NCBI GenBank assembly: GCA_021209225.1
Contig: JAJOIW010000070.1
Coordinates: 1 to 40,120, forward strand
Reading direction: 5' to 3'
DNA length: 40,120 nucleotides
From: Verrucomicrobiota bacterium
GTDB lineage: Bacteria > Verrucomicrobiota > Verrucomicrobiia > Limisphaerales > JAJOIW01
Translations under genes and position numbers: made by a program
Part shown: one piece after another, positions 1-40,120 of the stretch
Layout of the letters: every line of letters begins with the position of its first letter
Numbering within the stretch: the first letter of the stretch is position 1
Notes under the pieces: model-generated
Databases searched by the model: none
What the model was told of the DNA's origin: nothing
Seen by the model: the letters and a program-made list of their open reading frames with translations, nothing else

Positions 1-410
1 AAAACCGTGCGCGAACAGGATACTTCAGGTTGCCCCCAGTTGATTCAATGTCTCCCCCAGATCTCCTTGCCCATCCCTAGGCTTTCACTGGGGGAAAAGT
101 CATCGGTTCATCCGTCTGGCCCTGGCATCCAAACCGGCATATGGGATACTTCCGAAAATCGATCTGAATATCATTAATTAAAACAATGAGAATTTCGCAT
201 CAATATTCTCAATTAGACGGTCGATATAAAATCATACCTGGTTTCGATATGTCTGTTGTGCTGTGAATCCATGCTGGCAGGGACTAAAAAAAATTGGAAA
301 TCTTTCGTGTTGTGGATTACTTTGGAAGCATTAGCAGGGTTGGAGAATGGAGAGTCTGAAAAGGCTCAGGATCAGGGTCAAAGAACGAAACTGTTAATGG
401 AGAGGGTTAT

Positions 411-650
411 ATGAATAAGCAGACTGCTGTTTTGACGAATTTTCCTATGCGGACAGATGCTGAAATCTTTCAGCACTATTTGGTCGCCGCCGGCATTGAA
501 TCTGAGTTAGCCGGTGAGGAAGCCTGCTCTCAGGTCCCTTACCATGGGGCTGGCCCGGATGCCACGACCTGTCACGGATTGTCCCTTTATGTGAATGCCG
601 AAGATTTTGAGGATGCCAGCGACCTGCTGGCCACCTTTGAAAATCGCTGA
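411..650 (+). CDS. DUF2007-like small protein (putative signal transducing protein)
   Basis: 79-aa ORF; 'VLTNFPMRTDAEIFQHYLVAAGIESEL...GLSLYVNAEDFEDASDLLA' matches the usual DUF2007 pattern (helix, then 'V...D...A..LL'). Confidence 0.65.
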   Translation: MNKQTAVLTNFPMRTDAEIFQHYLVAAGIESELAGEEACSQVPYHGAGPDATTCHGLSLYVNAEDFEDASDLLATFENR

Positions 651-877
651 TATTTTTCCCGATCTCCATTGCCTGAAGCGGGACTTGGACGGATGCGTCC
701 TCCAAGGCTGGTTTTCCTTTCCAATTAAACTGACTATCACAAGCAACAGGGGCGTAAATCCTCCTCCTCTGACTGCTCGGTGAGTTGACTCCGGAATTGT
801 GGTTCTCAGTCGGATGACAAGGTGGGTTTGGCGGAGTGGTACTGGGTTGGTGTATCCTCAGGTGGGGGGCCTCAACT

Positions 878-906
878 TTGGTGGGCAGTGCATCCTGAGG
901 TATAAT
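878..906 (+). promoter_or_regulatory. Putative sigma70-type promoter for prfC (TTGGTG-17 nt-TATAAT)
   Basis: -35 TTGGTG at 878-883, perfect -10 TATAAT at 901-906, 17-nt spacer, upstream of prfC ATG at 986. Confidence 0.5.
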
Positions 907-933
907 TCATTGCATAGCCTGGTGAAAGTGCTC

Positions 934-964
934 ATTATCAGCGTCCTGTCATGGGACTGATAAT
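934..964 (+). other. Leader hairpin upstream of prfC
   Basis: ATTATCA(GC)GTCC-TGTCATG-GGACTGATAAT: 7-bp plus 4-bp stems with a 2-nt bulge, ending 21 nt before the start codon. Confidence 0.45.
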
Positions 965-985
965 CGTCCCGACTGGCCTGACGGA

Positions 986-2619
986 ATGGAACTTCAGAAA
1001 GAAATAAATCGACGTAGAACCTTTGCTATCATCTCACATCCGGATGCTGGAAAAACCACTTTGACGGAAAAGTTCCTCCTTTATGGTGGAGCCTTGCATC
1101 TGGCCGGATCGGTCAAAGCCAGGAAAAACCAGAGGGCATCCACTTCTGACTGGATGGAGCTTGAAAAGCAAAGGGGCATATCTGTGTCGTCCACGGTACT
1201 TCAATTTGAGTATCACGGGTATCATGTGAACTTATTGGACACCCCGGGTCACCGGGATTTTTCGGAGGACACTTATCGGGTTCTGACGGCAGTGGACGCG
1301 GCAGTCATGGTGATTGACGCTGGCAAAGGGGTCGAAAGCCAGACAAGAAAACTTTTTGAGGTGTGCAGTCGTCGGGGGGTTCCCATTTTCACCTTCATGA
1401 ATAAAGTGGACCGCCCGACGAGAAATTGTCTGGAGCTGCTGGATGAGTTGGAAAAGGTGCTCGGGTTGGAGGTGAGTCCGGTGAACTGGCCATTGGGAAC
1501 CGGGCCGGATTTCAAGGGCGTATACGACCTGCAGCGGAAGAAGGCCCATTTTTTTGAGAAGACCCCGGGTGGGGCCTATCGGGCACCCGTATCCATTGCG
1601 GATATTACTGATGCGGCTGTCAGGTCCAAGCTGCCTGTGGATGTTTTCGACCGCACTCTCGAGGAAATAGAAATGTTGGATGTGGTGGGTGCGGCTCTCG
1701 ATCACAAGAAAATTCTCGAAGGGGCCACTGACCCCTGTCTTTTTTGGCAGCGCCATCAACAACTTTGGTGTGCAGCTGCTTCTGGATGAGTTCCTTGAGC
1801 TTTCCTCACCGCCCCGTGCCCGCAAAGCCAGCATCGGAATCATTGAACCCAACTTTGAAAAATTCAGTGGGTTTGTTTTTAAGATTCAGGCCAATATGGA
1901 TCCCCGGCATCGGGACCGCATTGCATTTATCCGTGTCTGCTCGGGAAAATTCACCCGTGACATGTCGGTATTCCACCCGAGGACTGGCAAAATCGTGCGC
2001 CTTTCAAACTCGCAGAAACTTTTTGCGCAGGACCGTGAAACGGTGGATGAAGCCTACGCCGGTGACGTTCTGGGGTTGGTTGGACATTCAGAATTCACCA
2101 TCGGAGACACGCTCACGGAAGATAAGGAAATCGTCTACCATGCCATTCCGCGATTCACTCCGGAAGTATTCGCTTTTCTCCGCAATCCCAGCACGGCCCA
2201 GTACAAGCGCTTCCGCACCGGTTTGGATCAATTGCTGCAGGAAGGAGTGGTTCAGGCACTGGATCTCCGCAATAGTGTCGAAAAAAGTCCCACTTCTCGC
2301 CGCTGTCGGCCCCCTTCAATTCGAAGTGGTCCAGCATCGGTTGACTCATGAATACAATGCCGAATCGCGATTGGAGAATGCCTCCTGGTCAGCTATGCGT
2401 TGGCTCAATCCCTCCATCACCCCCGAGCAGTTCGACTTGCTGACCATGCCGACCGGATCGCGGATGGCTTTTGACCGCCTGGATCAGCCAGTCATCCTGT
2501 TCACCGACGAATGGTCCATTGATTACTTTGTGGATAAGAATAAATCGTTTTTATCCACCTCAGACGAACCTTTGCTCTCCCCGCTTCCATTTGGTGAGGA
2601 ACTCACGGTTGAGAGTTGA
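986..2619 (+). CDS. prfC: Peptide chain release factor 3 (RF3), interrupted by two apparent +1 frameshifts
   Basis: 'FAIISHPDAGKTTLTEKFLLYGGALHLAGSVKARKNQRASTSDWMELEKQRGISVSSTVLQF' and 'LLDTPGHRDFSEDTYR' are RF3 G-domain motifs. The protein continues frame 2 -> frame 3 (G4 at 1721-1724) -> frame 1 (A6 at 2281-2286). Confidence 0.93.
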
Positions 2620-2652
2620 GGTGACTTTGCCTGATTCCAGGATATGCTGACT

Positions 2653-4575
2653 TCAGTCGGCTGATTCAGGCCTGGAACCCGCCAGGGAGATTTCCGGTGC
2701 ATTGAGAGCCGCAACGGAAAACACCACTGGATACAGGGACTCAAAATACCACAACTTCGCAAAATAAAAGCCAATGGGTGCGGGTTCTGTCCAGGATCCC
2801 TCGTGAATGCACTCGGTCAGAAATCGGGCCCCTGCCTGCAAAGCGGCGTTCCATTGCGGCTTCCACAGAATTCGCACCGTGGATTTTTTCGAGGCCAGCT
2901 TGAGTAATGAGAGAGCCTCGACTGCCAGTGCGGTTTCCTCGATTGTTCCTTTGGATGGTCTGGCGTTGCCCCAGGAACCATCCGCGTTCTGCAGAGCGGT
3001 CAAGGTTTGTGCCGGATGAGGATTGAGCAGCAATTTTTCCGCTTGATTGGCCCACCGTGGGTCCAGGAGACAGTGTGCTATCGCACATGAGACCTTGGCA
3101 GTTCCATAAATGGGATTAGACTCATCCGCACGCCATTGATTGCCAAACCATAATGGCGACCATGTCCCATCAGATTTGCGATTTTTCGCCAGAAACATCA
3201 GGCCTTTCGCCACTGCCTTCTCCAGATATTGTCTGAATGGATCTCCAGAATATGGAATCCACGCAATCCACGCCCGGATTGTGTGAGCCGTGAGGTCTGG
3301 GCTGCTTTTATCGAAAGGTAATTTCCCCCAACCACGGCAGAAGGTGGGGATGCCTCCATCGGAGTTCTGCAATCCCAACAACCATTGGCATCCAGCCAGG
3401 GCGGCTTCTTTGGTGCGTTCATCCTCAGGAGAAATCCGGAAGAGTGCCAGCAATGCCCCAGGTGTGTCATCGGCATCCGGCACCCCGCCAGGCAATGGCG
3501 TCCAGGCCCATCCTCCGGGTGGCGCCTGAGTGTATGGATGAACAGTGCGGTATTGTTGGTTCAACAGCCACTCCCGGAGATTACTCTGATTTGCATCAGT
3601 TAAATGCTGGACGGAATTCTGAAATTCACGGGGTGGCACAATCGCATTCACCGCCAGGGTCGTGACCCAGGTGGACAGATTGGTGTCGATGGGCCAGGAT
3701 CCATCGCTGAGTTGGCTGTTGATCAGAAATTGCAGTCCTTTCATGACCACAGCATGCTCCGCATAACCCGCGCCAATGAGGCTCATGGTGACGAAGCTGG
3801 TGAGGGGTGTCGCTTCCAGGAATCCTCCATTAGGAGGCTGAATCCTTTCCAGTCGTTGCAGCACCCGGGGAATGACTTTCTGGCGGAGCATCCGGATCCA
3901 TGGGAAGAATGAGGGGCTCCTGACATGGTGAACCAAGCCGATGGCAATGAGGGCAGGGAGAGCATAACTCACAACCGGCAGGCGCAGGGCCGCAAACCAG
4001 GAATGCGGCAAGGCTGCCAGTTCAAATGGCAGCGGAATGACATGCTTCCAGGCTGTGCGTCCAGAACCAAGTTTTCCGGCTAAGGCACACATTGTGAGAA
4101 TTGGAACGGAGAAAGTCCGGTCATTGCCATAGCGTTTGATAATGGTGGAGGCGATTTTGTCCGGTGCCAGGCCATGGGTTCTTTCGCTGATCCAACGCTC
4201 AGTTTTCAGGAGGAGAGGTTTATGGTGTTCGGAATGCGGTTTCGAACTGGAGAAGGCTGCCCAACATAAGGTGGTGGTGCTGATATTGGAAAGACTGAGG
4301 GTTGTGTCCCCCCATCCTCCATCGGAATTCGCATGCGAAGCCAGCCAGTCCAATCCACGATGCAGGATAGAATCCGCCTTTTCCGGTTCGATCAGACGGG
4401 CTTCTGCGGCGAGGTGAACAGCGACTATGGCCGTGGCGGTGGAGAGAGCGCTTGGGCTCAGGGATCCAATCCAATGATTCTTTTCATGTCGGGCATCCAG
4501 AAGGTATTCACGCGCTTTGAGTTGTGCGGATTCCAGCTTTGATGCGTCAATCCCAAACCATGGGTCCTGAATCAT
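2653..4575 (-). CDS. Squalene-hopene cyclase-like class II terpene cyclase
   Basis: DxDD motif in 'PPGGWAWTPLPGGVPDADDTPGALLAL'; QW-type repeats ('GLQFLINSQLSDGSWP', 'GCQWLLGLQNSDGGIPTF', 'QTLTALQNADGSWGN'); C-terminal 'GFYFAKLWYFESLYPVVFSVAAL'. Start placed at 4575 because ATG overlaps the upstream TGA (ATGA). Confidence 0.88.
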   Translation of the reverse strand: MIQDPWFGIDASKLESAQLKAREYLLDARHEKNHWIGSLSPSALSTATAIVAVHLAAEARLIEPEKADSILHRGLDWLASHANSDGGWGDTTLSLSNISTTTLCWAAFSSSKPHSEHHKPLLLKTERWISERTHGLAPDKIASTIIKRYGNDRTFSVPILTMCALAGKLGSGRTAWKHVIPLPFELAALPHSWFAALRLPVVSYALPALIAIGLVHHVRSPSFFPWIRMLRQKVIPRVLQRLERIQPPNGGFLEATPLTSFVTMSLIGAGYAEHAVVMKGLQFLINSQLSDGSWPIDTNLSTWVTTLAVNAIVPPREFQNSVQHLTDANQSNLREWLLNQQYRTVHPYTQAPPGGWAWTPLPGGVPDADDTPGALLALFRISPEDERTKEAALAGCQWLLGLQNSDGGIPTFCRGWGKLPFDKSSPDLTAHTIRAWIAWIPYSGDPFRQYLEKAVAKGLMFLAKNRKSDGTWSPLWFGNQWRADESNPIYGTAKVSCAIAHCLLDPRWANQAEKLLLNPHPAQTLTALQNADGSWGNARPSKGTIEETALAVEALSLLKLASKKSTVRILWKPQWNAALQAGARFLTECIHEGSWTEPAPIGFYFAKLWYFESLYPVVFSVAALNAPEISLAGSRPESAD

Positions 4576-5033
4576 TGGGGCAATGGGACTTTCAGAGTTT
4601 CTCGTTGGACTTGGGTCTTTTTGCGGGCGGGCAGAGTCGCACAGGCATCCTTGCATCCGAAAAGTCTGCTGATGTAGTACCGGTTAGCACTGACCACGCC
4701 ATAGATCTTCTCCGCAATCCAAATGATGCCGGGAATATGCAGAATGAGTCCCAGTGGAAACAGAACCGGCAACTTCATACCCAGATGTCGAATACACCTG
4801 GCACCTCTGAAGATCCTGCCGTCCGGCGCCAGACAATGCATGGCCTCCAGCAGTTCCTCGCGGCTCAATTGCGGCACCCGTTCCCTGGCAACCGGATCAG
4901 ACAAAGCCACCAACCGTAATTGATTCATCCAATCCAGCCACGTCAAAAGCTTCATCTGAAAAACACAAAAGGGACAATCCTGATCATATAAAACCAGGAT
5001 CTTTTCCGCTGCCTCTGCTTCACTCATTGTCAA
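4572..5033 (-). CDS. DUF393 / DCC-family thiol-disulfide oxidoreductase-like protein
   Basis: 'ILVLYDQDCPFCVFQMKLLTWLD' carries the DxxCxxC DCC motif; about 150 aa. Confidence 0.8.
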   Translation of the reverse strand: MTMSEAEAAEKILVLYDQDCPFCVFQMKLLTWLDWMNQLRLVALSDPVARERVPQLSREELLEAMHCLAPDGRIFRGARCIRHLGMKLPVLFPLGLILHIPGIIWIAEKIYGVVSANRYYISRLFGCKDACATLPARKKTQVQRETLKVPLPQ

Positions 5034-5045
5034 GATCGCCTATTC

Positions 5046-5630
5046 TCATGGAAGTTGTCTGGGAAATCCCCGACCTCCCGGGACTGGGTTTATTCTCCGG
5101 CCTGGCTGAGCTGGTGATTCCTCCGGGGGTTTTCTCCACAGAAACGAATAATGGCCCGCCAATTCAACCCCTTCCTCAACCAGCGAAACTTTCCATGCCA
5201 CAATTTTTCCAATGGATTCCAGTTCCTCTTTACTCAGGATGATGGAGGTCCAGGTTTTGAATGCCTTTTTCGCCTGGACTGGCACCACTTTGGAGAATGG
5301 AATGGATTGATAGTTGTTCGATCCGCGGATTTCGATTTTGAGATTCAGGACGCGTTTATGGCCATTGGGGCATTTCCAGAGCACGTCGAAACTGAGGCCA
5401 CTGACCTGGTCGGGATGCGATCTCAGGAATTCCTGATACGCGTCGCGGGCAAAAAGGCTTGGAGCATCCCGATGCCTGCCGTTGAGATCCAGAAGATGGG
5501 GGAGGACTTTATAGACCTGACCTTCGGCCTGCGCAGGCAGGTGGCACAGCGTGAGCAGTATCCACAAAAGCCAGCCCCATTTTCCGCCAGCTTTGAATTG
5601 TGATAGGGAGAATGAGGTGTTCATAGTCAT
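5046..5630 (-). CDS. Hypothetical secreted protein
   Basis: 194-aa ORF with signal-peptide-like N-terminus ('WGWLLWILLTLCHLPAQA'), tightly spaced in the mla operon. Confidence 0.6.
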   Translation of the reverse strand: MTMNTSFSLSQFKAGGKWGWLLWILLTLCHLPAQAEGQVYKVLPHLLDLNGRHRDAPSLFARDAYQEFLRSHPDQVSGLSFDVLWKCPNGHKRVLNLKIEIRGSNNYQSIPFSKVVPVQAKKAFKTWTSIILSKEELESIGKIVAWKVSLVEEGVELAGHYSFLWRKPPEESPAQPGRRINPVPGGRGFPRQLP

Positions 5631-5650
5631 ACTGCGGTTCCCAAGGTGGT

Positions 5651-6664
5651 TCAGAAGAGTCTCCCCGCTATGGTGTTGATGACATTGAGCGGGCCAGTGT
5701 CCTCGAGTGTTTCGGTGGCCTTTTCAATTTTCTGCAAAGTGAGTTTCAGGTTGTTGAAAAACACCTGGTCGTTGACCAACTGACCGACTGAACCATTTCC
5801 CTGGTTGATTTTTTCCAGGATCTCGCGCAGGTTCGTCATCGATTTTTCCATCTCATGATACAGTTTTTTCTGTGTCATGAGCTGGCCCAGGGTTCCTTCT
5901 CCGTTCTTCACGTCCTGCATGACTGATCTCGCGTCTTTCAGTGTCTCTCTGGCCTCACTTAAGGCAAGGTCCAGGTTGTTGCCGGTTTTATCAAATGTGG
6001 ACTCCAGGCTTTTCACCAGATCCATCGTTTCGGTAAAGAGACTATCCTGCATGATCAGCTTGCCCATGGTTCCCTCTCCATTCGAGATAGTGAAGGAAAC
6101 CTTCTCGACATTTTCCAGAGTGCGGGTCAGGCGGGGAGTATTTTCTTTGACGAAATCCGCCAGAGGCGCCAAAAGGTCGCCAAAGCTGTCACCCGAGAAA
6201 GATTTTGTCATATTCTCCACCCCGCCGGCGACGGACTCCATGCGCTCCATCAGGTCCCCGAGATCAGGAAGGTATTTGGATGTGAGCACCGCGTTTTCAT
6301 CCGCCAATGGTGCCGCGGCTGACCCGAATGAAAGCGAAACGAACTGGGATCCCAGCAATCCCTGGAACCGGATTTCCGCTGTGCTGTCGGTTTTGATTGG
6401 GGCTCCTTTTTCAATTTGCAGGACAACCTCGACTTTGCCGGGCTGTTGATCAGACCAGCCGATCCTGGAAACACTCCCCACAGGGATCCCGCCCAGTTTA
6501 ACCGGGTCTCCCTCTTTGAGATCTCCGGCGCTGTCAAAATACGAACGCAACGAAAATCCTTTTTTCATAAAATTCAGTTCTCCGGCCAGTTCGATGGCCA
6601 GGACACCAGCTATCATGGCAAGCGCCACAAACAGGCCGATACGCGTCTCCAGGGATCCTTTCAT
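5651..6664 (-). CDS. mlaD: MlaD/MCE-family lipid transport substrate-binding protein
   Basis: 'LETRIGLFVALAMIAGVLAIEL...DSAGDLKEGDPVKLGGIPVGSVSRIGWSD...GLLGSQFVSLSFG' typical MCE domain with N-terminal TM. Confidence 0.92.
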   Translation of the reverse strand: MKGSLETRIGLFVALAMIAGVLAIELAGELNFMKKGFSLRSYFDSAGDLKEGDPVKLGGIPVGSVSRIGWSDQQPGKVEVVLQIEKGAPIKTDSTAEIRFQGLLGSQFVSLSFGSAAAPLADENAVLTSKYLPDLGDLMERMESVAGGVENMTKSFSGDSFGDLLAPLADFVKENTPRLTRTLENVEKVSFTISNGEGTMGKLIMQDSLFTETMDLVKSLESTFDKTGNNLDLALSEARETLKDARSVMQDVKNGEGTLGQLMTQKKLYHEMEKSMTNLREILEKINQGNGSVGQLVNDQVFFNNLKLTLQKIEKATETLEDTGPLNVINTIAGRLF

Positions 6665-7440
6665 AAAATGGTATTATCGAATTTAAAGTTGATATGCAGA
6701 AAGTCTTTTATTTTGCGGTTTTGATTCGCCCAGATTTCTTTTGGTGTGCCGATGGCCACAATTTTCCCATCGATGATGATGGCGACTCTGTCGGCAATGC
6801 CCTGCACCAGGTCCCGATCGTGAGTGACCATAATGGTTGTGATAGCCAGGGTGTCCCTGAGTCGGCATATTTCCTGACCAATGGTGACGGCCGACACCGG
6901 ATCGAGCTCGGAAGTCGGTTCATCGTAGAGAATGAGTTGTGGCTCAATCACCAGGGCCCGCGCGATGGATACCCGCTTTTTCATACCCCCGGACAGTTCC
7001 GAGGGGAATTTCGCCTCCACTCCCTCCAATCCGACAGCTTTCAGTTTGGCGGAGACGATTCGACCGATCTCTTTTTTGGATTTGAGCCGGTGTTCCTCCA
7101 GGAACAGGCCCACATTTTCACCCACCGTTAAGGACGAGAGGAGTGCCCCCGACTGGAACACCATGGCCACACGTGTCTGGTCCGCCCGGCTCAGATCCGG
7201 GTGTCGATCATTGATCCAGATCTCCCCACTGTCGGGCGATTCCAAACCGGATATCTGGCGCAGCAGCACGGATTTTCCGCTCCCCGATGGACCCATGATG
7301 GCAAATATCTCACCCGGCTCAACCTGGAGATTGACATTTTTAAGCACGACTTGAGCGCCGTAGGATTTGCAGACGTCTTTGAGGCGAACCCGAACCGCTT
7401 CCGAGGATACAGAATTTTCTGACTGGGATGATATGGGCAT
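6661..7440 (-). CDS. mlaF: MlaF-like ABC transporter ATP-binding protein
   Basis: Walker A 'GPSGSGKS', signature 'LSGGMKKRVSIARAL', Walker B 'LILYDEPTSELDP'; overlaps mlaD by ATGA. Confidence 0.93.
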   Translation of the reverse strand: MPISSQSENSVSSEAVRVRLKDVCKSYGAQVVLKNVNLQVEPGEIFAIMGPSGSGKSVLLRQISGLESPDSGEIWINDRHPDLSRADQTRVAMVFQSGALLSSLTVGENVGLFLEEHRLKSKKEIGRIVSAKLKAVGLEGVEAKFPSELSGGMKKRVSIARALVIEPQLILYDEPTSELDPVSAVTIGQEICRLRDTLAITTIMVTHDRDLVQGIADRVAIIIDGKIVAIGTPKEIWANQNRKIKDFLHINFKFDNTIL

Positions 7441-7444
7441 GACT

Positions 7445-8215
7445 TTATAGGATTATCATGAGGATCCGCGTTGCCAGGTAGTCAAAAATCAGGATGAGAA
7501 CCAGCGAATAAACAACAGCTTGAGTCACCGATTTTCCAATGCCCCGCGGTCCCCCTGAAGTTTGCAGCCCCATGTAACAACTCACCACTGCGATCAATAC
7601 CGCAAAGACCACACTTTTAAGCACCCCACTGAGAATGTCCCGAATGTCAACCAATGAATTCAAGCTGTTGAAGTATGCTCTCCATGGGATATTGATGTCC
7701 GGATTCCCCATAGAGACCAGAGCGCCTCCCACCCAACCAAATAAATTCGCAAAGATGACGAGCATTGGAACCGCCACCGTCATCGCCACAACTCGGGGCA
7801 GCACCAGATAATGGATCGGGTTGATCGACATGGTGCGAAGTGCATCAATTTCCTGGTAGACACGCATTGATCCGATTTCCGCCGCAATCGCCGATCCCAC
7901 CCGCCCCGCCGCCAGCACCGACATCATCACAGGGGATAATTCCTTGCACAGGGACAGCCCAACCAGGCCACCGACGGTTGACGCGATGCCTCTCTCAACC
8001 ATGACGGGCCCACTCTGCAGTGCTATAACCCCTCCAATGAAAATGGCCAGTATGCATGCCATCAACAGGCTTTCATTGCCCATCACATAGAACTGCTCCA
8101 GAATCTTCTTCCGGTGCCTCCAACATAAGGGGAGCGCCCTGAATGTCTCCAGCCCCAACAATATCATCTCTCCAAATTTCCTAAACATACATCTCCAAAT
8201 TGTTCCCGGATCCAA
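7445..8215 (-). CDS. mlaE: MlaE-like ABC transporter permease
   Basis: 'GGVIALQSG', 'KELSPVMMSVLAAGRVGSAIAAEIGSMRVYQEIDALRTMSINPIHYLVLPRV' is the MlaE family signature. Confidence 0.94.
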   Translation of the reverse strand: MDPGTIWRCMFRKFGEMILLGLETFRALPLCWRHRKKILEQFYVMGNESLLMACILAIFIGGVIALQSGPVMVERGIASTVGGLVGLSLCKELSPVMMSVLAAGRVGSAIAAEIGSMRVYQEIDALRTMSINPIHYLVLPRVVAMTVAVPMLVIFANLFGWVGGALVSMGNPDINIPWRAYFNSLNSLVDIRDILSGVLKSVVFAVLIAVVSCYMGLQTSGGPRGIGKSVTQAVVYSLVLILIFDYLATRILMIIL

Positions 8216-9763
8216 TTACATATCAGTACTCTGCGATCTTTGGCTCTGCCGCCAGACAGGAAAGGAAAAAACCTTATATACTTTTTCCTCAGTTGTCGAT
8301 TCGTGAGACATCATGCCATAGGCAAATTTCCAGGATTTTCTGGTGGGACTTTTCTGCCCGTGAGCCAGATTAAGGAAGGTGGTCCATTCTTTTTCCGAAC
8401 GATCCGCCTTGGCCTTGGATTGGTAGAGTGTCCAGAGAGGGGACCATGCCCTCTGCAACTCCTCATCCAGAGGAAAGATCGGCTCCAGGAGGGCCAGAGT
8501 TTTAAAGTCCCTTGTTCCTTGGGTATCGGTTGATGTATGCCATAGCGGCCACATGGATTGTCTGTGACTCTCCTCGCCGGACTCCTTATTCCTCAGCCTC
8601 AGATCCGAATAGAGAAAAAAGAGGATTTGATCCCGCCTTCGATAGAGTGTGGAGGCATCGGTGATATTCTGGCGATAAAGTGGCCACAGAATGGATTTGG
8701 AGTGAAGTGATCCTTTTTCCCCGATGCTGAAGAATGGAAGGATACGATTGAGAGTCTTGCCCTCGCCGCGGGCAAAGACCACCAGGGGCCAGGGGAATCC
8801 CAGTTCCTTGTATTTTTCACCCCGGTCCTCCGTCCAGTTCAGGAATGGCCAAAGCAGGGTTGTTGAATCCCGGTCATCCGACCGAAGCACGCGAAAGACG
8901 GGCAAAACCGCAACGTCTGTCAGATATCTGCGATCCGGATTCTCCATAGTAGCCCAGGAAATAAACGGCCACAGAAAGAAACCGTTGTGATACCCATCCA
9001 CGGCCTCCGGATCATTCCATGAATTGGTGATCACCCTGGCATCCTTGGATTCCAGTCCAAACAAAGGCAAAACGCCCCAGCCCTGAATCCCATCACCCCG
9101 ACGCAGGTGGAAAATCGGGTAGAGGACATTCCAGGTCTCGTAATCCTTCTTCTCGGTCCTTGCGTAGAGGGGGAACAGAACAAACTCGATATGTTTTTTG
9201 AAGAGTCGATTGTCCAATTCGCCGTAGATCGGGACGAATGCCCAATACCCGTCGGTAGTGGAGGATGGCTGTTTATAAAAAAAGAAAGGAAACAGGGTGA
9301 CTCCTTTCGGCTCAGGAGGTGAATCCGATTTTTCCGTATCCCGGGCGGTCTTTGTCCAGCTCAGAAATTGCAGCACCTGAACCCTGGTTTCATCTCCGTA
9401 GCGATTGCGGGTGATAAATGGGTAGAAAATGTTCTGCTCGGAATTTTCCGAAGCGGGGTCTGCTGTGGATACCCAGATGGGTCCAATGTCCAGACTGTTT
9501 TGTGTCCATTTGCCCTCGCGGCTGAAAAGCGGTCCCAGAGATCGGTCCGAGAGAATGGAGGGGGAATCGTAGGAGACGCCCAAAGAATAAGGTGCTGATC
9601 CCTGAGCGTTGCCCACCATTGTTCCGGATGCCCACAACAGAATTGCTGCAAGAATGCACCAGAGCTTCCCGTTTTTTCCGAACCGACTGTTTTGCGAATT
9701 CCGCATCTCTCCTGAGAATGTGTCCCCTTTGGGATTCATCAATACCTGAACCGCGCGAACCAT
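8216..9763 (-). CDS. Hypothetical beta-repeat exported protein, first gene of the mla operon
   Basis: 515 aa with signal-like segment 'LWCILAAILLWASGTMVGNAQG' and many short recurring 'LFPFF/LFPLY/LYPIF/VLPLF/LWPFI/LLWPFLNW/ILWPLY/MWPLW' segments; stop abuts the mlaE start. Confidence 0.7.
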   Translation of the reverse strand: MVRAVQVLMNPKGDTFSGEMRNSQNSRFGKNGKLWCILAAILLWASGTMVGNAQGSAPYSLGVSYDSPSILSDRSLGPLFSREGKWTQNSLDIGPIWVSTADPASENSEQNIFYPFITRNRYGDETRVQVLQFLSWTKTARDTEKSDSPPEPKGVTLFPFFFYKQPSSTTDGYWAFVPIYGELDNRLFKKHIEFVLFPLYARTEKKDYETWNVLYPIFHLRRGDGIQGWGVLPLFGLESKDARVITNSWNDPEAVDGYHNGFFLWPFISWATMENPDRRYLTDVAVLPVFRVLRSDDRDSTTLLWPFLNWTEDRGEKYKELGFPWPLVVFARGEGKTLNRILPFFSIGEKGSLHSKSILWPLYRQNITDASTLYRRRDQILFFLYSDLRLRNKESGEESHRQSMWPLWHTSTDTQGTRDFKTLALLEPIFPLDEELQRAWSPLWTLYQSKAKADRSEKEWTTFLNLAHGQKSPTRKSWKFAYGMMSHESTTEEKVYKVFSFPVWRQSQRSQSTDM

Positions 9764-9958
9764 ACCCCCGAAAGAGAAAAAAATCGAGTCCTTTAAAAAA
9801 ACACAAACTCTTTCCTAGATTGATCGCATTGAATATTCCACGATACTCATCCTCTGGAGAATATTCTGCAAAGATAGAGCCGCAGTTTTCCAGCTTATCA
9901 TATCCCACTGGGTGGGAATCAGATTCATGCGGCAGATCCTTATAGAAGGACACAAAAA

Positions 9959-11650
9959 GTGAGTGAACCCGGAAAATGGATATGTTGCTGGTTGAATATG
10001 TGGTGTCGCGCCATTGTGGGGATATTCTGTGCATCGATTCATCCGGTCGATGCTGGCGTGCAGGAGGTGATGCAGGTCATTCAACGCCATTGTGTTGAAT
10101 GTCATTGCCCGGATGGCGCCGGCCCGTTTTCTCTGACGACCTATCGCGACGTGCATAAGAGGTCGCGGCAAATCATGGAAGTCATTCGCGAGGGCCTCAT
10201 GCCACCCTGGTTGCCGGACAATGCCCCAGGTATTTTTGCAGGGGAAAGGCATGTTCCGCAGTCAGATCTGGACATTCTGAATCAGTGGTATTCTCAGCTT
10301 TCAGAACACAGTACCAGCGACTTGGATGGAGTGGAGTGGTCTATCCACGGTAAACCTTTCAAGCGGACTCCGGATGCATCCTATACCACTGAAGCTTATG
10401 TCCTGATGCCCGATGGTCTGGATGTTTATCAGAATTTTCTCATCCCCATCGATCTGAACCGGCAAAGATACCTGGAAGCTGTGGAAATCATTCCTTCAAA
10501 CCGTCGGGTTACTCATCACGTGCTGATGAAGATTGACGAAAAAGCACTTTTACGCCATCGCGTTGGCGATCGGAAGACCCTGCTTTCTTCGGATATGACG
10601 GACGTTTCGGCTTCGGGTCATATTATCGGCTGGCAGCCTGGACGCGATTTTTCCCCATTTCCAGAAGGACTCTCCTGGCCATTGAAGGGAGCTGTTGATC
10701 TGGCATTGGAGGCTCATTTGCGCCCCTCAGGCAAAAGCGAGTCGGTTCAGTTCACTGTGAATCTCTACTTCACGGATAAGCCACCTACTCGATTGGTCCA
10801 GAAGTTCGCTCTAGGTAACCTGGATTTCACAATTCCGGCTGGCGAGAAGGCATTTGTGGTGCGGGATCACTTCAGGATTCCAGTGGCTGTCCGGATCTAT
10901 TCCATTCTGCCACACGCGCATTATGTGGCGCGGTCCATTCGTGCTGAAGCGGTGATGCCGGATGGAAAGCGGTTGAACCTGATAGAAATCCGGCACTGGC
11001 AATTTGACTGGCAGAATTTGTTCACCTATCGCGATCCTGTCGAATTGCCGGCTGGAACTGAGATTCAGGTGGAATTTGTTTACGACAATTCGGCGGATAA
11101 CCTGAGCAATCCATTCAACCCACCCCGCACCATCCAATATGGCCCAAACACCTCAGATGAAATGGCTGAAGTATGGATCCAGCTGGTGTCGTTGAAGGAA
11201 TCTGAAGCAACCACCCTCGGCGAAGCCATTGATCGAAAGCTCATTCACCTGCTCAAAAAGAAATTTGAACGTGAAATCGCCGATTTTCCTCAGAATGCCG
11301 TCGCATTGGACAAGCTTGGGAGATGCCTGTTTTTTGAGCGTCGTTATGAAGAAAGTTTAAATTATTTCGGGCGTGCCTTAGCAGTTGATTCAGGCAATTT
11401 CCTCACCCATTACTATTGCGGATTGATCTACCGCATTAAAAATCAGTTGGATTCTGCCCAATATCATTTTGAGGAATCCGTGAAGTTGAATCCCAAATAT
11501 TATAAGAACTATGGCAATCTGGGGACCATATTCCTTGGGCGCAGGCAATATGCGGATGCGCGTCGGGCGTTTGAAAAGGCACTTGAATTGAATCCGGAGG
11601 ATTCCCTGGCTGCTGGGGTTTTGGAAAAGCTTCACCGCGCCGGTTATTGA
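9959..11650 (+). CDS. Copper type II ascorbate-dependent monooxygenase-like / haem-c-like protein with C-terminal TPRs
   Basis: 'IQRHCVECHCPDGAGPFSLTTYRDV' (CxxCH), 'RVTHHVLMKID', 'PHAHYVARSIRAEAVMPDGKRLNLIEIRHWQFDWQNLFTYRDPVELPAGTEI', then TPR repeats. GTG start. Confidence 0.78.
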   Translation: MSEPGKWICCWLNMWCRAIVGIFCASIHPVDAGVQEVMQVIQRHCVECHCPDGAGPFSLTTYRDVHKRSRQIMEVIREGLMPPWLPDNAPGIFAGERHVPQSDLDILNQWYSQLSEHSTSDLDGVEWSIHGKPFKRTPDASYTTEAYVLMPDGLDVYQNFLIPIDLNRQRYLEAVEIIPSNRRVTHHVLMKIDEKALLRHRVGDRKTLLSSDMTDVSASGHIIGWQPGRDFSPFPEGLSWPLKGAVDLALEAHLRPSGKSESVQFTVNLYFTDKPPTRLVQKFALGNLDFTIPAGEKAFVVRDHFRIPVAVRIYSILPHAHYVARSIRAEAVMPDGKRLNLIEIRHWQFDWQNLFTYRDPVELPAGTEIQVEFVYDNSADNLSNPFNPPRTIQYGPNTSDEMAEVWIQLVSLKESEATTLGEAIDRKLIHLLKKKFEREIADFPQNAVALDKLGRCLFFERRYEESLNYFGRALAVDSGNFLTHYYCGLIYRIKNQLDSAQYHFEESVKLNPKYYKNYGNLGTIFLGRRQYADARRAFEKALELNPEDSLAAGVLEKLHRAGY

Positions 11651-11811
11651 CCGATCCGGAGTGTGGCCCTGGCTCCCGACACAAATCGGGAAATTTCAGG
11701 AAACCGGGCGGCAACGCGCTGAGTGAAGTGGAATTATCCTGTCCGGTTTATAATTGCCAGACAGGGGAGAGACTGGTTCGATGGAACCGCAAACTAGAAA
11801 GGATCAAAGAA

Positions 11812-12849
11812 ATGCGTATGGCGAATATAAAATCAATTGGAGCAGGAGTATTGGCATTGGCAATTGGGGTGGGTTCTTCCGGAGCTGCGGAAGTTCGGGT
11901 TGCATGGTCGGTATGGACTGGGTGGATGCCATTCAAATTGATTGAGAGCAAAGGTTTTCTGGAGAAGAGAGCCGCTGAATTGGGAGTGGAGGTGAAGCTT
12001 GTTGAGTTCAAGGGGTATATGGATTCCGTTCAGGCATTTGCGGCGAAGAAGGTGGAGGCCTGTGCCATGACCTGCATGGAGGCTCTCCAACCTGCCTCCA
12101 GTGGCATTCCGACGACGGCTGTTCTGGTGAATGATATCAGTCATGGTGGCGATGGAGTCCTGTTGCGCGACGGAATGACTCTGGCGGATCTCAAGGGAGA
12201 AAGAGTGCTGCTCGAACAGTTTTCCGTCAGCCACTACCTGCTTTTCCGCGCCCTCGAAATGAATAACATTCCCGAAAACGAGGTGCGCCTCGTGAATATT
12301 CCCGGGGATGACGCAGGCAAGGCGTTTCTCACAGATTCTTCGGTGAAAGCCGTGGCCACCTGGAATCCACACCTCTTTCTGGCCAGCGAAAGCCAGAAAG
12401 GATCCGTCGCTTTCAGCAGCAAGGACATACCGGGTGAAATCGTCGACCTTCTGGTTTTCAATTCAGATGTGCTGAAAGAAAACCGGCGTGCCGCCGAGGC
12501 GGTCGTTCTCGCCTGGTTTGATGCCATGAAAATGATCCAATCGCCCACAACAAAGACCGAAGCCATCCGAATTATGGCCGAAGGCGCTGGTGCCTCAGTG
12601 GAAGAATTTGAGAAAATGCTGGGTGGAACCCGGCTTTTCACTCTGCCTGAAATGACATCCACCTTTTTCAACTCCAACAAATTGAAGTCCACCATGACGA
12701 AGATCCGCGGGTTTTCATTTTCCAAGGGATTGATCACGGACAAGGATTTTCAATTCGGGTATGCTCCATCACTGGATGGTTTATTGAATTTTGATCCGGG
12801 TTTCGTGAATATGGATCAACTGAAATCTGCCACGCTGCCTGGTCTCTGA
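11812..12849 (+). CDS. NitT/TauT-type ABC transporter substrate-binding protein
   Basis: Signal peptide, then 'AEVRVAWSVWTGWMPFKLIESKGFLEKRAAELGVEVKLVEFKGYMDSVQAF', typical SsuA/NMT1-like fold. ATG at 11812 preferred over the 5'-extended ORF from 11647. Confidence 0.87.
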   Translation: MRMANIKSIGAGVLALAIGVGSSGAAEVRVAWSVWTGWMPFKLIESKGFLEKRAAELGVEVKLVEFKGYMDSVQAFAAKKVEACAMTCMEALQPASSGIPTTAVLVNDISHGGDGVLLRDGMTLADLKGERVLLEQFSVSHYLLFRALEMNNIPENEVRLVNIPGDDAGKAFLTDSSVKAVATWNPHLFLASESQKGSVAFSSKDIPGEIVDLLVFNSDVLKENRRAAEAVVLAWFDAMKMIQSPTTKTEAIRIMAEGAGASVEEFEKMLGGTRLFTLPEMTSTFFNSNKLKSTMTKIRGFSFSKGLITDKDFQFGYAPSLDGLLNFDPGFVNMDQLKSATLPGL

Positions 12850-12894
12850 TCGATCATTGACCCACTGGCGATTTCCCTCCGAAACACAGATTTC

Positions 12895-13887
12895 ATGCGA
12901 ATACAAAGCCCACTTTCCCGGCAATGGCACATCATTCTTGGAGTGTTGCCAATTTGCCTGGCCATCGTCGTTTATGGATTGGTTTCCCGGGCCCGGCATC
13001 AGGAAAACCCGAAGGATAAATTAACGCCCGGCTTGAAACAATTTGTTGAAGGTTGGCAGCGTGTCATGGGCAGAACCTCCCGCGAAATGCGGGAATATAC
13101 CGTTGTCGAAGGCGATACTATCCAAACCATTGCCCGACGATTTGGCCAGTCTGATGACATTGTTGCGGAAATCCAGCCCACCAATGGCAAAGACTTGGTT
13201 GACTGGGATGATTCGATTCGGGCATTGGAAGTGGGTGAGGTTCTGAAAGTGCCGGTTGAGGTTGGCGTTCCATTCCTGCAGCAGTTCCTGATACTGGATA
13301 CCCTGCAAAGTCTCAAACGATTAGCCTCGGGGATAGCGGTTGGTGCAGGAGTCGCTCTGTTATTCGGGCTCCTCATGGGAAGTTTCACAGAAATGCGGGC
13401 CTTGTTCTACACATCGATCTCCGCTCTGGCCCGCATACCTCCCCTGGCGATTCTGCCAATTATCTTTTTGATACGCGGAGTGGGTGAGGACGCGAAAATA
13501 ATCATCATTGCTTTGGGTATTTTTCCCACAATGGCCATGGACATCCTGTTGCGGGTTCAGGCACTGCATAAAGAACTCATCATCAAGGCATACACCTTGG
13601 GTGCCTCCACCACAGAGGTAGTTTTTAAAGTCATTTTCCCGCAGGTGATGCCGGGCTTGATTCACTCGATTCGTCTGGCATTGGGTCCTGCCTGGGTTTT
13701 CCTGATAGCTGCCGAGGCCATTGCCTCCGAGGCCGGGCTTGGGTATCGGATCTTCCTGGTGCAACGCCAGCTGGGAATGAACATCATTCTCATCTATGTC
13801 GTTTGGATCATTCTCATAGGTCTCATCATGGATGTAGGTCTCAAGGCTATCCTGCTTTGGAAATATCGATGGGCAGAAGGCAAATAA
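12895..13887 (+). CDS. NitT/TauT-type ABC transporter permease with inserted LysM-like domain
   Basis: 'SLKRLASGIAVGAGVALLFGLLMGSF...ISALARIPPLAILPIIFL...IIIALGIFPTMAMDILLRV...KAYTLGASTTEVVFKVIFPQVMPGLIHSIRLALGPAWVFLIAAE'; LysM-like 'YTVVEGDTIQTIARRFGQSDDIVAEIQPTNG...LEVGEVLKVPV' between TM1 and TM2. Confidence 0.9.
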   Translation: MRIQSPLSRQWHIILGVLPICLAIVVYGLVSRARHQENPKDKLTPGLKQFVEGWQRVMGRTSREMREYTVVEGDTIQTIARRFGQSDDIVAEIQPTNGKDLVDWDDSIRALEVGEVLKVPVEVGVPFLQQFLILDTLQSLKRLASGIAVGAGVALLFGLLMGSFTEMRALFYTSISALARIPPLAILPIIFLIRGVGEDAKIIIIALGIFPTMAMDILLRVQALHKELIIKAYTLGASTTEVVFKVIFPQVMPGLIHSIRLALGPAWVFLIAAEAIASEAGLGYRIFLVQRQLGMNIILIYVVWIILIGLIMDVGLKAILLWKYRWAEGK

Positions 13888-13891
13888 AACC

Positions 13892-14842
13892 ATGACCGCT
13901 TCAACACAGACTGACATTATTTCTCCGGATCGCGATGATAGCCAGGTCCTCGCCCTGCGTTGCCGGGGAGTGACGCAAAGCTATTTTGATACCCGGCTGG
14001 GCCGGCAGAGAGTTGTCCTCAATGGAATCGATCTCGACCTCCATCCCGGCGAATTCTGCTCTGTTATTGGCCCGAGTGGATGCGGAAAAAGCACCTTCCT
14101 CCGACTGATCCTGGGCTCCGAAATGCCTAAAGACGGGGAGTTCTCCATCATGGGCCGGATGCCTGCCGCCCCCAATCGGGACCGTGGAATTGTCTATCAG
14201 AAATACTCACTTTTCCCGCATTTGAGGGTCATTGATAACGTGGCATTTGGTCTGGAGCTTGAGCAGATTGCATTTGCGATGAAGTGGATCTGGTATCCGG
14301 GATACCTCGTGAAGCGCAAACACTTTGTCGAACAGGCAATGGAATTCCTGGGTAAAGTTGGCTTGGCCGAACATGCGCACAAATACCCACATCAATTGTC
14401 GGGTGGCCAGCAACAACGCGTCGCTATCGCTCAGGCACTTATTATGCGGCCTCAGATTCTTCTCATGGACGAACCGTTTGGGGCACTGGACCCAGGAACC
14501 CGGGAAGAAGTGCAACACTGGTTGCTGGAACTGCATGCCAAAGAAAAAAACACCATCCTTTTCGTCACTCACGATCTCGAAGAGGCCATGTACCTCTCAA
14601 CCCGGATTCTTCTCCTCAGCCAGTATTATGAGCACTCACCCGAGGGCCGCAGAGAGGGTTCCCGCATCGTCGCTGATATCGTCCCCAGACCGCAGGGCAT
14701 AGAACGCCATCACTGGAAAACCCATCCTGAATTTTCTCTCAGACTCGGCCGGCTTCTGCAGATGGGGTTCCGATCCACTCAGTTGCTTAAAAAATCTGAA
14801 TTCTGGATGTCCCACCAACACAGCATCTCCCCGACAACCTAG
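13892..14842 (+). CDS. NitT/TauT-type ABC transporter ATP-binding protein
   Basis: Walker A 'GPSGCGKSTFL', signature 'LSGGQQQRVAIAQAL', Walker B 'ILLMDEPFGALDP'. Confidence 0.93.
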   Translation: MTASTQTDIISPDRDDSQVLALRCRGVTQSYFDTRLGRQRVVLNGIDLDLHPGEFCSVIGPSGCGKSTFLRLILGSEMPKDGEFSIMGRMPAAPNRDRGIVYQKYSLFPHLRVIDNVAFGLELEQIAFAMKWIWYPGYLVKRKHFVEQAMEFLGKVGLAEHAHKYPHQLSGGQQQRVAIAQALIMRPQILLMDEPFGALDPGTREEVQHWLLELHAKEKNTILFVTHDLEEAMYLSTRILLLSQYYEHSPEGRREGSRIVADIVPRPQGIERHHWKTHPEFSLRLGRLLQMGFRSTQLLKKSEFWMSHQHSISPTT

Positions 14843-14998
14843 CATATTTTACGGATAACTCTGGTCCCTTGGAACTTGCACAAACATGGGCTGGCACGCT
14901 TTTCAATGGACCTGGTGCAGCTCAATTCCTGATTTAGGCCGATCCAAAGTGGCGGTTTGCCGGGATACTCTTGATGATGGCAGGCGGGCGCGCGTAAT

Positions 14999-17900
14999 AT
15001 GCTCCCTATGCGGGAGTACCAGATACCCATGTGTTGTGCAGTGAGAGAATTGGAAAACGGCCATTTCTGGTCGGAGGTCATAGGTATTGAGGAAGTCACC
15101 GTATACGAAAGAAACGACGAAAATGCGCAGCAAGGCATCCGCGGTCGCCTTGAAAAAATTCTTGAGGAATTCGAACCCTATGAGATTGGCAGCCTGGTTG
15201 CGACCAACAGCGTGCAGGTTGGGACCTTATCGATGGAGATTCAACCGGCCTCACGCAATCGGATCTGGCAGGACCCTCAGTCCATCCGGCTTCATTACCT
15301 GTGGTGGGCACTCCCCAGCGGGGGACTTGGTGCGCGCGTCAGTGAATTCAACCTCCAGCTATTCGCTCAGGACATAGAACAGTTGGAAGACAGAATCCGG
15401 CGCCATGTTCTGATCTCGCTGCGAAGTATCATTGAAAATAATCAATTGGCGGCATTCCGCGCCTTTCATCGGGTCCGGAATGTTGCTGTGTCCACCATAC
15501 TGGTCAAATATCAGTCCAGAACGCCCCTGGAAATTGAAAAAGATCCCACCAGTGAAGGAGCCCGCTCCGAATCCATCCTCACAAAAGTCGCCACCGACCT
15601 TCACCAGGAACAAATGAGCCCCATTTGGTGTGTGGACGAATCCCTCAACCTCCTCAAAGAAAATTTCACCAGTTCAGGTATGGAATCCATTCTTCTGGTG
15701 GGAGATTCCGGTGTCGGAAAGACTGCTTTATTCCGGGAACTGTGCCGGCTGCGGGACAGTCTCGGTCTGGCAGATTGGAAGTTCTGGATGACAACCGGCG
15801 CTCGACTGGTCTCAGGACAGTCTGGCTTCGGCATGTGGCAGGAACAATGCATCAAACTGGTTCGCGAAGTCGCCGGGAAAAAAAATTCTTTTCCACGTCG
15901 GGAATCTGCTGGAACTCATTCAATCCGGGCGCAGCAGTCACAATAAACGGGGAATTGGTTCGTTTCTGAAAGAATCCCTGCAACGCGGAAATCTGATTGT
16001 GGTCGCCGAATGCACCCCGGAACAACTGCACATCATTGAGCAGGAGGATCCCCAGATCCTGAGTGTTTTCAAAGTGCAGAAAGTGCGGCAGCCAAGCCGT
16101 ATCCAGATCCAGGAAATCCTGAAAAATTTCTCGGCTCACTACCGACCTCAAATTGAAATCTCCAGTGGAGCTATCGAAAGGGTGGGGGAACTCCACCAAC
16201 AATTTGCCACTTACTCAGTCGCGCCCGGCCGCCCGCTCCGGTTTTTACGGAACCTGCTGGATGACCGAACCCCCCCTGACATCCCATTCTCCTGCCCGGA
16301 AGGCCGCTCCTCCCGCTGGCTCTCACCCGGATCCCGAATCTGAAACTGGCATCCTGTCAGATCCACTGGATGAGGATGAGGATGAGGATGAAGGTCAGGA
16401 TGAAGGTCAGGATGAACCAGCCATTGAAATCGAGTTGACCCACGCCATGGAATCCGGTCTGAGTCCAGATGAAGTCGATCCCAGCCAATCCAAAGAGCCT
16501 CCACTGGAACCCAGACTCAGCATAGAAGATGTGACAAAAGGATTCTCGGAGGAAACCGGCTTGCCATTCTGGATGCTGGAAGCCTCCGAGCCGCTGGATC
16601 TGCACAAAGCCCGCGAGTGGTTCACGAGTAAAGTCATCGGACAAGCCCTCCCGGTGGAGAAGGTCATCGACCTCCTGGCTCTCACCAAAGCCGGCCTCAA
16701 TCGACGTCACAAACCCATTGGATCCCTTCTTTTTATTGGCCCTACAGGCGTGGGAAAAACCGAACTTGCCAAAGCCCTGGCCCGCTTTTTATTTGGTGAT
16801 GAGAATCGTATGATCCGCTTTGACATGGGGGAATTCAGCGATCCCATGGCACATATTCGATTGATTTTCAGTCAGGGTCAGGAGGAGGGGTTATTGACAG
16901 CCCGGATCCGGGAACAACCCTTTTCCGTGGTCCTTCTGGATGAGTTTGAAAAAGCGAGCGCGCGCGTTTTCGATCTTCTGCTGCAGGTTTTGGGTGAGGG
17001 GAGATTGACGGATGCGGTTGGACGCGTGGCCGATTTTTCCAACACGGTCATAATCATGACCTCCAATCTGGGGGTGAAGAATTATCAAACTGGCTCATTA
17101 GGATTCGGGGCCTCCGGTCGGGTGGATCCTGTTGAGCATTTCACCACGGAAGTGAAAAAATTCCTTCGTCCGGAGATGTTCAATCGACTCGACTCGGTTG
17201 TCGCATTCGGGCCCCTGGACCGCGATTCTGTCCGGCGCATCACCCGGTTGCATTTGGAGAATTTAAAATGGAGGGATGGTCTCCGTGGCCGGGGAGTTGA
17301 TCTCTACCTCGATGAGGGAATTGTCGATCAGATTGTTGAAGCAGGCTTTGATCCACGCTACGGGGCCCGCCCATTGAAACGTGCCATTGAATCGATGATT
17401 CTCCGTCCACTGGCAGCCCGATTGACCTCGCAGTCAACCGATGTTGCCCTCAAGGCATCCGTTCGATTGATTCCCAAGGACGTCCGAAAAGGGGCCACTA
17501 CGATGTTTGATTTTGAGATACGCACTCAACAGGACCAATCCGGCCGCCCGATTCCATCGACGCGAACCCGCCAATCGACGATCTCAGCGGCAGGACGGGT
17601 TTCCGAATTGCGTCGATCCGTGCGTGGGATATTCAACAAAGCACCCATGCTGACTCTCCAGAGCCGACTCAATCGCCTGCGCATGCTGGTTGAGCGTCAT
17701 CATCACCTCCCAAGCCAGCCATCCGAAGTGACTCAAGCCCAGCACTCAATAGACAAAATTGAACAATGCTTTCACCAGGTCACCCAGGCAATTAAAGCAA
17801 TTGAAAGTCTGGAACGTTGCACATTGAAGTCCGTATACACCATGGGTGAACTCGACGACGTCAGACTTCTCACTCAACTCGGTGAATTGCAATCCACTTT

Positions 17901-18558
17901 CCATTCTCTGCAGAAAGACATCTTCCGGATCAACTTTCAGGGAAATCCCGATCGGGTGGTGATGGTTCTCTATGGTCCTGATCGGACGGTAATCCGTCAC
18001 CTATTCCGGGCATACCTCACATTTCTCCGCCAACGTGGCTGGAGGCTCGATCTTTACCTCATTGAAAGCCGCGATGGACATCACTATCTCATGCCTCACC
18101 AGCCTGAGGATCCGGATGTGGATGCCGCCATAGAAAATCCCAGGTCTGGCCTGGTTCTTGAGGTGAACGGTAAGGATTCCTGGTTTTTTCTTTCACTTGA
18201 GAAAGGAATGCATCGGTCCAGTCGATCGAAATCCGATCCTGCCAGTTATGTGGAGGTCTCCTCCTCAGCCATTCCTCAGCCAGTGAGCGGCGAAGGGAAA
18301 CCAGTGCCTCTCCTGTCAACGGATAAAAAATCCTTCCTGGATTCGGGTTCTGAATCCTTGCTTCATGTGCCTGAGGGCTTTGGGGATCGTCAGTTTCGAT
18401 ACAATGGGCCGGAAGTGCGGCGGATTTTCTTTTCCGAATTCAAGGTGCAGGATAGTCTCATGGGGCGCCGCGGATATATTGGATCTGTTGAAGTGGAGAT
18501 TGCCAGGCTCATGACTGAAAGACTGGATAAAGAAATAGAAAATCAGTTTAAACTTTGA
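14999..18558 (+). CDS. Clp/HSP100-like double AAA+ ATPase with C-terminal PCRF (class-I release factor)-like domain; two apparent frameshifts
   Basis: D1 Walker A 'GDSGVGKT'; D2 'GPTGVGKTE', 'VVLLDEFEKA', 'IIMTSNLG', 'FNRLD', 'YGARPLKRAIE'. Reconstructed from ORF 14999..15946 (frame 2), 15999..16343 (frame 3) and 16153..18558 (frame 1), with likely +1 errors at A8 (15878-15885) and C7 (16270-16276). Confidence 0.88.
16369..16416 (+). repeat. Short tandem repeat encoding an acidic linker (DEDEDEDEGQDEGQDE)
   Basis: gatgag repeated, followed by two tandem copies of ggtcaggatgaa, in frame within the D1-D2 linker of the first Clp-like gene. Confidence 0.85.
17597..18280 (+). other. PCRF-like (class-I peptide-chain release factor domain 1/2-like) region of the first Clp-like protein, without GGQ
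   Basis: 'FLRQRGWRLDLYLIES...GLVLEVNGKDSWFFLSLEKGMHRSSRSKSDPASYVEVSSSAIP' parallels RF1/RF2 'aeargWkvEv...IkG.gaYg.Lk.EsGvHRvqRvpatesqgriHTSaatVaVlP'. No GGQ in the remaining C-terminus. Confidence 0.6.
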
Positions 18559-21161
18559 AGTTTATCATTCCAGTTTATGTGGAGGAGACGAATGAGGAAC
18601 CAACCAATGGCCTCAAGACTTACTCAGTCCGTCCCTTATTCCAGGAGGGACTTGAGCGTCGCGGACCGGTTTTGGCTCGCGTCCTCGCCCGCTTCTCCGT
18701 GGACCTGCGCAAGATGCTCAAGAAAGAATCCATGGAATATGATCAGCGTGGACTCATGGATTGGGGATATGCTCCCGACTTCCACGAGGATACCATCGAG
18801 CTCAATCTGGATCTTAAAAAAAAATCTGTGCGCCGCTCATTTCTGGTCATCTGGTACGATCAGGGACCAGGCCGATTGGCATATATTCCAGAAGCCTCAC
18901 TCACCTTTGAATTCCGTCGGGGCGACTCCCTTCCCATCAGAGCCGTCGAAGCGCTCACTGAAGAATTCCGCCGAAGATCGCAACTCGAGGAATCCATTCC
19001 CTGGGCCGGGCCCACGAATACCCGGATACACAGCTGGACCTCAACCATCGAGATCAATGTCGATGTCAATGTGCCACCCAAGGAACGTCCCGACCATGAC
19101 ATCTTCTCCATATTGGGTATGGAAGAGGATATGTCTGGTGACATGGAACTGGAAAATGTCGGCCATTGTTTATCCGAACTCTATCCGGAGGGCTTGAACC
19201 GCACATTCGGGCGAGACCGTGAAGTCATCCGGTTATTGAATCTCATTCAATTCGGCAGCAACCGGCCGGTTGTCATTATCGGTCAGACACTTTCTGGTAA
19301 GACAGCGCTTGTGCATGAGGTTGCCTGGCGGCTTGCGGATATGCGCCGCAAGGGCTCACGTGAGAGTGAGCGGCTCTGGCTGATTTCTCCTCAGCGGCTG
19401 ATATCGGGAATGTCCTATGTGGGTCAGTGGGAGAGCCGCCTCATGGCCATTCTGAAAGAGAGCCGCAGACGTCGGCATATCTTATACTTTGATGATTTGC
19501 CTGGGTTGTTTTCTGCGGGTCAGACGGCGGATTCCGGACTGAGTGTGGCGGATGTGATGCGTCATTCCATGGAGCGGCGGGACATTCGGGTGGTGGGTGA
19601 GATTTCGCCCGAGGCATGGAGGAAACTGAGGGAGCGTGACCGGAGGTTTGCGGATTTATTTGAGGTAATTCATTTGGATCCCACCAACGAGGAAGATACG
19701 GTGTCGATTATCATCGGGGTGCAGCGCGAACTGGAATTCCGCAATTCCTGTGAATTCAATCCGCACGCGGTCCCTATGATCATGAGGTTACTGAAGCAGT
19801 ATGCGAGTGATGCGGCGTTTCCGGGGAAAGCCGTCCGCTTCATGGATCAGCTGGCACTGAAAAATCGTGGCAGGGAGATCGGAGTTTCCGAAATACTGGA
19901 GCATTTCAGTTCCCAGACCGGGTTGGATCTGGAGATGTTGGATATGCGGATTGCCCTGGAACGGTCTGTGGTTGAGAAGCGCCTGGGGGGAATGATTGCT
20001 GGTCAGGAAAAGGCCGTTCAAGCGATGGTGGATACGGTGCTGATGGTGAAGGCGCGTCTGAATGATCCGAGTCGCCCGGTGGCATCCATGTTATTTCTTG
20101 GTCCGACAGGTGTTGGAAAGACGGAAAGTGCCAAGGCGTTGGCCCGGGTTTTATTCCAGAATGAGGATCGATTGATCCGGTTTGATATGAACGAATTTCT
20201 GGATCCTGGTTCAGCCCAGCGGATGGTGGGAACTCCCTTCCGTGACGAGGGATTGCTTTCGAGGAAAGTGCGTCAGCAACCATTCAGTGTGATTCTGTTT
20301 GATGAAATCGAGAAGGCAGCTCCGGAAATCTTTGACCTGCTGCTCGCGGTTTTGGGCGAAGGCCGATTAACCGACTCCATGGGCCGGACAGTCAGTTTTG
20401 CGAATACAGTGGTCATCATGACATCGAATCTCGGCGTTAAGCAGGCACATTCCAGAGTCGGCTATGGCAGCGACGGCGCCGAAGAAATCGAATTGTCCTA
20501 CCTTTCATCAGCCCGGCAATTTTTTAAACCTGAATTTTTCAACAGACTGGATTTTGTGATTCCCTTCCGGAGTCTGAGTATGGTTGAGAGTGAGCGGGTT
20601 GCCAGGATTCACCTCAACCAGCTGTCGCAGCGATTTGGGATCCAGGAGAGGCGATGCCTGGTGACTTTTCAGCATGGGGCAATGGAGTTGCTGGTGCGCC
20701 GTGGATTTCACCCTCAGTATGGTGGCCGGGCGCTTAAGCGGGTGATTGAGAAAGACCTGGCCGGGAGTTTGTCCCGCCAGCTGGCGATTCATCCCGCGAA
20801 TCAGCCCCTTCATCTCCTGGTGGATGCCGACAGTCAAAACTTTATTATTCATTCCCAGCCCTTGTCCTATGCTGGTGAAAACCTGGAGGTCCGGAGGTTT
20901 GTCGAACGACAGAAAATTCACGGTGTCGCCAGCTGGGGTCAGTGGATAGTCGGGAATTGCCGGGATCATTTGCAGAGCTTGGCGCCAAAAGACCTTCGTT
21001 TGGCTCATGAGAGTTCTCCTGAGCAGGTGGATTATCTCATGATCCTGGAACAGAGCCACAAGGTTGGCGAGGGACTCAATGCCATGTTGGAATACCTCGA
21101 TTTGGACAGTGCCAATGAAGCTCGTCCAGTCCTTCTGCCCAACCTGACGTGCCCGCCCTGA
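18555..21161 (+). CDS. Clp/HSP100-like double AAA+ ATPase (second paralogue)
   Basis: D1 'GQTLSGKTA', 'ILYFDDL', pore-loop-like 'GMSYVGQWESRL'; D2 'GPTGVGKTESAKALA', 'VILFDEIEKA', 'VVIMTSNLG', 'FFNRLD', 'YGGRALKRVIE'. TTG start overlaps the preceding TGA. Confidence 0.92.
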   Translation: MKFIIPVYVEETNEEPTNGLKTYSVRPLFQEGLERRGPVLARVLARFSVDLRKMLKKESMEYDQRGLMDWGYAPDFHEDTIELNLDLKKKSVRRSFLVIWYDQGPGRLAYIPEASLTFEFRRGDSLPIRAVEALTEEFRRRSQLEESIPWAGPTNTRIHSWTSTIEINVDVNVPPKERPDHDIFSILGMEEDMSGDMELENVGHCLSELYPEGLNRTFGRDREVIRLLNLIQFGSNRPVVIIGQTLSGKTALVHEVAWRLADMRRKGSRESERLWLISPQRLISGMSYVGQWESRLMAILKESRRRRHILYFDDLPGLFSAGQTADSGLSVADVMRHSMERRDIRVVGEISPEAWRKLRERDRRFADLFEVIHLDPTNEEDTVSIIIGVQRELEFRNSCEFNPHAVPMIMRLLKQYASDAAFPGKAVRFMDQLALKNRGREIGVSEILEHFSSQTGLDLEMLDMRIALERSVVEKRLGGMIAGQEKAVQAMVDTVLMVKARLNDPSRPVASMLFLGPTGVGKTESAKALARVLFQNEDRLIRFDMNEFLDPGSAQRMVGTPFRDEGLLSRKVRQQPFSVILFDEIEKAAPEIFDLLLAVLGEGRLTDSMGRTVSFANTVVIMTSNLGVKQAHSRVGYGSDGAEEIELSYLSSARQFFKPEFFNRLDFVIPFRSLSMVESERVARIHLNQLSQRFGIQERRCLVTFQHGAMELLVRRGFHPQYGGRALKRVIEKDLAGSLSRQLAIHPANQPLHLLVDADSQNFIIHSQPLSYAGENLEVRRFVERQKIHGVASWGQWIVGNCRDHLQSLAPKDLRLAHESSPEQVDYLMILEQSHKVGEGLNAMLEYLDLDSANEARPVLLPNLTCPP

Positions 21162-21814
21162 AAAAGACTACCGCTCGTCCGGGGGGGGCAGCGGCTCATA
21201 AAATTGCCCAGGCGCGGGAAAGATTCTCTCAATCCCTGGGTGATCTGAAAACTCCCGACAATTTCGAAATGCGGGAACGTGAGTTGGAATCCTGGGTCAT
21301 GGAAGCCTCATTCCTTCACCATTCGCTTCAGTCCCCAGTTCGTGATAAATGCCGGTTCCGGGTTTCCTGGAATTTCCCGTCCGATGGTATCCTCGCACAT
21401 TTCCATCAATTCCTTCAGGCCTGGATGAGTGCCATGGGAACTCTGGTGCGTTTTGAAAAAGTGCCAGATGAAGACCTGAAACCTGGAGTCAGGATATCTG
21501 CGAATGAGGGATCTTATCATTTTGTTCTGGATGGTCCCGGGAGCCGGATGATCGCAGGTATTGAGAGCGGTTACTGGATGATTGAGCGCTCAACCGGCGA
21601 AATCGGGCTGGTGATTTTGACCCAGCATGTGGACATGCCCGACGGCCAGATCAGCGGGAAGGTCTTGAGGCAAATCCGCGACGTGGCACCGGGCATGGAT
21701 CTGCGTACGGGCATGGAGATCACACCCACGATTCCAACCAGTCATGTTCGTCAGATGATTCTATCCCAGATTCCAATTCCAACCCACGGATGGGAGCATG
21801 AACATGTCGACTGA
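21149..21814 (+). CDS. Free-standing divergent PCRF-like protein
   Basis: 'AHFHQFLQAWMSAMGTLVRFEKVP...VRISANEGSYHFVLDGPGSRMIAGIESGYWMIERSTGEIGLVILTQHVDMPD' resembles RF1 '[43 protein letters not shown]' in spacing and hydrophobic pattern; no GGQ. GTG start overlapping the upstream gene. Confidence 0.55.
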   Translation: MPALKKTTARPGGAAAHKIAQARERFSQSLGDLKTPDNFEMRERELESWVMEASFLHHSLQSPVRDKCRFRVSWNFPSDGILAHFHQFLQAWMSAMGTLVRFEKVPDEDLKPGVRISANEGSYHFVLDGPGSRMIAGIESGYWMIERSTGEIGLVILTQHVDMPDGQISGKVLRQIRDVAPGMDLRTGMEITPTIPTSHVRQMILSQIPIPTHGWEHEHVD

Positions 21815-24178
21815 TAATCGAATCCACGTTTTTCTCTGGAACACGATCGAGGGAATCTTCACTGGCATGACCCTCGGCCAGGAAGAGAATGTATCAGCGA
21901 TGGCGGATTCCCCGAAAGCGGTCCTGAAACAGATTCGTGAATGGGCTGAAGAAATTGCCATGAACCAACCTTGGAAGCTGAATTTTGATCTCAGCAATCC
22001 CCGCCAATCCCACGTGGTGACCAAAGTCCGGCCCGAGATTCGAATTCGCGGGAAGATGCAGCCCTATTCGGACCAACTTACGATGAAGTTTCCATGTGTG
22101 CTCCTGGATGATGGGCCCGGGCTGGTTCTCGTGAGTTGCCCAACTCTCGATATAGAATTTTCGTTAACCGATGAATCTGAATTGTCCGGATTGGGCAGTC
22201 ACCTCCTGGCATCTCAACTCTCTGGAAAACCCATCGCTGAAATTATGAGCTTTGGAGGTCCCCTTCACGGTCAAATCGAGGGACTCACACTCAAAAGATC
22301 CGGTAAGCAGCGCAAAAAAGATCCTTTCAATCTGGATTCTCATGAGGGTCAGGCTTTGCGCCATATCTGCGAGCCCTTGTTGACCAAACGTCGGGGATTG
22401 AGTTTTGAGACAGCCGCATTTGGGCGCGATGATGAGGTTTCCCGACTGACAGGAATACTGCAGAAAGAAGGCAGCAGCCTCATTCTGGTCGGTGAATCAG
22501 GTGTGGGTAAAAGCACTATCCTCAAACAGGCCGTCAAAAAACTCTCCCGCACTCCAGTCACTAAAGAGGAGGACAATGCACAGCCAAACCTGGATCCCAT
22601 TAACAGCCGGGAACGATTCTGGGTCTCAAACGGCTCCCGTATCATCGCGGGGATGAAATACCTGGGGGAATGGGAGCAAAGATGCGAGAATCTCATCGCT
22701 GATCTCAATCAAATCAGTGGCGTGCTTTGCCTCGAAAGCCTGCTGGAAATCATTCGAATCGGTGGACAATCCCCGGATTCCAGTGTCGCGGCCTTTTTCC
22801 AGCCCTACCTGCAGCGGGGTGATCTGAGGATTTTATGTGAAGCGACTCCAATCGAACTGGACCGGGCCAAACGATTGCTTCCTGGCTTTGTGGGCTTGTT
22901 TCAGATTGTGAAAATTCAGGAATTGGAGACAGCCCGAGCGATTCCTGTGTTGGAAAAGATCTGTGACTCTCTGACCGCAAGCCAGCAGGTTGATTTTGAA
23001 TCGGGAGTTCCAAGGCTCGTCTACCATCTCTTCCGCCGATTCCAGTCATATGCCGCGTTCCCAGGACCTGCAGTCAGATTCATTCGAAGTTTGCTGCAGA
23101 GATCGGAGGTGAAAAACTCCAGAACTATTTCCCGAAGCCTGGTCCATGAAGAGTTCTCACGCCTCACTGGTTTGCCTCCCATTCTTGTTCGCGATGATAT
23201 GCCCATGGAAATCGGGTCCGTGCGTCAACAATTGCGCTCTGTTGTTCATGGTCAGGACCGTGCGGTCGATACCTTGAGCGAGGTGGTTCTTAAACTCAAA
23301 GCCGGATTGAATGATCCCAGGCGGCCACTGGGTGTTTATCTTTTCTGTGGTCCAACAGGCGTTGCAAGACTGCCCTGGCCAAGGCCTTGGCTGACTACCT
23401 CTTCGGGCAGGGGAAAGATCCCGACTCACAAATCACTGCCGATCGTGAGACTCTGATCCGTATGGATATGAGTGAATACAACCACCCGGGAGCCGCTCGA
23501 CGATTGCTCGAATCCCTCGACGGTTCCCCATCCGCCTTCATTAAAAAAGTCCGGCAAAATCCTTTTTCAGTGGTCCTCCTGGATGAAATTGAAAAAGCCG
23601 ATGAGGAGGTGTTCGATCTCCTCCTGAATGTGTTGGACGAAGGATTCGTCACCGACCCACTCGGGCGGGTTGCCTACTTCCGCAGCTCCATTATCCTCCT
23701 CACCTCGAATATTGGCGCTCAAAGCGGGGCCCGGGCCGGATTCGAATCCCCCCAATTTCCCGATTTTGAAGCTGAGGTCCTGAAGTTTTTCCGCCCGGAA
23801 TTCTTCAACCGGCTCGATGGGGTCATCGCTTTCGAGCCACTGACAAAACCTGTCATCCGGACCATCGCCAACCTGGAATTGCAAAAACTCATGTCCCGTC
23901 CAGGGCTCCAGAATCGCTCCATCCATCTCCAGTACGATCAAGCTATCATAGATTGGGTCGCTCAGACCGGTTTTGACGCCAAATATGGAGCGCGTCCCCT
24001 GCTCAGACGCATTGAAGAAAGTGTATCGATCCCGTTATCCAAGTGGCTCCTGGCACATCCCACCCTTGATCATATCACCATCCATGTGCGGTTCGACCTC
24101 ACCGGCCAGGTCTCCTTTGAACTCAATCCACCAGAGGATACTCACAAAAATCCCATTCCTTCTCCCATTCCATCCTAG
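21798..24178 (+). CDS. Clp/HSP100-like double AAA+ ATPase (third paralogue), one apparent -1 frameshift in the D2 Walker A
   Basis: D1 'GESGVGKST', 'GMKYLGEWEQR'; D2 'GPTGV|GKTALAKALADYLFG' (restored by one extra G near 23363), 'VVLLDEIEKADEEVFDLLLNVLDEG', 'ILLTSNIG', 'FFNRLD', 'YGARPLLRRIE'. ORFs 21798..23456 and 23387..24178. Confidence 0.9.
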
Positions 24179-24618
24179 GATTTTTTCCAGGGCATATCCG
24201 GGAATCGGGGCGGAATTTTGATATTCTGAGGTTTTGGTTGGGCTAAATTCAGGGCGTCATTGCCCGGATTTTCAGGCTGCGATGCTGGCTCGGAATGGTC
24301 TGATTTCCAGGCGGAAATTTTGGCCTGAAGTCCGTGATGCTCAGCTTTTTCCTTTTCCCCATTTCGCATGAAGAAAAGTGAGAGATTGGTGTGGACGGTC
24401 GGATCATTGGGGCTGAGGGATTCTGCCACTTTTCCAAATTCAATCGCTTTTGGGAAGTTTCCCAGTCGGTAGTGTGCCATAGCCAGGCTGGTGGTTGCGT
24501 CAAAATGCTTCGGATCCACCTCCAGTACTTTCTGGAAATATTCAATTGCCCGATCGTACTGGTTTTGGCTGAACTCAAATATCCCGTCATCCATCCAGTT
24601 TTGTATCGATTCGCTCAT
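24175..24618 (-). CDS. TPR-repeat protein
   Basis: 'NQYDRAIEYFQKVLEVDPKHFDATTSLAMAHYRLGNFPKAIEFGKVAESLSPNDPTVHTNLSLFFMRNGEKEKA': canonical TPR pattern. Confidence 0.85.
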   Translation of the reverse strand: MSESIQNWMDDGIFEFSQNQYDRAIEYFQKVLEVDPKHFDATTSLAMAHYRLGNFPKAIEFGKVAESLSPNDPTVHTNLSLFFMRNGEKEKAEHHGLQAKISAWKSDHSEPASQPENPGNDALNLAQPKPQNIKIPPRFPDMPWKKS

Positions 24619-24733
24619 TCGGTCACTCTAGGCCCATCACTCCCGAAATCCAGAGGGGAATTACATTTTGTAAAAATAGGATATATTTTTCTCCTCAATT
24701 GAGCCGGAGTAGTTTAGAAAATGCTGCATTCAC

Positions 24734-25538
24734 ATGTCAGATCTTGCAGGCAGGCACATAATTGTTGTGGGTGGTTCAACCGGTATTGGTCTTAGCGGCG
24801 CCAAATGCCTTCACAATCAGGGTGCATCCTTGATGCTATTGGGGCGATCTCAGGAGAATTTGGAAAATGCGAAGGTTTTACTGGGGGAACGCGTGGAGGT
24901 CCTGGCGGGTGACGCTGCGGATCCCGACCTGGTTGATCTGGCCATTCGACTATCGGACGAAAGAGGCCAACCACTCTATGGGCTGCTTCATGTTGCCGGT
25001 GGGAGTGGCCGAGAATGGGGGATGGTCCCCTGCACGAACTGTCCGATGATGGGTTGAACTTCACCTTGGATCTGAATCTTAAGTCGGTCATATACTCCAA
25101 CCGGTCCGCTGTCCGGGCCTTCCTGAGGCAGGGGACTGGAGGCGTCATTTTAAACACCAGTTCTGTTTTGGGATATTCCCCCAGCCCAAGATTCTTTGGA
25201 ACCCACGCCTATGCCGCGGCTAAAGCGGGCATCATCGGATTCACCCAGTCGATCGCCGCCTATTACGCGGAAGAAGGTATCCGCGCCAATATTCTGGCTC
25301 CCGGATTGGTGGAAACCCCAATGGCTGAACGTGCCTGCCAGAATCCTCGGATTTTAGAATATATCCGGACTAAACAGCCACTCGATGGTGGGCGCGTCGG
25401 TCGACCAGAGGATCTGGAAGCTGCCATCGGATTTTTCCTGTCTGACGCATCCCCGTTTTCATCACTGGACAGATCCTCGCTGTGGATGGCGGGTGGTCCG
25501 TGTCGGAAGGCCAGAATCCCGACGAAATGGATGACTGA
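24734..25538 (+). CDS. Short-chain dehydrogenase/reductase (SDR), two apparent frameshifts
   Basis: 'GRHIIVVGGSTGIGLSGAKCLHNQGASLMLLGR'; 'NTSSVLG...HAYAAAKAGIIGFTQSIAAYYAEEGIRANILAPGLVETPM' (S, YxxxK-like); C-terminus restored as 'FLSDASPFITGQILAVDGGWSVSEGQNPDEMDD*' by deleting one T at 25456-25459. Missing base near 25013. Confidence 0.9.
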
Positions 25539-25540
25539 TC

Positions 25541-26494
25541 ATGAAAAAACAGGGCGACATTCTCCTGGATGAACCAGTCTGCGCGGTTCTCGGCATCGAT
25601 ATCGGTGGAACCGAACTCAAATTCTGTCTTCTGCAGGTTCATTCAGGTGCCGTCCTTAAAAAATGGAAGCGCGATACCTGCGATGGCGAATTCGTCGAAG
25701 GTGTGCCAGCTTTTGCCAATGCCATCCGCGAGGAAATTCTCACACTCCAGCAGGGACATCAATTCGCCTTCGAGGATGTCTGCCTGGCCGCACCGGGCCT
25801 GCCGGGACCAGGCAACCTCTGGATTGATGTCATGCCGGGACGATTGCATGGGTTGGAAAAATTGAATTGGACATTTTTCCTTCGCTGGCACAAACCCATT
25901 CGAATCATCAATGATGGTCAGTCGGCTTTGCTGGGTGAAATCTGGTTGGGATCTGCTCAAAAATCCCGTCATGTGGTGATGTTGACTATCGGGACAGGTG
26001 TGGGTGGGGCCATTTTTGTCCACGGGCGGATCCTTCGTGGGGCATCAGGTCGAGCCGGACACATCGGCCACTCAACCGTGGACTACCGGGGAAACCTCGA
26101 CATATGCCGTACCCCAGGCTCCATCGAAGACACCATCGGTCAGGTCAGCCTGCCATTTCGCTCCCGGGGGGCATTAAACACATTTTACGATTTAGCCCAG
26201 GCGTTCGAACGTTCGGATCCAATTGCCCTTGAGATCTGGCCAGAAACCCTGCGGGCTTTAGCGGCCCACCTGGCGAGTCTCATCAACCTGCTGGATCCCG
26301 AACTCATAGTGCTGGGAGGGGGGCTCCTGGAAACTTCCCTGCCGGTCATCCAGGGATTGGAATCGTGGATGGATCAATTTGAATGGCGTCCTCGAGGGAA
26401 AAAAGTTCCTATTGTTAAAGCCAGGCTGGGGCAGGACGCCGGCGCGTTCGGTGCCGCGTATGCAGCGATGCATCCCGAAGTGATTCTCGACTGA
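25541..26494 (+). CDS. ROK-family sugar kinase / glucokinase-like protein
   Basis: 'AVLGIDIGGTELKFCLL', 'VVMLTIGTGVGGAIFVHGRILRGASGRAGHIGHSTVD', 'LINLLDPELIVLGGGL'. Confidence 0.9.
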   Translation: MKKQGDILLDEPVCAVLGIDIGGTELKFCLLQVHSGAVLKKWKRDTCDGEFVEGVPAFANAIREEILTLQQGHQFAFEDVCLAAPGLPGPGNLWIDVMPGRLHGLEKLNWTFFLRWHKPIRIINDGQSALLGEIWLGSAQKSRHVVMLTIGTGVGGAIFVHGRILRGASGRAGHIGHSTVDYRGNLDICRTPGSIEDTIGQVSLPFRSRGALNTFYDLAQAFERSDPIALEIWPETLRALAAHLASLINLLDPELIVLGGGLLETSLPVIQGLESWMDQFEWRPRGKKVPIVKARLGQDAGAFGAAYAAMHPEVILD

Positions 26495-26525
26495 TCTGCA
26501 AATCTCACATATACCTAGTCACCTG

Positions 26526-27356
26526 ATGTCTGCTGCAGATCAATATCTTCTGGCTTCCCAGGCTATTCTGGACTCGGTCCGGGCTCAAACCCTGCAAATC
26601 AACTCGGTTGCCCAGCTTTTCTCCCAAGTGATTCTCGGAGGGAAAATGGTTCATGTTTTTGGTTCCGGCCACAGCCGGATCATGGTGGAGGAAATGTGGC
26701 CCCGATATGGCAGCTTCCCAGGATTCAATCCCATCGTCGAATTATCTCTCACCTTCCATAACCTGGTTGTCGGCGCCAATGGTCAAAGGCAGGCCATGTT
26801 CCTGGAAAATGTTCCCGGGCTCGCTACCAGAATTCTAAGAAATTTTGATCTCCGTCAGGGAGGAGCAGCTCTGGTTATCTCGTCCAGTGGATGCAACGTC
26901 GTCCCAATCGAAATAGCTGAAATATTCCGTTCACATAAAATTCCGGTTGTCGCCATCGTCAGTCTCCGACACTCAAATGCCTCACTGAGCCGCCGATCTG
27001 ATGGGAAAAAATTGTCCGATTTCGCTGACATGGTCCTGGATACTGGAGCCCCCATTGGCGATGCCATGGTCCAGATCAATGGAATGGAAATGCCAGTCGC
27101 CCCCGGTTCCACTGTGGGAGGATGCCTGCTCGTCAATGCCATCAAAGCACAAATCGCCGAATATATGACCCTGGCTGGATCGCCTCCCATAGCCTTGGCG
27201 GCGGGTGCTGTCGTTGGAAGCCAACGCGCCACTGAGATTTTTGAAGCCGCTTACGATGAGCACGCCCGCCGAATTGCTCAATACTACCTCAACCTGGGAA
27301 ATCAGGATGCTTCAATCCCATCACTGGCCGGTCACCCTCATGCGGATGGCGTATAA
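26526..27356 (+). CDS. SIS-domain sugar isomerase-like protein
   Basis: 'GGKMVHVFGSGHSRIMVEEMWPRYGSFPGFNPIVE', 'ALVISSSGCNVVPIEIAEIFRSHKIPVVAIVSLRHS', UPF0309-like pattern. Confidence 0.85.
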   Translation: MSAADQYLLASQAILDSVRAQTLQINSVAQLFSQVILGGKMVHVFGSGHSRIMVEEMWPRYGSFPGFNPIVELSLTFHNLVVGANGQRQAMFLENVPGLATRILRNFDLRQGGAALVISSSGCNVVPIEIAEIFRSHKIPVVAIVSLRHSNASLSRRSDGKKLSDFADMVLDTGAPIGDAMVQINGMEMPVAPGSTVGGCLLVNAIKAQIAEYMTLAGSPPIALAAGAVVGSQRATEIFEAAYDEHARRIAQYYLNLGNQDASIPSLAGHPHADGV

Positions 27357-28223
27357 GGATTTTCTTGCTGTAATATAAAGTGTTCGCCGGTCCGCTCCTC
27401 CAAATGTCACATTGGCTGGTGCTTCCGGCGTTGTAATTGCTCCGATATATTTCCCATTTTCCGAATAGATGTGCACTGCTCCCTGAGTCAGATATACGTT
27501 CCCTGAACTGTCCAATGTCATGCCATCCGATCCTTTTTCAGCAAAGAGATACTTCTCTCCGAGCAGTCCAGGCTTTTCCACGGAGTAGCGATAGATCCTG
27601 TTGTCTCCAAGGTCCGACACATAAAGTGTTCTGCCATCCGAAGTTCCGATGATGCCATTGGGTTTCACCAGATCACCACAGACCCGAACTACCCGGGAAC
27701 TTTTTGCCTGCTTATAATAAACGTGAAAGCCGCCCTGCTGGAGGTCGTTCATGTCGCCATAACGTGGGTCCGTAAAGTAGATGCCTCCATGCGGGTCAAT
27801 CCAGAGATCATTGGGACTGTTCAGCGGCTTTCCCTCAAAGGAATCGACGACCGTCCGCAGCGTCCCATCTGGAAACCGTGCTGTAATCTTTCGATGTGTG
27901 CCCTCACAGGTATACAGAACCCCTTGATGATCAATCCTCATCCCATTTCCCCCGCCTGTGTTTTCCCTCAGGACAGATACCATCCCTGTTTCCTCATCTC
28001 TCAGCAATGTCCGGTTCGTGGGAATGTCACTGAATATCAATTCCCCACTTATCCCTCTCACCGGACCCTCAGTGAATGAAAACCCTCCAGCCACCTTCAC
28101 CGCCTCACCATTCAATACCAAATCACCCAAACCATCACCCAAACACGTCCCTCCCAACAATATACATATCATCACTTGCCATACTAATAACCATTTCCAC
28201 ATTTGCCTGTCCGGGATTCTCAT
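27321..28223 (-). CDS. SMP-30/gluconolactonase/LRE family protein (secreted)
   Basis: 'GFSFTEGPVRGISGELIFSDIPTNRTLL...NSPNDLWIDPHGGIYFTDPRYG...VKPNGIIGTSDGRTLYVSDLGDNRIYRY'; N-terminal signal-like segment. Confidence 0.92.
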   Translation of the reverse strand: MRIPDRQMWKWLLVWQVMICILLGGTCLGDGLGDLVLNGEAVKVAGGFSFTEGPVRGISGELIFSDIPTNRTLLRDEETGMVSVLRENTGGGNGMRIDHQGVLYTCEGTHRKITARFPDGTLRTVVDSFEGKPLNSPNDLWIDPHGGIYFTDPRYGDMNDLQQGGFHVYYKQAKSSRVVRVCGDLVKPNGIIGTSDGRTLYVSDLGDNRIYRYSVEKPGLLGEKYLFAEKGSDGMTLDSSGNVYLTQGAVHIYSENGKYIGAITTPEAPANVTFGGADRRTLYITARKSLYAIRMRVTGQ

Positions 28224-28564
28224 GAATCAAATTATGCACCAGCCAGATCCAGGACGCAATCACATGAATTCTGACACGGGGAAAATGTCCATTTTTCAGG
28301 CAGTCAGGAAAATTCAGCCGCTTATGCCAAATTGACTCCGTCTGAACACCCGGATGCATTCATTTATAAATCACGATCCATGAATTACTTATTTGATAGT
28401 TAGAAAGAAAATTGAAAAATTATGTAGGAGAATGCCGCAGAATTGAATATTTTTTTGACAGTTATGTCTTCCAGTTGTCGATAGACCATGTGCCTTAGTG
28501 TTTCATCAGTGATGTAAATCTGGTGATAAGTGTTGCGAAAAAATTACTATACTGAAAAAAGAAT

Positions 28565-31500
28565 ATGAAAATTCAATTCATCCGCGGGCGTTGTGGCCCG
28601 AGAATCCGTGCTCTGTCACTTGCGGTCTTTGGGCTCTGTCTCCTGGCCGGGAACTGGCTTCATGCCGTACCGCAGGATATGCGAGTGGGAATTGTATACT
28701 CAAAAAACTCCGAAGCCTTTTTCTCTGATGCATTTATATTCCGGCAGCTTTTCACAGCTGTGCAATCACAGACAATTCAGGCTGGGCTTCCATTTGACCT
28801 GCTGGATGAATCTGATCTGGCGGATTTTGATAAATTGGCAAAATACAAGGTTCTCGTCATTCCAGCTCTGCAGATTGCTGACCAGGCGATGGTCAGTATC
28901 TATAAAGAAAACCTGCGCAAGGTTTTATGGGAAAATGGTGTGGCAATCATAGCTGCCGATGCCTTCTTCTCATACGATGCAAACAACATCTATCAGGGCA
29001 CACAAACCACGGATGCCATGCGCGACATCTTCGGACTCGGCACCACCGTCAGTGGCACCTATAGTAATGTGACCATATCCTCCGTCGGCTCAACACACCC
29101 GATCTCGACTCTCATCAAATCTCCCGAGGAGCTCGCAGTTTATGATAATACATTCTATCAGGAGTATGGCCAGTGGGTGGGCCTGCCAACTGATCCCATC
29201 GCCTGGTTCAAGCACGGAACTGAATCGCGCGTCGCTATCCAGGCCGCAGTCCGTGGTAATGGAAAAATGGTCCACTTTTCTGATCTTTATAAAATGGTCG
29301 ACTCCAAGATCCTCTGGGCAGCCATCCAGTGGGCATCAGGTCCGTTTTTTGGACCTCAGAACAATGTCACTCTCAGTATGACCCGTGCCAATGGAATTCT
29401 GTTGCCGCGCAATGACATGGACCTCTCCCGGTTCCTGGCTTCCGTTCGCAATGTGCATTTCCCTCTCCTGGAAATACTTAAACGCTGGAAGCAGGATTAC
29501 AGCTTCAAAGGATCATTTTATATCAATATCGGAAATGACTCGCAGACAGGAGTTTATACAGACTGGGATCTTTCCGGACCTCTCTATCAGGATTATATCT
29601 CAATCGGAAACGAGATTGGAACACACAGCTACACTCACCCACAGGACACAAAACTTCTCGATGTTCCGCAATTGCAGTTTGAGTTTTTAGACTCAAAAAA
29701 TGAAATTGCCACACGCCTGGGCTTCCCAGTGACCGGGACTGGGATCCCCGGAGAGGATGAGAATCTCTTTGTTTACGAGACCATTAACCCATGGTTCGAC
29801 TATATCTCGGGCCACACTCTTTACAGCGATTCACGCATCGGTGCCAACCTGGGGATCGGATACCTGACACCTGCAGAAGATACGCTCTACTACAGTCTGA
29901 ACATGACCCCTGATTTCGTTCTGGGCGACATACTTAAGTTCACCCCGGAACAATCCTCCGCAGAATGGCAAAAGGAACTCGTCGAGCAGGCCACGAACAT
30001 GCGCCAACCAGTTCTTCATTGGCTCTGGCACGATTATGGGATCATCAACTCGAATAACTCCCCCTATTATGGTCTTCTGGCTTTTGAGGATCTTGTCAAA
30101 CGCGCCTACAATGAAGGATATGAATTCGCTACTCTCCACGATTATACAGAACGATTCAAAGCCTTCACCCAGGCAAGCTTCAAAGTCGACTACATTGCAT
30201 CCAGCCGTGTTGTTGTGGATGTATCCGGAAGTAATCTGGGCGCATTGACCGTTGAACTTGGGTCGTCTGCCAATATCGTGAGTGCCGGAAATCACTATGC
30301 TTACAATGGTGGAAAGCTTTTCCTGCCAGCCAATGGAGGTAATTTCCCTCTGGCCCTCGGATCCGGAGCCGCTAATGTCACCCGTGTCACCAGCCTCGAT
30401 TCCAGACTCAATCTCCTCACCATCTCAGGCGATGGAACTGCCCTCGACTTCCAGGTCTCCGGCCTGGGCAAAGCCGTCATCCTTTTCAAGACGGGCACAA
30501 ACTCCAAATTCGAAGTCCTGACCAAAGGAGCTGTGACCTACACTGAAACCGGAGCCGAAGTGAATTTCCCTCTGGTGGGAACCTACTCTATCCAGGTCCG
30601 CCCCACCGACAACATTGCTCCATTGGCTATGGATTCGATCGTTTCAACAGCCCAGTCCCAGCCTGTCACAATCACCCTCGATGCTATGGACTTTGATGGC
30701 TTCCTCGCGAATATGGTCATAGTGACTCCTCCCACTCATGGGATCGCCACGATCAATAAACTCCTGGTTGAATATACCCCAAATCCAGGATTTGTTGGAA
30801 CCGATACGCTGGTGTATAAAGTCTCAGATGAGAAAGGCCTCACCGCTCAGGCGACTGTCACTATCACTGTCACACCCATTAACCTCAGCGATGGAGATCC
30901 CTTTTACAACTTCATGGCCAGAACGTCCATTCTCGATGGGTCCGACTCAGAATGGGAAGGTCTCGAAAAAGCAGTGGCCGATCCAGCTGAGCATAATGGA
31001 ACGCTTAATTTGCTGGATTACACGGATATTTACCTCGCCCACAACAGCACCAAATTCTTCGTGCTCTACAAATCCACTCAACTGGCTCCCCTCAACTGGG
31101 CCCACAATACATTCATTGATTCCGATGGCATAAGCCAGACGGGTTTCATCATCGGATCCATCGGTGCGGACATCCTGGTTCAGGGAGGGCTGGCTTATAA
31201 ATATATAGGCACAGGTCTGGATTGGAACTGGCAGCAATTATTCAATATTGTTCTCAGTCAGAATGGCAACACCGTGGAATTTGGCCTGGACCGATCGAAT
31301 TTTGCTGATTCCACAAGTATTCGTCTGATTTTCATGGGTGACAATACTGCCTACACCGGAGGCACGGAAAGAGATCTTGTGCCCGATGATGTATTCACCA
31401 GCACAACTGGTTTCTTAACTTATAACTTCTTCAGCGCGACAACAAATGCTGTGCCCATTGCCCAATCAGCTGCTCTGGCCATCAACCAGGATGAACACAT

Positions 31501-32620
31501 CGTGATCAATCTCAAAGGAATTGACCTTGATGGAGACCCTCTCACTTATAATATTGTGGCCGGTCCATCACATGGTCAGCTTGTCGGGGCAACCCCGAAT
31601 GTGGATTATATTCCTGTCACTGGATATGCTGGTTCAGACCAGTTCACATTCACAGTCTCGGATGGTAAGGCAGTATCCCAGCCCGCTACTGTTTCCATCA
31701 CCATCAATGCACTGCCTCAATCACCGACGAAGTTCTCCAATGCCTTAACCACTCCAATCGTACTCGATGGAAATCTGGCTGACTGGTCAAACCTGACGCC
31801 TTTCCCAGCCGATCCATTGGATCAGGATGGGGCTGAAAATTTCATCGACTGGACACGCATCCGCTTTGCTCACACGGCGAGCAATCTTTACCTGGCATAT
31901 TCCAATGAATCCGCCATCCAGTTCAACTGGGCCTACAACATATACGTGGATACCGATCTGAATAAATCGACAGGATTCCAGCCGATATACGCCTTCACTG
32001 GTGTGGGAGCGGAATACCTCATCCAAAGCGAATATGTATACAAATACTCCGGAACCGGCCTGGACTGGAATTGGACCTTTGTCGGCTCCGCACAATCCGC
32101 CATTAAAGGGACCGATGTTGAACTGGTTCTCCCTCGCTCATTGATCGGATCTCCCGAGGAAATCAACTTTGTCGGGTTAGGTGAAAACGTGGCCTATCCG
32201 AACGGAACAACATCCGATCTCTACCCGGATGATGCCCTCACAGGTGGGGGAGTGCTGAATTACTTTTTTGGGACAGCTCCTGGAATGCTTCAGTCTGTCG
32301 AACAGGCCGCAGGACCGGTGCCGCCACTGGTCCCATACACCATTCGCATCTGGTATGTGATGCCAGACGCCATCAATCCCAATCCTGTCAAAATCGTCTC
32401 CAGTCCCAAGGCTTATACCGACATCCGCGTCATGGCCCGGCCTAACTCTAACTGGAGCATGATACATTCGCTGGATCTCAAGGAGTGGGTCACCGCACGA
32501 TCATGGCAAATTCTTGGCTCCTACTCCGAATTTGCATTCCCATTGCAAAACGGAAATCCAGATGGATCCTACGGATTCTTCGAGGTTGTCGAGCAGGCAC
32601 CAGCTCCAAGTGCCCAATAA
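28565..32620 (+). CDS. Large exoprotein: Rossmann-like plus polysaccharide deacetylase-like N-terminus (PelA-like arrangement), cadherin/Ig-like and CBM9/DOMON-like repeats
   Basis: Signal peptide; 'MRVGIVYSKNSEAFF...VLVIPALQIAD'; deacetylase-like 'FKGSFYINIG...GNEIGTHSYTHP'; Ig-like 'PTHGIATINKLLVEYTPNPGFVGTDTLVYKVSD'; duplicated 'LDG...W..L...ADP' modules. Confidence 0.72.
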   Translation: MKIQFIRGRCGPRIRALSLAVFGLCLLAGNWLHAVPQDMRVGIVYSKNSEAFFSDAFIFRQLFTAVQSQTIQAGLPFDLLDESDLADFDKLAKYKVLVIPALQIADQAMVSIYKENLRKVLWENGVAIIAADAFFSYDANNIYQGTQTTDAMRDIFGLGTTVSGTYSNVTISSVGSTHPISTLIKSPEELAVYDNTFYQEYGQWVGLPTDPIAWFKHGTESRVAIQAAVRGNGKMVHFSDLYKMVDSKILWAAIQWASGPFFGPQNNVTLSMTRANGILLPRNDMDLSRFLASVRNVHFPLLEILKRWKQDYSFKGSFYINIGNDSQTGVYTDWDLSGPLYQDYISIGNEIGTHSYTHPQDTKLLDVPQLQFEFLDSKNEIATRLGFPVTGTGIPGEDENLFVYETINPWFDYISGHTLYSDSRIGANLGIGYLTPAEDTLYYSLNMTPDFVLGDILKFTPEQSSAEWQKELVEQATNMRQPVLHWLWHDYGIINSNNSPYYGLLAFEDLVKRAYNEGYEFATLHDYTERFKAFTQASFKVDYIASSRVVVDVSGSNLGALTVELGSSANIVSAGNHYAYNGGKLFLPANGGNFPLALGSGAANVTRVTSLDSRLNLLTISGDGTALDFQVSGLGKAVILFKTGTNSKFEVLTKGAVTYTETGAEVNFPLVGTYSIQVRPTDNIAPLAMDSIVSTAQSQPVTITLDAMDFDGFLANMVIVTPPTHGIATINKLLVEYTPNPGFVGTDTLVYKVSDEKGLTAQATVTITVTPINLSDGDPFYNFMARTSILDGSDSEWEGLEKAVADPAEHNGTLNLLDYTDIYLAHNSTKFFVLYKSTQLAPLNWAHNTFIDSDGISQTGFIIGSIGADILVQGGLAYKYIGTGLDWNWQQLFNIVLSQNGNTVEFGLDRSNFADSTSIRLIFMGDNTAYTGGTERDLVPDDVFTSTTGFLTYNFFSATTNAVPIAQSAALAINQDEHIVINLKGIDLDGDPLTYNIVAGPSHGQLVGATPNVDYIPVTGYAGSDQFTFTVSDGKAVSQPATVSITINALPQSPTKFSNALTTPIVLDGNLADWSNLTPFPADPLDQDGAENFIDWTRIRFAHTASNLYLAYSNESAIQFNWAYNIYVDTDLNKSTGFQPIYAFTGVGAEYLIQSEYVYKYSGTGLDWNWTFVGSAQSAIKGTDVELVLPRSLIGSPEEINFVGLGENVAYPNGTTSDLYPDDALTGGGVLNYFFGTAPGMLQSVEQAAGPVPPLVPYTIRIWYVMPDAINPNPVKIVSSPKAYTDIRVMARPNSNWSMIHSLDLKEWVTARSWQILGSYSEFAFPLQNGNPDGSYGFFEVVEQAPAPSAQ
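30606..32235 (+). repeat. Intragenic two-unit duplication: [Ig/cadherin-like + CBM9/DOMON-like] x 2
   Basis: Unit 1 about 30606-31395, unit 2 about 31441-32235. 'NWAHNTFIDSDGISQTGF...YKYIGTGLDWNWQ' vs 'NWAYNIYVDTDLNKSTGF...YKYSGTGLDWNWT'; 'GDNTAYTGGTERDLVPDD' vs 'GENVAYPNGTTSDLYPDD'. Confidence 0.85.
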
Positions 32621-32674
32621 AAAGAAATTCAATATTCATTCTTCAGTCATTTAATTCGTAATAAATGCAAGGTA

Positions 32675-32698
32675 GAGGGTCACCCACGGGTGGCCCTC
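32675..32698 (+). terminator. Putative hairpin terminator after the PelA-like exoprotein gene
   Basis: GAGGGTCACCC-AC-GGGTGGCCCTC: 11-bp stem with one G-T wobble, 54 nt after the stop. U-tract is weak (ATTTC), so Rho-independent function is uncertain. Confidence 0.55.
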
Positions 32699-32796
32699 AT
32701 TTCATGTACGCCTCACAATTTATTACAAATGTCCTTGAGACAATAACCTCCAAAAACATATTTACAGATTGGTATCCATACTATTTAAATGCAGGT

Positions 32797-34368
32797 ATGA
32801 ATCAATGGAGTAATCAATTCATCCTGGCGATTTGTATATTGAGCCTATTGCCAATCCGCATGCAGGGACTTGAGGCAGCTGAAGTTGAGCGTCCGAATAT
32901 CCTGCTGATTCTTACTGATGACCATCGATTCGATGCCCTGACTTCTGCCGGGCATCCATTTCTTGAGACTCCATCACTCGATCGACTCGTCCATGAGGGG
33001 GCCCTGATAAAAAATGCTTATGTGACAACTTCACTTTGTTCTCCGAGCCGGGCCAGTATTCTGACTGGGCTCTACGCACATAACCATGGAGTCATCGATA
33101 ACTACCATCCGGTTCGGGATGATCTGACTTTTTTCCCTCAGAAACTTCAGGAGGCTGGATACAAGACAGGATTTATCGGCAAATGGCATATGGGGGACAC
33201 CGAAGAGCCTCAGCGCGGATTTGATTATTGGGTCAGTTTCAAAGGGCAGGGGATATACTGGCCGCACGATTCAGGATTGAAAGTGCAGGGCCGATTCGTG
33301 CCACAAGCCTACAAAACTCATTGGAATGTCAATGGGGAATCAGTTCCCCAGACTGGATATATTACGGATGAATTAACTGATTACGCCATCCAATGGCTGG
33401 AGAATCATCTGGATGAGAAGCAGATGGTGAATCCGTTTTTTCTCTATTTATCCCACAAAGCAGCCCACGCGGATTTTCTTCCCCCAAACAGGCACGCCTT
33501 CCGGTACGAGGATAAAATTGTCGACATTCCACCAAATCCACAGACACACAAAGATTTATTCAGGGATGTTCCGATGTGGGTGCAAAACCAGATCAACAGC
33601 AGGCATGGAGTGGAATTCGCTTACTATACTGATCTGGATATGTCTGAGTATTACCGCAGGTATTGTGAAACTCTGCTGGCCGTTGACGAGAGTGTCGGGC
33701 GCATCATGGATGCACTCCAAAAAAGAAATTCCCTGGATGAAACTTTTATTATCTATATGGGGGATAATGGATTTTTATTCGGGGAACATGGGTTGATTGA
33801 CAAGCGTTGTGCGTATGAGGAGTCCATCCGTATCCCTATGATTATCCGTGCCCCGGCATTCACAGCACCCGGAAAAGTCATCGATTCAATCATAGCCAAT
33901 ATCGACGTGGCGCCCACTATCCTCGATGTCGCTCAGGTTCAAAATCCGCCAATCATGGATGGAAGAAGCTTTTTACCGCTCCTGCGTCAACGCGATATCC
34001 CATGGCGAAAGTTCCTTCTCTATGAGTATTTCTGGGAACGCAACTACCCACAAACACCAACCATGCATGCTGTTTTCAACACCTCCGTCAAATTCATCCG
34101 ATACCACGGTGTCTGGGACATTGATGAATTATTTGACCTGCAGGTGGATCCCAAAGAATTCCAGAATCAAATCCGCGATCCGGAAAAGGCTCACTTGGCT
34201 CAACAACTGCAGGAGACCATGTTTTCCCTTTTGAGGGAGTCAGGAGGTCATTCCATTCCCATCCGTGCCGACAGGGGAACTCAATATTATCATAGAAATT
34301 CCAAGGGTTTCCCCGGTGCTGCATTTCCGGAATGGTTTTATCGTGAGGCGGGTAAATCCGGAGATTAG
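32797..34368 (+). CDS. Sulfatase (formylglycine-dependent, type I)
   Basis: 'RPNILLILTDDHRFDALTSAGHPFLETPSLDRLVHEGALIKNAYVTTSLCSPSRASILTGLYAHNHGV' (CxPSR), 'GFIGKWHMG'. ATG at 32797 preferred because the upstream extension would start inside the terminator hairpin. Confidence 0.95.
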   Translation: MNQWSNQFILAICILSLLPIRMQGLEAAEVERPNILLILTDDHRFDALTSAGHPFLETPSLDRLVHEGALIKNAYVTTSLCSPSRASILTGLYAHNHGVIDNYHPVRDDLTFFPQKLQEAGYKTGFIGKWHMGDTEEPQRGFDYWVSFKGQGIYWPHDSGLKVQGRFVPQAYKTHWNVNGESVPQTGYITDELTDYAIQWLENHLDEKQMVNPFFLYLSHKAAHADFLPPNRHAFRYEDKIVDIPPNPQTHKDLFRDVPMWVQNQINSRHGVEFAYYTDLDMSEYYRRYCETLLAVDESVGRIMDALQKRNSLDETFIIYMGDNGFLFGEHGLIDKRCAYEESIRIPMIIRAPAFTAPGKVIDSIIANIDVAPTILDVAQVQNPPIMDGRSFLPLLRQRDIPWRKFLLYEYFWERNYPQTPTMHAVFNTSVKFIRYHGVWDIDELFDLQVDPKEFQNQIRDPEKAHLAQQLQETMFSLLRESGGHSIPIRADRGTQYYHRNSKGFPGAAFPEWFYREAGKSGD

Positions 34369-34413
34369 GACAATTCTCTTGAGGTGCTCCAGATGATTTG
34401 CTAGAGAAAACTC

Positions 34414-34860
34414 ATGCTGAATCACCAAATGATCCATCCGGATATCAACCGCATCCTCGGGCGGGCTGGTCATCATAGCAAAATCCTCATAGCCGATGGT
34501 CACTACCCAGCCTGGTCGAAAAAAGGTCCCAATTCTGAAGTCATCCATTTAAACTTTGCCCCTGGCATCGTGAATTGCAGCCAGGTGCTCCGGGGAATTC
34601 TCTCCGCTGTCCCCATAGATGAAATCAATACTATGGGTATTCCTCCAGAGGATCCCTATGCTAAATATGGCGAACCACCCGTTTGGGCGGAATACAAAGC
34701 CATCCTCTCAGAATTCCATTCTCCTCTGGAACTGAAACCCATACAAAAGTGGGAATTCTATGATGCTGTGCAGTCAAACGATCATGTATTGACTATTCAA
34801 ACCGCTGAATTGGCATTGTGGGCAAACCTCCTTCTCTCCATAGGCGTTCGAACTGCTTAA
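34414..34860 (+). CDS. RbsD/FucU family mutarotase-like protein
   Basis: 'HPDINRILGRAGHHSKILIADGHYPAW': RbsD/FucU 'L...GHgd.i.iaD..fP' signature; about 148 aa. Confidence 0.85.
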   Translation: MLNHQMIHPDINRILGRAGHHSKILIADGHYPAWSKKGPNSEVIHLNFAPGIVNCSQVLRGILSAVPIDEINTMGIPPEDPYAKYGEPPVWAEYKAILSEFHSPLELKPIQKWEFYDAVQSNDHVLTIQTAELALWANLLLSIGVRTA

Positions 34861-34922
34861 CCTTGTCCATCCGGGGTGCCCCATATGCAGACACTATGTG
34901 CATCAGGTCGCAGTCAGTTTTC

Positions 34923-34944
34923 ATTCTCCTCACAATAGGAGAAT
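34923..34944. other. Perfect 8-bp hairpin downstream of the RbsD/FucU gene
   Basis: ATTCTCCT-CACAAT-AGGAGAAT; no clear T-tract on either strand. Confidence 0.5.
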
Positions 34945-35131
34945 CATCCAATCCCCGTATTCATTCAGATTTTTGATGCTTGAATTATTTTACTGTTCAG
35001 GCGGAGCCATGAAATTGGATTGTGGCTGGATAAAAATCTGATTTTTGAATAATTGGACTCGAATGAGCGTCCCGCGCTGGCTCTGGTGAACCTGCGTGGA
35101 TGAGCGCAATTGTGAAAAGCAGGTGAAAAGT

Positions 35132-35180
35132 TTCATTGTAAATTTGACGCAGGGTCTATTGTGCCGTTATTTACAATGAA
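35132..35180. promoter_or_regulatory. 12-bp perfect inverted repeat flanking a possible promoter upstream of the VWA exoprotein gene
   Basis: TTCATTGTAAAT (35132-35143) and ATTTACAATGAA (35169-35180), 25-nt spacer starting with TTGACG (-35-like); weak -10 TATTTA about 18 nt later, overlapping the right arm. Confidence 0.6.
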
Positions 35181-35268
35181 TTCACTCACTCACTACTGAG
35201 ATTTGCAAATAGTCCTTTTACTCATCTGTTTGACCGGACAGGGAGCGAGGATTGGGCATCAAACTATC

Positions 35269-38200
35269 ATGAAATCAGAAAAATCAGGCCATCCGGGTTC
35301 ATTATCGCCATCCTGTCTACTGCAATCAATCCATCCCTTTCATCACATCGGTCACTGGATTCTGGGTATTGTGCTTGTTTGCGGATATTCTTCGGTCAGC
35401 CAGCTTCTGGGCCAGAATATCAATACGATACCCATTGCTTTCCGGGATGTCGTGTCCAGTCACCAATCACCCTATGTGGTGGAATTCACTGTTTCTTTGA
35501 CCGACATCATCGGGACATCTGTGGTTGTGGATCCCGGAAACCTGCGTCTGGTGCCACGTGAAGACGGGCGCCTGGTCAGTGAAGAGGAAAGTGGGGCCAT
35601 CGTCCTTCCAGGAGAAAATAAAAAGCTCCATGCCATGATGGTTCTGGATTATTCCAGAAGCATGACTTCTTTGCGGGCCAATTCAGATGATAATTCCAAT
35701 GGAGTTTCCGATTCCCAGGAATTGATGGAGCGGCATGCCAGTGAGTTGCTTTCAGCTCTGACAAAAGATACCCAGGCAGGAATAGTGGAATTTCATAATG
35801 AACTGACATCCCCTGCGCAGGTTGAAGACTTAACTTCTGATCCGCAAACACTTTTGGAATCAGTGGAGAGGTTGAGCTCTGATTTAGCACAGCAATTCTC
35901 TGGTTCCACCCGAGTCTGGGATGCTGTCATGCTTTCGATACAGACTTTGATTGATGCGGTTGAACCAGCGCAGAGAAATGTTTTTTTCTATTCAGATGGG
36001 ACAGATGAATCGAGTTTGATCGACCCGGTGACTGTGGCGCAGGAGGCGATTGCCAATGGGGTTCGTCTGCATTCCATATTGTATAATCGGGGGCAGCCAG
36101 TTGTCTCCCGCACTGGGGCTGTGGAATGGGTTCTGGATTTTCTGGACAACCACCCCGCGCCTTATCTCCTGATTGATAGTCAGGAGAGATACCTCTCGGG
36201 AGAAGCCGCTCTGCAAGTTCCCAGGGAAGCTTTGACCACCATTCCAGCCGACGCCTCATACCGGTTTCTTGGTCCACCCGGGGTGCCGGTTTATCTTCTC
36301 CAGCCAGGACAGACTCCCGCTTTGCCAGTTCCTTCTCTCAGGCTCTCCCCTGCCTCTGTGACCGCACTGAATGGAACAGATATTTCCATCCGTATGGTGG
36401 ATTTTTCAGGGCCTGGAGATTGTTCCATTTATACAGTCGATGCCAGTGGGCTGGCTCATCCCTTGATCAATACCATCGATGGATTGAATGCCTCTGACCA
36501 GTTCTCATTCAATGCTTCGCAACCATGGCAGCCTCATTACGCCTTTTCTCAACCGGGTTCCTATATTCTCAACTTCCGATTGAGTGGCACCATGAACGGT
36601 AGCCCGGTCACCACCCAATTTAAACTCGAATTTCTGATTCCTGAGGACTTCTCCTTTATCCTTTCAGGCACATCAGAAGCCACCTTCACCTTTGATGGCA
36701 CGAGTTGGAATCAGATACTGAATGTGGGAGGATCCGCCGTAGATACACAAGACACTAAAATTACAATTGGGCCTGAAAACCAGATTGTCATCACGAACCC
36801 GGCGGATTTTCCCTTCTATTCGGGCAGCTCAGTTTTTCTCATGCCGCCAGTGGATTCTGCCACAGCTCTCGGATTGAACTTTGCTGGAGTTGCGGCTGAC
36901 GTGCTCGTCGATAACCAGTTTCTTATTCAGTTGGTGGATTTCAATGGGCCAGGTTCCATGTACACCTACTCAGATCCCTCCTCCCCATTCTTTAACACCG
37001 AAAATGGACTCGATGCCAGTGACGCCTATCTGGCATCCGCTGGCGAATCTTTCGTTCCATTCTGGGCCTTTTCTGAACCAGGTGATTACACCATAACCAT
37101 ACAGGCATCAGGCACATTGGTTGATCCGGAGGAGGAAACAATGAGCTCCACCCTCATCCTGCATATTCAGGTTTCCAGCGATCCAGGCGTCATGCTCGTC
37201 ACCCAGACGGGTGGACAACAATTCTATTCCCGGAATTTCACCTCAGTATCCGATCTCTTCACGTCCATGATATACAATTTGCAGGGACAATACATATTGC
37301 GGTGGTCCACATTAAAACGCGGACCCACCCCATTTATCCCTTCCTTTCAGATTTTTCTCAATGGAGCCAGTGCTCAATTTGAAGGATCCGAAGTGACCCC
37401 CAGTGATATTGACGGATCAGTTCTTGATGCTCAGATGCTCTGGGATCCCCGCAGTCCATCCACGGACTTCTCCCGGCTGACTCTCCAGATGGATTTTGTT
37501 CCACGCGACTTTTCCGGCTTCACTCTCCACTATGCCTCGCGACATCCGTTTCAATTGTCCCGTATTCTCCCTGAATCGGGTGGTCTACTCCCCGCCAATT
37601 GGAACATTGAACAATCAGAGTCAAATGGGGTCGGAATGATCCGCGTCTACGGACCTCGATCCCCATTCGGCCTCCAATCCCTCCCCTTCACTTCTGCCGG
37701 ACGACTCTTCCAACTCAGGTTCGATCCCAGCATCGATCTCACATCTGCTTTTTATGAATTCTCTGTCGCTCCGGAAAACCCATCCAACTCCATCTCCTTC
37801 CCGAATCAATCCGACTTCATCAGCCCTCTGACTGCATTGCTCTTCAATACACCCATTCCATGGCTTTCCGAATATGGATTTGTTGGAGATATTCCCACTT
37901 TAGCCATCGCTGAACGAACGGACCATGACGGAGATGGCGATCCAACCTGGTTGGAATATCGTCGTGGCACTAATCCGGTTGACCCATCCTCACGATATCA
38001 CCCTCCCAGTATTCAGGCTCAGAATGGGGGTTACTCAATCACCATTCCCTCCGCTTCATTGCGCACATACACCCTCGAGGCAACATCGGATTTTGAGTTC
38101 TGGGAAGTTATTGCCGACCATCTGCCCGGGAATGGGAAGGACCTGATCTTCAACGATCTCTCCACCGACCTGATACCAGCCCGGTTTTATAGAACTATCA

Positions 38201-39063
38201 CCCGGGTGCCCCAGCAAATCACCATTGAGGCACAATCCCTGACGATGCCTGATTCCGGGGCCTGGCTTGGGATTCACTCCCACCTCGATCACATGGTCGC
38301 AGTCGGCACCAACGGCCGCATAGCTGTCAGGGATGCTTCCGGGATATGGCATTTTCCTGAAGTCGAATCGACCACCACTCTCTGGGATGTGATCTGGTTC
38401 AACAATGCCTGGATCGCGGTCGGCAACGATGGAATTATCCTGCGGAGTGAAGATGCCCATCACTGGTCCATCGTCGATGCCCCATCCGTTCCGTTTCTAT
38501 GGAATCTTGCCGCCAACTCCAGCCACATCGTCGCTGTCGGCTACCAGGGTGGAATCCTTACTTCCTCAGATGGCCTTCACTGGACCGAATCCCGAACGGG
38601 CACCCGGGAATTCCTCCGGGAAGTCATCTGGGATGGGGCCCGATTCGTCTCGGTCGGCGGCCTCGGAATCGCCCTCACCAGCCCCGATGGTCAGCGCTGG
38701 ATGCCTATCTCCATCCCCACTTCCGAAAATCTGTTCGATATAGTTTTCTCCCTCAACCGATACGTCCTGGTGGGAAGCCGTGGCACCATCCTGACTGGTC
38801 CCAATCTGAATCAGCTGTCCTCCATTCCCTCACCACTCCCATCCCATGACTTCTATTCCATCACCTACTCCAATGGCCTCTTCCTTATCGGATCCAACCA
38901 GTCCGCTCTCCTCGTATCCCAGTTCGGCAATCATTGGTCCATAGCCAATCCCAATGCCTCATCCCCTGACTCCGCCATCTGGGACTTCTCCAACCACCCC
39001 AACTCCATTCTCGCCGTCGGGTCCAATAACCATATCTGGAATCTCCTCCCCATTCTCCATTAA
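35269..39063 (+). CDS. Large VWA-domain exoprotein with surface-anchor-like (choice-of-anchor M-type) repeats, TSP3-like motif and C-terminal BNR-like beta-propeller
   Basis: VWA/MIDAS 'MMVLDYSRSMTS'; two modules with 'IRMVDFSGPGD...HYAFSQPGSYILNFRLSG' and 'IQLVDFNGPGS...FWAFSEPGDYTITIQASG'; 'DHDGDGDPTWLEYRRGTNPVDPSSRY'; repeated 'VAVGxxGxIxxSxDGxHW' units. ATG at 35269 is an alternative to the TTG ORF start at 35203. Confidence 0.78.
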   Translation: MKSEKSGHPGSLSPSCLLQSIHPFHHIGHWILGIVLVCGYSSVSQLLGQNINTIPIAFRDVVSSHQSPYVVEFTVSLTDIIGTSVVVDPGNLRLVPREDGRLVSEEESGAIVLPGENKKLHAMMVLDYSRSMTSLRANSDDNSNGVSDSQELMERHASELLSALTKDTQAGIVEFHNELTSPAQVEDLTSDPQTLLESVERLSSDLAQQFSGSTRVWDAVMLSIQTLIDAVEPAQRNVFFYSDGTDESSLIDPVTVAQEAIANGVRLHSILYNRGQPVVSRTGAVEWVLDFLDNHPAPYLLIDSQERYLSGEAALQVPREALTTIPADASYRFLGPPGVPVYLLQPGQTPALPVPSLRLSPASVTALNGTDISIRMVDFSGPGDCSIYTVDASGLAHPLINTIDGLNASDQFSFNASQPWQPHYAFSQPGSYILNFRLSGTMNGSPVTTQFKLEFLIPEDFSFILSGTSEATFTFDGTSWNQILNVGGSAVDTQDTKITIGPENQIVITNPADFPFYSGSSVFLMPPVDSATALGLNFAGVAADVLVDNQFLIQLVDFNGPGSMYTYSDPSSPFFNTENGLDASDAYLASAGESFVPFWAFSEPGDYTITIQASGTLVDPEEETMSSTLILHIQVSSDPGVMLVTQTGGQQFYSRNFTSVSDLFTSMIYNLQGQYILRWSTLKRGPTPFIPSFQIFLNGASAQFEGSEVTPSDIDGSVLDAQMLWDPRSPSTDFSRLTLQMDFVPRDFSGFTLHYASRHPFQLSRILPESGGLLPANWNIEQSESNGVGMIRVYGPRSPFGLQSLPFTSAGRLFQLRFDPSIDLTSAFYEFSVAPENPSNSISFPNQSDFISPLTALLFNTPIPWLSEYGFVGDIPTLAIAERTDHDGDGDPTWLEYRRGTNPVDPSSRYHPPSIQAQNGGYSITIPSASLRTYTLEATSDFEFWEVIADHLPGNGKDLIFNDLSTDLIPARFYRTITRVPQQITIEAQSLTMPDSGAWLGIHSHLDHMVAVGTNGRIAVRDASGIWHFPEVESTTTLWDVIWFNNAWIAVGNDGIILRSEDAHHWSIVDAPSVPFLWNLAANSSHIVAVGYQGGILTSSDGLHWTESRTGTREFLREVIWDGARFVSVGGLGIALTSPDGQRWMPISIPTSENLFDIVFSLNRYVLVGSRGTILTGPNLNQLSSIPSPLPSHDFYSITYSNGLFLIGSNQSALLVSQFGNHWSIANPNASSPDSAIWDFSNHPNSILAVGSNNHIWNLLPILH

Positions 39064-39099
39064 CTCCCCATTCCTCCCATAAAAAACTGGAGAATAAAA

Positions 39100-39116
39100 T
39101 TTGACTGTAAGTCAAA
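39100..39116. promoter_or_regulatory. Putative TetR operator upstream of the tetR-like gene
   Basis: TTTGACT-GTA-AGTCAAA, perfect 7-bp arms, 20 nt before the ATG at 39136. Confidence 0.55.
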
Positions 39117-39135
39117 AAACTGGGATTGTTCCTGC

Positions 39136-39897
39136 GTGACGATTTCGACTCGAAAAGCCCGCGAGCGCATGGATCGCGAACAACTCATCATCGATCATGC
39201 CGATGATTTGCTTGCCGAGCATGGGTATCACGGACTCAATCTCGATCAACTGGCTGAACGTATCGAGTATTCCAAAGCCACCATCTACAATCACTTCGAA
39301 AGCAAAGAGGACCTGATGGCCGCCGTCGATCTCCGCCATCTGAAACTGCGGGCCGAGCTCTTCTCCCGTGCTCTCATTTTCCCAGGCAATTCCCGTGAAC
39401 GCATGTGCGTCGTCGGTTGGGCCGATTCCATCATCGCCCAAATGTACCCACATTGGTCCTCACTCCATCAACTCATGGAAACTCACTCCATCCAGGAAAA
39501 AGTCTGCCAGACCCGCCGGGATTCTCTGCAGAAAATTGGCCATCGCTGCTTTGAGGTCGCCTATGAAATCATTCGTCAGGCCCGCCTCTCAGGCGATCTG
39601 CCTCAGGATGGCCCCTCGGATGCCCACATCCTCTGCGGACTGATCAGCCTCGCCAAAGGCGCCCACCTCCTCGAAAGCAACCAGTCCTCATTCCTCCTCA
39701 AAGCCGGCATCCGACCCCTCGACATGCTCAGTCTCAATTACGATATCTTCCTCGATGGCGCCCAGTGGAAACCCCTCCACACAGAATTCAATTACCAGAT
39801 CACCGACCAACGCATCCAATCCGACGTCTTCGCCGAAGAACTCGCTCACCTGCAGCAAATCACCTCCAATACCAGTCACCTCCCACCCGCCCAGTAA
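39136..39897 (+). CDS. TetR/AcrR family transcriptional regulator
   Basis: 'IIDHADDLLAEHGYHGLNLDQLAERIEYSKATIYNHFESKEDLMAAV': canonical TetR HTH. Confidence 0.95.
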   Translation: MTISTRKARERMDREQLIIDHADDLLAEHGYHGLNLDQLAERIEYSKATIYNHFESKEDLMAAVDLRHLKLRAELFSRALIFPGNSRERMCVVGWADSIIAQMYPHWSSLHQLMETHSIQEKVCQTRRDSLQKIGHRCFEVAYEIIRQARLSGDLPQDGPSDAHILCGLISLAKGAHLLESNQSSFLLKAGIRPLDMLSLNYDIFLDGAQWKPLHTEFNYQITDQRIQSDVFAEELAHLQQITSNTSHLPPAQ

Positions 39898-39943
39898 ATT
39901 TTTTTCTTAAAAGTAACTTTCAGTTAAATATATTCACACAGTT

Positions 39944-40120
39944 ATGAAAATTTGGAATTCACGGAAAAAGTTATGGGTTATGGTATTTTTTTGGGGTGGG
40001 TGTGTTGTGAGGATTGCGGGAGGGGATGAACCGGTTGGGGAGAGGGTATTGGTGGTTGAGAGTGGGGTTGTGGACGAGGTGGAAGGGTATGAGGTGGAGA
40101 GGCGGTATATTGGGGTTGTT
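39944..40120 (+). CDS. Partial CDS (runs off window): probable RND/HlyD-type efflux periplasmic adaptor N-terminus
   Basis: Manual translation: MKIWNSRKKLWVMVFFWGGCVVRIAGGDEPVGERVLVVESGVVDEVEGYEVERRYIGVV...; signal peptide plus 'Y.V.R.Y.G.V' typical of MFP adaptors, immediately downstream of tetR. Confidence 0.6.
   Translation, partial: MKIWNSRKKLWVMVFFWGGCVVRIAGGDEPVGERVLVVESGVVDEVEGYEVERRYIGVV

Follow-up and report, generated by a model that had tools for sequence, protein, structure and literature searches.

A LysM domain is present inside the permease subunit of a NitT/TauT-type ABC importer from a Verrucomicrobiota bacterium, where it lies between the first two transmembrane helices (TM1 and TM2); among the genomes searched, this architecture was found in one genome only. 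The window, that is, the whole stretch of DNA analysed, comprises 40,120 nucleotides, and the importer occupies the following positions in it.

11812-12849, + strand: periplasmic substrate-binding protein, NMT1/SsuA type (NMT1_2, 51.9 bits)
12895-13887, + strand: ABC importer permease of NitT/TauT type with LysM insertion, 330 amino acids (BPD_transp_1)
12919-13005, + strand: TM1 helix, residues 9-37 (AF2 model; hydropathy peak at residues 13-31)
13096-13254, + strand: LysM domain, residues 68-120 (Pfam, genome search, HMM of the order's LysMs, AF2 and Foldseek)
13099-13287, + strand: inserted segment as judged against relatives, approximately residues 69-131 (alignments)
13270-13383, + strand: helix of residues 126-163, with an amphipathic start (DTLQSLKRL) followed by TM2 (AF2 model)
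13892-14842, + strand: ABC ATPase of the same operon (ABC_tran, 108.4 bits)

The LysM domain in the permease is real, as confirmed by profile searches and by fold. The segment YTVVEGDTIQTIARRFG...ALEVGEVLKVPV is in frame and corresponds to residues 68-121 of the open reading frame 12895-13887. The Pfam LysM profile (PF01476, curated cut-off 20.9 bits) scored 22.8 bits on the whole protein and 26.9 bits when the linker was scanned alone, with 43 of the 43 profile positions covered, and a six-frame search of the genome with the same profile recovered 13096-13254 at 23.6 bits, again above the cut-off. A further HMM was made from the order's 55 other LysM domains, with the query's own left out. 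The linker scored 23.6 bits against it, whereas the best of 20,000 shuffled versions of the linker reached 10.9 bits, and a chance match is thereby ruled out. When the LysM segment was modelled by AF2 in an alignment with 46 of these 55 domains, a beta-alpha-alpha-beta arrangement was obtained (E2-7, H14-20, H25-30, E54-59) at moderate confidence (mean pLDDT 75.8). Foldseek returned LysM structures as the top matches for this segment, 4uz2 being the first, with a probability of 1.00 but an E-value of only 0.03. Residues 65-124 are mostly of low confidence in the full-length AF2 model because no aligned relative covers the insert there. The first-pass annotation had read a LysM-like domain at 13096-13257 from the letters of the DNA and had suggested a Pfam scan and an AlphaFold-type model as checks; both bear the reading out, and the placement it gave, between TM1 (residues 9-37) and TM2 (helix 126-163), agrees with the AF2 model.

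It is very improbable that the LysM is an artefact of assembly or of chance. The genome is a draft, 58% complete and in 248 contigs, and one Clp-like gene nearby is split across three reading frames; against this, the permease has an uninterrupted frame of 330 codons, in which conserved permease sequence flanks the insert on either side, and the LysM itself is complete and beats all of the shuffles.

The permease scored 60.5 bits with BPD_transp_1 (cut-off 26.4) and gave a full-length AF2 model with a mean pLDDT of 83.6, the core of which shares its fold with CmpB (Foldseek E-value 4e-8), NrtB and MetI. Its gene stands in the operon order binding protein, permease, ATPase, and the N-terminus of the binding protein reads as a signal peptide, as expected for the periplasmic partner. 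All three genes occur in this order at 11 of the 14 relatives' loci compared; two other loci (L072 and L073) have no binding-protein match within the stretch compared, and L071 has a weak, distant one only. Since the operon contains one permease gene, the channel is probably homodimeric and would then carry a pair of LysM domains. Importers of the NitT/TauT family, namely NrtBCD and CmpBCD from cyanobacteria, TauC/SsuC and SaoP (NF040733), share this permease core and these operon partners; unlike the query, the relatives examined are all without a LysM between TM1 and TM2.

Urea is not established as the substrate. The nearest NCBIfam model of the binding protein is TIGR03427, at 276.8 bits and hence below its cut-off of 333.9. 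Transporters of the TIGR03427 type are found near urea carboxylase, as at the Rhizobium tumorigenes plasmid locus L070, and have a similar binding protein and permease in the same gene order; the query differs from them in its sub-threshold binding protein, and the plasmid permease has no insert. In the 58%-complete genome, urease alpha gave no match and the urea-carboxylase profile gave partial matches only, and no urea carboxylase was found beside the binding protein at the locus.

Other genes of the window were also surveyed. On the minus strand, 6661-9763 encodes an MlaE-type permease and ABC ATPase pair adjoining a 515-aa protein (8216-9763) for which no Pfam match was found. The 563-aa product of 9959-11650 has TPR repeats at its C-terminus, and its first ~440 residues have no Pfam match at 1e-4. 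Downstream of the transporter, the Clp/AAA-type gene at 14999-18558 matches its intact neighbour (18555-21161) in three successive frames and is either broken by frameshifts or the product of an assembly error. The AAA run to which it belongs (14999-23453) includes two AAA_2/ClpB_D2-small proteins that share 43% identity in the AAA_2 region. A third protein matches AAA_16 weakly and is 29% identical to the second, and a 221-aa protein with no Pfam match lies between the AAA genes.

Comparison with related permeases locates the insertion. The motif RHQENPKDK is common to the relatives from Acidobacteriota and Poribacteria, which continue as ...DYRL-WVDTWASAKRLG without a LysM; at the same site the query reads REYTVVEGDT...VPFLQQFLILDTLQSLKRLASG. 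The aligned relatives from the same order and the same class have an equally short TM1-TM2 loop or small variants of it. As the relatives are uninterrupted at this site, about 62 residues are inserted between TM1 and TM2 of the query. A Pfam scan of the 33 aligned permeases detected LysM in the query and in none of the 32 relatives. In a tree calculated without the LysM, the query falls nearest to the Acidobacteriota and Poribacteria rows, with support that is fair, not strong, and with long branches; a single gain of LysM in the query's lineage would be the simplest reading. With a GC3 of 0.52, close to the 0.55-0.60 of the rest of the gene, the insert does not stand out as a visibly foreign patch. 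Mobile-element insertion was considered and rejected, as the only repeats present are a direct one of 10 nt and some weak inverted ones, none of them bracketing the insert cleanly. Nor is a recent copy of another LysM supported, identity to the permease LysM being 21-42% among the LysMs compared.

The TM1-TM2 loop of these permeases is tolerant of insertions. Two same-class permeases (L036, 745-2202, and L037, 703-2193) carry ~200 extra, unrelated residues in it, and a scan of L036 found no Pfam domain in the extra loop. The LysM may be a neutral passenger that such a loop tolerates and that has not been selected for any function in the transporter, and its occurrence in one genome only, which leaves no second species in which selection would show, would be in keeping with this; yet it has been retained at full length, with its motif residues and its Asn, despite the low identity to other LysMs, which suggests that it has persisted for a while under constraint. 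Neutral insertion seems unlikely to us.

The search for further BPD_transp_1 proteins with a LysM insertion, also suggested by the first-pass annotation, yielded none in the order, class and phylum samples or among the best plasmid matches. With the N-terminal 152 amino acids as the query, searches of 320 genomes from the order, a class sample of 384 genomes and a phylum sample of 388 genomes turned up no further carrier. Of the phylum matches that seemed to span both TM1 and the LysM, five were DnaK-like proteins (chance matches) and three were ordinary LysM proteins; the other was a permease that lacks the insert. The LysM segment alone gave weak matches in the order, and those inspected were ordinary LysM proteins. 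No carrier was present among the best 20 of 669 plasmid records; the match to the best plasmid relative covers 282 query residues in 220 codons, identifying it as a permease without the insert. Viral contigs gave no match, and a scan of genome contigs with six short peptide patterns, by which distant carriers could be missed, found no second carrier. A literature search, mostly of papers outside subscription, returned no description of a LysM in an ABC importer permease.

The side of the membrane on which the LysM lies follows from the topology of the permease core. In this superfamily the EAA loop is cytoplasmic; in the present permease it lies around residues 222-240, and counting the helices back from it in the AF2 model places the TM1-TM2 loop outside. 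By homology to MetI, NrtB and CmpB, the loop with its LysM would thus be periplasmic, in line with the non-cytoplasmic location that the first-pass annotation required. In the AF2 model, the LysM is joined to the TM2 helix by only five residues, and from this tether we estimate its reach at about 4-5 nm from the membrane. The Gram-negative sacculus lies farther out than that.

LysM domains commonly bind sugars of the cell wall. Whether the domain could bind glycan was assessed by comparison with characterized LysMs. In AtlA of E. faecalis, a single LysM is enough for binding, and alanine at T13, L14 or I39 costs 60- to 80-fold in affinity for GlcNAc5, the largest losses observed (PMC4083421). 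These positions align with T75, I76 and L111 of the permease, which are conservatively kept, and the buried Asn of AtlA (N32) aligns with N97, so the glycan pocket could work. The fold and the main binding residues, conservatively kept, are common also to P60_tth (4uz2/4uz3), an endopeptidase of T. thermophilus; AtlA and P60_tth are wall hydrolases with several LysMs, whereas the permease LysM is single and acidic and has a longer H2-S2 loop. Its pI is 4.1 and its net charge -6, compared with a median pI of 10 for the order's 55 other LysMs, none of which is below 5. For the LysM region of AcmD, with a pI of 4.2, binding to cells is favoured by low pH (PMC3738550). The H2-S2 loop forms one wall of the LysM glycan pocket (PMC4356369); the N-to-G distance, which reflects its length, is 17 in the permease and 10-13 in 51 of the 55 others, the remaining four distances, of value 4, appearing to be artefacts of the search pattern.

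An alternative use of the fold would be as a protein-protein module that contacts or steadies the binding protein and binds no glycan. There is a parallel in the P2 loop of MalF, a large extra periplasmic domain in the E. coli maltose importer that steadies the docking of the maltose-binding protein; both are extra periplasmic domains in a loop of an importer permease, differing in fold and in the loop used. Compatible with such a docking role are the short tethers by which the LysM is attached at the periplasmic face, its unusual acidity for the order and the unrelated longer loops of other class permeases at the same site (for example, the ~200 residues in L036 and L037). The pocket retains GDTI and the Leu that precedes EVG, however, and the binding protein is acidic as well (pI 5.2, net charge -7), so a charge-driven contact with the LysM is not favoured. 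We regard docking as somewhat unlikely.

Anchoring of the permease to peptidoglycan, or sensing of the cell wall, had been put forward in the first-pass annotation, and part of this idea can be retained. The pocket residues are kept and the genome has wall-related genes: genes reading as MraY and FtsW adjoin a LysM protein, and another contig encodes a protein with three LysMs and an amidase-like C-terminal part. On the other side stand the single acidic LysM, the longer H2-S2 loop, the short tethers close to the membrane and the absence, among the genomes searched, of a second carrier that would show selection. A firm anchor in particular is weakened by the acidic domain, the longer loop and the five-residue tether, and anchoring or sensing is at present something that we infer from the sequence. 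Direct coupling of the permease to the wall, in which contact between LysM and peptidoglycan would position the importer or modulate how active it is according to the state of the wall, is improbable in our assessment.

The explanation that we favour over docking or a neutral insert, tentatively and at a little less than an even chance, is a weak and conditional contact with glycan. An otherwise ordinary NitT/TauT-type permease would have gained a LysM in its periplasmic TM1-TM2 loop within the lineage of the present genome, and the homodimeric channel would present two LysM domains beside the docking face of the binding protein. These may contact GlcNAc-containing glycan, either nascent or low-lying peptidoglycan strands or soluble fragments, and such contact would bias the position of the importer against the wall; a firm anchor would not be expected. 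We infer the homodimer, the glycan contact and any effect on transport.

There is already a known case of an ABC transporter subunit that bears a LysM. The nearest precedent found is TagH (Llmg_1623) of Lactococcus lactis, the ATP-binding protein of a teichoic acid exporter, which carries one LysM that is likewise acidic, with a pI of 3.8 (PMC3738550, Table 1). TagH is the ATPase subunit of a Gram-positive exporter, whereas the present LysM interrupts an importer's permease, and it is this location that would be the new part. Binding of wall glycan by the domain, if it occurs, would mean that the permease of an importer is tethered to peptidoglycan, and would provide a natural test of whether contact with the wall affects the place and the working of ABC importers. 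If no glycan is bound, the protein would be an example of a TM1-TM2 loop that freely accepts whole domains.
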